From the NCBI RefSeq assembly GCF_000377665.1, contig NZ_KB898647.1:561559-625558 (forward strand): a stretch of 64,000 bases of DNA, in the 5' to 3' direction. A program made the translations under genes and the position numbers. This document shows, one piece after another, positions 1 through 64,000 of the stretch. The stretch comes from Vreelandella zhanjiangensis DSM 21076. GTDB lineage: Bacteria; Pseudomonadota; Gammaproteobacteria; Pseudomonadales; Halomonadaceae. The notes under the pieces were generated by a model. The model had not been told where the DNA came from. It saw nothing but the letters and a program-made list of their open reading frames with translations, and made no database searches. The number at the start of each line of letters is the position of its first letter. The first letter of the stretch is position 1.

Positions 1-1
1 C

Positions 2-76
2 TCCGTGGTTTCCTATTCCACCCGCCAAGAGGCCGAAGACGAAGCCAGACGCCTTAACGAAAACTCTTTAGGTTAA
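2..76 (+). CDS. C-terminal fragment of an unrecognised protein
   Basis: An open frame enters from the left edge and ends at TAA (74-76). The visible end reads SVVSYSTRQEAEDEARRLN and then six more residues. It is charged and probably helical, with no motif I can assign. It is not the end of TrpE, the enzyme subunit one might expect before trpG. The stop codon lies inside the first unit of a 14-nt tandem repeat, so the last residues (LG) and the stop are part of repeat DNA. The product cannot be named from 24 residues. Confidence 0.5.
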   Translation, partial: SVVSYSTRQEAEDEARRLNENSLG

Positions 77-109
77 AGTACTTAGGTTAAAGCGCTTAGG
101 ATACAGTAC
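68..109. repeat. 14-nt tandem repeat, 3 copies, spanning a stop codon
   Basis: Three consecutive units: TTAGGTTAAAGTAC, TTAGGTTAAAGCGC and TTAGGATACAGTAC. The first unit contains the stop codon of the upstream gene fragment. The later units carry substitutions, so the array is not a fresh duplication. Confidence 0.85.
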
Positions 110-133
110 TCGGCGCCGACGCTAGTCGACGTG

Positions 134-163
134 AAAACAGAAAGCCCGTGGGCTTTCTGTTTT
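134..163. terminator. Intrinsic terminator, perfect 14-bp stem
   Basis: AAAACAGAAAGCCC pairs perfectly with GGGCTTTCTGTTTT across a 2-nt centre (GT). Terminal A and T runs on both sides make it able to work in either direction. It would end the gene entering from the left and the small leftward gene at 216-413. Confidence 0.85.
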
Positions 164-204
164 AAAGACTGCTGTTTTAAAGACTACTGTATTAAATAGG
201 ACTG
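160..204. repeat. 15-nt degenerate tandem repeat, 3 copies
   Basis: Units TTTTAAAGACTGCTG, TTTTAAAGACTACTG and TATTAAATAGGACTG follow directly on one another. The first begins in the T-rich right arm of the terminator. They fill the gap up to the stop of the leftward small gene. Confidence 0.8.
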
Positions 205-215
205 CTTGGGAAGAA

Positions 216-413
216 TTACTTTTTCTTTCTCATGAACGGGAAAATTTTTGCCATAGCATTGGCGAGCTGTTGGTCAATGGGGGTGTGATCCAGGCTCACT
301 GCGGCTCTGGCAGCGGTATACGTCCCTTTATACTCTCGGGCGATTTCGCTATCGGGCACGCTGTCAGGTATTTTTTCCTTGTCCCGAATTATATCAATGA
401 CGGCCTTATCCAT
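216..413 (-). CDS. Small basic-tailed hypothetical protein, 65 aa
   Basis: No family recognised. The protein begins MDKAVIDIIRDKEK and ends in a lysine-rich tail (FPFMRKKK), with no signal peptide or membrane segment. The gene is credible because AGGAG stands seven bases before the ATG on the minus strand and the bidirectional terminator at 134-163 lies just downstream. It is divergent from trpG, with about 200 bp between them. The function is unknown. Confidence 0.6.
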   Translation of the reverse strand: MDKAVIDIIRDKEKIPDSVPDSEIAREYKGTYTAARAAVSLDHTPIDQQLANAMAKIFPFMRKKK

Positions 414-616
414 GGCGTTCTCCTGTTAAGCGAGTATCTTCTTCAGCATAGACCAGTACGGCCAAAAATTTGCAACGGCGTATCGGTCATGGCGATTACC
501 TTCATCCAACGATACAATCCCTTGACTAAGCACACCGGCGGGTAGTGGTGTGGCTGTCTAAATGGCTGGGTAATAAAGTGAGTGTCTCGGGTGAATGATA
601 AGGTAATCAGTGGGTT

Positions 617-1207
617 ATGATTAAGAAAGTCTTGATGCTCGATAATTATGACAGCTTCACCTTTAACATTGTTCAGTACCTAAGCGAATTGGGCGCTGAG
701 GTGGTAACCCATCGCAACGATGCGATTACCATCGAGCAAATTGAAGCGCTTTCGCCCACGCACTTGGTTATATCTCCCGGCCCCTGCACGCCAAACGAGG
801 CCGGTATTTCAATGGCGGCTATTGGCTATTTCGCCGGTAAGCTACCTATCCTGGGTGTCTGCTTGGGGCATCAGGCCATCGGTCAGGTGTATGGTGGCCA
901 GGTGATTCGCGCTCCCAAGGTGATGCATGGTAAAACGTCTGCTGTTTTACATTTGAACCAAGGCGTATTTGAAGGTCTGGATAACCCGGTCGAAGTGACC
1001 CGCTATCACTCATTAGTGGTTGAAAAAGAAACGCTTCCCAGTTGTCTTGAAGTGACCGCCTGGACAGCAGACGATGATGTAACGCCAGGTTTGATCATGG
1101 GGCTGCGCCATCGCACACTGGATGTAGAAGGGGTGCAGTTTCACCCTGAATCAATACTCACTCGCCAAGGCCATGAGCTGTTGGCTAATTTTTTAAAACG
1201 TGGCTGA
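617..1207 (+). CDS. trpG: Anthranilate synthase component II (glutamine amidotransferase)
   Basis: Releases ammonia from glutamine and passes it to TrpE for anthranilate synthesis, the first step of tryptophan biosynthesis in the cytoplasm. The 196-residue protein is a single class I amidotransferase domain. It shows the oxyanion motif SPGPCTP (residues 53-59), the nucleophile C82 in GVCLGHQ, and H176/E178 in FHPES. Length is typical for free-standing TrpG. It heads trpG-trpD-trpC with no intergenic space before trpD. No trpE is next to it. As pabB lies at 26.9-28.3 kb without its own pabA here, this subunit might serve both synthases, as known for amphibolic TrpG/PabA proteins; that is inference. 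No Trp-rich leader peptide was seen upstream. Confidence 0.95.
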
Positions 1208-1243
1208 TTGCCTGTTTCACACGCTTTAGAGGCTGCTCTGCTC

Positions 1244-2263
1244 ATGCAAATGCGAGATGCAATTAATGCGGTGATACACCGCGAGAACCTCCCTTTTGAT
1301 GTAATGCATGCTTTGATGCGGCAAATAATGACGGGCGTTGCCACTGACGCTCAGGTAGGCGGTTTGCTGGTCGGGCTTGCCATGAAGGGAGAAAGCGCTG
1401 AGGAGATTAGCGCGGCCGCCCAGGTAATGCGCGATTTGATGCGGCGCGTTCAGCTTAATGCTGAAAACGTGGTGGATATCGTCGGTACCGGTGGTGACGG
1501 CGCTAATTTGTTTAATGTATCCACCGCTTCAAGCTTTGTAGCCGCGGCCGCAGGCGCCCACGTCGCGAAGCACGGAAATCGCAGCGTTTCCTCATCATCA
1601 GGCAGTGCGGATCTTTTCGATATCGCAGGCATTTACCTGGATCTTAAGCCCGAGCAGGTGGCCCGCTGTATCGAGCAGGTGGGGGTCGGCTTCATGTTTG
1701 CGCCTAACCATCACCCAGCAATGCGTTATGCCATCGGCCCGCGCCGTGAAATGGGGGTACGCACGCTATTTAATATTCTGGGGCCGTTGACCAATCCGGC
1801 GGGTGCGCCTAATCAGGTCGTGGGTGTGTACTCCCCTGAGCTGGTACCGCTGATGGCCGAAGTGCTTAAAAAGCTAGGCAGCCGCCATGTCATGGTCGTT
1901 CACTCTGATGATGGATTGGATGAAATCTCCCTGGCCGCACCTACCCAAGTCGCTGAGCTTAAAGACGGTGAGATTACCCAGTACACGGTCACCCCAGAAA
2001 CATTAGGCATTGAACGCCAAAGCCTGGCAACGCTAAAGGCGGCCAATGCAGAAGACAGTCTGCGATTGGTGAAGGCAGCCTTGAGTGGTGAGGGGGCAGC
2101 TGCCGACATGGTATCGCTCAATGCTGGCGCCGCGCTTTACTGCGCCGGCGTAGCCGATAACTTGAAAGAGGGCGTAATGATCGCCCAGGATGCGCAGGCG
2201 TCTAAATTGCCGCTCGAGAAACTCAGAGAGCTTTCTCACTTCACCAGCGTTTTTAAAGGGTAA
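1244..2263 (+). CDS. trpD: Anthranilate phosphoribosyltransferase
   Basis: Transfers phosphoribose from PRPP to anthranilate, the second step of tryptophan synthesis. The N-terminal helical part has MRQIMTG. The PRPP-binding glycine loop GTGGDG and the following NVSTASSF, KHGNRS and GPLTNP motifs are all present. The frame is open back to a TTG at 1208, directly after the trpG stop. I prefer the ATG at 1244 (339 aa) because MQMRDAINAVI aligns with the usual start of the family; ATG 1250 is also possible. Translation is probably coupled to trpG. trpC follows 9 bp after the stop. Confidence 0.93.
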   Translation: MQMRDAINAVIHRENLPFDVMHALMRQIMTGVATDAQVGGLLVGLAMKGESAEEISAAAQVMRDLMRRVQLNAENVVDIVGTGGDGANLFNVSTASSFVAAAAGAHVAKHGNRSVSSSSGSADLFDIAGIYLDLKPEQVARCIEQVGVGFMFAPNHHPAMRYAIGPRREMGVRTLFNILGPLTNPAGAPNQVVGVYSPELVPLMAEVLKKLGSRHVMVVHSDDGLDEISLAAPTQVAELKDGEITQYTVTPETLGIERQSLATLKAANAEDSLRLVKAALSGEGAAADMVSLNAGAALYCAGVADNLKEGVMIAQDAQASKLPLEKLRELSHFTSVFKG

Positions 2264-2272
2264 TTGATCGCC

Positions 2273-3076
2273 ATGAACCAACAGACAACGCCGACTATTT
2301 TAACGCGTATCCTGGCGCGTAAAGATCAGGAAGTCGCGGAGCGTCAGCAGGCGGTTTCTGAAGCTGACTTGCTGGCCTTGGCCGAGAAGCAAAGCGCCCC
2401 GCGCGGCTTTATCAACGCACTTAATCAGCGTATTGCAGCGGGCGACCCGGCGATTATCGCGGAAGTGAAAAAAGCCTCACCCTCCAAAGGGGTTATCCGT
2501 GAAGAGTTTCATCCTGCGGATATTGCCAAAAGCTATGCCCAGGGCGGTGCGGCTTGCTTGTCGGTGCTGACCGATGCTGACTTTTTCCAAGGCCACGAAG
2601 ACTATTTGATCGCTGCGCGGGATGTATGCGAGCTGCCGGTGATACGTAAAGATTTTATTACCCACGGCTATCAGGTTAGCGAGGCTAGAGCGATTGGCGC
2701 CGACTGTATTTTGCTGATTGTGGCGGCTCTTGATGATACCCAGCTGCGTGACCTGCATCAACAGGCCAACCAGCTGGGTATGGATGTACTCGTAGAAGTA
2801 CATGATGCCGAGGAGCTTAACCGGGCACTCAAGCTCGATTTAGCGCTGGTGGGGATTAACAATCGCAATCTACATACCTTCGATACCAGCCTGAATACCA
2901 CGCTGGATTTACTGGCGCAGATCCCTAAGAACGTCACCGTGATCACCGAATCGGGTATCCATACCCGAGACGATGTTCAACTGATGCGCGACCATCGCGT
3001 TAATGGCTTTTTGGTAGGTGAGGCCTTTATGCGCCAGCCCGACCCAGGCCAGGCGCTTAAAAACCTGTTTTTCTAA
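2273..3076 (+). CDS. trpC: Indole-3-glycerol phosphate synthase
   Basis: Closes the indole ring: converts carboxyphenylamino-deoxyribulose phosphate to indole-3-glycerol phosphate. It is a monofunctional TIM barrel of 267 residues, not fused to TrpF as in enterobacteria. Catalytic and phosphate-binding motifs are visible: [33 protein letters not shown] and GFLVGEAFM. The ATG at 2273 is chosen over an in-frame TTG at 2264 since the ATG begins the conserved-looking N-terminus. It is last in the trp operon, and its stop lies only 17 bp from the stop of the convergent dehydrogenase gene. Confidence 0.95.
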
Positions 3077-3093
3077 CCCGCCGTTAGCTCCTC

Positions 3094-6000
3094 TTACTGA
3101 CTGTTGGCACTGCGTAGCACGTTCAGCAGGGCCTGCAGCGGGTGGGGGAGCACTTGATGGGAAAAGCGCTTAACCTGACTACGGCACGAATAGCCCGTTG
3201 CCAGCAGTCTGCCCGCGTTCCCGGGGGCTTCCACCTGCGGCTGCCAGGATTGGGCGTAAATCGTTTTGGACGTTTCTGCGTTACGGGTTTCATGGCCATA
3301 GGTGCCCGACATCCCGCAGCAGCCCGTCGCCGCTAGCTCAAGCGTGAGCCCAAACGTGGCAAACACCTGTTGCCATGCTTTCGGGCTGCCCGGCGCATTG
3401 GTCTTCTCTGTGCAGTGAGACAGCAGCGTAAAGCCGGGGTCGCTCAGGGCAAGATGATTGGGTGCCAAGGTATTTACCCTTGTGGCCAGCCACTCCTGCA
3501 GCATTAAGACGTCAGGCACGGCGTCGGGGCCCAGCGCTTTCACGTACTCCTGGCGGTAGGTCAGCGTCATCGCCGGGTCAATGCCCACCATCGGCACCTC
3601 AAACTCGCTTAATGCGCGTAGGCGCTTGGCCTGCTTTTCTGCGGTACGCTCAAACGCGCCCAGAAAGCCTTGCACATGCAGTGGCTTGCCGTTGGCACTA
3701 TACGGCATCACGAACACGCGCAGGTTCAGGCGTGAGAGGAGCTCAACCACGTCCATGACCAGTTTGGCTTCAAAGTGCGTGGTGAAGGCATCCTGGACTA
3801 AAATCACGCTCTGGGCGCGCTGCTGCTCGGTGAGCAAGGCCAGTGACGTCGGCGTGGCTTCCGCCACGCCCCAGGCCCGTAACTGCTTTTTCACACTGGC
3901 GCGGGAGAGCAGTGGGGAATCGCTCATGCCCACGCTGCGGCGCATCAGTGTTTCCATCCAGCGCTGGCCCATTAACGCGTTATACAGCGGCGCCGCCTTG
4001 GCAAGCGTGGGCAGCATGAACTCCGTGCCGCCGATCACGTAATCACGCAGCGGACGTAAATAGCGCCCGTGGTAGACCTCCAGAAACTGCGAACGAAACT
4101 GCGGTACATTGACCTTGATGGGGCACTGGCCCGCGCAGGATTTGCACGCCAGGCACCCGGCCATGGCGTCATAAACCTGGTGGGAGTAGTCGTGATGCTG
4201 CTGGCGGCTGAGCGTATTGGCCATGCGTTTCGGGAAGTGCTTGATAACCCCCCAGGTGCGCTCGGCTTTCTTCTTCCGTGACTCTTCCACCACGTCAATG
4301 CCCGCCTGGGACTGCAGGCGCAGCCATTCACGGATCAGGCTGGCACGCCCCTTGGGGGAATGGCGGCGATCACGGGTAGCCTTCCACGAGGGACACATGG
4401 GGTCGTCAACATTGTAGTTGTAGCAGGCGCCGTTGCCGTTGCAGTACACCGCCGCGTCGTAGGCCTGCCAGGCGCGCTCGTCGATCGTGCGGTCCAGCTG
4501 GCCGCGCATCGGCACGCCGTCGATGCTTAGCAGGTTCGGGTCGCTGTCTTTCGCGATCAGCGCGCTGTCCTCTGCCGGTGAAGCGATCTTGCCGGGGTTG
4601 AGCTGGTTATGCGGGTCAAACGCCGCTTTGACCCGCTGTAAGCTGGGGTAGAGTGCGCCAAAAAATTTAGGCGCGTACTCAGAGCGCACGCCTTTACCGT
4701 GCTCGCCCCATAAAAGGCCACCGTACTTCTGGGTCAGGGCGGCCACCTCATCGGAAATTTCCCGAATCAGCGCTTCCTGGGCCGGGTCTTTCATATCCAA
4801 CGCGGGGCGTACATGCAGCACCCCGGCATCGACGTGGCCGAACATTCCGTAAGAAAGCCCACGGGCGTCCAGCGCAGCGCGGAACTCACCGATAAACTCG
4901 GCCAGATGCTCCGGCGGTACGGCGGTATCTTCGACAAACGGCAGCGGACGTTTTTCACCCTGGACATTGCCTAACAGGCCTACCGAGCGCTTGCGCATCC
5001 CGTACACGGCGCCGATCTGCGCGCGGCCTTCGGCCAAGGTGTACCCCAGCCGGGTGACCGTTGTGTCCTGGGCCAGATGCTGGGTAAAGGCCTTCACCTG
5101 CTCGGCCACGTTCTCGGGTTCGTCACCGCTGAACTCGATCAGGTTGATACCCCGAATCGGTGCCTCTGGCGTGGCGGGGAAGAACTCAGCCACGCTTTCC
5201 CACACAAAGTCCTCCATGGCCAGCGTCAGCACCGTATCGTCGATGGTCTCGATCGAGATGGGTTGGAGCGCCTGCGGCTGGGTATCTGAAGAGCCTGCCA
5301 TCAGCGCCTTGGCGTCGCGCAGGGCCTCCATAAAGCTTGGATAGCGCACGTTGACCAGCGTGGCGTACTTGGGGATGGGCAGCACGTTGAGAACGGCTTC
5401 ATTCAGAAACCCCAGCGAGCCTTCCGAGCCGCACAGCAGGCTATTGAGGTTAAGCTGGCCGGCGTCGTCGCGCAGGTGGGCCAGGTCGTAGCCGGTCAGG
5501 CAGCGGTTAAGCGGCGGAAAGGTCGCCTCAATCAGCGCGCGTTGCTGGTCGATAATCGCTGCGGCCGTCTGGTGAACGCGGCCGACAATGCCCGCCTGCT
5601 GGCAGGCGTGCTGCTCATCCTCGGCGCTCAGCGCGCGGCTATGCAGATGCTGGCCACCGAGCAGCACCGTGTCGAGTTCCAGCACGTGATCGCGAGTTTT
5701 ACCGTAGGCGCAGCTGCCCTGGCCGCTGGCGTCGGTTGAGATCATGCCGCCGAGGGTGGCGCGGTTGGAGGTGGAGAGCTCCGGGGCAAAGAACAGGCCA
5801 TGGGGTTTTAGCGCGGCGTTCAGCTGGTCTTTCACGACCCCGGCCTGTACCCGCACTCGGCGGGCCGCCACATCAATTTCCAGCACCTGATTCATATGCC
5901 GAGACACATCCACCACGATACCGTCGGTCAGCGATTGGCCGTTGGTACCGGTGCCGCCGCCACGTGGGGTGAGTACGACTTCACGGTAAGGCATCTCGGC

Positions 6001-6225
6001 CGCCAGCTTGGCGAGACGCTCCAGGTCTTCAGCATGACGGGGAAAGACCACCGCCTGGGGCAAGCGCTGGTAAATCGAGTTATCCGTTGCCAGTACCGTG
6101 CGCTGGGCGTAATCAGGGGCAATCTCGCCGTCGAACCCGCGGGTCTTCAGGGCTTCCAGAAAGCGCAGGTAATGGGTGCCTAAGCGTTTAAACGGGGCGG
6201 TACGAGAGTCCAGGGATGCAATCAT
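3094..6225 (-). CDS. ydiJ: YdiJ-type FAD-binding and Fe-S-binding oxidoreductase (probable D-2-hydroxyglutarate dehydrogenase)
   Basis: A 1043-residue fusion of a PCMH-type FAD domain (VFPRHAEDLERL near 60-70, PRGGGTGTNGQSL near 90, ELSTSNRATLGGMISTDASG near 150) with an FAD-oxidase C-terminal cap, a ferredoxin-like Fe-S module (CNGNGACYN; GCLACKSCAGQCPIKVN) and a C-terminal CCG-type domain (HCTEKTN, TGCCGMSG). It closely resembles E. coli YdiJ (1018 aa), reported as a 2-hydroxyglutarate dehydrogenase; a related D-lactate or glycolate substrate cannot be excluded. The enzyme would pass electrons from flavin through the clusters to a respiratory acceptor at the membrane face. It is convergent with trpC. 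Confidence 0.88.
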   Translation of the reverse strand: MIASLDSRTAPFKRLGTHYLRFLEALKTRGFDGEIAPDYAQRTVLATDNSIYQRLPQAVVFPRHAEDLERLAKLAAEMPYREVVLTPRGGGTGTNGQSLTDGIVVDVSRHMNQVLEIDVAARRVRVQAGVVKDQLNAALKPHGLFFAPELSTSNRATLGGMISTDASGQGSCAYGKTRDHVLELDTVLLGGQHLHSRALSAEDEQHACQQAGIVGRVHQTAAAIIDQQRALIEATFPPLNRCLTGYDLAHLRDDAGQLNLNSLLCGSEGSLGFLNEAVLNVLPIPKYATLVNVRYPSFMEALRDAKALMAGSSDTQPQALQPISIETIDDTVLTLAMEDFVWESVAEFFPATPEAPIRGINLIEFSGDEPENVAEQVKAFTQHLAQDTTVTRLGYTLAEGRAQIGAVYGMRKRSVGLLGNVQGEKRPLPFVEDTAVPPEHLAEFIGEFRAALDARGLSYGMFGHVDAGVLHVRPALDMKDPAQEALIREISDEVAALTQKYGGLLWGEHGKGVRSEYAPKFFGALYPSLQRVKAAFDPHNQLNPGKIASPAEDSALIAKDSDPNLLSIDGVPMRGQLDRTIDERAWQAYDAAVYCNGNGACYNYNVDDPMCPSWKATRDRRHSPKGRASLIREWLRLQSQAGIDVVEESRKKKAERTWGVIKHFPKRMANTLSRQQHHDYSHQVYDAMAGCLACKSCAGQCPIKVNVPQFRSQFLEVYHGRYLRPLRDYVIGGTEFMLPTLAKAAPLYNALMGQRWMETLMRRSVGMSDSPLLSRASVKKQLRAWGVAEATPTSLALLTEQQRAQSVILVQDAFTTHFEAKLVMDVVELLSRLNLRVFVMPYSANGKPLHVQGFLGAFERTAEKQAKRLRALSEFEVPMVGIDPAMTLTYRQEYVKALGPDAVPDVLMLQEWLATRVNTLAPNHLALSDPGFTLLSHCTEKTNAPGSPKAWQQVFATFGLTLELAATGCCGMSGTYGHETRNAETSKTIYAQSWQPQVEAPGNAGRLLATGYSCRSQVKRFSHQVLPHPLQALLNVLRSANSQ

Positions 6226-6253
6226 AATCGTTCAAGCCGTCAGTGCCAGGGCA

Positions 6254-6286
6254 TAAAAAGAAAGAGCGCTACTTTACCGCAGCGCT
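6254..6286 (-). terminator. Possible terminator after the DUF4202 gene
   Basis: On the minus strand AGCGCT, a 10-nt loop and AGCGCT are followed by CTTTCTTTTTA. The stem is short (6 bp), but the following tract is U-rich and the site is 30 nt past the DUF4202 stop. Confidence 0.45.
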
Positions 6287-6314
6287 TGTTTAGCTGCACC
6301 CTCGAGAGAGATGC

Positions 6315-6896
6315 TTAGCTTAAGGCCTCTTTGACTAGCGCGGCAGAGCTGGCCGACATGGGCAGGCCAAGCGCTAGTTCATGTGCTTGCGGAGACATTT
6401 TGCGCCAGGTTTTTTGAATAATCCGCAGCATGTGATCGTGCTCGACCTTGCGTGAAAAGTCGGCAAAGTAGTTCTCTAAAAATACCAGGCAGGCACAGTC
6501 TTCAAGGGCCTGGACATCCGAATCACGGCCTAACCCTTTCTTGTTGATAATAGTGGCAACCCGCGCGGCATCTTCGGCAGAGTAGCCTGCTTCACTCATC
6601 AGCAGTGCGGTAGTCTCGCCAGCACGTATACCCTGGTCACGTCGCCAGGTTAAATACCCCACGCGGCCTTCAGGATACTCTTCGCGCGTTACTTGCCAGC
6701 GTTGCAAGTGCTGGGCTCGCACAGAGATTTGCAGGCATTCTCCAGGAGATTGGGTAAGCGTTGTAAGCCATGTGCTCATGCGCTGTGCATAAAGCAGCTC
6801 GGCTGCCACCGGCTCGCCATCAACGTTAACCGCTTGCGGGTCTTCGCTGTGGAGTTGATCCAACGCGTTTATTACCTGTTCAAGGCGATTATTCAT
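6315..6896 (-). CDS. DUF4202 domain-containing protein
   Basis: A 193-residue protein of the DUF4202 family, sometimes misannotated as a glutamyl-tRNA synthetase. Family hallmarks are visible in order: INALDQLHSEDP at the N-terminus, ELLYAQRMSTWL, RAQHLQRW, YPEGRVGYLTWR and FLENYF. The biochemical role is not known. The start is supported by AAGGAA about six bases before the ATG. It lies between two unrelated leftward genes, so no pathway context is offered. The 106 bp upstream hold a GCCAAG-like low-complexity stretch (about 6951-6980). Confidence 0.85.
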   Translation of the reverse strand: MNNRLEQVINALDQLHSEDPQAVNVDGEPVAAELLYAQRMSTWLTTLTQSPGECLQISVRAQHLQRWQVTREEYPEGRVGYLTWRRDQGIRAGETTALLMSEAGYSAEDAARVATIINKKGLGRDSDVQALEDCACLVFLENYFADFSRKVEHDHMLRIIQKTWRKMSPQAHELALGLPMSASSAALVKEALS

Positions 6897-7002
6897 TGTG
6901 CGTTCCTTGGGCTAGTGAGCTTCTGCCGCCTGGGCAGGTTGCAAAAGCTCTTGGCTTGCTTTGTCTTGGCCTTGGCCGTGGTCTAGGTCTTGACTTCGCC
7001 GT

Positions 7003-8253
7003 TTACGCTTTATTATCGGCGTTATAGATATCAAGGTTCAATTCACCCTCGCTTTTGCCTACCAGGGTCGTGACCATGATGTCGCCCGCCACGTTCACAC
7101 TGGTGCGCGCCATATCAAGGATCCGATCGATACCCGCTACTACGGCAATCGCTTCAAGCGGCAGGCCGATTTGCGCCATTACAATCGATAGCATAATCAG
7201 GCCCGCGCCGGGTACGCCGGCCGTGCCGATAGAGGCGAGGGTGCCGGTTGCCACAATCATGCCGTAGTCGACCAGGCTTAGCTCAATACCTAACATTTGG
7301 GCAATAAACAGGACGACGACGCCCTGATAAAGCGCCGTGCCGTCCATATTGATAGTGGCACCGACGGGAAGCACGAAGCCGGAGACACCTTCGGAAACGC
7401 CCAGGTTCTGTTGTGCACAGCGAATCGATACGGGCAGCGAGCCTGCTGATGAGGCTGAGGAGAATGCCACCATCATGGCATCCAGGCTACCTTGAAGATA
7501 GCGGGCCGGGTTAAGCCGTCCCAACAGGCTGATAAAGCCTGAATAAACCACCAGAACATGCAGCGCACAGGCGAGGTACACCACGCCAATCAGCTTGGCG
7601 AGGGGCAGAAGGATTTCTAATCCGTACTGGCCGGACACATGGGCGATAAGGCCAAAGACGCCAAAAGGCGCAAACGCCATGACAATACCGGTGAGTTTGT
7701 ACATCGCTTCGGCAAAACTGTCGAATACAACGACCAGCGGCTCACCTTTCTCACCAATCAGGGTGAGCGAAATACCCAGGCCGATGGCAAACACGATAAT
7801 CTGCAGAATATTGCCATTGGCCAGTGCATCGATAGGATTGCGAGGAACCAGATCAATCAAAATAGAGGCGAGTGTAGGCGCCTCGCTTGCATCGACACTG
7901 CCGTCAAAACTTATATTAACGCCCGCGCCGGGCTGAAGCAGAGTAGAGAGTAACAAGCCAATGCTGATCGCAAATGCCGTAGTGAGCAGATAAAGCCCAA
8001 TAGTCCGCGCACCGATGCGGCCCATTTTCTGCGGATCGCGCATTGAGGTAATGCCCACGATCAGTGTGGAAAACACCAGAGGCACGATCAACATCATTAT
8101 CGCATTGATGAAAATATCGCCCAGCGGCTTGAATACACTGGCACTTTCACCCAGTAACGCGCCAGCCAATATGCCTAGTGCTAGACCTGCGAGAATTTTT
8201 TTCCATAGGGCAATGCCTCGCCACCATCCGAATGCGCCTTGTGATGTGCTCAC
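7003..8253 (-). CDS. Dicarboxylate/amino acid:cation symporter (DAACS family)
   Basis: A secondary transporter of the GltP/DctA fold, importing a dicarboxylate or acidic amino acid with protons or sodium across the inner membrane. Visible marks are several hydrophobic segments, the serine-rich re-entrant hairpin SSASSAGSLP, the NMDGTA motif, and ASIGTAGVPGAG in the second hairpin. The frame is open upstream to 8364. GGAGG at 8262-8266 fits a GTG at 8253 (8-nt gap) much better than ATG 8259 (2-nt gap), while ATG 8268 has no clear site; I therefore take GTG, giving 416 aa, but the start is uncertain by a few codons. Substrate cannot be read from the sequence. Confidence 0.88.
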   Translation of the reverse strand: MSTSQGAFGWWRGIALWKKILAGLALGILAGALLGESASVFKPLGDIFINAIMMLIVPLVFSTLIVGITSMRDPQKMGRIGARTIGLYLLTTAFAISIGLLLSTLLQPGAGVNISFDGSVDASEAPTLASILIDLVPRNPIDALANGNILQIIVFAIGLGISLTLIGEKGEPLVVVFDSFAEAMYKLTGIVMAFAPFGVFGLIAHVSGQYGLEILLPLAKLIGVVYLACALHVLVVYSGFISLLGRLNPARYLQGSLDAMMVAFSSASSAGSLPVSIRCAQQNLGVSEGVSGFVLPVGATINMDGTALYQGVVVLFIAQMLGIELSLVDYGMIVATGTLASIGTAGVPGAGLIMLSIVMAQIGLPLEAIAVVAGIDRILDMARTSVNVAGDIMVTTLVGKSEGELNLDIYNADNKA

Positions 8254-8427
8254 GGGCATATCCTCCATGTTGTGCTTTAAAGTTGATCGAAAAAGAAACG
8301 CTGGATTACGATTCGGCGCGCACTTTATCACTTTTCGAGCGAGGGGCGGGGATGTCGTAACCAAGGATGCTCACTGGTAATTGATATTGGATTTCTCCTT
8401 CATGCACGTTCGTTGCGCAATTTGGAT

Positions 8428-8461
8428 TGTGGGAGCTGGCTTTAGCCTGCGAATGGTTTTT
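8428..8461. repeat. REP-like palindromic element
   Basis: TGTGGGAGCTGGCTTTAGCC followed by TGCGAATGG resembles Pseudomonas-type REP elements: a GTGG head, then an imperfect hairpin GCTGGC-TTTA-GCCTGC with one T-T mismatch. It is a single copy with no transposase (RAYT) in the window, and touches the decayed end of the CRISPR array. Confidence 0.55.
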
Positions 8462-11400
8462 CCTACCCGCACGCCCCATGGGGGCGTGACGTTTCAACCC
8501 CATCCACCATGAGCGCCATGGTTTGGTTTCTATCCACACACCCTGGCGGGGCGCGACAGACCATCGGCATCGCGGATCAGTTCGCGATACTGTTTCTATC
8601 CGCACGCCCCGAGCGGGGCGCGACGTCGGCCAGCACACGGTCTTTACGCTCGTCCGCTTTGTTTCTATCCGCACGCCCCAAGCGGGGCGCGACCTGGGCG
8701 CGCATGCTGAGCGATCTGGGCACTGTTGAGTTTCTATCCGCACGCCCCGAGCGGGGCGCGACACGTACAACATCAGAGCATATGTACTCGCCGCAGTTTC
8801 TATCCGCACGCCCCTAGCGGGGCGCGACCTGAGTTTCGTGGTGTGGCTGGCTATTACATGAATGTTTCTATCCGCACGCCCCGAGCGGGGCGCGACCTAG
8901 CCGAAATGGCTCAGGCCAGCAACTAATCAAGGTTTCTATCCGCACGCCCCGAGCGGGGCGCGACTTTTCACTGCATTGGCTCTTCAACTCGTTATAGGTT
9001 TCTATCCGCACGCCCCGAGCGGGGCGCGACAAGCGCACGGTATAAGCGCCGGGCACGTCGTAGGGTTTCTATCCGCACGCCCCGAGCGGGGCGCGACCAG
9101 GGCGTCTTGCTGCTCGCCTAGTTTGTAGTCAGTTTCTATCCGCACGCCCCGAGCGGGGCGCGACGTTCGCTAGCCAATCTTGCTGAGTGGTGGCGCTTTG
9201 TTTCTATCCGCACGCCCCGAGCGGGGCGCGACGAGCCTGGGTGCTTGTGTCCTCAAGATTCAGACGACGTTTCTATCCGCACGCCCCGAGCGGGGCGCGA
9301 CTTACTCGAGCAGCCGCAGCATTAGCCGATGAGGAGTTTCTATCCGCACGCCCCGAGCGGGGCGCGACGCAGGACGTCTTGCCGCTGTTGACCATCATGC
9401 ACAGTTTCTATCCGCACGCCCCGAGCGGGGCGCGACTACCCGCTATAACGTCGGTGGTGAGGATCTTTATGTTTCTATCCGCACGCCCCGAGCGGGGCGC
9501 GACTGATCCGTTGGGTTTGACGTTGCTATCATCTCCTGTTTCTATCCGCACGCCCCGAGCGGGGCGCGACGTTCGTGGCGGGTGCTGCCGAGTGGGGTAT
9601 TGATGTTTCTATCCGCACGCCCCGAGCGGGGCGCGACTCTTGCATCGGGCCATGACATACGCATGATTGGTGTTTCTATCCGCACGCCCCGAGCGGGGCG
9701 CGACATATGAACCAGCTTATTGGCGAGCGCATCACCGAGGTTTCTATCCGCACGCCCCGAGCGGGGCGCGACATGTCAGCAGCCATTTGTATTTTGGACT
9801 TCAAATGTTTCTATCCGCACGCCCCGAGCGGGGCGCGACTACGTTTGGCGTGTCCGTAGAATCGCCACCGAAACTGTTTCTATCCGCACGCCCCGAGCGG
9901 GGCGCGACCTGCTCGACATTCTGGCCGGGCTTGTTGTGATTGTTTCTATCCGCACGCCCCGAGCGGGGCGCGACAAAGCGTGCCGTCAGTGGTTTCAGCC
10001 GATCCAGGAGTTTCTATCCGCACGCCCCGAGCGGGGCGCGACGCCGCGGCTTCGCTGGTTTTGCCTAGTGCCAGCTGTTTCTATCCGCACGCCCCGAGCG
10101 GGGCGCGACGATCCACACCAATATAACGCTGCACTTTGATCTTTGTTTCTATCCGCACGCCCCGAGCGGGGCGCGACATCATCGGCGCGCCGGGTTACTC
10201 GCATGCCAAAGTTTCTATCCGCACGCCCCGAGCGGGGCGCGACCTATGGGGAGGGGGAGGGGGGCGTTAAAATGTTGGTTTCTATCCGCACGCCCCGAGC
10301 GGGGCGCGACGAAGAAAGTAATGCCGAAGGTGTTTTGGCGGTAGAGTTTCTATCCGCACGCCCCGAGCGGGGCGCGACTTGTGTGGATGGATGATCGGGT
10401 CAATAACCGCAGTTTCTATCCGCACGCCCCGAGCGGGGCGCGACCTTGATAGCTGGTGTACGGCTGCTCTTGCAACGTGTTTCTATCCGCACGCCCCGAG
10501 CGGGGCGCGACTTAACAATCTGCTCCCATCAAACGCTCCAACGGGTAGTTTCTATCCGCACGCCCCGAGCGGGGCGCGACGCCATCGACTATGTAGCCTA
10601 GCCCATTAGGAAAGTTTCTATCCGCACGCCCCGAGCGGGGCGCGACACGTCGACAAGATTGGCTCGCCCAAGTCGCTTTTTGTTTCTATCCGCACGCCCC
10701 GAGCGGGGCGCGACTGGGCCAGTCTGCAATCTGGGCCACGGCGTAAAAGTTTCTATCCGCACGCCCCGAGCGGGGCGCGACCTCGCCCACAGGTTCCCAT
10801 TTGTTCTTGAAGCCTTTGTTTCTATCCGCACGCCCCGAGCGGGGCGCGACCGGCTTGTTTGGTCAACCATGTCGGCACGAGTGATAGTTTCTATCCGCAC
10901 GCCCCGAGCGGGGCGCGACGCTAAGGACGTGGGCGCTATCGGTATCGAGGTGGTTTCTATCCGCACGCCCCGAGCGGGGCGCGACACCAACCTCAGTAGA
11001 TGGTCAAAACGCTTGGGAGGGTTTCTATCCGCACGCCCCGAGCGGGGCGCGACCGGTTGGTATGCCGCAGCTGGCTACGTGATGGTGTTTCTATCCGCAC
11101 GCCCCGAGCGGGGCGCGACACGCTTCATCTTTGCGCGGATCGTCGCGCCAGTGTTTCTATCCGCACGCCCCGAGCGGGGCGCGACGTCCGTCTGTATGGC
11201 TTGCTGCAAGCATTATCAGCAAGGTTTCTATCCGCACGCCCCGAGCGGGGCGCGACATGAGCCTAAAGGTGACGGCGCAGGTAATGCGCGAGTTTCTATC
11301 CGCACGCCCCGAGCGGGGCGCGACCCGTTGTTGTCAGTCTGCGTCGCACCCATGTTCTTGTTTCTATCCGCACGCCCCGAGCGGGGCGCGACCGACATGT

Positions 11401-12886
11401 ACCGCCCTCATTCGCGACTGTACATACAGTTTCTATCCGCACGCCCCGAGCGGGGCGCGACGCCGTAGATCGAGTCGTCTTCCGCGCCTTCGGCAAGTTT
11501 CTATCCGCACGCCCCGAGCGGGGCGCGACGGCATTGCCCGGGCTGGCGTCATGCGCCACGTTGAGTTTCTATCCGCACGCCCCGAGCGGGGCGCGACCAT
11601 ATCGTGACGCGGGTGAATGCGTCGCAGATCAAGTTTCTATCCGCACGCCCCGAGCGGGGCGCGACCCTAGTGTTCGCGATTAATATCGATGGCTCATCAC
11701 TGTTTCTATCCGCACGCCCCGAGCGGGGCGCGACGTACTGGCGTCAGCTACGGCGTGGTTGAGCGCATCGTTTCTATCCGCACGCCCCGAGCGGGGCGCG
11801 ACGCCACCCGGCAACGCTCAACTGGTACAACGCACCGTTTCTATCCGCACGCCCCGAGCGGGGCGCGACGCAGCTCGTAGACGATCCGCTCCATGACGAC
11901 ACTGTTTCTATCCGCACGCCCCGAGCGGGGCGCGACCTTACATCACCCGGCGAGGTGGTATCGATAAACAGGTTTCTATCCGCACGCCCCGAGCGGGGCG
12001 CGACCGCGCAGGCCTATCGGGGTACGGAGCTTGGTATTGTTTCTATCCGCACGCCCCGAGCGGGGCGCGACGCCCTTCGATAGCTGGCCCATTACCAGGA
12101 CGGCAGCGTTTCTATCCGCACGCCCCGAGCGGGGCGCGACCGGGTTCGCTCTGTTACCTCGGGCGGCATGCTGCTTGTTTCTATCCGCACGCCCCGAGCG
12201 GGGCGCGACGATAGCGTCATCTGTGAAGCTGATCGTAGGATTCAGTTTCTATCCGCACGCCCCGAGCGGGGCGCGACGGCGAAATGTGCGGGAGACTTTC
12301 TGTAGCCTACGTTTCTATCCGCACGCCCCGAGCGGGGCGCGACGTGAGTTTCTCGATGAAACCTACCGGGACACCGGTTGTTTCTATCCGCACGCCCCGA
12401 GCGGGGCGCGACGCAACGAGGCCAGGGGTTCCAGCGAGGCATTCATGTTTCTATCCGCACGCCCCGAGCGGGGCGCGACGCGGGCATATTCCAGCCGCCC
12501 GGGCCGGTAATGGTTTCTATCCGCACGCCCCGAGCGGGGCGCGACGAATTTTCCAGGGGGAGGTTGTTGTTTTGTCTAAGTTTCTATCCGCACGCCCCGA
12601 GCGGGGCGCGACCAGGGTGATTTGATCGTCACGCCAACGCGGACATGGTTTCTATCCGCACGCCCCGAGCGGGGCGCGACACGTGAGTCGTTTGTAGGTC
12701 ACACCGGCGGCGTGTGGTTTCTATCCGCACGCCCCGAGCGGGGCGCGACGCGCTTGAGCAGATTAATCAGCGCTATCGTGCCGGTGTTTCTATCCGCACG
12801 CCCCGAGCGGGGCGCGACTGGTAGTAACGTTGCCAATGCCTGCTGGTACTAAAGTTTCTATCCGCACGCCCCGAGCGGGGCGCGAC
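8456..12886 (-). CRISPR. Type I-C CRISPR array, 65 repeats plus one decayed repeat
   Basis: The 33-nt repeat reads on the plus strand GTTTCTATCCGCACGCCCC, then GAGCGGGGCGCGAC. On the transcribed (minus) strand it begins GTCGCGCCCC and ends GGATAGAAAC, with a CGCCCC-GCTC-GGGGCG hairpin. I count 65 repeats starting at 8526, 8592, 8661 and so on to 12854, with start-to-start spacing of 66-71 nt and spacers of 33-38 nt (64 spacers). A further decayed copy lies at 8456-8490, separated from the first by a 35-nt spacer. Variants are confined to the left end: 8526 (ACACACCCTGG), 8661 (CCCCAAGC) and 8796 (CCCCTAGC). The rest look identical. With cas genes and leader on the right, new spacers enter at the right; the left end is the old trailer. 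Spacer targets cannot be identified without a search. Confidence 0.99.
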
Positions 12887-13009
12887 TGTAGTGTTTATAA
12901 CATCATGAAAAATAAAAGCAAAAAAGTGAGTTGCTGCGAAACACCGTGTACCAGCCGCTTTTTCTTGGTACGAAGAAGTAAGCAAAAGAATTTGCTAGTA
13001 AAAACAATT

Positions 13010-13020
13010 TATTAAAGAGC
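13010..13020 (-). promoter_or_regulatory. boxA-like antitermination element in the CRISPR leader
   Basis: The minus strand reads GCTCTTTAATA followed by AATTG, fitting the boxA consensus GYTCTTTAANA and close to the E. coli rrn boxA core GCTCTTTAACA. It lies 123 nt before the first repeat. BoxA recruits NusB/NusE and protects untranslated RNA from Rho; boxA in CRISPR leaders has been reported in enterobacteria. Confidence 0.7.
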
Positions 13021-13046
13021 TGCGAACTTGGCGGGGTTTTACAAGA

Positions 13047-13065
13047 CACTTGCGGTTCGCAAGTG
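13047..13065 (-). other. Perfect hairpin upstream of boxA
   Basis: CACTTGCG and CGCAAGTG form an 8-bp stem with a 3-nt loop, just past the cas2 stop and 26 nt before boxA in the direction of transcription. No U-run follows, so it is not an intrinsic terminator. Position relative to boxA recalls the boxB-boxA order of rrn leaders. Confidence 0.6.
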
Positions 13066-13074
13066 AGAGAAATA

Positions 13075-13365
13075 TCAAAAAACTAAAGGACCATTCATAT
13101 CCAAGGCGGGCTTGGCGCCTATATGTTCGATACGGTTTTTCCAGTTTCGGCCCAGGAAGTAAAAACGTAAGCTATCTACGTCGTCATCAATCAAGTCGAT
13201 TAGACGTTGACGAAAGCGTACCCATTGATCGGGATCAACTTCGATTTCAAATACGGAAAATTGTACTCGCTGCCCTACATCACGACACGCTTTTGCCACT
13301 CGCCTCAATCTACCGTTACCGCCTTCTGAAGAGGTGCTGACATCGTAACTGACCAGTACCATCAT
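13075..13365 (-). CDS. cas2: CRISPR-associated endonuclease Cas2
   Basis: Small ferredoxin-fold protein (96 aa) that bridges two Cas1 dimers in the integrase complex that inserts new spacers. The first strand MMVLVSYDVST carries the conserved aspartate. The later LRFYFLGRNW segment is typical of type I-C Cas2. The start has GAGG eight bases upstream. It is the last gene of the cas operon, 18 bp after cas1 and adjoining the leader. Confidence 0.96.
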   Translation of the reverse strand: MMVLVSYDVSTSSEGGNGRLRRVAKACRDVGQRVQFSVFEIEVDPDQWVRFRQRLIDLIDDDVDSLRFYFLGRNWKNRIEHIGAKPALDMNGPLVF

Positions 13366-13383
13366 GACATTGTCCTCAGCGTG

Positions 13384-14424
13384 CTATTTCCAAAGAAAAG
13401 GTGGGTAAGCATCCAAATCACCACGAAGGTGGCGTGCCATTAATTGCGCTTGCAGTATGGGCAGCATGCCGATAGGGACTTTTTCATCAACAAACGTATG
13501 CAAAAGCTCTTCACGCTTTCGCTCTTGGTAAGCCGTCAGTACTAGCTTTCGGGCATCGTCTGTCATGACGACACCATTACTTTCAGTGATGTTAAAGTCC
13601 TTTTCGCGTAACTGGCGGCGGTTTATGAGCGACAGGGCTAGTCGATCACCCAGCAAAGGGCGAAACTCTTCAGCAAGGTCGAGCGCAAGACTTGGGCGCC
13701 CCGGGCGGTCCCGGTGTAGAAAGCCTACGGCGGGGTCTAACCCTACGCTTTCTAGTGCTGAACGGCAGTCGTGGGTAAGCAGGGTATACAAAAACGACAG
13801 TAACGCATTAATGCGGTCTCTCGGCGGGCGGCGATTGCGGCCTTTAAACTCAAACGCACCACCTTCTTGGCGTACGAGTAAATTGAATATACTGAAATAG
13901 ACGTGGGCGGCTTCGCCTTCCAGTCCTCGCAGCTCATTGGTGGTTGCAGGTTGTAATAAATTTCGAGCAATGCGGCTTAGTCGGTCACGGGCCACTTCAA
14001 GGCGTTGGCGCTCTTGAGGAGGCATCTTGCTGCCATAATCGCGAATGCCCCGGGCGAGAACAGCGCGCTGGTTATGGACTTTACCAATCAAAAGGCTGCT
14101 GACCAGACTTGAGCAGGACGTTTCGTTATCACTGACGCGATATTGAGTGCGTCTGAGTAATACATTGCCAGAGACGGGGCCTTCAATACGCGCCAGAAAT
14201 TTTCCGTTGGGCGATAGGTGTGTGATTGTCACGCCTTGTTCGGCGCAGAAGCCCATTAATGGTGGGGATACGAGCACACGCCCAAAACATACGAGAGATT
14301 CCAGCATATGAATGGGAAGCCTGGCGCGCTCTTTACCTTCTACCTGCATTACAATATTGGCGCCTTCTTTCTTAAGCCAAGCACCTTCGGTAGTGATGTA
14401 CAGAGAGTTTAACTGTCGTCGCAT
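13384..14424 (-). CDS. cas1: CRISPR-associated endonuclease/integrase Cas1 (type I-C)
   Basis: Metal-dependent integrase that cuts and joins prespacers at the leader-repeat junction. The 346 residues comprise an N-terminal beta domain and a C-terminal helical catalytic domain. Probable metal ligands are E169 (GLEGEAAH), H237 (GFLHRDR) and an acidic residue in DLAEEF (249-253). Length matches Cas1 of subtype I-C. The gene follows cas4 by 5 bp and precedes cas2 by 18 bp, implying coupled translation. All expected residues appear intact. Confidence 0.97.
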   Translation of the reverse strand: MRRQLNSLYITTEGAWLKKEGANIVMQVEGKERARLPIHMLESLVCFGRVLVSPPLMGFCAEQGVTITHLSPNGKFLARIEGPVSGNVLLRRTQYRVSDNETSCSSLVSSLLIGKVHNQRAVLARGIRDYGSKMPPQERQRLEVARDRLSRIARNLLQPATTNELRGLEGEAAHVYFSIFNLLVRQEGGAFEFKGRNRRPPRDRINALLSFLYTLLTHDCRSALESVGLDPAVGFLHRDRPGRPSLALDLAEEFRPLLGDRLALSLINRRQLREKDFNITESNGVVMTDDARKLVLTAYQERKREELLHTFVDEKVPIGMLPILQAQLMARHLRGDLDAYPPFLWK

Positions 14425-14429
14425 GGGCG

Positions 14430-15068
14430 TTACTCGTCCAGGGCATCAAGTTGCCGGGTAAGCCATCGGCTTGCGGAGCGCTGCTTGCTAAACACTTGGG
14501 GTTGGCAAATATCGATAAGGGAACAGTGATCACACTTTTTCGCATCATAAATAGCCGATGGTGTCTGTTGTTCATCAAAAATAGCGCGGGTTTGTTCAAT
14601 GATACGATGAGTTAACGCACGTAGAGTGTCATCAAATACTACCTCTTTGCGCCGTCGTGTTTTGCCATAAAAGAGGGCGCCCGCATCGATATGAAGGTCC
14701 AGCATCTCTTCCAGGCAAAGCGCTTGAGCGCATAGTTGAACTTCATCCGCTCGATGCGCTTTAGGTCGCCCGCGTTTGTACTCGATAGGTCGTACGATTA
14801 AAGGCGATTGACGTTCGTCAAACTCTACAACATCGGCAATACCGCTTAAGCCCAGCTGCTCACTTGCCAGAGGCAATGCCATGGAAGTATGCACACCGCG
14901 CCTGCGCTGATGCCCCAGCTGGTCCGCTCGTTCATGTAGCAATCGGCCTTCTGCCGTATAGCGGTTTTCTGCCCATTGCTGCTCTACATGAATCAGCGCG
15001 CATTGGCGCGGGCAGAACAGCGTATGTTGCAGGGCAGAAAGCGGTATAGGACGCGCGTCCTCTTCCAT
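14430..15068 (-). CDS. cas4: CRISPR-associated exonuclease Cas4
   Basis: RecB-family nuclease that trims prespacers and helps select those next to the right PAM. The 212-residue protein has an N-terminal cysteine pair region (C19, C23 in FCPRQC), nuclease residues D79, E96 and K98 (IADVVEF; IEYKRG), and three C-terminal cysteines C179, C182 and C188 (CDHCSLIDIC) for a [4Fe-4S] cluster. A Cas4 acting with Cas1 is standard in subtype I-C. The start lies 10 bp after the cas7 stop. Confidence 0.96.
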   Translation of the reverse strand: MEEDARPIPLSALQHTLFCPRQCALIHVEQQWAENRYTAEGRLLHERADQLGHQRRRGVHTSMALPLASEQLGLSGIADVVEFDERQSPLIVRPIEYKRGRPKAHRADEVQLCAQALCLEEMLDLHIDAGALFYGKTRRRKEVVFDDTLRALTHRIIEQTRAIFDEQQTPSAIYDAKKCDHCSLIDICQPQVFSKQRSASRWLTRQLDALDE

Positions 15069-15078
15069 GGCGATTCAC

Positions 15079-15944
15079 CTATAGGTGTTCTTCTAGCGTA
15101 ACACCCGAGGGTAGTGATTCGCGGGCGATATTGACCTGGTAGTCGCTGTAGTGGCGTGCGGGTGTCTCTTCAGTTCCTTCAATGCGCTTCACTTGAACGC
15201 TATCGAAGAGTACATGAGCGGGCGCGTTACCCATGGGGTGATCATGCTTGAAAACAATGAGTTTACGGGTAGACATCTCACCCCGCGCGGCAGAACGGTC
15301 ATGTTCAAACATGTTAATCAGAGAGCGCCATAGAAGAGCTAAGTCGTCATCTGAAAAGCCGGTACGTTCAGCTAATTTCGCTGAGACATAGCCGTGTGCG
15401 CGGTATAGGCCATAAGGAATTATATGTTTGCGCCCCATGGTACGCTCTTTTTCAAGATCCTTTTCATTGGTAACCGCCATACGAGTAATGGAGACTTCCA
15501 TGGGGATGACAGGATCAATGGAGCTTGCAAAGGCCACTTGGACAGGGCCGCGTACTTGGCCGGAATTGACTTCGGTCGTCATGACCGCGCCGAAAGCGCG
15601 TACATCGAAGAAATTGTTGCACATCCATTCGGTGACCTGGCGCGCTTTTTCCGCTTCCTTGGGTAATTTTTTAGACTCAGGCTTTATATCTAGCGCTTCA
15701 TAGGCTTTTTTATGTTGGTTATTAAGTACCGACTTTTCTTGCATATAAATGGCATAGCCAGCGTCTTGTTCTTTTTCGAGTGCAACATAGTTGCGAATCT
15801 TTCGTTTTAGACAAACATCCGTGACAAGCCCCTGGTTGGTCTCTGGGTCTAACCGTGGCAGGTTGCCTGCATCCGGGTCGCCGTTGGGATTACCGTTGGT
15901 GACATCAAATAAAAGGACAAATTCGTAACGGTTAGTAATAGCGT

Positions 15945-15948
<4 letters not shown>
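15079..15948 (-). CDS. cas7: Type I-C Cascade backbone protein Cas7 (Csd2)
   Basis: RRM-fold subunit that polymerises along the crRNA to form the Cascade filament. The 289 residues start [20 protein letters not shown], the N-terminal signature of Csd2/Csh2-type Cas7, followed by DVRAFGAVM and [14 protein letters not shown]. Length is usual for the family. Its ATG overlaps the cas8c stop by 4 bp (ATGA), so translation is coupled. It is encoded after the large subunit, as in canonical I-C operons. Confidence 0.96.
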
Positions 15949-18418
<2,470 letters not shown>

Positions 18419-18435
18419 CTATAAATGTTGTATGT

Positions 18436-20688
18436 TTACCACTGTAAGCTTTCGGCTCGCATAAAGGTTGGGTCGCTCCAGTTCAACCCTAGCGCATTGT
18501 CGTAGAGGTCTTCATTGACCAATAGCATGAATTGGTCATTAAATTTATCCCGTTCGATGGGCGCAATGGCACCGACCTTCTCAAGGGCTCTGAAGCCGTT
18601 ATAGGGCACTTGTACTGTATAGAGCTGTAGTTTTCGGGCGATACCGCCTGCGCCTGTGGCAAAGGCAAGCTCTTTAATCGCTTTGCTTGCATCAGTATCA
18701 AAAGGAATAATGACACTTCTTTGATTGTTGTCGATGAGGCGGAATTTCTTTTCGAGGGTTTCAAAAGGCAGGCCGTCAAGCCGACCTTTTTCAATCAGCG
18801 AGAGCAGTTGGTGCTTGTCGAGTTGGTCAGCTCCTTGCTGCCAGTAAAGCAGCTTGAAGTACGCATCGATAGCTTCCAGCGCGAGCGGATCGTGGCTATG
18901 CTGGCGTAGCACTTCGCGGGTGGCTTGGGCAAACTGTTTTAGCTCGGGTGGCGGCGCCCACTCTTCATTGGCCGTTGCAAAAATACGCACTTCGCTTTCT
19001 TCGGCGCTTCGCTTATCTTCCCGATTACAGCGACCGGCGGCCTGAGCGATGGAGTCCAGGCCCGCTTCGGCGCGCAGCACTCTCGGAAAGTCTACATCGA
19101 CGCCGGCTTCAATTAATGATGTAGAAACAACGCGGCAAGGCTTGCCTTCTTTAAGCGTTTCACGAATATGGTGTAATACCTGCCGTCGATGAGCAGCACA
19201 CATGGCGGTAGTCAGATGAAAAGCGCCTGGCTGGTCGGCGATGGATTCATATAGGACTCTGGCATGACGGCGGTTATTGACAATGCACAGCACCTGTTCA
19301 ACCGCTAACAGTTCGTCACGTAATTGCGCGTCATCCAGGCTGCCGATATGCCGCACCGTCACTCGCTGTAAGTCTCGGTAGAGTTCTTTGGGGTGGGGGG
19401 CTAGTTCCTCGACGTTTTTGAATCCACCTGCGAAGCTATGTTCTGGGTCATCGGTCTCAATAAGCGCGGGTTGGGTGGCAGTACACAGTACGATACTGGT
19501 GTGATAATTCAGCGCTAGTTCATCCAATGCAGCAACACTTGGTCGAAGCAAAGGCAGGGGCATTGTTTGGGCTTCATCTAAAATAACAACGCTGCGAGCA
19601 ATATTGTGTAGCTTACGGCAGCGCGATGTTTTAGCGGCAAAAAGGCTTTCCAGAAATTGCACCGACGTCGTCACTATGATCGGTGCATCCCAGTTTTCGC
19701 TGTCGCGTTTGAGTTTGTCGAGACTCGTTTTATCGCCTTTAGTGGTTTTTTCAGCCTCGAAGGTGCTGTGGTGTTCGAGTACGGCTTCAGCGCCATATTG
19801 GCCTAACGCATGCCGAAAAACGGCAGCGTTCTGCTCAACGATACTGGTAAAGGGAATGACATAGATAATGCGATCCATGCCATGGGCGATGGCATGATCT
19901 AGCGCGAAGGCCAAGGAAGCTAGTGTTTTGCCGCCGCCTGTCGGTACGGTGAGAGTAAAACATCCTGGTTTGGTGTCAGCTTTTTGGCGCACCTCACGCA
20001 GAATATGCCCGCGTAATCGATTGATACCTTTTTCAGTATCGAAAGTTTCCAGGTGTTCATTAAGCGCTTTGCGAAGCTGCTTTAAAGACGCCCCCCCGCC
20101 GCGAGGATGCGTTAAGCCGGTTTCATGCCGTGCATAGAAAGTTTCGGTATCGATATAGTCCGCATCCACCAAACACGAGAAAAGCATTCTAGTGAGAAAA
20201 GAGAGCTGAAAGAAAGCGCGCTCTGGAAGTTGTGTGAATGTGCTTGGAGGGGCTGGTTCTGCTGGTAAAGTGAGCGCATGTTGCCAAGCGCTGTCTATGG
20301 CAGGAATCTCAGCGTTAAGGCGATCGTCAAGAGACGAGCGCTCGCCTGAGTCACGCCCATTGGCAAGCCCTGCATGATGACCAGCAATGCAGTAAGCCAG
20401 CAGGTCGCCCACTCCTTTACGAAATTGCTGTTTAGCAATAATCGCGCCCGCTGTAGAGTGATCAACTCGTTCCGGGAAGCCTTCCAGTCGTCGCTGGAAA
20501 GGTACGCTGTATTTGCCCAAATCATGCAAAAGGCCTGCCGCATAACCGGCATCGGCCATGCCGAAACGCTCAGCGCGTGTTGCGGCCATCTCTGCAACGC
20601 ACTTTAAATGGTCATCTAAGGCTTGCCAGTTTTGCTTACCCACTTCTGGGAGTGAGTGGGCGTAAAAATGGACGGTCTCTGGTGGCAT
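18436..20688 (-). CDS. cas3: CRISPR-associated nuclease-helicase Cas3
   Basis: Recruited by target-bound Cascade to nick, unwind and degrade DNA. The 750 residues hold an N-terminal HD nuclease (HAHS-like start at 9-12, H55-D56 in LLHDLGKY, H104-H105 in AGHHAGL) and an SF2 helicase: Walker A TGGGKT (K254), DEAQ box at 371-374, TATQP, and the late QAAGRCNRE motif VI. HD and helicase are fused, as usual in I-C. It is the first gene of the cas operon. I could not identify a convincing promoter in the 204 bp upstream shared with serS. Confidence 0.97.
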   Translation of the reverse strand: MPPETVHFYAHSLPEVGKQNWQALDDHLKCVAEMAATRAERFGMADAGYAAGLLHDLGKYSVPFQRRLEGFPERVDHSTAGAIIAKQQFRKGVGDLLAYCIAGHHAGLANGRDSGERSSLDDRLNAEIPAIDSAWQHALTLPAEPAPPSTFTQLPERAFFQLSFLTRMLFSCLVDADYIDTETFYARHETGLTHPRGGGASLKQLRKALNEHLETFDTEKGINRLRGHILREVRQKADTKPGCFTLTVPTGGGKTLASLAFALDHAIAHGMDRIIYVIPFTSIVEQNAAVFRHALGQYGAEAVLEHHSTFEAEKTTKGDKTSLDKLKRDSENWDAPIIVTTSVQFLESLFAAKTSRCRKLHNIARSVVILDEAQTMPLPLLRPSVAALDELALNYHTSIVLCTATQPALIETDDPEHSFAGGFKNVEELAPHPKELYRDLQRVTVRHIGSLDDAQLRDELLAVEQVLCIVNNRRHARVLYESIADQPGAFHLTTAMCAAHRRQVLHHIRETLKEGKPCRVVSTSLIEAGVDVDFPRVLRAEAGLDSIAQAAGRCNREDKRSAEESEVRIFATANEEWAPPPELKQFAQATREVLRQHSHDPLALEAIDAYFKLLYWQQGADQLDKHQLLSLIEKGRLDGLPFETLEKKFRLIDNNQRSVIIPFDTDASKAIKELAFATGAGGIARKLQLYTVQVPYNGFRALEKVGAIAPIERDKFNDQFMLLVNEDLYDNALGLNWSDPTFMRAESLQW

Positions 20689-22942
<2,254 letters not shown>

Positions 22943-23128
22943 AGAATTTCCTTAATGAATAGCAAAGTAGGATGGTGTCATCACAGTGTAGACGTTGCTT
23001 GGAATAGTAGGAGAAGCGAAAGTTCCTCTTTAAAGAGACGACGTAAAACAGTTGCTTATTGCTTGCACGGTTTGTGCAATGTCCTGATTGCAGCCATTAT
23101 GTACGGATAACTAGCTAAGGATGAGGCT

Positions 23129-24277
23129 ATGGCAAATTTGTCGGATGAGGATTACCGAAGTATTCCCTTGCATGCCACGTTGGCGCTCGCCGCGCTGGTG
23201 ATCATTATTGCGGGAATGAAAATGGGCGCGGATCTTTTAGTGCCTTTACTGCTGGCGGTGTTTATCGCCGTGGTGTGTACCTCTCCAGTGCAGTGGCTGC
23301 ATCGCTGGGGCCTTAGCATGCGGATGTCAGCCTTCTTGACCCTGATGGTTTTACTGGTTTTTCTATCGCTTATAGGTGTGCTGGTGGTGAATAGCTTCAG
23401 CACGTTTGTGGCAGCGCTACCTGATATAGAAGAACGGCTATACGAACACTACTGGAATTTGCTCAATACCCTGGCCATGCACGGCTTTGCGGTTGACCCT
23501 GATCAGCTAAGCGCCGTTTTTCAAATGGATGAAGAGGGCTCGTGGATCGCTACTCTGCTGGGCGAGCTGGGCAACTTGATCATGCAAAGCATCATTGTAG
23601 GGCTGCTGGTCATTTTCATGCTGTTTGAGACGCTTAATTTTCGACAGAAAGTTTCCCGTGCCCTTGAGAATCCCGCGCCCAGCTTAAAACGTTTTAGTGA
23701 ATTTAGTTTGACGCTTAAGCGCTATCTGGCGGTTAAAACGGTCATCAGCCTAGCGACCGGAGTGTTGGTATGGCTCTCCTGCATTATTGTAGGGGTCGAT
23801 TTCCCTTTGCTTTGGGGAGTGTTGGCATTTGGGCTTAACTTTATACCCAATATCGGCTCAGCGCTGGCGGCTATTCCACCGGTACTGCTGTTGCTGGTTG
23901 CCCAGGATGGCGGGGTGTTCCAGGCGCTGTTACTCGCCTCAGCGTATCTGGTCATCAATTTTGTGCTAGGTAACTTGATTGAGCCGCGTGTCATGGGGCA
24001 AGCGCTGGGGCTTTCAACGTTTGTGGCGTTTCTGTCACTGGTGGTATGGGGATGGATTTTTGGTGCGGCGGGGATGCTGCTTTCGGTGGTATTGACCATG
24101 ACGCTCAAGATTGCCTTGGATAGCCATCCGCAGACACGCTGGATCGCGCACTTTCTAGGCCCAGGCAAACATCGTACCGGCCGCTATCTGAGCCAGCGAG
24201 ATGCAGGTCGCGCGCCGTGGAAACGAAAAAATAGTGATCAACACGAAGAGCATCTTAAAAAAGAAGGGGATAGCTAG
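23129..24277 (+). CDS. AI-2E family transporter (PerM/TqsA-like)
   Basis: A 382-residue inner-membrane protein with about eight hydrophobic segments in the AI-2E transporter pattern: two early segments (LHATLALAALVIIIAGM; LLVPLLLAVFIAVV), a soluble stretch about 90-150, then paired segments with the family motif GLNFIPNIGSALAAIPPVLL and later NFVLGNLIEPRVMGQALGLS. Members export quorum-sensing AI-2 or sodium/protons; the substrate here is unknown. The C-terminus is charged and cytoplasmic (KRKNSDQHEEHLKKEGDS). Upstream there is a 12-bp palindrome CTCTTTAAAGAG (23026-23037) and an inverted repeat TTGCAC/GTGCAA (23063-23079), possible regulatory sites. Confidence 0.87.
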   Translation: MANLSDEDYRSIPLHATLALAALVIIIAGMKMGADLLVPLLLAVFIAVVCTSPVQWLHRWGLSMRMSAFLTLMVLLVFLSLIGVLVVNSFSTFVAALPDIEERLYEHYWNLLNTLAMHGFAVDPDQLSAVFQMDEEGSWIATLLGELGNLIMQSIIVGLLVIFMLFETLNFRQKVSRALENPAPSLKRFSEFSLTLKRYLAVKTVISLATGVLVWLSCIIVGVDFPLLWGVLAFGLNFIPNIGSALAAIPPVLLLLVAQDGGVFQALLLASAYLVINFVLGNLIEPRVMGQALGLSTFVAFLSLVVWGWIFGAAGMLLSVVLTMTLKIALDSHPQTRWIAHFLGPGKHRTGRYLSQRDAGRAPWKRKNSDQHEEHLKKEGDS

Positions 24278-24304
24278 TTAAATAAGTGGGAGCTAGCCAA
24301 AGAA

Positions 24305-24346
24305 GGTTAGTAGAAGATGGTTAGTAGAAGATGTTTAGTTGAAGAA
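24305..24346. repeat. 14-nt tandem repeat, 3 copies
   Basis: Two identical units GGTTAGTAGAAGAT and one degenerate GTTTAGTTGAAGAA, 28 bp after the permease stop. They lie between that stop and the trxA terminator. Confidence 0.85.
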
Positions 24347-24359
24347 AGGAAAGGCCGCG

Positions 24360-24390
24360 TGGCCACCGCCGGTGATAACGGCGGTGGCCA
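24360..24390 (-). terminator. trxA: Intrinsic terminator of trxA
   Basis: TGGCCACCGCC and GGCGGTGGCCA form an 11-bp stem with a 9-nt loop, 6 nt after the trxA stop. On the minus strand a T-rich tract (TTTCCTTTCTTC) follows a few bases later. It also faces the permease gene. Confidence 0.75.
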
Positions 24391-24396
24391 AATTCA

Positions 24397-24720
24397 TCAA
24401 GCGTTCTGGTCGATGAATTGCGTTAGTTGAGACTTGGATTGAGCGCCTACCAGCGAAGCGACTTTGGTGCCAGACTTGAACAGCATAACGGTAGGTACAC
24501 CGCGTACGCCTTGTTCAGCGGCGATTTCCGGCGCATCGTCAACGTTAACACTGACGACTTTCAAGTTGTCACCGCGCTCAGCAGCCACTTCGTCGACAAC
24601 CGGTGCCATAACTTTACACGGGCCACACCAGGGCGCCCAGAATTTCAGCAGGACAGGCTGTTCGGCATTGAGGACTTCTTGCTCAAAATTGGCGTTGGTA
24701 ACATCAACATTATTAGCCAT
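24397..24720 (-). CDS. trxA: Thioredoxin
   Basis: Cytoplasmic disulfide reductase that feeds electrons to, among others, PAPS reductase (cysH lies 1.5 kb away). The 107-residue protein has the active site WCGPC (in FWAPWCGPCK, about 29-37) and the cis-proline segment RGVPTV. The frame is open 20 codons upstream, but the ATG at 24720 has GGAGA seven bases before it and starts MANNVDVTNANF, the normal thioredoxin N-terminus. The intrinsic terminator follows directly. Confidence 0.96.
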   Translation of the reverse strand: MANNVDVTNANFEQEVLNAEQPVLLKFWAPWCGPCKVMAPVVDEVAAERGDNLKVVSVNVDDAPEIAAEQGVRGVPTVMLFKSGTKVASLVGAQSKSQLTQFIDQNA

Positions 24721-26008
<1,288 letters not shown>

Positions 26009-26035
26009 CCTGGATAAGCCTGATTAATTAAAAAA

Positions 26036-26095
26036 CTCACTTAGCCAGCGGCGCTTGTGTCTGCTAAATAGCAGATAAGTCGATAGCTAAGTGAG
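26036..26095. other. Nested inverted repeats after cysB
   Basis: CTCACTTAGC (26036-26045) pairs perfectly with GCTAAGTGAG (26086-26095). Inside lies a second hairpin, CTGCTA-AA-TAGCAG (26061-26074). No U-run follows, so a Rho-independent terminator is doubtful; an RNA end structure is likely. Confidence 0.5.
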
Positions 26096-26130
26096 CGGCT
26101 TATATAGTGCTTAAGCTAGCGCTTTAGAAT

Positions 26131-26207
26131 AGTCCTGAAGATTAGTTCTGAAAATTAGTTCTGAATATTAGTACTGTGATTGGTGCTATAGATTAGTGCT
26201 GTAAGTG
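26131..26207. repeat. 13-nt degenerate tandem repeat, 6 units, crossing the cysH stop
   Basis: Units AGTCCTGAAGATT, AGTTCTGAAAATT, AGTTCTGAATATT, AGTACTGTGATT, GGTGCTATAGATT and AGTGCTGTAAGTG stand head to tail. The cysH stop codon (26193-26195) and the codons for its last residues are within the final two units. Confidence 0.85.
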
Positions 26208-26813
26208 AAGCCCGCACTCGCGTTTCTCTTCCACTTTGGTGGGGTCGAAATAGTCAAAGTTATTGGGCAAGTCATGGGCTTGCAGGTATTCGTACATCTC
26301 TTTGGCTGTCCAGTGTAGTAGCGGGGCCACCTTCACCAGGCCATCGCTATTGCGGCTAACCGGCTGCATCTTGGCACGTTCGGGCGTGTCTTCCGCACGC
26401 AGTGCCGTGAACCATGCGTCGGGGCGCATTTCGCTCAGCGCACGCTCAAACGGCTCGATTTTGACCTCTTGAGTAAAGGCTGCGTGGCGCGGGTCATCAA
26501 TACCCGGCATAGGGCCTTCTAACGCTTCGCGGTGCGCCCGAGTGCGTTTGGGCAGAAAGCTCACCATGTTCAGATTCAGGCGCTTAATAACCGCGTCGGC
26601 AAACTGATAGGTTGCTTCGGTGTTATAGCCGCTGTCCATCCATACAATCGGCATATCTGGGCGTACCTGGGTGACCATATGCAGAATAACCGCTTCAAAA
26701 GGGCGGAAGTTAGTCGTGCAGATAGGGCGCTCGCCCTGAGTCAACGCCCACTCAATAAGTGCTTGTGGGTTATTGCTCAGATCGCGGTTGATCGCTTCAA
26801 GCGATGAAGACAT
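26193..26813 (-). CDS. cysH: Phosphoadenylylsulfate (PAPS) reductase
   Basis: Reduces activated sulfate to sulfite with thioredoxin, in assimilatory sulfate reduction. The 206-residue protein has the substrate-binding segment (WMDSGYNTEATYQFAD), RAEDTPERA and the catalytic cysteine in ECGLH at the very end. The Cys pairs of APS reductases ([4Fe-4S] ligands) are absent, favouring PAPS. It is somewhat short at the N-terminus compared with enterobacterial CysH (about 244). An excellent AAGGAGG sits four bases before the ATG. After ECGLH the protein ends LQH, coded in the tandem repeat, rather than the usual short EG-type end. Confidence 0.93.
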   Translation of the reverse strand: MSSSLEAINRDLSNNPQALIEWALTQGERPICTTNFRPFEAVILHMVTQVRPDMPIVWMDSGYNTEATYQFADAVIKRLNLNMVSFLPKRTRAHREALEGPMPGIDDPRHAAFTQEVKIEPFERALSEMRPDAWFTALRAEDTPERAKMQPVSRNSDGLVKVAPLLHWTAKEMYEYLQAHDLPNNFDYFDPTKVEEKRECGLHLQH

Positions 26814-26930
26814 GTCGCCTCCTTGTCATGTTAATGAGCCATACGGCTAGGCTATCAAACTGCACGCATATTCCCCCAATACCGTTTGGTTTGGCTTTTA
26901 TATTCCTTTTTGATTTAAAAGCTGCGCTGT

Positions 26931-28301
26931 TTATGTCAGCGAATTAATAAGATGGCGGATCTTATCCAGCGTCTCGACATACTCTTCATCAAGTGTCGAG
27001 TCAGCCACCAGCCCGCCGCCGCCCCACACGTGAAGCCTCCCGGCATCCGCCGCCAACGTACGAATGGTAATAGAGGTGTCCATGCTGCCTCGTATATCAA
27101 CGTATCCCATGCTTCCGCAGTACACGCTGCGCTGACAAGGCTCAAGCTCGGCGATAATCTGCATGGCGCGAACCTTGGGCGCACCGGTAATCGACCCGCC
27201 GGGAAAGGCCGCCGCTAATAAAGCAAGCGGTGAGGCGCCGGACGCGAGCTGTCCACGCACTACGCTCACCAGATGATGCACATTAGGGTAGCTTTCCAGC
27301 TTGCAGAGTTGGGGCACATTGATACTGCCCGGCTTACATACACGGCCCAGATCATTGCGCAGTAAATCAACAATCATGACGTTTTCAGCACGATCTTTAA
27401 GGCTGCTGGTTAGATCATTGGCCAGGGCAAGATCCTCATCAGCCGTAGCGCCCCGTGGTCGGGTGCCTTTTATAGGACGAGCCTCAACCGCGCCATTACT
27501 GCTTTTGATAAACCGCTCGGGTGAAAGAGAGAGAACGGCCTGCTGGCCCCAAGCCATGAAGCCTGAAAACGGTGTGGGCGTGGCTTTGCGTAAGCGTAAA
27601 TAGGCTTGCCATTCATCGCCCTGATAGGCGGCAGAAAAGCGCTGGGCAAGATTAATCTGATAACAGTCGCCCGCCAGAATATAGCGCTGAACGGCCTTGA
27701 AGCGCTCAGCATAATCGCTGTGATTAAGCTCGGCTTGAAAGGGTTCGGTCAAGACAAAAGGCACCCGTTTGGGCGGTGCCTGGCCTAGCCACTCCAGAAC
27801 CTGCTCTCGACGCTGCGCGGTGGCTACCAGCCACGCCTGCTTTGCTACGTGGTCAAGGGTGATGCACCAGTCATAAAGACCCAGGCGGGCCTGAGGAAGG
27901 TGAGTCACCTGAGGTTGTGGGTGGGTCGCTAGTGAGCGCCCAAGGTCATAGCCCCAGTAGCCTATCAGCCCGCCCATAAAGGGCAGCTCGCTATGTAAAG
28001 CGTGTTGATCAACCTCCGCAGCCTGTAGCGGTAGCTGATTTAACAGCCACTGCTGCTGAGCAAAGCAATCGCCTGGCGGCAGGGCTGCTATATTCAGCTG
28101 CTCACTCGCGAGCACTGACTTGCCCGCGGCGTCCACTTCCAGCGTCGCTAAGGGATCGCTGCTCAGAATATCATAGCGACCCTGAGCGATGGGGCGGCCA
28201 CTATCCAAAAGTACCGCACCTGGGCGTTGGCGAAGCGCATCAAACAGCGCTAGCGGGTCAGAAGAATAGGGCAGAGTAAATATCGACAATGCCGTGGTCA
28301 T
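26931..28301 (-). CDS. pabB: Aminodeoxychorismate synthase component I
   Basis: Converts chorismate and ammonia to 4-amino-4-deoxychorismate for folate. The 456 residues have the N-terminal anthranilate-synthase-like domain and a C-terminal chorismate-binding domain with FSGFMAWG, LSPERF, the diagnostic PIKGTRPRG and ENVMIVDLLRNDLGR. PIKGT, with lysine, marks PabB; TrpE has PIAGT. No pabA or pabC is beside it. TrpG (617-1207) may supply its ammonia, which is inference. It is divergent from the prp regulator. Confidence 0.94.
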   Translation of the reverse strand: MTTALSIFTLPYSSDPLALFDALRQRPGAVLLDSGRPIAQGRYDILSSDPLATLEVDAAGKSVLASEQLNIAALPPGDCFAQQQWLLNQLPLQAAEVDQHALHSELPFMGGLIGYWGYDLGRSLATHPQPQVTHLPQARLGLYDWCITLDHVAKQAWLVATAQRREQVLEWLGQAPPKRVPFVLTEPFQAELNHSDYAERFKAVQRYILAGDCYQINLAQRFSAAYQGDEWQAYLRLRKATPTPFSGFMAWGQQAVLSLSPERFIKSSNGAVEARPIKGTRPRGATADEDLALANDLTSSLKDRAENVMIVDLLRNDLGRVCKPGSINVPQLCKLESYPNVHHLVSVVRGQLASGASPLALLAAAFPGGSITGAPKVRAMQIIAELEPCQRSVYCGSMGYVDIRGSMDTSITIRTLAADAGRLHVWGGGGLVADSTLDEEYVETLDKIRHLINSLT

Positions 28302-28401
28302 GGAGCAAACGCCTCGCCGGTAAAAAGGCTGCTCATTTTAGAGGGCGTTGCAGGTCGACACCAGCAATGTAATCGACGTGCTTTTCACGGGTTTAGCGAG
28401 A

Positions 28402-28411
28402 TTGTTGACAC
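28402..28411. promoter_or_regulatory. Putative GntR (FadR-type) operator site 1
   Basis: TTGTTGACAC fits the FadR-subfamily form TNGTNNACNN with one change from TTGTNNACAA. It overlaps a consensus -35-like TTGACA (28405-28410). It lies 30 bp (about three helical turns) from site 2. Confidence 0.5.
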
Positions 28412-28431
28412 TGATGAAGAGGATAGACTTT

Positions 28432-28441
28432 TTGTGTACAA
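28432..28441. promoter_or_regulatory. Putative GntR (FadR-type) operator site 2
   Basis: TTGTGTACAA matches TTGTNNACAA, the same arms as site 3. It lies upstream of the proposed promoter at 28475-28503. Confidence 0.6.
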
Positions 28442-28474
28442 CCAAAGAGGCATAAAATCGCCAGTATTCTATGG

Positions 28475-28503
28475 TTGACGCTAGAAAGACGCACAGCTAA
28501 AGT
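28475..28503 (+). promoter_or_regulatory. Proposed promoter of the prp cluster
   Basis: TTGACG (28475-28480), a 17-nt spacer and TAAAGT (28498-28503) make a reasonable sigma-70 promoter. The transcript would start near 28510, so operator site 3 falls just past the start. Confidence 0.5.
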
Positions 28504-28519
28504 TTGGATACTTTCCTAA

Positions 28520-28529
28520 TTGTCGACAA
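28520..28529. promoter_or_regulatory. Putative GntR (FadR-type) operator site 3
   Basis: TTGTCGACAA is the core of a perfect 14-bp palindrome AATTGTCGACAATT (28518-28531), ending 4 nt before the regulator's ATG. It lies where a ribosome site would be, so the regulator has no visible SD. This fits repression by its own product. Confidence 0.7.
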
Positions 28530-28535
28530 TTTTCC

Positions 28536-29333
28536 ATGAGCTCACCCATTAGCGCCCCATATTCTGTTGATTCGTCGCTTGAAATGGCGCCGCCTGAAGT
28601 GCGCACGCTAGCGGAGCGGGTATTTCATCAACTGCAAAGCGATATTGTCCGTGGTGTTCTAGCACCGGGGAGTAAAATTACCGAACCGGGGCTTTCCAAA
28701 ACCTACGGTATCTCTCGCGGTCCGCTACGTGAAGCCATGCGGCGCTTGGAGTCTCACCGGCTAATTGAGCGTGTGCCGCATGTCGGCGCGCGCGTGGTCA
28801 AACTCTCAATGAAAGAGTTGATTGAGCTGTTTGATGTCCGTGAAGCGCTGGAGAGCATGGCGGCAAGGCTGGCCGCAGAACATATGTCTGCAGAAGAAAT
28901 ACAGGGCCTGCGCGATGTGCTGGCCCTGCATGAAGGCCAGGCCGATTTAAAGCGCGGCGAAGCTTACTACCAGCGCGAAGGCGATCTCGATTTTCATTAC
29001 CGCATTGTACAAGGCAGCCATAACAAGATGCTTATGAGTCTGCTGTGCAACGACCTGTATTATCTGGTTCGCCTTTACCGCACGCAGTTCAGTGCCAGCG
29101 GCACGCGGCCCCAGCGTGCCTTTGTCGAGCACCACCGGATCGTGGATGCGATTGAAGCGGGTGATGCTGAACTTGCCGAGCTATTGATGCGTCGCCACGT
29201 CAGTGCTTCGCGTGCCAACGTTGCTGACCGCTATGCCGCGATCCTCAAACAGCAATCTTCAGAATCATCATCCAAGCCATCATCAGAGCCTGCTGAGTCA
29301 TCCGGCACGCCATCCACTACCTGTCAGGAGTAA
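28536..29333 (+). CDS. prpR: GntR-family (FadR/FCD) regulator of the methylcitrate cluster
   Basis: A 265-residue transcription factor with an N-terminal winged helix (about 20-90; [27 protein letters not shown]) and a C-terminal FCD ligand domain ([38 protein letters not shown]). It heads the prp genes with only 5 bp before prpB, as in Pseudomonas, where such a GntR protein controls this cluster. The last 25 residues are a low-complexity Ser/Pro/Glu tail. The symbol prpR is by position; it is not the sigma-54 PrpR of E. coli. The likely operators lie at 28402, 28432 and 28520. Confidence 0.88.
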
Positions 29334-29338
29334 CACTA

Positions 29339-30229
29339 ATGCCAACCCTCTCCCCCGGCGCCCGTTTCAAAGCTGCTCTGGAAGCCAACCGTCCGCTTGC
29401 CATTCTGGGCACTATCAATGCCTATACGGCAATGATGGCAGAGCGCGTGGGCCACCAGGCTATCTATCTTTCCGGCGGCGGGGTCGCAAATGCCTCCTTC
29501 GGCCTGCCTGATCTAGGCATGACCACCATGAACGATGTGGTGGAGGATGCGCACCGGATTTGTGGTGCCACCGACTTGCCGCTGCTGGTGGATATCGATA
29601 CTGGGTGGGGTGGGGCGTTTAATATTTCACGTGCCGTCAAAGAGATGCAGCGTGCTGGGGTTGCAGCTGTTCATCTGGAAGACCAGGTTGCGCAAAAGCG
29701 CTGCGGCCATCGGCCCAATAAGGCAATCGTTTCTCAAGAAGAGATGGTTGATCGTATCAAAGCCGCCGCAGATGCTCGCATAGACCCTGACTTTTATCTG
29801 ATTGCCCGCACTGACGCGTTTCAGAAAGAGGGTCTTAATGCCGCTATTGAGCGCGCCAATGCCTGTGTCGACGCGGGGGCTGATGCCATCTTTGCCGAGG
29901 CCGTGCATACCCTTGCAGATTATCAGGCGTTTTGTGATCGAGTCGATGCGCCCATTTTGGCCAATATTACCGAGTTTGGCGCAACGCCACTGTTCACTCA
30001 GGCAGAGCTTGGCGATGTCGGCTGCCGCATGGTGCTTTACCCGCTCTCCGCGTTTAGGGCCATGAATGCAGCAGCGCTAAACGTTTACCAGAGCATACTG
30101 GATAACGGTCATCAAAAAGACGTGGTCAGCACAATGCAAACACGCGATGAACTTTACGATTTTCTTAACTACCACGATTTCGAGCAGAAGCTGGACGCTT
30201 TGTTTGCCGAGCGAGGCAGCGACCAGTAA
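29339..30229 (+). CDS. prpB: 2-Methylisocitrate lyase
   Basis: Splits 2-methylisocitrate to pyruvate and succinate, the last step of the methylcitrate cycle. The 296-residue TIM barrel of the isocitrate lyase/PEP mutase family has the catalytic loop KRCGH, plus LYLSGGG-like [23 protein letters not shown] and ARTDA. AGGAG sits eight bases before the ATG. It is separated by 5 bp from the regulator and by 67 bp from prpC. Confidence 0.96.
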
Positions 30230-30296
30230 CCAAGCTGCTATTTGATTACAGACGTTAATACATACTTAAAATAAAAGTAGCGACAGGAGACACACC

Positions 30297-31424
30297 ATGG
30301 CTGATAAACCCGTGACAGGTGCAGGACTGCGTGGCCAAAGCGCCGGTACCACCGCGCTATGTACAGTAGGTAAAACCGGTTCAGGTTTGACCTACCGTGG
30401 ATTTGATATCAAAGAGCTTGCCGAAAAGGCTAAATTTGAAGAAGTCGCCTACCTGCTCTTGAAGGGAAAACTGCCCAATCAGTCAGAGCTGGATCATTAC
30501 ATCCGCAAGCTAAAAAGCCTGCGTGGGTTGCCCGAGGCACTCAAGACTGTGCTGGAGCAGATCCCCAAAGACGCCCACCCGATGGATGTCATGCGGACCG
30601 GCACGTCAATGCTGGGCAATCTTGAAACCGAAGAGAGTTTTGACGAGCAGCAGGACGTTGCCGATCGTCTTTTGGCCGTCTTGCCGTCGATTATCTGCTA
30701 CTGGTACCGCTTCTCTCACGACGGCGTGCGTATTGATACTCAAACCGACGATAACTCGGTAGGCGGTCATTTCCTCAACATGCTGCGCGGCGAGCCGGCC
30801 TCCGAACTGCATGCACGGGTCATGAACGTTTCGCTGATTCTGTATGCCGAGCATGAGTTTAACGCCTCTACCTTTACCGCCCGGGTGTGTGCCTCCACGC
30901 TTTCCGATATGCACTCCTGTGTTACCGGGGCTATCGGCTCTCTGCGCGGGCCATTGCATGGTGGCGCGAACGAGGCGGCGATGGCGATGATCGAGGATTG
31001 GCAATCGCCTGAAGAAGCCGAAAGCAAGATCATGGGTATGCTTGAGCGCAAAGACAAAATCATGGGCTTTGGCCACGCGATCTATCGCGAGTCTGATCCA
31101 CGTAATGAGATTATCAAGCACTGGTCTAAAAAGCTGGCCGACGATGTAGGCGATACGGTGCTTTATCCCGTATCTGAAAAAGTCGAAGAAGTGATGTGGC
31201 GCGAGAAGAAGCTGTTCTGTAACGCAGACTTCTTCCATGCCAGCGCCTATCACTTTATGGATATCCCCACCAAGCTGTTCACGCCGATTTTCGTGATGTC
31301 CCGGCTTACCGGGTGGGCTGCTCATGTGTTTGAGCAGCGGGCCAATAATCGGATTATCCGTCCCAGCGCCGACTACATCGGTCCTGAAAAAAGCGAATGG
31401 GTCCCCATTGAGGCGCGTGATTAA
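30297..31424 (+). CDS. prpC: 2-Methylcitrate synthase
   Basis: Condenses propionyl-CoA with oxaloacetate to 2-methylcitrate. The 375 residues belong to the citrate synthase family, short form without the N-terminal extension of GltA. Motifs visible are the first catalytic His region LHGGANEAAM, the second in MGFGHAIYRESDPRN, and a late catalytic Asp region FCNADFFHASAYHFM. GACAGGAGA precedes the ATG. A strong terminator follows, 10 bp after the stop. Confidence 0.95.
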   Translation: MADKPVTGAGLRGQSAGTTALCTVGKTGSGLTYRGFDIKELAEKAKFEEVAYLLLKGKLPNQSELDHYIRKLKSLRGLPEALKTVLEQIPKDAHPMDVMRTGTSMLGNLETEESFDEQQDVADRLLAVLPSIICYWYRFSHDGVRIDTQTDDNSVGGHFLNMLRGEPASELHARVMNVSLILYAEHEFNASTFTARVCASTLSDMHSCVTGAIGSLRGPLHGGANEAAMAMIEDWQSPEEAESKIMGMLERKDKIMGFGHAIYRESDPRNEIIKHWSKKLADDVGDTVLYPVSEKVEEVMWREKKLFCNADFFHASAYHFMDIPTKLFTPIFVMSRLTGWAAHVFEQRANNRIIRPSADYIGPEKSEWVPIEARD

Positions 31425-31434
31425 TCAGCGTGCG

Positions 31435-31465
31435 GCCCGGCAGCTTGCTTGCCGGGCGTTTTTTT
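31435..31465 (+). terminator. Intrinsic terminator between prpC and acnD
   Basis: GCCCGGCA (31435-31442) pairs with TGCCGGGC (31450-31457) across a 7-nt loop and is followed, after one G, by seven T (31459-31465). It is a textbook Rho-independent terminator inside an otherwise co-directional cluster. Confidence 0.88.
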
Positions 31466-31492
31466 AGCTCCCTTTTCATGAGTTTGCTTGCT

Positions 31493-34102
31493 ATGAATAG
31501 CCAATATCGTCAACCACTGCCAGGCACCGAGCTTGATTACTTTAATGCGCGCCAAGCCGTTGAGGATATTCAGCCAGGGGCCTACGCCACACTCCCTTAC
31601 ACGTCACGCGTGCTGGCAGAGCAATTGGTACGCCGCTGTGATCCTGCGCTGCTGACGGATGCGCTTAAGCAGCTTATCGAGCGCCGACGCGATCTCGATT
31701 TTCCGTGGTACCCGGCACGCGTGGTGTGTCACGATATTTTAGGCCAGACGGCGCTGGTTGACTTGGCCGGGCTGCGCGATGCTATCGCCGAGAAGGGCGG
31801 TGACCCGGCCAAGGTCAACCCCGTTGTGCCCACTCAGCTGATTGTTGATCATTCGTTGGCGGTAGAGCACCCAGGCTTTGAAGAGGGTGCTTTTGAGAAA
31901 AACCGTGCCATTGAAGATCGGCGCAACGATGACCGCTTTCACTTTATCAACTGGACCAAAACGGCCTTTGAAAATGTCGATGTCATCCCGCCTGGCAATG
32001 GCATTATGCATCAGATCAATCTGGAGAAAATGTCGCCGGTAGTGCAGAACCGGGACGGCATTGCTTACCCCGATACCTGTGTAGGCACCGATAGTCATAC
32101 CCCCATGGTGGACGCGCTCGGGGTCATTTCAGTCGGCGTGGGTGGCCTGGAAGCTGAGAGCGTCATGCTTGGGCGCGCTTCCATGATGCGCTTGCCGGAT
32201 ATCGTCGGTGTAGAGCTGACCGGCAAGCTGCAGCCGGGAATCACGGGTACCGATATGGTGCTGGCGATCACCGAGTTTCTGCGTAAAGAGCGCGTGGTCG
32301 GTGCCTATCTGGAATTTTATGGCGAAGGCGCCGATGCGCTGACGGTCGGCGACCGTGCCACGATTTCAAACATGACGCCCGAGTACGGTGCGACGGCGGC
32401 GATGTTCTATATCGACAGTCAAACCATCGATTACCTGAAGCTCACCGGTCGTGAAGATGAGCAGGTGGCGCTGGTAGAAACCTATGCCAAGCACACCGGT
32501 CTCTGGGCCGACAGCCTGACGCAGGTTGAGTATGAGCGGGTGCTGAGCTTTGATCTTTCATCGGTCGCGCGGACGCTGGCAGGGCCTTCCAACCCGCATG
32601 CGCACCTGCCGACCTCCGAGCTTGTTCAGCGCGGTATCGCGGTAGGGCTTGAGGCTGCTCGCGAAGAAGAGAAAGCCGGTAAAATGCCCGATGGCGCGGT
32701 TATTATTGCGGCCATCACCAGCTGCACCAATACCTCTAACCCGCGCAATATGGTGGCGGCTGGGTTAATCGCGCGCAACGCCAACCGGCTTGGCCTGTTG
32801 CGTAAACCCTGGGTAAAGTCATCCCTGGCGCCCGGTTCTAAAACAGTCAAGATGTACCTGGAAGAAGCTGGCTTGATGAATGAGCTGGAGAACCTGGGAT
32901 TTGGCGTAGTTGCCTATGCCTGCACCACCTGTAACGGCATGTCTGGCGCGCTGGATCCTGTTATTCAGCAGGAAATTATCGACCGGGACCTTTACGCCAC
33001 GGCGGTGCTTTCCGGTAACCGCAACTTTGATGGGCGGATTCACCCCTATGCCCAGCAGGCCTTTTTGGCTTCGCCGCCGTTAGTGGTTGCTTACGCCATT
33101 GCGGGCACTATCCGCTTTGATATTGAAAAAGACGTGCTGGGAATCGACCAGGAGGGAAATCCCGTTACCTTGAAAGATATCTGGCCAGCGGATGAAGAGA
33201 TTGATGCCATTGTAAAAGCATCGGTGAAGCCCGAGCAGTTCCGCCAGACCTATATCCCCATGTTCGATATTGATAAAAGCGCGCGTGCCCAGGTTAATCC
33301 GCTATACGACTGGCGCCCCCAGAGTACCTACATTCGTCGCCCACCTTACTGGGAAGGCAATATGGCGAAAGAGCGTACCTTGAAAGGCATGCGGCCGCTG
33401 GCAATCTTGCCGGACAATATCACCACCGATCATCTATCGCCTTCCAACGCCATTCAGCTTAATAGCGCGGCGGGTGAGTACCTGGCGAAAATGGGCCTGC
33501 CCGAGGAGGACTTCAACTCCTACGCCACTCACCGCGGGGACCATCTCACCGCTCAGCGCGCGACCTTCGCCAACCCCAAGCTGTTTAACGAGATGGTCCG
33601 CGATGCCGATGGCAGCGTAAAGCAGGGGTCTCTGGCACGGGTCGAGCCTGAAGGTGAAGTGACACGCATGTGGGAAGCTATCGAAACCTACATGGCGCGT
33701 AAGCAGCCGCTGATCATTATTGCTGGCGCCGATTATGGTCAAGGGTCCTCGCGGGACTGGGCTGCCAAAGGCGTGGCGCTTGCCGGCGTGGAAGCCATTG
33801 CGGCGGAAGGTTTTGAGCGTATCCACCGCACTAACCTGATTGGTATGGGCGTAATGCCGCTGGAGTTTGAGCCGGGAACCACGCGCACGACATTAGGCCT
33901 GGACGGCACCGAAACCTTTGATGTTGAGGGGGCTGTCTCGCCGGGCGCGATGCTGACGCTGGTGATCCATCGCCAAAACAAGGGTAGCGAGCGCGTAGCG
34001 GTCAAGTGCCGCCTGGATACCGCTGAGGAAGTATCAATTTACGCCGCCGGTGGTGTGCTGCAGCGCTTTGCCCAGGACTTTCTCGAGTCAACGGCTGCTT
34101 AA
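31493..34102 (+). CDS. acnD: Fe-S-dependent 2-methylcitrate dehydratase AcnD
   Basis: Aconitase-like enzyme that dehydrates 2-methylcitrate to (trans-type) 2-methylaconitate, needing PrpF for the next isomerisation. From ATG 31493 it has 869 residues. It begins MNSQYRQPLPGTELDYFNAR, as in other AcnD. Cluster cysteines lie in ITSCTNTSNP and ACTTCNGMSG; the C-terminal swivel domain has the aconitase segment GADYGQGSSRDWAAKG. An open GTG at 31430 is rejected because it lies in the terminator hairpin. No strong SD precedes the ATG. Confidence 0.95.
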   Translation: MNSQYRQPLPGTELDYFNARQAVEDIQPGAYATLPYTSRVLAEQLVRRCDPALLTDALKQLIERRRDLDFPWYPARVVCHDILGQTALVDLAGLRDAIAEKGGDPAKVNPVVPTQLIVDHSLAVEHPGFEEGAFEKNRAIEDRRNDDRFHFINWTKTAFENVDVIPPGNGIMHQINLEKMSPVVQNRDGIAYPDTCVGTDSHTPMVDALGVISVGVGGLEAESVMLGRASMMRLPDIVGVELTGKLQPGITGTDMVLAITEFLRKERVVGAYLEFYGEGADALTVGDRATISNMTPEYGATAAMFYIDSQTIDYLKLTGREDEQVALVETYAKHTGLWADSLTQVEYERVLSFDLSSVARTLAGPSNPHAHLPTSELVQRGIAVGLEAAREEEKAGKMPDGAVIIAAITSCTNTSNPRNMVAAGLIARNANRLGLLRKPWVKSSLAPGSKTVKMYLEEAGLMNELENLGFGVVAYACTTCNGMSGALDPVIQQEIIDRDLYATAVLSGNRNFDGRIHPYAQQAFLASPPLVVAYAIAGTIRFDIEKDVLGIDQEGNPVTLKDIWPADEEIDAIVKASVKPEQFRQTYIPMFDIDKSARAQVNPLYDWRPQSTYIRRPPYWEGNMAKERTLKGMRPLAILPDNITTDHLSPSNAIQLNSAAGEYLAKMGLPEEDFNSYATHRGDHLTAQRATFANPKLFNEMVRDADGSVKQGSLARVEPEGEVTRMWEAIETYMARKQPLIIIAGADYGQGSSRDWAAKGVALAGVEAIAAEGFERIHRTNLIGMGVMPLEFEPGTTRTTLGLDGTETFDVEGAVSPGAMLTLVIHRQNKGSERVAVKCRLDTAEEVSIYAAGGVLQRFAQDFLESTAA

Positions 34103-34132
34103 GTGCCGGGTTGTTTTTTTGGAGTGAACAGG

Positions 34133-35329
34133 ATGACTGATGTAGCCAACGCCCGCCATGTGCCGCAAATAAAAATTCCCGCTACCTATATGCGCGGCGG
34201 CACCAGCAAAGGCGTGTTTTTTAAATTAAACGATTTACCCCAGGCCGCTCAGATGCCGGGCGAGGCGCGTGACAAGCTGCTGCTGCGTGTGATTGGAAGC
34301 CCCGACCCGTATGAAAAACAGATTGACGGTATGGGCGGCGCGACCTCAAGCACCAGTAAAACGGTCATTCTTTCTAAAAGCCACTCGCCTGATCACGATG
34401 TGGACTATGTGTTTGGCCAGGTGTCTATCGATAAGCCCTACGTTGATTGGAGCGGCAACTGCGGCAATCTTTCGGCGGCGGTAGGCCCATTTGCCATAGC
34501 GAATGGCCTGGTTGATCCGGCACGCGTGCCTGAAAACGGTGTGGTCGAAGTGAGAATCTGGCAGGTAAATATCCAGAAAACCATCGTATCGCAGGTGCCT
34601 ATCGTGAATGGGGAGGTTCAGGAGACCGGCGATTTCGAGCTGGATGGCGTGACCTTTCCCGCCGCCGAGATTCCCGTGGCCTTTATGGACCCGGCTGACG
34701 GCGAGGGGGCGATTTTCCCCACCGGCAACCTGAAGGATGACCTGGATGTGCCGGGCGTGGGTATTCTGAAAGCTACCCTTATCAATGCAGGTATCCCCAC
34801 GGTATTTATTAATGCCGCTGATATTGGTTATCGCGGTACCGAACTACAGGAAGCCATCAATGGCGACAGCCAAGCGCTAGGCATGTTCGAGACTATTCGT
34901 GCCCATGGCGCGGTGCGTATGGGGCTGATCAGTGATATCAGCGAAGCCGCCAGCCGACAGCATACGCCCAAGGTAGCGTTTGTTGGGCCGCCGGTTGATT
35001 ACGTCGCATCGAGCGGTCAGGCCGTTAACGCTGACGATATCGATCTGGTGGTGCGGGCGCTTTCCATGGGTAAATTGCATCACGCCATGATGGGCACCGC
35101 CGCCGTGGCAATTGCCGCCGCCGCGGCCATAGAAGGTACGCTGGTTAACTTGGCGGCCGGGGGCGGCAAGCGTCAGTCGGTCACGTTTGGCCATCCTTCG
35201 GGCAGCTTGCGTGTGGGCGCTGAAGCCAATCTGATTGACGGGCGTTGGCAGATTGATCAGGCCATTATGAGCCGCAGCGCACGTGTACTGATGGAGGGTA
35301 CGGTACGCGTGCCGGGCGACAGCTTCTAA
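34133..35329 (+). CDS. prpF: 2-Methylaconitate cis-trans isomerase PrpF
   Basis: Partner of AcnD: isomerises the methylaconitate produced by AcnD to the cis form that can be hydrated to 2-methylisocitrate. The 398-residue protein belongs to the diaminopimelate epimerase-fold PrpF family, with the opening KIPATYMRGGTSKG and NCGNLSAAVGPFAI. GGAG lies eight bases before the ATG at 34133; the frame is open 10 codons further up but lacks a site there. It starts 30 bp after acnD, whose function depends on it. Confidence 0.94.
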   Translation: MTDVANARHVPQIKIPATYMRGGTSKGVFFKLNDLPQAAQMPGEARDKLLLRVIGSPDPYEKQIDGMGGATSSTSKTVILSKSHSPDHDVDYVFGQVSIDKPYVDWSGNCGNLSAAVGPFAIANGLVDPARVPENGVVEVRIWQVNIQKTIVSQVPIVNGEVQETGDFELDGVTFPAAEIPVAFMDPADGEGAIFPTGNLKDDLDVPGVGILKATLINAGIPTVFINAADIGYRGTELQEAINGDSQALGMFETIRAHGAVRMGLISDISEAASRQHTPKVAFVGPPVDYVASSGQAVNADDIDLVVRALSMGKLHHAMMGTAAVAIAAAAAIEGTLVNLAAGGGKRQSVTFGHPSGSLRVGAEANLIDGRWQIDQAIMSRSARVLMEGTVRVPGDSF

Positions 35330-35357
35330 TCCAACGCATTGATCGGGAGGCGACTCC

Positions 35358-36842
35358 ATGAACGTCATAGCAGAGATAAACGAGCGGCCAGAGTACGATG
35401 ATGAGCTACAGCTAATCGCTGATTATGCGCTGAGCTTTGATACTCCCTCACCGGCAGCACTGTCCACGGCTCGCTACTGCCTGATGGATACGCTGGGCTG
35501 TGGGCTTCTGGCGCTGCGTTTTCCAGAATGCACCAAGCATCTTGGCCCGCTGGTAGAAGGCACCCAGGTTCCATTTGGGTCGCGTGTGCCGGGCACTTCA
35601 CTACGCCTTGACCCGGTAAAAGCAGCCTGGGATATCGGCGCAACTATCCGCTGGCTGGATTATAACGATACCTGGCTTGCTGCCGAGTGGGGGCATCCTT
35701 CTGACAACCTGGGCGGTATTTTGGCGGTTGCCGATCATCTGTCGCAAAAGCGGGTTGCCCAAGGGGATGCGCCTCTGACGATGCGTGATGTGTTGCACGC
35801 CATGATCATGGCGCATGAAATTCAGGGGGTGCTGGCCCTGGAAAACAGCTTCAACAGAGTAGGGCTTGATCATGTACTGTTGGTGAAAGTGGCTTCAACG
35901 GCGGTAGTTGCCAAGCTAATGGGCGCCACGCGTGAGCAGCTGCTGGCCGCGCTTTCCCATGCGTGGGTAGACGGACAGAGCCTGCGCACCTACCGGCATG
36001 CGCCGAATGCCGGGTCACGCAAAAGCTGGGCGGCTGGCGATGCCACTTCCCGGGCCGTTCGCCTGGCGGATATGGCGTTACGCGGTGAGATGGGCATCCC
36101 CAGCGCGCTCAGCGCCCCGCAATGGGGGTTTTACGATGTGTCCTTTAGTCATAGCAATAAAGACCTGAGCCTTAAACCTGAAGCAGAGCGGCGCCTGCGT
36201 TTTCAGCGTGAGTTTGGGTGCTATGTTATGGAAAATATTCTATTCAAAATCGCTTTCCCGGCCGAGTTTCATGCCCAAACTGCCTGCGAAGCGGCCGTGC
36301 TTTTACACGCTCAGGTAAAAGAGCGCTTGGCTGATATTGAGCGCATCGTGGTTACCACGCATGACTCAGCGCTTCGGATAATTTCCAAAACCGGGCCGTT
36401 GGCTAACCCCGCTGACCGCGATCACTGCCTGCAGTACATGACGGCCGTACCACTTATTTTCGGTACGCTGACCGCTGAACATTATGAAGACAGCTTTCAT
36501 GCGGCTCATCCGCTAATTGATGTACTGCGCGACAAAATGGTGGTCGAGGAGGATAGCGGCTATTCTGCGGATTACCACGACCCGCAAAAGCGCTCTATTG
36601 CGAATGCTGTGCAGGTATTTTTCAGTGATGGCAGCTCAACCGACAAGGTCGCAGTGGAGTATCCAATAGGGCATCAGCGCCGTCGTGAAGAAGGTATGCC
36701 GCTCTTGGTCGAGAAATTTGAGCGGCATTTAGCCACACGATTCCCAGCCTCTCGCTGCGAGATAATCAATCGGCTGTGTAACGATCAAGAGGCGCTTGAA
36801 GCGACGTCGGTGGATCAGTTTATGACACTTTGGATGATTTAA
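35358..36842 (+). CDS. prpD: 2-Methylcitrate dehydratase (cofactor-free type)
   Basis: Dehydrates 2-methylcitrate without an iron-sulfur cluster. The 494 residues show the MmgE/PrpD family motifs: SLDTLGCG-like [47 protein letters not shown] and [19 protein letters not shown] precedes the ATG by 9 nt. It overlaps in function with AcnD+PrpF, so the cell has both an Fe-S and a cluster-free route. The same pairing is known in Pseudomonas aeruginosa. It is last in the cluster. Confidence 0.95.
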
Positions 36843-36867
36843 AGCGTCATGTGGCGGATGGCCCATC

Positions 36868-36901
36868 ATAAAAACACCCGGTGCGGCTAGGCGCTACCGG
36901 G
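36868..36901 (-). terminator. Intrinsic terminator, mainly for the leftward ComEA-like gene
   Basis: On the minus strand CCCGGT and ACCGGG enclose GC-rich partly paired bases and are followed by TGTTTTTATG. It lies between the convergent prpD and ComEA-like genes. Confidence 0.7.
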
Positions 36902-36923
36902 CTGTTCTGGTCACTCGGACTAA

Positions 36924-37208
36924 TTACTCATCTAAAGTGATTTGGTCACGCATTCGGTCCACTGTGGCTTCGCCTAGACCGCTAACCCGGGTGAGGTCAT
37001 CAATACTTTCAAATTCACCGTTCGCCTCACGCTCTTTAATGATCGCTTCGGCCCTGCTTGGGCCAATGCCGGGAAGCTCAGCGAGTAGTTCGGCATCAGC
37101 GGTATTAACGTTAATGGGCGCAACTGACTGAGCCAGTGCTGCACCCGCGAAACTTAAGCTCAGGCTAAGTGCTGCTGCGGTTAACAGGCTTTTTAATGTC
37201 ATATTCAT
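36924..37208 (-). CDS. ComEA-like helix-hairpin-helix protein, exported
   Basis: A 94-residue protein with a clear signal peptide (MNMTLKSLLTAAALSLSLSF, cleavage likely after ALA at about 26) followed by a ComEA-type HhH module: INVNTADAELLAELPGIGPS and DDLTRVSGLGEATVDRMRD. Such proteins bind DNA in the periplasm and assist uptake in competent bacteria, though many orphan forms have no tested role. It has no membrane anchor beyond the signal peptide. The ATG at 37208 has AAGGGA about 11 bases upstream. A terminator follows. Confidence 0.88.
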   Translation of the reverse strand: MNMTLKSLLTAAALSLSLSFAGAALAQSVAPINVNTADAELLAELPGIGPSRAEAIIKEREANGEFESIDDLTRVSGLGEATVDRMRDQITLDE

Positions 37209-37403
37209 TAAGTGAAATGTCCCTTGATTTATATAAGATGAATGGCAATGCCGAACATTGTTTTTAGCTATGTTTTAGCGATGCGCCTTCACTAACCTAT
37301 CGCGTTAGGGGGTGTCTTGATGTAAGTAATGTACGACGCTGTTTGTAAGATTTTGACTAGCTAAATGTAGTAAATAGCTTACAAGCAGCGTCTGCGTGGC
37401 TGG

Positions 37404-37409
37404 TATAAT
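37404..37409 (+). promoter_or_regulatory. pyrF: Probable -10 box of pyrF
   Basis: Perfect TATAAT 28 bp before the GTG start. A possible -35 is TTACAA at 37379-37384, but the 19-nt spacing is long. Confidence 0.5.
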
Positions 37410-37436
37410 GTAAGAAAATGAGTCTGGAGTAGTGTT

Positions 37437-38135
37437 GTGTCTGAGTCCCCGTTGATTATCGCGCTTGATTATCCCTCCCTGGATGCCGCCCTTTGTATGG
37501 CCGACCAGCTTGACCCCAAGCGGTGCCGCTTGAAAGTCGGCAAAGAGCTATTTACCCGCAGCGGCCCGGCGGTACTTGAAGCGCTTCACGGACGCGGCTT
37601 CGATGTGTTTCTGGATCTTAAATTTCACGATATTCCCAACACTGTGGCGGGGGCGGTTCAGGCTGCGGCAGAGCAGGGTGTCTGGATGGTTAACCTGCAT
37701 GCCAGCGGCGGTCGGAAGATGATGGAGGCCGCTGCAGAAAGGCTTAGCCAGCACGGTTTAAAAACCCATCTTATTGCGGTGACCGTTTTGACCAGTCAGC
37801 AAGAGAGCGACTTGCAGGATATCGGCTTGAGCGTTTCGCCGGCAGTGCAGGTCGAACGCTTGGCGCGTTTGACACAGCAAAGTGGCTTGCAGGGGGTAGT
37901 GTGCTCAGCACAGGAGGCTTCGCGCCTGAAGGAGCTTTGCGGGGAATCATTTTTGAAAGTCACGCCAGGCATTCGGCCAAGCTTTGCCGCAGCCAACGAT
38001 CAGCAGCGCATCATGACGCCCAGTGAAGCCATGCAGGCAGGCAGCACGCACTTGGTGATTGGTCGCCCCGTCACTCAGGCATCTGACCCAATGGCAGCCC
38101 TGGCGGCTATAGAAGCCGAGCTTCAGATTCAGTAG
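37437..38135 (+). CDS. pyrF: Orotidine 5'-phosphate decarboxylase
   Basis: Makes UMP from OMP, the final step of pyrimidine synthesis. The 232-residue TIM barrel has the catalytic [16 protein letters not shown] at the first strand, [13 protein letters not shown] and VIGRPVT. It begins at GTG with GGAG eight bases before. It stands 3 bp from the stop of lapB on the other strand. In E. coli pyrF lies downstream of lapB in the same direction, so the order here is inverted. Confidence 0.96.
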
Positions 38136-38138
38136 TCC

Positions 38139-39338
38139 TTACTCGCCTTCAACACCGGTAATCGGCTTGATAGTGCCCCAGCGACGGCAGCTGGGGCATT
38201 GCCAGGAAAGGGCGTCGCTGGCAAAGCCGCAGCGCCTGCATTGATGGCGCGGGCGATCTTTTAACAGCGCGTCCGTGTGATATTTAAGCAGCAGCAGACG
38301 CGTGTCAGGTGAAGTTCTTCCGCTTAGCCGCTGGCTTTCAAGGTAAAGATCCAACAAGTAGTCCAGCCCGCCTAAGCTTGGCGCATCACGCAGCCACTCG
38401 CCGGTCCGCTCAATGGCACTGTCCACACCGTCGCGTTGGTGGATAAGTTCACCCAGCATAATTATGACGCTGGTGTAGGGGGCTTGACCCAGCAGACGAT
38501 ATAAGTGTTTTTCAAGGCCGGCGATATCATCGTTGCGGACATACGCCCGCTGAAGAGCAGGGAGCATGGTCGGGATATGGGCAGCGTCCTGCTGAGGAAT
38601 ATGGTCTAGACGCTCTATTGCACGCCCATAATGACCGTTATCCATTTCAAGCTCGGCGAGTAGCAGCGTGGCGCGAATACAGCGCTCATCAAGCTGTAAC
38701 GCCTTCTTAAGATGCTTTTTGGCTAGGGCGCGGCTGGACTGCTCAATTTCTTCCAGCGCCAGTTCGCAAAGCCAGTGTGATGCCGGACGTCGCATGCCCG
38801 GATGCTGCTTCAATATGGGCTGGATCACATCAAAGGCGTTTTGCCACTCTTTTTCGCGCTCCAGCAAATCTACTAAAAGCTGTTTAGCCGCATAGCGATA
38901 CGCCTCATCGGAGGACTGCTCAAGCAATGAGCGCAGCAGGCGCTGAGCACGGTCATGCACGCCCAAGGCAATAAAGTCGCGGGCAAGTTCAAGCTGAATG
39001 TGTTCATTAGTGCTGCGAGATAGCGCCGGGCGGGCTAACAGGTTCTGGTGAATACTCACCGCTTTGTCGGCCTCGCCGCGGGTGCGGAAAAGCTTGCCCA
39101 GCGCAATATGGGTATCCACGGTATCGCTGTTAACGTCGAGAGCATTGATAAACGTATTGATGGCTTCATCGGGCTGCTCGTTGAGCAGGTAATTTAACCC
39201 GACGAAATATTCGCGTGACAGGTTCGAGGAGGGGGCTGCTGGCGCTTTATGGTGTCGGCGGGTGGTGTGGCGAATACCCAGCCCAAAACCGATAGCAATC
39301 GCTGCCAACAGCAACCCCAGCAGCATGAAATCATGCAT
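38139..39338 (-). CDS. lapB: Lipopolysaccharide assembly protein B
   Basis: Inner-membrane adaptor that with FtsH controls LpxC turnover and so lipopolysaccharide level. The 399 residues have one N-terminal membrane segment (about 4-22), many TPR repeats (about 45-330), and a C-terminal rubredoxin-like metal domain with CRRCG and CPSCRRWG. The gene directly abuts lapA with no gap, in the order ihfB-lapA-lapB. Confidence 0.95.
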   Translation of the reverse strand: MHDFMLLGLLLAAIAIGFGLGIRHTTRRHHKAPAAPSSNLSREYFVGLNYLLNEQPDEAINTFINALDVNSDTVDTHIALGKLFRTRGEADKAVSIHQNLLARPALSRSTNEHIQLELARDFIALGVHDRAQRLLRSLLEQSSDEAYRYAAKQLLVDLLEREKEWQNAFDVIQPILKQHPGMRRPASHWLCELALEEIEQSSRALAKKHLKKALQLDERCIRATLLLAELEMDNGHYGRAIERLDHIPQQDAAHIPTMLPALQRAYVRNDDIAGLEKHLYRLLGQAPYTSVIIMLGELIHQRDGVDSAIERTGEWLRDAPSLGGLDYLLDLYLESQRLSGRTSPDTRLLLLKYHTDALLKDRPRHQCRRCGFASDALSWQCPSCRRWGTIKPITGVEGE

Positions 39339-39644
39339 TTACGCTATTTCCTTGAACTCCTGAGTGCGTAAACGATCAAGCTCTTTGCGCTGCTGCTTGT
39401 TGTGACGCTCACTGCGCGCAAGCTTGGCTTTTAGCCGTACATATACGCCCATCATGGCGAGCATGCCAATGATCACACCAAACGTTAAAGTTGCCAGCAG
39501 CCATACAGAGAGCGAGACGGGCGGTAGTTCAACCCAGATCAGATTCAAGGCAATCGTTTGCTGGTTATTGACGGCAAATAAAATGCCTACCAGTAGCACC
39601 ACCAGCAAAATAATGGCAAGAATCAGCCCTTTAATCCAACGCAT
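39339..39644 (-). CDS. lapA: Lipopolysaccharide assembly protein A (DUF1049)
   Basis: A 101-residue inner-membrane protein with two hydrophobic segments (about 5-25 and 43-66) and a basic coiled C-terminus, typical of LapA/YciS. It is thought to work with LapB in moving or regulating LPS. AGGAA precedes the ATG by about eight bases. Its stop adjoins the lapB start, implying coupled translation. Confidence 0.92.
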   Translation of the reverse strand: MRWIKGLILAIILLVVLLVGILFAVNNQQTIALNLIWVELPPVSLSVWLLATLTFGVIIGMLAMMGVYVRLKAKLARSERHNKQQRKELDRLRTQEFKEIA

Positions 39645-39755
39645 GAGAGTTTCCTAGTCAGTGACGTTCGCAGAATAGCCCTATTGTGTATGAGTCTTGG
39701 CGCGACGTCATCCCACAGACACAGATTGTCTTTTCATGGGCAGTCATGCTCGGCG

Positions 39756-40052
39756 TTAGTAGCCTAGCGCTCGGCTGGCATCCACCTGCTCACGTAGCTC
39801 CTTGCCTGGCTTGAAGTGCGGTACATATTTGCCGTCTAGATCAACTGGATCACCGGTTTTAGGATTACGTCCGGTGCGTGGCTCGCGGAAATGGAGTGAG
39901 AAACTCCCAAAGCCACGTATTTCTACACGTCCGCCACTTGAAAGCGCATCGGTCATGTCATCCAGGATGATTCTTACCGCCGTTTCTACCTCTTTGGCGG
40001 ATAGCTCCGGTTGACGCATCGCGATTTGTTCGATTAGTTCAGATTTTGTCAT
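39756..40052 (-). CDS. ihfB: Integration host factor subunit beta
   Basis: DNA-bending protein acting as a heterodimer with IhfA in recombination, transcription and CRISPR adaptation in some systems. The 98 residues carry the HU/IHF fold with [24 protein letters not shown], including the arm tip proline. GGGAG lies eight bases before the ATG. In relatives rpsA usually precedes ihfB; here a divergent sdhE takes that position. Confidence 0.96.
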
Positions 40053-40259
40053 CGGTTGGCTCCCTGCAAACGGTGAAGGCTGTAGATGGCTACTAACCTC
40101 GATAACCTCAGATTCAGCATACTGTGCAAATCGATATTAAACAATTCAGATAAAACAAGGTACTAGATTGAATAACAGCATAGGCGAAGCTTGGCGCTGG
40201 CGCGACCCTTTAGCTTAGGTATACTGGCGTTTCATTTACACCAATCAAAGAGGCTGACC

Positions 40260-40553
40260 TTGAACGACGATGCATCCCCAGCAGCCGTGATGCGTAAACG
40301 GCTTTACTGGCATTCACGCCGCGGCATGTGGGAACTGGATCTCTTGTTGATCCCGTTTTTAGAAAAATGCTTTGATACACTGAGCGAAGAAGATCGGCTC
40401 ACCTATGAACGGCTAATCGCAGAAGAAGATCAGGATCTGTTTGTTTGGCTGATGCACCGTGAGTGGCCGGAAGATCCCGCGTTGCGTCGCCTTGTCAAAA
40501 TGATCGTTGAACATGCAGAAAACACCAATAACTCTGCCTATCGCACCCTCTAA
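40260..40553 (+). CDS. sdhE: FAD assembly factor SdhE (CptB)
   Basis: Small helical protein (97 aa) that helps attach FAD covalently to SdhA. It has the hallmark RGMWELD (RGxxE motif) and DLFVWLMHRE. A TTG start at 40260 is preferred: GAGG lies six bases before it and the longer frame upstream has no site. ATG 40290 is an alternative. It overlaps cptA by about 40 bp, the classical sdhE-cptA (cptB-cptA) arrangement. Confidence 0.9.
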   Translation: MNDDASPAAVMRKRLYWHSRRGMWELDLLLIPFLEKCFDTLSEEDRLTYERLIAEEDQDLFVWLMHREWPEDPALRRLVKMIVEHAENTNNSAYRTL

Positions 40554-40926
40554 AGTTGCCGCGTTACTCCAGTTTGGCTTGGCACTCGGGCTCTGTTCAC
40601 TGTGTTACTGGGTATTGAGTGGATGGGGGCTGGGATTATGGATAAGCAGCGGCGCTACTCTTCTGGCAGGCTTTTTACTTTGGCGCGCCTTTTATGCCCA
40701 GGTAAGCGGCGTGCTTTATCTGGCCAAGCGTGATGATCACTTATACGGCCATTGGCAGCAGCCGTATGGCGAATTAAGCGATGAGTTGGTAGTGCGCTGT
40801 GATTACCTGGGGCCTTGGCTGATCGGTTTGTGGGTTGGCCCCGAGCGGCTTTGGCTGTGGCCGGATAGTTTACCGCGCCACAGCCATCGGATGCTGCGCC
40901 GCTTATGCCACCGTGCCGGGCGTTAA
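40513..40926 (+). CDS. cptA: YgfX/CptA family membrane protein
   Basis: A 137-residue protein with two N-terminal membrane segments (about 20-35 and 40-60) and a C-terminal soluble domain with tryptophan-rich WLIGLWVGPERLWLWPDSL, the YgfX pattern. E. coli YgfX has been described both as a toxin of the CptBA pair acting on FtsZ/MreB and as an SdhE partner. The gene overlaps sdhE at its start and the convergent nadB by 24 bp at its end. Confidence 0.82.
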   Translation: MQKTPITLPIAPSKVAALLQFGLALGLCSLCYWVLSGWGLGLWISSGATLLAGFLLWRAFYAQVSGVLYLAKRDDHLYGHWQQPYGELSDELVVRCDYLGPWLIGLWVGPERLWLWPDSLPRHSHRMLRRLCHRAGR

Positions 40927-42507
40927 GTCTTCAAGCGTAAGGCGTGAGGCCGCCGGAGCAGCGTGATGCGACGGCCAGTCGGTTGAGTAGTGTAGACCGC
41001 GTGATTCGCGCCGTCTTAGGGCGGCGATTACGGTTAGGCGCGCCAGCGTAAGAGCCTGACGCAGCCGTACGCATTCTTCTTGTTCCTGACTCTGGCCATT
41101 TTCCAGGTTTTCCAGGCGCGTCGATAGCAAGGTTAACTGCTCGTAGGCAGCGGTTAATCCGGCATTGCTGCGTACAATCGAGACGTACTGGCTCATCGTG
41201 GCACGCAGCTCGTGACGCCATTGAACCATAAGATGCTTTTCGTCAGCGGTTAATGGGCGAGTGGGCGGCTGTGCTGGCGCAAAAGCCGGTGCTTGCCACG
41301 CATCAAGGCTTCGTTCGCGCAGTGCGCCTGCACAGCTGCGCGCATATACCAGGCATTCCAACAATGAATTGCTCGCCATACGATTGGCGCCATGCAGGCC
41401 GGTGCAGGCAATTTCCCCCACGGCGTACAGCCCCGGCACGCTTGTTGCCCCATCGCAATCCGTGACGACTCCTCCGCAGCTATAGTGCGCTGCTGGTACC
41501 ACTGGAATCGGTTGCTGAGTGATATCGATGCCTCTTGAGGCGCAGTGGGCGAGAATAGTGGGGAAGTGGTGGCGGATGGCTTTCTCCCCAAGATGGCGGA
41601 TATCCAGCCATACATGACCTTGGGTGCCTTGCTGAATCTGAGTGTCAATCGCTCGGGCGACCACATCGCGTGGGGCCAGCTCTGCGCGCTCATCTAAAGC
41701 AGGCATAAACCGTTCGCCGGCTTCGTTGATTAAGTAACCACCTTCACCACGTACCGCCTCGCTGATCAAAAAAGCCGGACCCTCGGGGTCATACAGGCTG
41801 GTCGGATGAAACTGCTGAAACTCCAGATTCATTAAGTCGGCGCCAAGTTCGGCTGCCATCACCATGCCTTCGCCACTGCTTGGGGCTGGCGTGGTGGTAT
41901 GACGGTAAAGCCCGCTGGCACCCCCTGTGGCTAGCACCGTGTAATGCGCCGTTAGCGTTTGAGGCTGGTGGTGATCATCGAGCCCGTAGGCGCCCGCGCA
42001 GTGCCCCTGACTATTTTTTAATAATCCTAAAATAGTCACATCGCGTCGCTGGGTAATATTGGGATGAGTTGCGACTTTGTGGAGGAGCGTATCTACTACC
42101 GCGCGTCCGGTCGCGTCATCGGCATGAATGATCCGTCGTGCGTTATGCCCGCCTTCACGGGTCAAATGATACGGGTAGCGGGCGTTGGGGGCAGGGTCGG
42201 GCGTAAAAGGCACGCCCTTATCGATCAGCCATTGAATGGCGGCAGGGCCGTGGGTAACGGTAAAACGGACGGCCTGCTCATCGCATAAGCCGTCACCGGC
42301 TACCAGCGTATCGTGTATATGCGCCTGGAAGTCGTCATCAGGGGAGAGTACCGCGGCAATGCCGCCCTGAGCCCACCGGCTTGCGCCTCTATCATCTTGG
42401 CTTGGGTTTACCAGAATGACCGATAAATGGTCGGCAACTTCCAGGGCGAGGGTTAATCCTGCGACCCCGCCGCCAATAATTAATACGTTGGGTGTTGGCG
42501 TGCTCAT
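40903..42507 (-). CDS. nadB: L-aspartate oxidase
   Basis: Oxidises L-aspartate to iminoaspartate for quinolinate and NAD. The 534-residue flavoprotein has the N-terminal GGGVAGL FAD loop, RWAQGGIAAVL, the catalytic segment LTREGGHNARRI, LATGGASGLYRHTT and FHPTSL, plus HYSCGGV and EIACTGLHGANRM. The C-terminal helical domain is complete. AAGGAG lies 9 nt before the ATG. In relatives rpoE (algU) often stands opposite nadB; here tRNA genes do. Confidence 0.96.
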   Translation of the reverse strand: MSTPTPNVLIIGGGVAGLTLALEVADHLSVILVNPSQDDRGASRWAQGGIAAVLSPDDDFQAHIHDTLVAGDGLCDEQAVRFTVTHGPAAIQWLIDKGVPFTPDPAPNARYPYHLTREGGHNARRIIHADDATGRAVVDTLLHKVATHPNITQRRDVTILGLLKNSQGHCAGAYGLDDHHQPQTLTAHYTVLATGGASGLYRHTTTPAPSSGEGMVMAAELGADLMNLEFQQFHPTSLYDPEGPAFLISEAVRGEGGYLINEAGERFMPALDERAELAPRDVVARAIDTQIQQGTQGHVWLDIRHLGEKAIRHHFPTILAHCASRGIDITQQPIPVVPAAHYSCGGVVTDCDGATSVPGLYAVGEIACTGLHGANRMASNSLLECLVYARSCAGALRERSLDAWQAPAFAPAQPPTRPLTADEKHLMVQWRHELRATMSQYVSIVRSNAGLTAAYEQLTLLSTRLENLENGQSQEQEECVRLRQALTLARLTVIAALRRRESRGLHYSTDWPSHHAAPAASRLTLEDLTPGTVA

Positions 42508-42661
42508 GCGGCCCGCTCCTTATTCTTTATCTGGCGCTGCGCAGCATAAAGGCAGGCATCATAGCGTGGCCATTAGCCGTTGACGATGTATAGACGCAAA
42601 AAAATCCGCGTCGATCTAAGTGATCTCGCAGACAATAAATTCATTGAGGACATATAAACAG

Positions 42662-42748
42662 TGGTGCCCGGAGCCGGACTTGAACCGGCACGGAGTTACC
42701 TCCGAGAGATTTTAAGTCTCTTGCGTCTACCAATTTCGCCATCCGGGC
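42662..42748 (-). tRNA. tRNA-Leu (TAA)
   Basis: The 87-nt gene starts GCCCGGATGGCGAAATTGG, with anticodon loop ACTTAAAAT (anticodon TAA), a class II long variable arm, T-loop GGTTCAAGTCC and an encoded CCA end. It is third of a pgsA-linked tRNA set (Gly-Cys-Leu), the same order as glyW-cysT-leuZ in E. coli. Confidence 0.97.
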
Positions 42749-42783
42749 AGTGCAGTTGGTGCATCTTGCACTTAACACAAAAG

Positions 42784-42857
42784 TGGAGGCTGGAGTCGGA
42801 ATCGAACCGGCGTACACGGAGTTGCAGTCCGCTGCATAACCACTCTGCCATCCAGCC
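42784..42857 (-). tRNA. tRNA-Cys (GCA)
   Basis: The 74-nt gene starts GGCTGGATGGCAGAGTGG, anticodon loop CTGCAAC (anticodon GCA), T-loop GGTTCGATTCC, acceptor GGCTGGA/TCCAGCC and encoded CCA. Confidence 0.97.
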
Positions 42858-42868
42858 TAAAGAGTCGA

Positions 42869-42930
42869 TGGAGCGAGAAAAGAGATTTGACCGGGCTGGC
42901 GATCCAGCTCTCGACCCTACCTGCTTTGCC
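42869..42930 (-). pseudogene. Decayed tRNA-Gly copy interrupted by a small hairpin
   Basis: On the plus strand 42869-42890 matches the 3' end of the true tRNA-Gly gene (42944 on) at 20 of 22 bases, including the CCA complement and T-arm. Then 17 bases are inserted (with flanks forming GCTGG-CGAT-CCAGC), then CTCTCGACCCT (42908-42918) matches again. The rest has no anticodon arm. It cannot fold as a tRNA. Confidence 0.75.
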
Positions 42931-42943
42931 ACACTATCCAAGT

Positions 42944-43018
42944 TGGAGCGGGAAAAGAGATTCGAACTCTCGACCCTCGCCTTGGCAAGGCGATGCTCTA
43001 CCACTGAGCTATTCCCGC
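42944..43018 (-). tRNA. tRNA-Gly (GCC)
   Basis: The 75-nt gene starts GCGGGAATAGCTCAGTGG, anticodon loop CTTGCCAAG (anticodon GCC), T-loop AGTTCGAATCT, acceptor GCGGGAA/TTCCCGC and encoded CCA. It is the tRNA nearest to pgsA. Confidence 0.97.
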
Positions 43019-43101
43019 TCGACTCGAGGGCGAATTATACGCATCGTTGCGAGCTTGTCAATCAACAATGTCTTAAACATCACGCCCAAGTAATCAATTG
43101 C

Positions 43102-43650
43102 TTACATGGAGCGGCTAAGGTGTGGCCAGGCAGCTTTGAGATATTGAATCATAGACCAGAGTGTCAAGGCCGCAGCGACATACAACACCACCACACCCAG
43201 TGGGGCGATTTCATGTGTGGGCGGCAACGCCAGAAGAATCAGCAAGGCCACCATCTGTAGCGTGGTTTTAAGCTTGCCGATCCAGGAGACCGCGACCAGG
43301 CCGCGCTTACCCATTTCTGCCATCCATTCGCGTAGGGCGGATATAACGATTTCACGGCCAATGATGACGAGTGCAGGTAAGGTCAGCACAAGCGTATCGT
43401 AGCGCTCAATCAGTAGCGCTAGCGCCACCACCACCATCAATTTATCGGCCACTGGATCTAGAAAAGCCCCAAAGGGCGTTGACTGATTCCAGCGGCGGGC
43501 AAGGTAGCCGTCCAGCCAGTCTGTCACTGAGGCCGCTGCAAACAGGCCCGCAGCAAGTGGCATACTCCAGTTGTACGGCAGGTAGAACAGCACTACTAAG
43601 AGTGGAATAAAGGCAACTCTTGCCAGTGTAAGTATGTTGGGAATATTCAT
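43102..43650 (-). CDS. pgsA: CDP-diacylglycerol--glycerol-3-phosphate 3-phosphatidyltransferase
   Basis: Inner-membrane enzyme making phosphatidylglycerophosphate, the committed step to phosphatidylglycerol and cardiolipin. The 182-residue protein has about four to five membrane segments and the CDP-alcohol phosphotransferase signature [20 protein letters not shown] followed by VADKL. It lies between uvrC and the tRNA genes, the order known from E. coli. Confidence 0.96.
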
Positions 43651-43748
43651 CGCGGGCGGCGATCCTTACCGGAGAGTCATTAAATTCGAAATGTAGGGTA
43701 GGGACATTCTATCCCCCTTGGCGAGCAGCATCTATGCCCAAAGCGGGT

Positions 43749-45563
43749 TTATCCATTAAGGGCCAGATAAATACTCTCTGCCAGCGCGGCGCTGATCCCT
43801 GGAACGCGCGATAGCTCGGCACGGCTGGCCTTCTGGACGCCCTGTAACCCGCCGAAGAAGCGCAGCAGTTCGCGGCGCCGTTTAGGGCCGATGCCGGGAA
43901 TGTCCTGCAGGGTAGACGTACGTCTGGCTTTATCGCGCTGGGCGCGGTGTCCTGCAATGGCGAAGCGGTGTGACTCATCGCGAATATGCTGAATAAGGTG
44001 CAGGGCCGGGGAGGCGGGATCCAGCGGCAGAGGGTTATCCGGTGTTTCCAGAAATAGCGTTTCAAGCCCCGCTTTGCGCGTTGTGCCTTTGGCCACACCT
44101 AACAAAATAATATTGCTGATAGCGAGCTCATTAAGTACCTCGCGAGCCATGTTGAGCTGACCTTTACCGCCATCGACAATTAAAATATCCGGAGCTATGG
44201 CTTCGCCGCTCTGAACACGTTTCAAACGGCGGGTAAGCGCCTGCTGCATGGCGGCATAATCATCGCCAGCCGCCACCCCTTCAATACGGAAATGGCGATA
44301 GTCGCTCTTGCGCGGGCCCTGATGATCGAACACCACGCAGGAGGCCACGGTCGCTTCGCCCTGACTATGGCTGATATCGAAGCACTCAAGCCGCTCGGGC
44401 ATCGATTCAAGCTTCAGAGCTTTCTGAAGGGCGGCAAAGCGCTGGGTCAGCTGGGTATGGTTAGCCAGTTGAGATGCCAACTGCTGTTCGGCATTGGTCA
44501 TGGCGAGCTGCTGCCATTGGGCACGATGCCCACGCACCTGGCTGGTGACGCGAATGCGTTTGCCTGCCTGTTCCGTTAGAGCGTCGGCAATCAGCTCGCT
44601 ATCGTCCAGCGTGTGACTGGTAATGACTTCGCTGGGAACATTATGCGGCTGGCCAAAATAGTACTGGCTGACGACTTCGGTCAGCAGGGCTTCTGGAGTA
44701 AGGTCCAGGCCATTCTTAGGCGCATGATGGCGCGCGCCCAGCATGCGGCCATCGCGCACGCTTAATACGGATACTCCCATGGCGCCAGGGCGCTGGGCGA
44801 GGGCGAAAATATCCGCATCGCCGCTCTCGTTATCGACAAACTGGCGCTGCTGGAGCTGACGCAACTGCTGTATCTGGTCACGAAGACGTGCCGCCTCTTC
44901 AAAATCCAGTGCCTGGCTGGCCGCTTCCATCGCCTCGGTGAGCGCTTGTGTGACATGCTCGCTTTTGCCTTCCAGACACATGACGGCGTGCTCGACATCG
45001 CGCCGGTAATCCTCTTCGGCGATATAGTCCACGCACGGAGCGCTACAGCGCTGAATCTGGTGCTGAAGACACGGCCGCGAGCGGTGTGCAAATACGCTAT
45101 CTTCGCAGTTGCGGATGCGGAAGATCTTCTGCATTAACGAAAGGCTTTCGCGCACCGCGCCACTGCTTGGGTATGGCCCCAGGTAGCGGCCATCATCGCG
45201 ACGCTGGCGGGCGCGTTTATATTCAAGCTTGGGGTAGGGGTGGCGGTCGGTCACGAAAACAAACGGGTAGGATTTGTCGTCCCGCAATAAAATATTGTAG
45301 GGCGGGCGCAGCTCCTTGATAAGCGTTTGCTCAAGCAGCAGGGCCTCGGTTTCGCTGCGGGTTACGGTGATCTGTACATCCGCAATCCGCGCGACCATTG
45401 CCTGTGTTTTGGTATTTAGCTGGCCACGAAAATAGCTGGCAAGGCGCGCTTTTAGGCGTTTTGCTTTGCCGACATAAAGAGTATTGCCGCTTTCATCAAG
45501 CATCCGGTAAACGCCGGGTGAGGTGCTTACCGAGCTTAAAAACTGCTTTGCGTTAAATGTCAT
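43749..45563 (-). CDS. uvrC: Excinuclease ABC subunit C
   Basis: Makes both incisions around a DNA lesion bound by UvrB. The 604 residues hold the GIY-YIG nuclease domain (about 10-90; PGVYRM, TLYVGKAKRLKARL), the cysteine-containing region, the UVR motif (about 200-235, ALDFEEAARLRDQI), the RNase H-like domain (ECFDISHSQGEATVASCVVF; LIVDGGKGQL) and the tandem C-terminal HhH (IPGIGPKRRREL; VPGISAALAE). It follows gacA and precedes pgsA. Confidence 0.97.
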   Translation of the reverse strand: MTFNAKQFLSSVSTSPGVYRMLDESGNTLYVGKAKRLKARLASYFRGQLNTKTQAMVARIADVQITVTRSETEALLLEQTLIKELRPPYNILLRDDKSYPFVFVTDRHPYPKLEYKRARQRRDDGRYLGPYPSSGAVRESLSLMQKIFRIRNCEDSVFAHRSRPCLQHQIQRCSAPCVDYIAEEDYRRDVEHAVMCLEGKSEHVTQALTEAMEAASQALDFEEAARLRDQIQQLRQLQQRQFVDNESGDADIFALAQRPGAMGVSVLSVRDGRMLGARHHAPKNGLDLTPEALLTEVVSQYYFGQPHNVPSEVITSHTLDDSELIADALTEQAGKRIRVTSQVRGHRAQWQQLAMTNAEQQLASQLANHTQLTQRFAALQKALKLESMPERLECFDISHSQGEATVASCVVFDHQGPRKSDYRHFRIEGVAAGDDYAAMQQALTRRLKRVQSGEAIAPDILIVDGGKGQLNMAREVLNELAISNIILLGVAKGTTRKAGLETLFLETPDNPLPLDPASPALHLIQHIRDESHRFAIAGHRAQRDKARRTSTLQDIPGIGPKRRRELLRFFGGLQGVQKASRAELSRVPGISAALAESIYLALNG

Positions 45564-45605
45564 TGCACCGTATCGAACACCGAGGAGTGGCTAGGGATGT
45601 TAGGT

Positions 45606-46256
45606 TTATCCCTGGCTGCCGTCAAAGCCTTCCACCAAGCCGTGGCGCAATGCTAAATGGGTCAGCTCCACGTCGGTGGCTACCTGAAGTTTATCAAACA
45701 ACCGGTAGCGATACGTATTAACCGTTTTCGGGCTCAAGTGCAGGCGATCAGAGATGTCCTGAACACGCTGACAGTTGACAATCATCAAGGCAATTTGCAG
45801 CTCGCGATGCGATAGATGACTAAACGGGTTGTCTTCATTGGTAAAGTGCGCCAGTGCCAGGCGCTGGGCAATTTCCTGGCTGACATATCGACGACCATGG
45901 AACACCTGGCGGATCGCGTCGGTCATTTCCGCTGCATCAGCGCCTTTGCTCAAAAAGCCTGACGCGCCGGCTTCCAGCATGCGTCGCAGCACGCTGTCTT
46001 CCATATGTGCGGTTAAAATCAGTACCTTGATATCTTCCATCGTGCGGTGAATGCGGCGCGTGGCTTCCAGCCCGCCGATGCCAGGCATGCGTATATCCAT
46101 CAGCACTATGTCCGGTTTTAAATGGCGGCACTGAGTGACTGCGCTTTCGCCATCGTCGACCTCGCCTACAATTTTAATATCACTTTCTTCGTTTAGCAGG
46201 TGAGCAATACTGGTTCTCACCAGGTGGTGATCATCGGCGATTAGAACGTTGATCAA
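45606..46256 (-). CDS. gacA: GacA/UvrY-type response regulator
   Basis: Partner of the GacS/BarA sensor; when phosphorylated it activates small RNAs that titrate CsrA/RsmA. The 216 residues comprise a receiver domain (D8-D9, phosphorylation site D54 in VLMDIRMPG) and a LuxR-type helix-turn-helix (SHRELQIALMIVNCQRVQDI, LHLSPKTVNTYRYRLFDKL). It starts with TTG; AGGAG eight bases upstream supports this. The gacA-uvrC order is typical. A perfect 19-bp tandem duplication lies just upstream of its SD. Confidence 0.94.
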   Translation of the reverse strand: MINVLIADDHHLVRTSIAHLLNEESDIKIVGEVDDGESAVTQCRHLKPDIVLMDIRMPGIGGLEATRRIHRTMEDIKVLILTAHMEDSVLRRMLEAGASGFLSKGADAAEMTDAIRQVFHGRRYVSQEIAQRLALAHFTNEDNPFSHLSHRELQIALMIVNCQRVQDISDRLHLSPKTVNTYRYRLFDKLQVATDVELTHLALRHGLVEGFDGSQG

Positions 46257-46273
46257 GGGGCTAGCTCCTGCAT

Positions 46274-46311
46274 AAAAACATAGTGGGCTCAGAAAAACAT
46301 AGTGGGCTCAG
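46274..46311. repeat. Exact 19-bp tandem duplication upstream of gacA
   Basis: AAAAACATAGTGGGCTCAG occurs twice, head to tail, with no mismatch, in the 5' region of gacA. The identity implies a recent slippage event. Confidence 0.9.
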
Positions 46312-46449
46312 GCGATGGCCTTTGACGCTGACCCATAGAGTGCCACAGCTAACTATAAAGGAGAATTAGTAAGCACTTATTTGCGTGGAAGATTGACCTG
46401 GATTCATTTTCATAATAGTATTCGCTCGCTGTCCGACAGGATGGATGAA

Positions 46450-46525
46450 GGGGCCTTAGCTCAGCTGGGAGAGCGCAACACTGGCAGTGTTGAGGTCAGC
46501 GGTTCGATCCCGCTAGGCTCCACCA
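46450..46525 (+). tRNA. tRNA-Ala (GGC)
   Basis: The 76-nt gene starts GGGGCCTTAGCTCAGCTGGG, anticodon loop CTGGCAG (anticodon GGC), T-loop GGTTCGATCCC and encoded CCA. It is a single-gene unit with its own terminator. Confidence 0.97.
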
Positions 46526-46535
46526 GGATACAATC

Positions 46536-46567
46536 AAAAAGCCTCGCTATTCGTAGCGAGGCTTTTT
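46536..46567. terminator. Strong intrinsic terminator with TTCG tetraloop
   Basis: AAAAAGCCTCGCTA and TAGCGAGGCTTTTT form a perfect 14-bp stem closed by TTCG. It ends tRNA-Ala and, by its A-run, can act on leftward transcripts from argF. Just past it GCCATAAGTTC and GCCATAAGTC (46585-46605) form a short tandem duplication. Confidence 0.93.
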
Positions 46568-46658
46568 GTATGTGCCTACTTTATGCCATAAGTTCGCCAT
46601 AAGTCATCTTGATTAGCCGCCAGTATGGTGTAGCCAGCGGCCAATCGATAAAAAAGGC

Positions 46659-47579
46659 TTAGTCGTCGATGCGGCCCAGCAGCAGAAACTCAATCAGCGC
46701 TTTTTGGGCATGCAGGCGGTTGCCAGCCTCTTGCCATACCACGGCGCGCGGGTCTTCCAGCAGCGTTTGACTAATTTCTTCACCGCGATGAGCGGGCAGG
46801 CAGTGCAGGAAGAGCGCATCGCTTTTTGCCTGATCCAGCATGGCTTCCGTTACCTGGAAGCCGGCGAAATCTGCTTCACGCTTGGCCTGCTCTTCTTCCT
46901 GGCCCATGGAAGCCCAGACATCCGTGGTAATCAGATCAACGCCCTGAACGGCTGCCTGTGGGTCGTGCATCAGCGTGACGTGATCTCCGGCCGCTTGCAT
47001 AATGTCTGCGCGCGGCTCATAGCCTTTCGGGCAGCAAACGCGCAGCTGAAAATCAAACTGGCGGGCCGCATTAATCCATGAGTGGCACATATTGTTGCCA
47101 TCGCCAATCCAGACTGCCGTGCGGCCTTTTACGCTGCCGCGCAGCTCGGTCCAGGTCATCACGTCGGCGAGCAGCTGGCAGGGGTGGTAGTCGTCGCTTA
47201 ACGCGTTGATAACGGGAACGCTGCTGGCGCTGGCGTATGTTTCGAGCCCGGCATGAGAGAAGGTGCGGATCATGACGGCATCGACCATTTCGGAAAGTAC
47301 CCGCGCGGTATCTTCGATAGGCTCACCGCGACCCAACTGAGTGTCACGCGGAGACAGAAACAGCGCGTGTCCGCCAAACTGCGCCATGCCAGTTTCAAAC
47401 GAGACACGTGTGCGCGTGGATGATTTCTCAAAAATCATCGCCAGCGTGCGGTTAGGCAGCGGAGTGTAAACCGGCCCGTTAGCTTTAAGGTCGGTTTTAA
47501 TTTTAATAGCACGCTGAATCAGATAATCCAGTTCGTCGGGCGTCAAATCCAGCAGGGTAAGGAAATGGCGTGTCGCCAT
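46659..47579 (-). CDS. argF: Ornithine carbamoyltransferase
   Basis: Makes citrulline from ornithine and carbamoyl phosphate in arginine synthesis. The 306 residues contain the carbamoyl phosphate loop [14 protein letters not shown]-type [12 protein letters not shown], a catalytic cysteine in [13 protein letters not shown], and [17 protein letters not shown] precedes the ATG by about nine bases. I looked for an ArgR box in the 100 bp upstream and found only a weak TGTCGC on the other side of the region. Confidence 0.95.
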
Positions 47580-47789
47580 GGTTGCTTCTCTCCGCGCAAA
47601 AACACCATCCTAGCGAGGCGGCGGGGGATGCGCAACGCGAACGGCACGCGTAGAATGACGTCCAAAGATTAAGGCCGAGTGTCGCACTCAGGTATTAAAG
47701 CGGGTGTTAGACACCTGAGTGAACTGCGATTTATTTCGTGCGTATACTTATCCTTCGTCGCGCAAGTTCTTTACTTAAGGAGTACTCAC

Positions 47790-48140
47790 ATGAGCACAAC
47801 AGCCGAAAACATTCAGCGCCAAATTAGCGAAAATCCCATTTTGATTTACATGAAAGGCTCGCCCCAGCTGCCTCAGTGTGGCTTTTCAGCTCAGACTGTC
47901 CAGGCGCTAATGAGCTGTGGTGAACGCTTTGCCTTCGTTAACATTCTGGATAATCCCGATATCCGTGCAGAGCTGCCCAAAATTGCCAACTGGCCTACTT
48001 TTCCGCAGCTGTGGGTAGAAGGTGAGCTGGTGGGTGGATGCGATATCGTGATGGAAATGCACCAAAACGGTGAGCTGGAAACGCTGGTTAAAGCAGCCGC
48101 TCAGCGCGCTAACGCCGAAGGCGGCGAGCAGAACGCCTGA
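47790..48140 (+). CDS. grxD: Monothiol glutaredoxin
   Basis: CGFS-type glutaredoxin that carries [2Fe-2S] clusters to target proteins. The 116-residue protein has IYMKGSPQLPQCGFS with the active Cys30, WPTFPQLWVEGELVGGCDIV for glutathione binding. The ATG at 47790 is chosen over the longer open frame because AAGGAG lies about eight bases before it and the family starts here. Confidence 0.95.
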   Translation: MSTTAENIQRQISENPILIYMKGSPQLPQCGFSAQTVQALMSCGERFAFVNILDNPDIRAELPKIANWPTFPQLWVEGELVGGCDIVMEMHQNGELETLVKAAAQRANAEGGEQNA

Positions 48141-48280
48141 TAACGATGCCCGGGTTACATACTCGGGCGGTTGGCGGGCTGAGGCGTAGCCGCTAGAATG
48201 GCGTTTTATCACGCATTGTGGCACCTGCTGTATTGAAATAATGCACCATCAGGACAGCCCGCCGAAGGAAGCATCGCTCA

Positions 48281-50428
48281 ATGAGCTATCAGGTTCTGGC
48301 CCGTAAATGGCGGCCGCGTACATTCCACGAGCTCGTGGGCCAGGCCCATGTTCAACGTGCCTTGGTCAATGCGCTTGACCAAGGCCGTCTTCACCATGCC
48401 TATTTATTTACCGGCACCCGTGGGGTGGGTAAAACCACCTTGGCCCGTATATTGGCAAAGTGCCTGAACTGCACGGCCAACGGGCGTGGTGATGAAGGCA
48501 TTACTTCAACTCCTTGCGGTCAATGCGATAGCTGTCAGGCGATTGATGAAGGACGGTTTGTCGACCTGATCGAAGTCGATGCTGCTTCACGCACCAAGGT
48601 TGAAGATACGCGTGAGCTGCTGGACAACGTCCAGTACGCGCCTACCCAGGGGCGTTACAAGGTGTACCTGATCGATGAGGTACACATGCTCTCCACCAGC
48701 AGTTTCAATGCGCTATTGAAAACGCTGGAAGAGCCGCCGCCTCACGTTAAATTCCTGTTAGCGACTACCGATCCCCAAAAACTCCCGGCAACGGTGCTTT
48801 CGCGCTGCCTGCAGTTCACGCTTAAACATATGCCCCCCGAGCGCGTTGTCGAGCATTTGACCTATGTGCTGGGTGAAGAGGGCGTGGCGTTTGATGAAAG
48901 TGCACTATGGCTGTTGGGCAAGGCGGCCGAAGGCTCCATGCGTGATGCCATGAGCCTGACCGACCAAGCGATTGCGTTTGGCCAGGGCGCCGTGCGCCAT
49001 GCCGATGTTGCGGCCATGCTGGGCACGCTCGACCACCGGCATATTTTAGCCTTGGTGGGGGCGTTAGCCGATGTGGACGTACAGCAGCTCTTGGCCGAAA
49101 TCGCCCAGCTTGCTGAGCAAGGCCCTGACTTTGCCGCCGTGCTGGACGAGCTTTCCGCCATTTTGCACCGGCTTGCCGTTGCCCAAATGGTGCCGGACGC
49201 TGTTGATAACAGCCACGGTGATCGGGAGTCTATTTTACAGCTGGCCAACCGCTTCACCGCCGAAGATATTCAGCTTTACTACCAGATTGGTATTCAGGGG
49301 CGAGGCGATATGGTGCACGCCCCCGATTTGCGCAGCGCGCTGGAAATGACCCTGTTGCGCATGCTGGCGTTTCGGCCTCAAGGCGTTCCCAAACCGCCGC
49401 GTACGCCGCTACCGCTGCGTGCTGAGCCGGCAAGCTCAGGTTCTGCACAAGCGGGTACGCCGGCTCAACCGTCTGCTCCGCTTCCGGCCAGTAATAACGT
49501 TCAAGCGGAGCATAAAGCTGAACCTGAAGCGCCGGTTAACCCGGACGTAAACGCGGCACGTGATGCAGGCAGCTTGGGCAACACCGACGCTGCCAGTGCC
49601 AGCCCAGACCCGGCTGATCTCGAAAAAAAACATACTCAACAGCCGGGCCTTGATGAACGGGCCGGCTTGAAAGAAAGCTTGAAAGAGACAAGCGCTGAGC
49701 CTGATGTCCGGATCGAGCCGCCCGATCTTGCAGCGCCTGACGCTGCCAGCCAAATGCCGCCGCCATGGTCGCTTGATGACGTCGCCCAGGCGGCAGCCAT
49801 GGAGCAGGAATCTGCGGTTGAACCTGATGTTGTTCCAGCTCCAGCTCCAGTGCCTGAGTCCGCACCACAAACGAATTTAGCGCCGCCGCTCGAGCAAGAG
49901 ACTCGCGTCGAGCCTGAGCAGGAAGTGGCGATGGCGTCTGGCGAGGTGCTCGCCGCGCCCGCGTCAGAGGTAAAAGCTACTGCGCCGACAGAAGAGCAAC
50001 CTCTAACGATCGCAGACGTAGCGGATGAATTGCTTGATCATGCGAAATGGCTGCTATGCTTTGATTCTCTGGGGTTGGGCGGATTAACGCGTAGCCTTGC
50101 CGCAAACTGCCTTTTAGAGAGCGACGATGGTAAAACCCTGACGCTGCGCCTGGATCCAAGCCAGGAAGCCATGCAGGCAGAGGTTCATCAGACGCGTATT
50201 GAGCGGGCATTGAGCGAACAGGGAATGCCGCGTCGGATAGTGTTTGTGGTCGCGGAGCTTTCCACGCAAAGCGAAACGCCTCGTCAGCGTGAGGGTCGGC
50301 TTAATCAGGAGCGGCATGTGCAGGCCGTTGATCTCTTGAACCACGATCCCAATATACAGAAATTACAGCAGGCGTTTGGCGCAACGCTCATTGAATCGAC
50401 CGTCAAGCCAGCGACTGCAAAGCGTTAG
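48281..50428 (+). CDS. dnaX: DNA polymerase III subunit tau (and gamma by frameshift)
   Basis: Clamp loader ATPase and replisome organiser. The 715-residue tau form has an AAA+ domain with Walker A GTRGVGKTT (K51), zinc cysteines C64, C79, C82 and C85, DEVHMLS and the arginine finger region LSRCLQF. After about residue 370 comes a long Pro/Ala/Glu-rich linker and the C-terminal domain that binds the polymerase and helicase. At codons 448-450 there is an A8 run; a -1 shift would end at 49651-49653 and give a 457-residue gamma form. It heads dnaX-ybaB-recR. Confidence 0.96.
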   Translation: MSYQVLARKWRPRTFHELVGQAHVQRALVNALDQGRLHHAYLFTGTRGVGKTTLARILAKCLNCTANGRGDEGITSTPCGQCDSCQAIDEGRFVDLIEVDAASRTKVEDTRELLDNVQYAPTQGRYKVYLIDEVHMLSTSSFNALLKTLEEPPPHVKFLLATTDPQKLPATVLSRCLQFTLKHMPPERVVEHLTYVLGEEGVAFDESALWLLGKAAEGSMRDAMSLTDQAIAFGQGAVRHADVAAMLGTLDHRHILALVGALADVDVQQLLAEIAQLAEQGPDFAAVLDELSAILHRLAVAQMVPDAVDNSHGDRESILQLANRFTAEDIQLYYQIGIQGRGDMVHAPDLRSALEMTLLRMLAFRPQGVPKPPRTPLPLRAEPASSGSAQAGTPAQPSAPLPASNNVQAEHKAEPEAPVNPDVNAARDAGSLGNTDAASASPDPADLEKKHTQQPGLDERAGLKESLKETSAEPDVRIEPPDLAAPDAASQMPPPWSLDDVAQAAAMEQESAVEPDVVPAPAPVPESAPQTNLAPPLEQETRVEPEQEVAMASGEVLAAPASEVKATAPTEEQPLTIADVADELLDHAKWLLCFDSLGLGGLTRSLAANCLLESDDGKTLTLRLDPSQEAMQAEVHQTRIERALSEQGMPRRIVFVVAELSTQSETPRQREGRLNQERHVQAVDLLNHDPNIQKLQQAFGATLIESTVKPATAKR
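49623..49667 (+). promoter_or_regulatory. dnaX: Probable -1 frameshift signal in dnaX
   Basis: Eight A (49623-49630) supply the slippery heptamer A AAA AAA in frame. A hairpin starts 10 nt later: AGCCGG (49641-49646) with CCGGCT (49662-49667), a G-G mismatch, and a further two pairs. The -1 frame reaches TGA at 49651-49653 after seven codons. Confidence 0.75.
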
Positions 50429-50486
50429 CATTTAATCCAATACCTGTTTTAACAGGTCAGTATTTAACCCGCTAGGAGAGCGCGCC

Positions 50487-50813
50487 ATGTTTAAAGGTGG
50501 AATGGGCAACTTGATGAAGCAAGCCCAAGAAATGCAGGACAAAATGCAGCGCGTCCAGGAAGAGGTTGCCCAGTCAGAAGTACACGGCGAGGCAGGCGCA
50601 GGCATGGTCAAAATTATCATGAACGGTCGTCATGACGTAAGCCAGGTGACGATTGATCCAAGCGTCATGGAAGAAGATAAAGAGCTGCTTGAAGATCTGC
50701 TGGCAGCCGCTGTCAACGATGCGGTACGTAAAGTCGAAGCAAACTCTAAAGCAAAAATGGAAGAAGCCACGGTAGGCCTGAACCTACCGCCCGGTTTTAA
50801 GATGCCGTTCTAA
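50487..50813 (+). CDS. ybaB: Nucleoid-associated protein YbaB/EbfC
   Basis: Small dimeric DNA-binding protein (108 aa) with a Met/Gln-rich amphipathic first helix ([20 protein letters not shown]) and the conserved [11 protein letters not shown] strand. AGGAG lies nine bases before the ATG. It is co-transcribed with dnaX and recR in most gammaproteobacteria; recR starts 3 bp later. Confidence 0.95.
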
Positions 50814-50816
50814 ATA

Positions 50817-51422
50817 ATGAGATTCTCTCCTCTTATTGAACAGCTAATGGATGCTTTTCGTGTGTTGCCTGGCGTTGGGCCTAAAACGGCCCAGCGTATG
50901 GCAATGCATCTGCTTGAGCGTGAACGGGCAGGCGGTCAGCGGCTTTCATCGATCATCCAGAAGGCTATCGATGAAGTCGGTTATTGCCAACGCTGCCGTA
51001 CGCTGACGGAAGCGGATATTTGCGCCATATGCGAAACGCCGCGTCGCGATGATGCGCTGCTTTGCGTGGTTGAGTCGCCGGCGGACCAGCTGGCGATCGA
51101 AGAAGCGGGCGGCTTTCATGGGCGTTATTTTGTGCTGCATGGCCATCTATCGCCGCTGGATGGTATCGGCCCCGACGCCATTGGCCTTGAACAGTTGGAA
51201 GCGCGAGTGGCGGAAGGCCATATCGAAGAAATCGTTCTGGCGACCAACCCGACCGTTGAAGGCGAGGCTACGGCGCACTATATCGCCGCCCAGCTGTCTG
51301 ACTACGGTGTACGGTTTTCACGTTTGGCTTATGGTGTTCCCATGGGGGGAGAGCTTGAGTATGTCGATGGCGGCACGCTAAGCCGAGCGTTTAATGGGCG
51401 TCAGCCTTTTACCAGCGATTAA
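50817..51422 (+). CDS. recR: Recombination mediator RecR
   Basis: Works with RecO (and RecF) to load RecA at gaps. The 201-residue protein has an N-terminal HhH ([17 protein letters not shown]), a C4 zinc finger ([16 protein letters not shown]), a Toprim domain ([18 protein letters not shown]) and a C-terminal Walker-B-like segment. Its start is 3 bp past ybaB, implying coupled translation. Confidence 0.96.
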
Positions 51423-51475
51423 CCCCACCCCACACTGCAAGCGCAGTCGCGGTTGTAGCAACCTGGAAGTATGCT

Positions 51476-52609
51476 TTGTCTTCTCTAGCCTCCCCCTTAT
51501 ACCAATGGATTGACAGCCCCGAGGCGCTTGATGCGGCTTGCGAGCAAGTGGCCAATGCCACTGTTATCGCCCTGGATACCGAGTTTTTCCGTGAAAATAC
51601 GTTTTTCCCGGTACCGGCATTGATCCAGTTTGCGGCCGGTGAGCTTGCGTATTTGATTGATCCGCTGGCGACGCCCTGCACGCCTGCTTTTCGAAAGCTC
51701 CTGCAAAACAGTGCGATCAAGCTGCTGCATGCCTGTAGTGAAGATCTGGAAGTATTCCAGCACTGGGCAGGTGTATTGCCCACGCCGCTGGTCGACACCC
51801 AGGTAGCTCAAGGGTTTCTCGGCGAAATGCCTTCAATGGGGTACCAGAAGCTGGTTGAATTCTGGATGGGCGAAACTTTGCCCAAGGAGGAGACGCGTTC
51901 AAACTGGTTGGAGCGGCCTTTAACGCCTGCACAGTGCGAGTACGCGGCGCTGGACGTTATCTATCTGCTTCAAGTCTGGGCGCTTCAGGCTGAGCGATTG
52001 GAAGAGTTAGGGCGCTACCGCTGGTTGAGTGAAGAGTGTACTGGCTTGATAGATCAGGCTGGACGCAGCGTCGAGGCTGACGGCCAGTGGTATATGCGTA
52101 ACCGTCAGCTATGGCGGCTGAATGCACGCCAAGTAGAAGCTTACCGCCTAATGACCATCTGGCGTGAAGGGGAGACGCGGCGCCGCAACTTACCTCGCAA
52201 TTGGCTGATCAGTGACAAGCTGCTGTTCGCGACCGCTGAAGCGATGCCTAAAAGCCGTTATGACCTGGCCAACGTGGAAGGCTTTAAGCCGATGCTGATC
52301 AAGAAAGAGGGCGATACGCTGTTAGGGCTGGTTAAACAGGCGCAGCACGGCGAAGAGAGTGCCTTGCCAGAACGTTGGCCTGACCCGATGCAGCCGGCGT
52401 TTAAGCAGCGCTTCAAAGCGCTCAAAAGTGTTATTAACGCCAAGGCGGGCGAGCTGGGAATGGCTTCAGAAATGCTGATGCGTCGGCGTGATATCGAAGC
52501 GCTGGTAATGCAGGATATGGCTGGGCAGCCATTGCTGCTACCCGAAGGGTGGCGGGGAGAGTGTCTGGCGGATGCGTTGGGCCACGCGCTTGAGGAGTTG
52601 TCAAAATGA
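51476..52609 (+). CDS. rnd: Ribonuclease D
   Basis: 3'-5' exonuclease trimming tRNA and other small RNAs. The 377 residues have the DEDD nuclease motifs (DTEFFRENTFFP; HACSEDLEVF; YAALDVIYLL) and HRDC domains at the C-terminus. The start is TTG with GGAAG about eight bases before; the nearby ATG (51471) is out of frame. ycgL overlaps its stop by 4 bp. Confidence 0.94.
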   Translation: MSSLASPLYQWIDSPEALDAACEQVANATVIALDTEFFRENTFFPVPALIQFAAGELAYLIDPLATPCTPAFRKLLQNSAIKLLHACSEDLEVFQHWAGVLPTPLVDTQVAQGFLGEMPSMGYQKLVEFWMGETLPKEETRSNWLERPLTPAQCEYAALDVIYLLQVWALQAERLEELGRYRWLSEECTGLIDQAGRSVEADGQWYMRNRQLWRLNARQVEAYRLMTIWREGETRRRNLPRNWLISDKLLFATAEAMPKSRYDLANVEGFKPMLIKKEGDTLLGLVKQAQHGEESALPERWPDPMQPAFKQRFKALKSVINAKAGELGMASEMLMRRRDIEALVMQDMAGQPLLLPEGWRGECLADALGHALEELSK

Positions 52610-52908
52610 GTGACAAGCTGCTTTGCGAGATTTTCAAAAGCTCGCGTAAAGAAGAGATGTACCTATACGTTGATAAGCGCCAGGGGGTAAAGCCCGTACC
52701 TGAAGCGTTAATGGCAACGTTCGGTAAGCCAATTGCGGTATTAACGATGATTTTAACGGCGGATAAAAAGCTTGCACGCGTTAACACCGAAGACGTGATC
52801 AGCGCGATTGAGACCCAGGGGTTCTATCTGCAGATGCCGCCCGCTAAAGAGGACTATCTACTCGACGTGCATCGGGCGCAGCAGAGCGCGCGCGGCTCGG
52901 CGCAGTAG
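52606..52908 (+). CDS. ycgL: YcgL domain-containing protein
   Basis: A 100-residue protein of the YcgL (DUF709) family, structure known but function not. It shows CEIFKSSRKEEMYLYVDK and the mid-segment FGKP, followed by QGFYLQMPP. Overlapping the rnd stop by ATGA, it is part of an rnd-ycgL-acpH-ycgN operon as in related bacteria. Confidence 0.9.
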   Translation: MSDKLLCEIFKSSRKEEMYLYVDKRQGVKPVPEALMATFGKPIAVLTMILTADKKLARVNTEDVISAIETQGFYLQMPPAKEDYLLDVHRAQQSARGSAQ

Positions 52909-52917
52909 CGGTTTGCC

Positions 52918-53523
52918 GTGAATTTTCTTGCCCATGCGTGGTTGGCATCAAGCGGCAACGATGATTTCCTGTACGGAAATCTTGTTGCCGACGGCGTCAA
53001 AGGCAGTGATCTAAGCGCCTGGACGTCTGACGTGGCATACGGTATTCGTCATCACCGCAAGGTTGATGCCTGGGTGGATCAGCACCCCAGCGTGCTGGGT
53101 GCCAAACAGCGGGCGCCCGAAGGCAAGCGCCGCTATGCGGGCATTGCCCTGGATATCGTTTGGGATCATTTTTTGGCACGCGATAAAGCTGGGCGTGACG
53201 AGCAGCAAAAGCTTGTGACTCGCTGTTATGACCTGCTGTCGTCAAGGTCTGCGCCCAATCGCCTGGAGGCCATGGTGCCCTATTTGGTCGAACACGACTG
53301 GTTAAGAAACTACGCTGATTTTGAGTTCACCTGTAATGCGGTAGAAGGTCTTGGTCGGCGGCTTACAGGCCCTAACCGATTGGCAGAGCTCATTCCCTGG
53401 CTGCACCGCGACTACGCTTTATTGGAAGCGGATTTTCAGAGCTTATGGCCAGCGCTAAGTGCCACGTTAAGCAGTTCAGGGCGTAATGCCCAGTGCGATA
53501 AGTCGCAACGAGAGGAGTCATGA
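52918..53523 (+). CDS. acpH: Acyl carrier protein phosphodiesterase (AcpH/DUF479)
   Basis: Family members release 4'-phosphopantetheine from acyl carrier protein. The 201 residues show the conserved HD-like metal sites: NFLAHAWLA, GNLVADGVKG, GIRHHRKVDAW and DIVWDHFLA. The start is GTG, nine bases after the ycgL stop, with no clear SD. The stop overlaps ycgN by 4 bp. Confidence 0.88.
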   Translation: MNFLAHAWLASSGNDDFLYGNLVADGVKGSDLSAWTSDVAYGIRHHRKVDAWVDQHPSVLGAKQRAPEGKRRYAGIALDIVWDHFLARDKAGRDEQQKLVTRCYDLLSSRSAPNRLEAMVPYLVEHDWLRNYADFEFTCNAVEGLGRRLTGPNRLAELIPWLHRDYALLEADFQSLWPALSATLSSSGRNAQCDKSQREES

Positions 53524-53978
53524 TGGAAACCACAATGCGCGAGCGCTTTTGGGAGCGTTACACGCTGGAAGAGCTAACCCCACAAGAGTGGGAGGCGCTG
53601 TGCGATGGCTGTGGCCAGTGCTGCCTGTTAAAGCTGCACGATGATGAAACCCAGGAGCTTGCGGTATTAAACGTTGCCTGTCGGCTTTTGGATATTCAAA
53701 GCTGCCAGTGCAGTGATTACGAGAATCGCTTTAAAAGCGTACCGGACTGCACCCAATTGACCCCCGCGCTGGTTAAAGAGTTTACCTGGCTGCCTGCCTC
53801 GTGCGCTTATCGGCGGGTTGAAGAGGGCAGAAAGCTCGCCGGTTGGCACCCGCTGTTGAGCAACGATGCAGAGCGCGTACACCGTAAAGGGGTTAGCGTG
53901 CGTGGCTTTGCCGTGTCTCAGGATGACGTGCCCGAACGGGCGCTGGAGTCTCACATTATCGCTGTACTGCCGATGTAA
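53520..53978 (+). CDS. ycgN: YcgN family cysteine-cluster protein
   Basis: A 152-residue member of UPF0260/YkgJ-type proteins, presumed to bind a metal or Fe-S cluster. Cysteines lie in CDGCGQCC, ACRLLDIQSCQCSDY, PDC and ASCAYRRV. Function is not known. Its ATG overlaps the acpH stop, ending a four-gene operon. GAGGAG sits just upstream. Confidence 0.9.
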   Translation: MMETTMRERFWERYTLEELTPQEWEALCDGCGQCCLLKLHDDETQELAVLNVACRLLDIQSCQCSDYENRFKSVPDCTQLTPALVKEFTWLPASCAYRRVEEGRKLAGWHPLLSNDAERVHRKGVSVRGFAVSQDDVPERALESHIIAVLPM

Positions 53979-54026
53979 GCGAGCATTTGATAAATGTCTT
54001 AAATAACGCCCTCCCTGGCCCGACAG

Positions 54027-54176
54027 TTAGGCAGCTGACTTACGCTTAGCGCTATCCCAGATAGTTAAAAATACCTCCTTAAACGATGCGGGAGGCTGAG
54101 CGGCTGTGTTTTTAGCTGGTTTGACTTGCTTAAGCGGCGTATCCCAAATGGTGGGAAAGTTATCCTGATACTTCAT
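54027..54176 (-). CDS. Small protein with a repeated TIWD motif, 49 aa
   Basis: A short frame with GGAG seven bases before its ATG. It begins MKYQDNFPTIWDTPLK and later repeats FLTIWDSAKRKSA, so the same TIWD-S/T-x-K unit appears at both ends around a Lys/Pro/Ala linker. No family recognised. It is the only gene-sized frame in the gap between ycgN and ptrB. Confidence 0.5.
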   Translation of the reverse strand: MKYQDNFPTIWDTPLKQVKPAKNTAAQPPASFKEVFLTIWDSAKRKSAA

Positions 54177-54201
54177 GCTCTACTCCAGTGCTAGACGTAA
54201 G

Positions 54202-54230
54202 TTTATGCTACTAATGTTTTATGCTACTAA
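54202..54230. repeat. 13-bp direct repeat, 16-bp period
   Basis: TTTATGCTACTAA occurs at 54202-54214 and 54218-54230, just before TATAGT (54233-54238). It sits between two divergent small frames, as an operator or a slippage duplication would. Confidence 0.7.
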
Positions 54231-54257
54231 GGTATAGTATGGCGCAGGAATATTTTT

Positions 54258-54323
54258 ATGGAAAGTATTTTCAAAAAAATAAAAAGGCAGCACAAGGACC
54301 GCCTAAAGCGATTGTTCTTTTGA
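54258..54323 (+). CDS. Possible 21-aa strongly basic peptide
   Basis: ATG with AGGA nine bases upstream starts MESIFKKIKRQHKDRLKRL and ends FF. Nine Lys/Arg in 21 residues and an amphipathic pattern. TATAGT lies 20 bp before. It may be a real small protein or chance; no family is known to me. Confidence 0.25.
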   Translation: MESIFKKIKRQHKDRLKRLFF

Positions 54324-54348
54324 TAGGCGGCTCAACTCCCTGAGCCGC
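54299..54348. other. Two mutually exclusive hairpins
   Basis: CCGCCTA (54299-54305) can pair with TAGGCGG (54324-54330). The same GGCGG bases are also in GCGGCTCA (54327-54334), which pairs with TGAGCCGC (54341-54348). Only one can form. No U-run follows on either strand. It lies 36 bp past the ptrB stop. Confidence 0.5.
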
Positions 54349-54383
54349 AACGTGATTGAATGCTTACGCCTTGAAGCTTTTGC

Positions 54384-56468
54384 TTAGAGAGTGCTTAAAC
54401 CCAATGCCCAAAGAATAAACGCGTCCTGGCGGGCGGTGTCGCGCCACGCTTTAAATCGGCCGGACGCCCCGCCGTGGCCGCTGCTCATATCGGTATGCAG
54501 CAGAATGGGCGCACTGCCTTGCTGCTGTTGCGTTACCTGCGCGTAATATTTGGCCGGCTCCCAGTAGCTCACCCGTGTGTCAAACCAGCTGCCTTCGATC
54601 CATAGGGCCGGGTAGTGCTGGGCGGTGATATTGTCCATCGGTGAGTAGCGTCGAATGCGCTCGGCTACCTCGGGTTCTTCTGGGTTACCCCACTCGCTGT
54701 ATTCTGCGGTGGTCAGCGAAAGGTCAGGGTTTTGCATGGTGCGCAAAACATCCAGAAAGGGTACATCCAGCAAGGCCGCACAAAAGGCCTTGGGTGCTCG
54801 ATTAATGCAGGTGCCCACTAGCAAACCACCTGCACTGGCGCCATAGGCCGCTATCCGGTCAGGATCGCTAATACCGGTTTCCACCAGCGCATCTCGGGCC
54901 GCTAAAAAGTCATTAAAGCTGTTCTCTTTATGGGCCATTTTACCCTTCAGGTACCAGGGCTCACCCCGTTCGCCGCCCCCGCGCACGTGGGCCACGGCAA
55001 AGGCAGCGCCACGTTCCAGTAATTCAAGGCGGGCAATCGAGAACCACGGGTCAAGTGCCTCACCATAGGCGCCATAGCCATATAGCAGGGTGGGTAGCGG
55101 CTGATCAGCCAGGTCCGCGCGCATTACAATGGATACCGGCACCTGTTCGCCATCAGAGCTGGTTGCCCAGATTCGACGGCTTACCAGCTGTTCAGGTGTC
55201 AGGGCGCCATAAACCGGTGCGCGCTTTAGAAGCGTCCGCTCGCCGCTGGTAAGGTCCAGTGCAAACCAGCTGGGCGGTTGCGTAAACGACTCCTCACGCA
55301 GGCGCAGTATCTGGGTATCAAAATGCGGCGCATCTTCGAGTAGTTGGGAGCAGGGTTGCTCGGGAAGGCCGATGTACTCATCAATCAGGCGATGCTGGTG
55401 CGCATCCAGCACCCAGCGACGCAGAACGACCTGTGCCTGAGTATGATCGCGCTCAGCGATAATAAGCCCCCAGGAGAAGGCGTCGATGCCTTCCAGGGTC
55501 ACGTCGTCACGCGGCTCGATAAGTGGCTGCCACTGCGCTTTGGCGTCACCCAGCGCGGATTCAGGCAGATAATCAAGCTGAAAATGCGTGCTTGCCTGGT
55601 TATGTACTTGGTAAAAGGCGCCGGGGCGATGGTCAATGCTGTACTCAACGCCTGCCTGGCGGGGCTGAACGCAGAGCGGCGCCGCCGCAGGCTGTTGGGC
55701 CGGCAGGGCGTAGACTTCGCTGGTATCTTTGGAGCCGCTTTCAATTAACAGCCACTGGCGTGAGCGAGTTTTACCGATGCCCAGCCAGAATTCAGTATCG
55801 TCTTCACGCAGGACAAGCGCGGGCTCGGCGTGCTTTTCAGGCGCCTCGAAAGGAAGCGACACCCGCCATATGCTGTCGGGTCGCTGAGTTGCGTCAAAGC
55901 GAGTAAAAAACAGCGTGGCCGAGGCAGCAGTTTGATCCTCAGCCCAGCACAGGCCCGCGCCTATATCGCTGATCAGTGCCTGCGGTTGGCCATTCGGCAG
56001 CGATTTGATCCACAGCGTATAGCGTTCGTCGCCCTGGGTATCTTCCGTCCAAGCGAGCCACTGCTCATCCGGTGAAAGGGCCATATCGCCCATTTCATAA
56101 AATTCTTCATCGGCGGCGCGAGCCTGAACGTCAAAAAAGCATTCACGCTGTTCTGGGTGTCCATTGAGATAACGCCACCAGCGAGGGTAGTCGTCTTCAG
56201 AACCGGTTTCGCTCCAGAACGTATAGTGGTCAAGCGGTGTCTCAAGGCTTGTGACGGAAAGCTCGCGACGCGCCAGGTGGCCTTTGTATAATGCCTCGGC
56301 CAACGGCGCCAGTGGGGCAAACCATTTTTCCTGCTGCTGATTAGCGCTTTCCAAAAAAGCGCTGACATCAGGCGTCTCGCGTGCTTCCAGCCAGTGCCAT
56401 TTGGGGTCATTAGCGCGATAATAGCGCGCGACGGGAGAACCTGAGAGCGTGTCTGGCTGTGCTTTCAT
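54384..56468 (-). CDS. ptrB: Oligopeptidase B (S9 family serine peptidase)
   Basis: Cytosolic peptidase cleaving after basic residues in short peptides. From ATG 56468 it has 694 residues: an N-terminal beta-propeller and a C-terminal alpha/beta hydrolase with catalytic S545 (YGASAGG), D630 (WFDTRVSYWEP) and H665 (SSGHGG), and PTLLYGYGAYG. An upstream TTG (56498) is also in frame. It is divergent from the membrane protein gene at 56531. Confidence 0.92.
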   Translation of the reverse strand: MKAQPDTLSGSPVARYYRANDPKWHWLEARETPDVSAFLESANQQQEKWFAPLAPLAEALYKGHLARRELSVTSLETPLDHYTFWSETGSEDDYPRWWRYLNGHPEQRECFFDVQARAADEEFYEMGDMALSPDEQWLAWTEDTQGDERYTLWIKSLPNGQPQALISDIGAGLCWAEDQTAASATLFFTRFDATQRPDSIWRVSLPFEAPEKHAEPALVLREDDTEFWLGIGKTRSRQWLLIESGSKDTSEVYALPAQQPAAAPLCVQPRQAGVEYSIDHRPGAFYQVHNQASTHFQLDYLPESALGDAKAQWQPLIEPRDDVTLEGIDAFSWGLIIAERDHTQAQVVLRRWVLDAHQHRLIDEYIGLPEQPCSQLLEDAPHFDTQILRLREESFTQPPSWFALDLTSGERTLLKRAPVYGALTPEQLVSRRIWATSSDGEQVPVSIVMRADLADQPLPTLLYGYGAYGEALDPWFSIARLELLERGAAFAVAHVRGGGERGEPWYLKGKMAHKENSFNDFLAARDALVETGISDPDRIAAYGASAGGLLVGTCINRAPKAFCAALLDVPFLDVLRTMQNPDLSLTTAEYSEWGNPEEPEVAERIRRYSPMDNITAQHYPALWIEGSWFDTRVSYWEPAKYYAQVTQQQQGSAPILLHTDMSSGHGGASGRFKAWRDTARQDAFILWALGLSTL

Positions 56469-56530
56469 AAATTGATAGGTACCATAGCGGGAAATCAACG
56501 TCGGGTGCGTACACCCATATGAGAGGTATT

Positions 56531-56959
56531 ATGCTGCTTGTAAATTCAATGTCACTGTTGTGGCTAAGTTATTACGGTATTTCGCTGCTGGTGTTAGTGG
56601 CTGTCTATTTTGCCCTGGCGTTCCTACCGCGTTTGCCACGCTTAGTGATCACATGGGGCGTGGGAGGGGCCATGTGGGCGCCAGCGTTTTTCCGCTTACC
56701 CCTGATAGAAGAAGGTGAATTCTATACCGGATGGGCGCCAGCGGCGATGGTCGCCGCGGTAGGTTTTTTAGAGCATAACGCCAGCGCAGTGACCGGTGGC
56801 CTGCTCTGCCTGATCGCCGGCGTGGCAATTGGTGCGGTGATCGGTATTGCTCTTTGGTGGTGGCGCAGACCAGCCAGCACGCCGCCCGCCAAGCGCGTCA
56901 AGCAGGACGTGGAAGATGACCCTCAGCCCACGCGTCGGCGCGAACCGGTTATCGGTTAA
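56531..56959 (+). CDS. Small membrane protein of unknown function
   Basis: About 142 residues with hydrophobic segments near 8-30, 70-85 and 90-108, followed by a charged cytoplasmic tail (KRVKQDVEDDPQPTRRREPVIG). GAGAGG four bases before ATG 56531 favours this start over the ATG at 56519. No family recognised. It is followed 30 bp later by the amidotransferase gene, so they may be co-transcribed. Confidence 0.6.
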   Translation: MLLVNSMSLLWLSYYGISLLVLVAVYFALAFLPRLPRLVITWGVGGAMWAPAFFRLPLIEEGEFYTGWAPAAMVAAVGFLEHNASAVTGGLLCLIAGVAIGAVIGIALWWWRRPASTPPAKRVKQDVEDDPQPTRRREPVIG

Positions 56960-56989
56960 TGTTGATGGTCACCGAGAAGGAGCGTTGCT

Positions 56990-57769
56990 ATGTGTGAGCT
57001 GCTGGGGATGAGCGCCAACGTTCCGACCGATATCTGTTTTAGCTTTTCAGGCTTTTTGCATCGTGGTGGCGGTACCGGTCCGCACCGCGATGGCTGGGGG
57101 ATCGCCTTCTATGAAGAGGGCGGGTACCGGGAGTTTCGCGATCCCCACCCGTCGGTTGATTCCCCTATCGCCCGCTTGATCTGCGACTATCCGATTAAGT
57201 CCAACGTAGTGATTAGCCATATCCGACAGGCTAACGTCGGTGGCGTGCGCCTGGCCAATACACATCCTTTCACCCGTGAAATGTGGGGACGCCCCTGGTG
57301 CTATGCGCATAACGGCCAGCTAAGCGACTGGCAGGGTTTGCCTCTGGGGGTATATACGCCGGTTGGCAATACCGACAGCGAGCATGCCTTTTGCTGGTTG
57401 ATGGGCCAGCTGCGTGATGCTTTTCCGAACCCGCCAGCATCCCTCAATGCCTTATGGACAACGCTGCATGGCCTTTGCGAGCAGCTACGAGCATTGGGGG
57501 TGTTTAATTTACTGCTTTCCGATGGTCAGTATCTCTACACCTACTGCTCCACGAAGCTTGCGCATATCACCCGGCGAGCCCCGTTTGGTGATGCCGAACT
57601 CTCTGATGCGGAAATAACGGTTAACTTTGCCGAGCATACAACGCCCAACGACGTGGTGTCAGTGATTGCCACCGAACCGTTAACCCATAACGAAGCGTGG
57701 GGGCGAATGGTTCCCGGCGAGCTATTAGTCTGGCATGAAGGAGAAATTAAGGCGCAATACTGTCCTTAA
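56990..57769 (+). CDS. yafJ: Class II glutamine amidotransferase (YafJ family)
   Basis: A 259-residue N-terminal-nucleophile hydrolase domain alone, without a synthase partner domain. Cys2 (MCELLGMSAN) is the nucleophile; RDGWGIAFY, SHIRQAN, NTHPF and AHNGQL complete the glutaminase site. YafJ function is not settled. AAGGAG lies seven bases before the ATG. Confidence 0.92.
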   Translation: MCELLGMSANVPTDICFSFSGFLHRGGGTGPHRDGWGIAFYEEGGYREFRDPHPSVDSPIARLICDYPIKSNVVISHIRQANVGGVRLANTHPFTREMWGRPWCYAHNGQLSDWQGLPLGVYTPVGNTDSEHAFCWLMGQLRDAFPNPPASLNALWTTLHGLCEQLRALGVFNLLLSDGQYLYTYCSTKLAHITRRAPFGDAELSDAEITVNFAEHTTPNDVVSVIATEPLTHNEAWGRMVPGELLVWHEGEIKAQYCP

Positions 57770-57841
57770 GGCCAATAGTCGCTACATTACTAAGTAGACA
57801 TTGAGAGGGTGGCGTACGACTCGATCACTATGGCTAAAGTT

Positions 57842-57855
57842 TAAACACAAGTTTC
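57842..57855 (+). promoter_or_regulatory. fadD: Possible PsrA-type operator before fadD
   Basis: TAAAC-ACAA-GTTTC fits the Pseudomonas PsrA form (G/C)AAAC-N2-4-GTTT(G/C) except for the first base. It overlaps a palindrome GTTTAAAC (57839-57846). PsrA represses fatty-acid use genes until acyl-CoA binds. It is 106 bp before the fadD start. Confidence 0.4.
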
Positions 57856-57961
57856 AAGCGATCGTTTTACAGCATGCTGCGCGTCGTATATCGTTGGCTC
57901 TCTCACCTCACGACAATAACAAGGTCGGTAATATCATCGACATGGATAGCGGAGATTGCCC

Positions 57962-59641
57962 ATGAGCGAACACGCCACAGCTCCTATATTACGCGGCCCT
58001 GAGCTTGAAGGGTTGGATCAGTACGACTCCATTACAGACGTTTTTAATGCTGCTGTCAGCCGTCATAAGGAACGGCCTGCGTTTAGCTGCATGGGCAAAA
58101 CGCTCACCTTTGCCGACCTTGACCGCCTGTCCGCCGACTTTGCGGCCTGGCTTCAGCACGAGACTGACCTAAAGCCTGGCGATCGGATCGCCATTCAACT
58201 GCCTAACGTTTTACAGTTTCCGGTCGCCGTATTCGGAGCTATGCGCGCAGGCCTGGTAGTGGTAAATACCAACCCGCTTTACACCGAGCGGGAAATGACC
58301 CACCAGTTTAAGGACTCAGGTGCCAAGGCCGTGCTGATTTTAGCCAATATGGCTAAAAAGCTTGAAAACGTGGTTGATAAGACCGACATCAAACATGTGC
58401 TGGTGACCGAGCTTGGTGATCTTCACGGCTTACCCAAGCGGTGGTTGATAAACGCTGTGGTCAAGCACGTGAAAAAAATGGTGCCGGCCTACTCGCTGCC
58501 CAAAGCGATCAGTTTTCGCGATGCCATGAACAAGGGCGCCTCGTTAAATTATACCGAGGTAAGCCGAAGCCAGGATGACCTGGCTGCACTGCAGTACACC
58601 GGCGGTACTACCGGCCTGCCCAAAGGGGCGATGCTCACGCACTGCAACCTGATTGCCAATATGCTGCAAGCACGGCTGGCGATCGGTACACACTTAAAAG
58701 AAGGTCAGGAGCTGGTGGTTGCGCCGCTACCGGTTTATCACATTTATACGTTTACGGTTAACTGCCTGTTCTTGATGGAGTCGGGTAATCATTCGCTGCT
58801 GATTACCAATCCACGTGATATCGATGGATTTGTCAAAGAACTCAAAAAGGTTAAGTTCACCGCGTTTATCGGTTTGAACACGCTGTTTAACGCACTATGT
58901 AACCGGGACGATTTCAAGCAACTTGATTTTTCTCATCTCAAACTGACCATTTCCGGTGGGATGGCCCTGACCAAAGCTGCCGCTCAGCGCTGGGAGGAGA
59001 CCACCGGCTGCCCAATTGCGGAAGGGTATGGATTAACAGAAACCTCGCCCATTGTGAGCTTTAACCCAACCGATGCCATTCAGCTTGGTACTATTGGCAA
59101 GCCCGTCGCGGGTACCGCTGTTAAAGTCATTGATGCTGAAGGCAATGACGTGGCGCTAGGCGAGCCGGGCGAGCTCTGCGTACAGGGGCCTCAGGTAATG
59201 AAGGGCTACTGGCAGCGTGAAGATGAAACTCATAAATCCATTGATAGCGATGGCTGGTTTTTTACCGGCGATATTGCGGTACTTCAGGACGATGGCTATA
59301 TCCGCATTGTGGATCGCAAGAAAGACATGATCCTGGTGTCAGGGTTTAACGTTTACCCCAATGAAGTCGAAGATATCGTCGCCTCTCATCCGGATATTAT
59401 TGAAGCCGCAGTGGTTGGCGTGCCGGATGAAGATGCCGGAGAAGTCATCAAGCTGTTTGTCGTGTCCAAAAATAGCCAGCTAGATGCTGCAACGCTGCGT
59501 AGCTGGTGTAAGGAGCAGTTAACGGGCTATAAAGTGCCCAAGTACATTGAGTTTCGTGACGAACTGCCTAAAACGAATGTCGGCAAGGTATTACGCCGCG
59601 AACTACGTGATGAAAAGCCAGCGTCTAGCGACAGCCATTAA
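57962..59641 (+). CDS. fadD: Long-chain-fatty-acid--CoA ligase
   Basis: Activates fatty acids to acyl-CoA at the inner membrane. The 559-residue AMP-forming enzyme has YTGGTTGLPKGA (P-loop), EGYGLTETSP, GWFFTGDIA, DRKKDMILVSGFNVYP and PKTNVGKVLRR with the catalytic lysine. GGAG lies seven bases before ATG 57962. A terminator follows. hrpA and a ketoacyl synthase III-like gene lie downstream; the fadD-hrpA neighbourhood resembles that of Pseudomonas. Confidence 0.95.
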   Translation: MSEHATAPILRGPELEGLDQYDSITDVFNAAVSRHKERPAFSCMGKTLTFADLDRLSADFAAWLQHETDLKPGDRIAIQLPNVLQFPVAVFGAMRAGLVVVNTNPLYTEREMTHQFKDSGAKAVLILANMAKKLENVVDKTDIKHVLVTELGDLHGLPKRWLINAVVKHVKKMVPAYSLPKAISFRDAMNKGASLNYTEVSRSQDDLAALQYTGGTTGLPKGAMLTHCNLIANMLQARLAIGTHLKEGQELVVAPLPVYHIYTFTVNCLFLMESGNHSLLITNPRDIDGFVKELKKVKFTAFIGLNTLFNALCNRDDFKQLDFSHLKLTISGGMALTKAAAQRWEETTGCPIAEGYGLTETSPIVSFNPTDAIQLGTIGKPVAGTAVKVIDAEGNDVALGEPGELCVQGPQVMKGYWQREDETHKSIDSDGWFFTGDIAVLQDDGYIRIVDRKKDMILVSGFNVYPNEVEDIVASHPDIIEAAVVGVPDEDAGEVIKLFVVSKNSQLDAATLRSWCKEQLTGYKVPKYIEFRDELPKTNVGKVLRRELRDEKPASSDSH

Positions 59642-59687
59642 CGCCCCCAGCCTCGGTTAGGCGTCACGTTGATGGAAGCGTTACAAT

Positions 59688-59717
59688 ATCCGGCCCGCTC
59701 ACTAAAGCGGGCCGGAT
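59688..59717 (+). terminator. Intrinsic terminator of fadD
   Basis: ATCCGGCCCGCT and AGCGGGCCGGAT form a perfect 12-bp stem with a 6-nt loop, followed by GTTTATTTG. Confidence 0.88.
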
Positions 59718-59768
59718 GTTTATTTGCCCTGTCGCTACACGGCTGGCAACCCCGCTTTTGAGTAACGA

Positions 59769-62700
59769 ATGGAAACTGAGCCTAACGTGACCACCGATAT
59801 GCCCTCCGATCTAACCGATAACCAACGCCTTGCTGTGCTCAAAAAAGCCATAAGCAACGTTATGCTGCGTGATGCACAGCGTCTGGAGCGCCGTGTAGCA
59901 GGGCTGGCGCGTCGTGTACGTGACCACAAGCCAATCGATCATGGTTTAAACGAGGTGCAGCGCGAGATTGAGCGGTCACAGCAATTATTCAACCAGCGTG
60001 AGGCACTGAAAGTAGCCTTTAACTACCCCGCTGAGCTGCCGGTAGTCGAGCGTAGGGAAGATATTTTAAACGCCATTCGAGATCATCAGGTGGTGGTGGT
60101 CGCTGGAGAAACAGGGTCGGGTAAAACCACCCAGCTACCCAAAATGTGCCTGGAACTAGGCCGTGGGCGGCGCGGGCTAATTGGTCATACTCAGCCGCGC
60201 CGGTTAGCGGCGCGTAGCGTTGCCGGGCGGCTGGCGGAGGAGATTGAGGTACCGCTGGGCGAGCAGGTGGGTTACCAGGTGCGATTTACCGACCAGAGTA
60301 GCCCTACAACGTTGGTTAAGCTGATGACCGACGGTATCTTGCTGGCTGAAACCCAGCACGACCCCTTACTCATGCGTTACGACACCATCATTATTGATGA
60401 AGCGCATGAACGCAGCCTGAATATCGACTTTCTGCTCGGATACCTGAAAAGGCTGTTGCCCAAGCGTCCCGATCTTAAAGTTATCATCACCTCGGCCACT
60501 ATTGATGTGGACCGCTTCTCGGCCCATTTCGGCACACCTGATGCGCCCGCGCCCGTGATTGAGGTATCGGGGCGTACGTACCCGGTCGATGTGCACTACC
60601 GCCCTTTGGCACGTGATGAAGAAGACGAAGAAGACCGCACGCTCCAGGAGGGTATTTTGCATGCGGTCAACGAAATCGAAATCATTGAGCGTGAAAAGGG
60701 CTGGCTACATGGCCCGCGGGATGTGCTGGTGTTTCTGCCCGGCGAGCGGGAAATTCGCGAAACGGCCGATACTCTGCGACGTGCCGATTTAAAGGGCACG
60801 GAAATTCTGCCGCTCTATGCGCGCCTTTCCAATGAGGAGCAGAATCGGGTGTTTTCGGCGCATCGTGGTCGGCGGATTGTGCTCTCCACCAACGTTGCGG
60901 AAACCTCGCTGACGGTGCCGGGCATTCGCTACGTGATTGACCCTGGGTTGGTGCGCATTAGCCGCTATAGCTACCGGGCAAAAATTCAGCGCCTGCCGAT
61001 CGAACCGGTAAGCCAGGCCAGCGCCAATCAGCGTAAGGGGCGTTGTGGTCGGGTAGCGGAAGGCGTGTGTATTCGTCTTTATGATGAAGAGGATTTTCTT
61101 TCCCGCCCGGCGTTTACCGACCCGGAAATTCAGCGCACCAATCTGGCCTCGGTAATCCTTTCCATGCTGGCGCTGAAGCTGGGTGATATCGAAGCGTTTC
61201 CGTTTGTGGATCCACCCGATAGCCGGTTCGTCAAAGATGGCTTCCGGCTGCTCTTTGAATTGGGCGCGGTCGATGAAGGTCAGCGCTTAAGCCCGTTGGG
61301 CCGCAAGCTAGCCAAGCTCCCCATTGACCCGCGGCTGGCACGCATGGTGCTGGCGGGTGCCGAGCGCGGCAGCCTGCGCGATGTGCTGGTCGTGGTATCC
61401 GCTCTGGCCATTCAGGACCCGCGTGATCGCCCGGCCGATAAGCGCCAGGCCGCCGACCAGGCGCATCAGCGGTGGCATGATCCAGATTCCGGTTTCGTGG
61501 CTCTGCTCAATCTGTGGCACGGCATTGAAAATGCCCGTGAAGCCCTGTCGGGTAATCAGCTACGCCGCTGGTGCCGCGAACACTACATTAACTACCTGCG
61601 TATGCGCGAATGGCACGATACGTTCCGCCAGCTCCGACAGCTGCTGCGTGATATGCAGATCGACGTGCCCGCACCGCTACCGCGGGATGAAGATGAAAGC
61701 GAAGAGCAGGCCCGTCAGGCGCGGCGCAAAACATCCGGCAAGCTGCACCAGGCCCTTCTATCCGGCTTATTGTCGAACCTGGGCACGCTGCTCGAAAATC
61801 GTGAATACCTGGGCGCACGTAACCGCAAGTTCATGATTCACCCAGGCTCGGGACTTGCCAAGAAGTCGCCTAAATGGGTCATGGCGTTTGAGCTGATTGA
61901 AACCACCAAGCTCTATGCGCGTACCGTGGCCAAAATTGATCCTCAATGGATCGAGCCGCAGGCCGAACATCTGGTCAAACGCAGCTATAGTGAACCGCAC
62001 TGGGAGCAAAAGCGCGCTCAGGTTGTAGCGTTTGAGCAAGTGACGCTGTTTGGGTTGCCGATTGTGGCGCGCCGTCGCGTGCATTACGGACCAATTGACC
62101 CTGAAGAGTCACGGAAGCTGTTTATTCGTCGCGCGCTGGTAGAGGGCGAGTTCAATACAAAAGGTGCGTTTTTCGCCCATAACCGTGCGTTAATTGATGA
62201 AGTCGAGGCGCTCGAAGACCGTGCCCGTCGACGTGATATTCTCGTCGATGAAGACACGCTGTTTGGGTTTTACGATGAGCATATTCCTGCTGACGTTATC
62301 AACGGCAAAGGCTTCGAGCACTGGCGTAAAGAGGTGGAACGTCAGGCGCCCAAGCTGCTGCACTTTGATATAGACGCGTTAAAAGCACGTGATGCAGCCG
62401 ATGTCACCCAGGCGCAGTATCCCGACCATTTAACGCTTGGCGGGGTGGCCTACCCTGTTAGCTATCATTTCGAACCCCACGCCGAGGATGACGGCGTTAC
62501 CCTGACGGTGCCAGCTGCCATGTTGCCGCAACTGCCGGTACATGCTCTGGAGTGGCTGGTGCCGGGGTTATTGCGTGAGAAGTGCATTGCGCTCTTGAAA
62601 TCGCTGCCCAAAAGCATTCGTCGCCAGGTGGTGCCTATTCCTGATTGGGTAGACGCTGCTTTGGAGACGCTGGCACCTGACCAACGTCCGCTAACGGAAG

Positions 62701-63773
62701 CGCTGGGCGAGTTTATCCGCCGCCGGACGGGCACGCGGGTGCATCCAGATGATTGGCGTTTGGACCTGCTTGAGCCGCATCTGATGATGAATGTTCGTGT
62801 GGTCGATCATGCGGGGAAACAGCTGGGTCAAGGACGCAATGTAAGGGCGCTTGAGCAGCGCTTTGAGGCGGCTGCAAGCGCCGGTGCTCAGGCATTAGCC
62901 GAGCAGGCAAGCCATGCCCCTGCGCTTGAAGGACTGCCAGACGAGCCGTTGCCCGAGTCGCGAGTTACCACACAGGCGGGCATTCGTGTTGAAGCCTATC
63001 CTGCGTTAGTTGCCGAGGTGGGAGAGTTTAAGGTTGCGCTGTTTGATCATCCGGCAAAAGCGCAGGCCGCGCATCAGGAAGGCGTTGCCCGTCTGGCCAT
63101 TGCCCGCCAGCCTGACCAGGTTAAGGCCATCAAACGCTTACCCGATGTTGAAAAATGCGCGCTGCTGTTTGCCAAGGTAGGCAGCAAGCAGGCATTGGTG
63201 GATGATCTCTTGCTTGCGGTATTTACCCAGGTAGTTGCCCAGCATCCTCTGCCGCGTTCATCTGCTGAGTTGGTCGCGCGTCTGGACGCCACTAAAGCAG
63301 AACTTGTTGAACATGCCGCCACGCTACTCAAACAGGTTGAAGCCGCATTGAAAGGCCATTTGGCGGTGACTAAAGTGCTTAGAGGTAAGCTCAATTTTGC
63401 ACTGGCTTTGACCTATAGCGATATCAGCGCACAGATGCAGCGCTTGGTCTATCCTGGCTTCATTCGTGATGCGGGGCAGTGGCTTGCCGAATACCCCCGC
63501 TATACTGAAGCGGCGCTGATTCGCCTTGAAAAGGCAGCCCGTGAACGCGGACGCGATCACATGATGATGCACGATATTCAAGCACTGGAAACACGCTTTG
63601 ATGCCCGGCGTAAAAGCGAGCGGCGCGGGCAGGTTGAAGACCCTGAGTTAGTGGCGTTTGGCTGGTGGATACAGGAGCTTCGCGTGTCGCTTTTTGCTCA
63701 GCAGTTGGGAACGCTAATACCGGTATCGAGCAAGCGGCTGGAAAAACGCTGGCAAGAGATAATTAGCGTTTAG
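59769..63773 (+). CDS. hrpA: ATP-dependent RNA helicase HrpA
   Basis: DEAH-box helicase that splits collided ribosomes in E. coli. The 1334-residue protein has GETGSGKTTQLPKM, DEAHERS, TSATID, LSTNVAETSLTVPG and QRKGRCGR, then the winged-helix/HB and OB-fold regions and a long C-terminal DUF3418 domain. Length is close to E. coli HrpA (1300). There is no strong SD; ATG 59802 is another possible start. Confidence 0.95.
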   Translation: METEPNVTTDMPSDLTDNQRLAVLKKAISNVMLRDAQRLERRVAGLARRVRDHKPIDHGLNEVQREIERSQQLFNQREALKVAFNYPAELPVVERREDILNAIRDHQVVVVAGETGSGKTTQLPKMCLELGRGRRGLIGHTQPRRLAARSVAGRLAEEIEVPLGEQVGYQVRFTDQSSPTTLVKLMTDGILLAETQHDPLLMRYDTIIIDEAHERSLNIDFLLGYLKRLLPKRPDLKVIITSATIDVDRFSAHFGTPDAPAPVIEVSGRTYPVDVHYRPLARDEEDEEDRTLQEGILHAVNEIEIIEREKGWLHGPRDVLVFLPGEREIRETADTLRRADLKGTEILPLYARLSNEEQNRVFSAHRGRRIVLSTNVAETSLTVPGIRYVIDPGLVRISRYSYRAKIQRLPIEPVSQASANQRKGRCGRVAEGVCIRLYDEEDFLSRPAFTDPEIQRTNLASVILSMLALKLGDIEAFPFVDPPDSRFVKDGFRLLFELGAVDEGQRLSPLGRKLAKLPIDPRLARMVLAGAERGSLRDVLVVVSALAIQDPRDRPADKRQAADQAHQRWHDPDSGFVALLNLWHGIENAREALSGNQLRRWCREHYINYLRMREWHDTFRQLRQLLRDMQIDVPAPLPRDEDESEEQARQARRKTSGKLHQALLSGLLSNLGTLLENREYLGARNRKFMIHPGSGLAKKSPKWVMAFELIETTKLYARTVAKIDPQWIEPQAEHLVKRSYSEPHWEQKRAQVVAFEQVTLFGLPIVARRRVHYGPIDPEESRKLFIRRALVEGEFNTKGAFFAHNRALIDEVEALEDRARRRDILVDEDTLFGFYDEHIPADVINGKGFEHWRKEVERQAPKLLHFDIDALKARDAADVTQAQYPDHLTLGGVAYPVSYHFEPHAEDDGVTLTVPAAMLPQLPVHALEWLVPGLLREKCIALLKSLPKSIRRQVVPIPDWVDAALETLAPDQRPLTEALGEFIRRRTGTRVHPDDWRLDLLEPHLMMNVRVVDHAGKQLGQGRNVRALEQRFEAAASAGAQALAEQASHAPALEGLPDEPLPESRVTTQAGIRVEAYPALVAEVGEFKVALFDHPAKAQAAHQEGVARLAIARQPDQVKAIKRLPDVEKCALLFAKVGSKQALVDDLLLAVFTQVVAQHPLPRSSAELVARLDATKAELVEHAATLLKQVEAALKGHLAVTKVLRGKLNFALALTYSDISAQMQRLVYPGFIRDAGQWLAEYPRYTEAALIRLEKAARERGRDHMMMHDIQALETRFDARRKSERRGQVEDPELVAFGWWIQELRVSLFAQQLGTLIPVSSKRLEKRWQEIISV

Positions 63774-63876
63774 AGGACGACTGGTAAAATCGACCAATAA
63801 CGCACACAGTAATGTTAAGCGCGAGCCGTAGGCCTACGCCAACGATGGATGGCAAACCGCTTAAAGGAGAACAAGC

Positions 63877-64000
63877 ATGACAAATGTGGTGATAACCGGT
63901 ACGGGGCTTTATACGCCGGAACACGCCATTGATAATGCGGCTCTGGTGAGCGCATTTAATACGTGGGTCGACAATGAGAATGCACGCTTTGCTGAAGAGA
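63877..64000 (+). CDS. Beta-ketoacyl-ACP synthase III-like protein (5' part)
   Basis: The first 41 codons are in the window. They start MTNVVITGTGLYTPEHAIDN and continue with NTWVDNENARFAEE. This is the start of a thiolase-fold FabH-like protein; the longer N-terminus with ENA resembles the Pseudomonas group represented by PA3286, which acts on fatty-acid beta-oxidation intermediates. AAAGGAGA lies eight bases before the ATG. The active site is beyond the edge, so catalysis cannot be checked. Confidence 0.8.
   Translation, partial: MTNVVITGTGLYTPEHAIDNAALVSAFNTWVDNENARFAEE

Follow-up and report, generated by a model that had tools for sequence, protein, structure and literature searches.

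We propose with good confidence that the boxA-like element in the leader of the type I-C CRISPR array in the window (the whole stretch of 64,000 nucleotides that was analysed) is a genuine boxA that would serve Nus-factor antitermination of the untranslated array, so that distal spacers are transcribed, and that the hairpin upstream of it is no boxB. boxA recruits Nus factors. In the window, boxA in the nascent leader RNA would be bound by NusB-S10 (NusE), which together with NusA, NusG and SuhB would make the RNA polymerase Rho-resistant before transcription reaches the 4.3-kb untranslated array, with the old, leader-distal spacers still being transcribed. We infer Nus binding and protection from Rho at this locus, the function of boxA and the Nus factors having been established elsewhere (excerpts of PMC5725501 and PMC12691694). 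The genome encodes the NusB domain, a search with which gave two matches, one of them within a 192-aa frame.

The type I-C locus and its leader

The I-C cas genes are present with an array adjoining them, and on this basis the locus is of type I-C; the array runs in the direction of the cas genes (minus strand). IHF-like sites were scored against the IHF consensus YAANNNNYTGATW and, in I-F leaders, against its WATCARNNNNTTR form. The features of the locus are:

8592..12886, minus: type I-C CRISPR array, 64 repeats, 4.3 kb
12898..12910, minus: IHF-like site adjoining the first repeat, 7/9 in the window
12936..12940, minus: site 3, TTCGC, at -54 from the first repeat
13002..13014, minus: IHF-like site, TAATAAATTGTTT, sharing TAA with boxA, 8/9 to the consensus
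13010..13020, minus: boxA, GCTCTTTAATA, exact match to GYTCTTTAANA
13021..13027, minus: site 2, GTTCGCA, abutting boxA
13047..13065, minus: hairpin, CACTTGCG-AAC-CGCAAGTG, perfect 8-bp stem with a 3-nt loop
13055..13061, minus: site 1, TGCGAAC, inverted copy of site 2, found in 26/26 Halomonadaceae leaders
13075..13365, minus: putative cas2, named by its size and its place after cas1
13384..14424, minus: cas1c (TIGR03640)
14430..15068, minus: cas4 (TIGR00372)
15079..15948, minus: cas7c (TIGR02589)
15945..17744, minus: cas8c (TIGR01863)
17741..18409, minus: cas5c (TIGR01876)
18436..20688, minus: cas3 (TIGR01587 and TIGR01596)

On the minus strand boxA starts 54 nt past the cas2 stop and 134 nt ahead of the first repeat. 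The 64 matches to the repeat end (at most 2 mismatches) all lie inside the single array, and a test for trans arrays found no such match outside it.

Elsewhere, L054 (about 2.5 kb) and L060 and L061 (about 0.7 kb) have extra DNA in the interval from cas1 to the array, on the upstream side of site 1. In all three, the stretch from site 1 to the repeat is intact and so is boxA, and in L054 a cas2-like 3' end still adjoins the leader. The cas7 matches of genome G634 (L078, L080 and L081) are fragmentary, some with internal stops, and its cas7 looks broken.

boxA occurs beyond chance expectation

The preliminary description had stated that the element fits the rRNA boxA consensus, and positions 13020 to 13010 of the minus strand are indeed an exact match to GYTCTTTAANA, a consensus taken from PMC5725501, excerpts of which also mention a critical position within boxA. 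The pattern is expected by chance about 0.0006 times per strand of a 188-nt leader. Over the whole genome it has 27 matches compared to 7 for the reversed pattern, and dinucleotide-shuffled Halomonadaceae I-C leaders contain an exact boxA in 0.19 % and a match of at least 9/10 in 3.1 % of cases. From the genome counts and the leader shuffles it follows that boxA is more frequent than chance. One further exact copy in the same genome (L163, C5:208282-208292) lies between two frames judged by eye to be ribosomal-protein-like, inside the short palindrome GCTCTTTAATAGAGAGC.

boxA is kept in all Halomonadaceae I-C leaders examined

Among 275 genomes of the family, 28 have a Cas7 match, and 26 leaders were used, the window included. 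Two were dropped, G616 being of another subtype (41 % identity) and G526 being cut by a contig end, while L063 and L064 are not from Halomonadaceae and were moved to the wide I-C set. The string TCTTTAA-N-A is invariant in 26/26 leaders. All 26 score at least 9/10 to boxA, 20 of them exactly, and the remaining six deviate at base 1 or 2 only. A score of at least 9/10 is reached on the opposite strand in 1/26 and by the reversed pattern in 0/26.

The eight fixed columns of boxA (TCTTTAA and A) each hold 2.0 bits of information and the N column 0.94, compared to a mean of 0.27 bits for the filler at +20 to +75; mean identity of the filler at +18 to +73 is 32 %. The columns at -35 to -10 upstream of boxA have a higher mean (1.06 bits) because other conserved motifs lie there; both site 2, directly upstream, and TG[AT]TT, shortly downstream of boxA, are conserved too. 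Fourteen leaders share less than 50 % filler identity with one another, and all of them retain TCTTTAA-N-A, eight with an exact boxA. boxA thus looks to be under selection in these leaders. A leader alignment had been named in the preliminary description as the check on boxA and hairpin together; the part concerning boxA stood, the element being kept in 26/26 while distant filler has diverged, and the part concerning the hairpin did not, its 8 pairs being formed in 2/26.

The leader element matches the rrn boxA of the family

The rrn boxA of six relatives reads GCTCTTTAACA in 20/20 loci, followed by AATTTGATC or AATCGATC. A 16S search of the window's own assembly gave no match, and four boxA copies of this genome lie at contig ends in an rrn-like context, one of which reads GCTCTTTAATA as in the CRISPR leader. 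The sequence that follows boxA in rrn, GATCAGGTAATTC (the boxC region), is missing from the window leader.

boxA also occurs in I-F and I-E leaders of the Halomonadaceae

The I-F and I-E samples consist of the best-scoring 30 of 95 and the best-scoring 30 of 64 genomes with a match, with an array in 29 of each; since they are best-scoring matches and many come from one genus, close relatives included, these leaders are not independent. Within these samples, an exact boxA is found in 26/29 I-F leaders, at -38 or -39, and the three others have none at 9/10. All 29 I-E leaders have boxA at 9/10 or better (12 exact, 17 reading GATCTTTAANA), positioned at -96 to -98 in 24/29. The distance from the repeat in both types differs from that in I-C. 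Counts on the opposite strand are 0/29 for I-F and for I-E, the reversed pattern gives 0 and 1 respectively, and 4.0 % (I-F) and 4.7 % (I-E) of shuffled leaders reach 9/10.

The variant GATCTTTAANA is outside the published boxA consensus. Its presence in 17/29 I-E leaders and also in 2/26 I-C leaders (L050 and L053) suggests that A is tolerated at position 2 of boxA.

I-C leaders of other families

The wide I-C set comprises 40 stretches (L116-L155), 30 with an array; L141 and L142 were excluded from the comparison anchored on site 2. In that comparison 5/24 non-Halomonad leaders have a boxA of at least 9/10 (shuffles 0.5 %), at offsets +7, +16, +20, +20 and +23, and most of the 24 have none in the stretch read. 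TCTTTAA is likewise absent from all 6 plasmid I-C leaders with an array (7 of 31 records read); the Rhizobium plasmid leader has GTTCTTTGAAATTGTG after site 2. A loosened boxA pattern was found in 10/36 leaders, with 0 on the opposite strand and 1 for the reversed pattern, a count that is approximate because the site-1 anchor is wrong in some leaders (e.g. L116, L123, L127, L132 and L149).

The leaders were also compared with the boxA of their own rrn, for which 6 of the 30 genomes searched have a readable rrn leader. Three of these six non-Halomonad genomes carry their own rrn boxA form inside the I-C leader. G693 matches its rrn boxA (GCTCTTTACAA) at 11/11, with identity over 13 nt and 0/300 shuffles doing as well; G300 matches at 10/11 (GCTCTTTGAAA vs GTTCTTTGAAA, 0/300 shuffles) and so does G342 (GCTCTTTAACA vs GCTCTTTAAAA, 2/300 shuffles). 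The I-C leaders of G861, G951 and G698 do not hold the rrn boxA of their genomes, the best agreement (7, 8 and 7 of 11) being at shuffle level. In the family of G693 (f207; 7 genomes with a Cas7 match, 5 read) GYTCTTTA[CT]AA stands shortly ahead of site 1 in 5/5 leaders read.

The place of boxA in the leader therefore varies, from before site 1 (G693's family) to between sites 1 and 2 (G342) and after site 2 (Halomonadaceae), and such varying places in an otherwise rigid leader are as expected for an independent RNA signal. Judging from its absence in most non-Halomonad leaders and from the three of six genomes without their own rrn form, boxA is dispensable for I-C systems as a class.

The upstream hairpin and the TTCGC-type sites

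A perfect 8-bp hairpin 26 nt before boxA had been described in the window and is present there. Its proposed likeness to the boxB-boxA order of rRNA leaders did not survive the comparison: with G-U counted, only 2/26 leaders can form the full 8 pairs, no conserved boxB hairpin was found upstream of boxA across the 26 Halomonadaceae I-C leaders, and the conserved piece is the TGCGAAC motif, which also occurs without boxA. We therefore reject the hairpin as a boxB; it is a by-product of this leader DNA motif, itself probably part of the spacer-integration site.

TGCGAAC is site 1 of a set of three. GGTTCGC-type sites, three in number, the first inverted and all at rigid spacing, were seen in I-C leaders (L046-L155) from several phyla; in a Thermus leader the inverted pair is visible at the same distance. 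With a spacing of 15-60 allowed in 57 I-C leaders (L142, which has runs of N, excluded), the inverted pair of sites 1 and 2 scores at least 10/12 in 56/57, and in 50 of these the two starts are 32 bp apart. That score is attained by shuffles in 47/570 cases over the full spacing range and in 7/570 at 31-34 bp. Across the Halomonadaceae I-C leaders, site 3 lies at -53 or -54 and reads TTCGC or nearly so. At the variable middle position, 46 of the 54 leaders examined have C in each of the three copies, and 4 have A in each (L142 again excluded, only spacings of 31-34 allowed). The three sites keep their rigid spacing whether or not boxA is present. This rigid spacing across unconserved filler, together with the occurrence without boxA, points to a DNA role, and the three are most likely DNA sites for the integrase and IHF.

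IHF-like sites flank this arrangement. After site 2, a match of 7-9/9 is found in 26/26 Halomonadaceae I-C leaders, and 8/24 non-Halomonad I-C leaders have one of at least 8/9 (shuffles 5.9 %), seven of these eight at +13 to +15. The site by the repeat scores at least 8/9 in 16/26 Halomonadaceae leaders compared to 5.5 % of shuffles. In I-F leaders (L208-L237) boxA leads directly into an IHF-like site (the WATCARNNNNTTR consensus) in 25/26 of those with boxA, the last A of boxA being the base common to both. Because boxA overlaps an IHF-like site in the rigid Halomonadaceae leader, part of its conservation may be at the DNA level. Santiago-Frangos et al. (2021) are said to have described IHF with upstream motifs in I-C, I-E, I-F and II-C leaders. 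Those leaders reportedly also have an IHF-like site by the repeat and an upstream motif in register; the present ones differ in having three copies of the GGTTCGC type, among them an inverted pair set far apart.

Transcription of the leader

Promoters were scanned with a sigma-70 matrix built from hexamer frequencies, which weak or unusual promoters could escape. Upstream of boxA nothing in the 26 I-C leaders stood above shuffles (mean best score of 5.2 vs 5.7), and between boxA and the repeat the mean best is 6.8 vs 6.5; rrn controls score 11.1-12.6. Upstream of boxA in the other types the figures are 5.9 vs 5.4 for I-F and 3.7 vs 4.4 for I-E. No terminator-like site was found between cas2 and the array, where shuffles average only 0.5. 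Two candidates were set aside: boxA as a -10 element is argued against by C, not T, being commonest at the would-be last position, and TTATAA by the repeat is better read as the TTR end of the IHF-like site than as a promoter.

Translation ends at the cas2 stop, and boxA follows so soon after it that the boxA-bearing RNA may come at least partly from read-through of the cas operon. The lack of a standout promoter on either side and of a terminator-like site makes read-through a likely source, the promoter scan itself giving weak support in that nothing stood out on either side of boxA.

Of the 11 boxA bases, 7 are paired in the minimum-free-energy fold predicted for the window leader and 3 in the centroid; the pairing in the former counts somewhat against easy access. 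The leader folds with z = -1.2, and 22/200 shuffles fold as well. The 8-bp hairpin forms in the predicted fold.

It is conceivable, if rather unlikely, that no separate promoter for the I-C array exists ahead of boxA and that boxA converts the polymerases leaving cas2, where the part of the operon coupled to translation is completed, so that cas genes and array form one antiterminated unit, with IHF-bound leaders, made for spacer integration, and transcribing polymerases competing for the same few bases. The proposed competition stems from the boxA bases that are common to the IHF-like sites (TAA in I-C, the last A in 25/26 I-F leaders). If true, spacer uptake would be tied to array expression.

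Alternative explanations

The conserved block could instead be an IHF site in DNA (YAANNNNTTGATW) that folds the leader with the three TTCGC sites for integration by Cas4-Cas1-Cas2, the likeness to boxA being incidental. The IHF-like matches after site 2 in all Halomonadaceae leaders and in 8/24 others, the rigid distances across unalignable filler and the I-F boxA that again runs into an IHF-like site speak for it. We nevertheless hold it to be distinctly unlikely: neither TCTT nor the A that follows N belongs to the IHF consensus, yet they are invariant, while variation is seen in columns that are fixed in the IHF half (0.66 bits for its first T, 1.16 for its A). boxA also stands in other arrangements in I-E and I-F leaders, and elsewhere the local rrn form occurs ahead of site 1 or in the stretch from site 1 to site 2. 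Far less probable is that sites 1 and 2 pair in RNA, as a stem that presents boxA or that attenuates with site 3 as the alternative partner. TGCGAAC and GTTCGCA can form 7 pairs (G-U counted) in 26/26 leaders, the inverted repeat is there in 56/57 I-C leaders, and the variable base is matched as A or as C in all three copies (4 leaders and 46/54). But the near-invariant sequence and the rigid spacing over phyla resemble protein-DNA sites, the A/C switch affects a single base, the sites occur without boxA, and the stem is missing from the predicted minimum-free-energy fold.

We give very little credence indeed to a full rRNA-like antiterminator with the 8-bp hairpin as a working boxB. The perfect stem does precede boxA by 26 nt, in the order seen in rRNA leaders, and forms in the predicted fold, but its 8 pairs fall to as few as 3 outside the two leaders that keep them, while the boxA core is never broken, and rrn GATCAGGTAATTC is missing after the leader boxA. 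That the block belongs to a promoter, for example with TTAACA of boxA as the -35 hexamer, is barely credible. TTAACA is the -35 of the best candidate after boxA in 6/26 leaders (L047, L051, L055, L056, L058 and L067), the one in L051 scoring 10.2; against this, the mean best score after boxA hardly differs from that of shuffles, and GCTC and the match to rrn boxA are left unexplained. A chance match, or descent of recently diverged leaders from a common ancestor with no selection acting, has a negligible probability. The motif is short, the sequence is AT-rich and many leaders come from close relatives, but this explanation is refuted by the diverged set, whose 14 leaders keep the core, and boxA recurs in three leader types. 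A genuine boxA acting in the leader RNA remains our preferred explanation.

Comparison with known systems

Stringer et al. (2020, eLife 9:e58182) reportedly found boxA upstream of CRISPR arrays and proposed that Nus recruitment there blocks Rho. A boxA of CRISPR leaders, with proposed Nus recruitment and a proposed block to Rho, is known from excerpts of PMC7862264, PMC12691694 and PMC10883916, in agreement with the preliminary description, which had noted boxA in the leaders of some CRISPR arrays. In the available text of PMC7862264, boxA added to a synthetic Legionella array gave about tenfold more precursor RNA and less polarity. The Rho attack on the array that had also been assumed has experimental backing for CRISPR leaders of P. 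aeruginosa, one of them I-C, where excerpts of PMC6700203 report Rho termination that bicyclomycin relieves. PhrS of P. aeruginosa also counteracts termination by Rho in CRISPR leaders, the I-C type among them (same excerpts), but it is a base-pairing sRNA instead of a boxA, and neither boxA nor NusB is mentioned in PMC6700203. The boxA of suhB is likewise a boxA outside rRNA and works there, with no mention of boxB in the available text (PMC5725501); it represses an mRNA, whereas the window boxA precedes a long untranslated RNA. Excerpts of PMC9071393, PMC9615192 and PMC6519985 hold nothing that bears on the question.

Compared to the rrn of Halomonadaceae, the CRISPR leader shares the same 11-mer, in some leaders followed by AATTTGAT as well. 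It differs in having neither a conserved boxB-like hairpin nor GATCAGGTAATTC, and TG[AT]TT downstream of boxA is a feature of the CRISPR side. An RNA signal, boxA, can in this way be separated from a rigid set of I-C DNA motifs that is mistakable for a boxB hairpin.

In one family boxA stands in leaders of three types, and certain other lineages have their own rrn form elsewhere in the leader; this comparative evidence would make boxA protection a repeatedly used means of transcribing CRISPR arrays. As far as the excerpts go, the window has in common with the CRISPR boxA of Stringer et al. a boxA upstream of the array and a proposed role in Nus recruitment and Rho. The differences are that the type is I-C, with I-F and I-E of the same family in addition, and that boxA directly follows cas2, no promoter being recognisable between the two. 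CRISPR-leader boxA elements are already known and, by the sequence of its leader, the I-C locus of the window is a further case.
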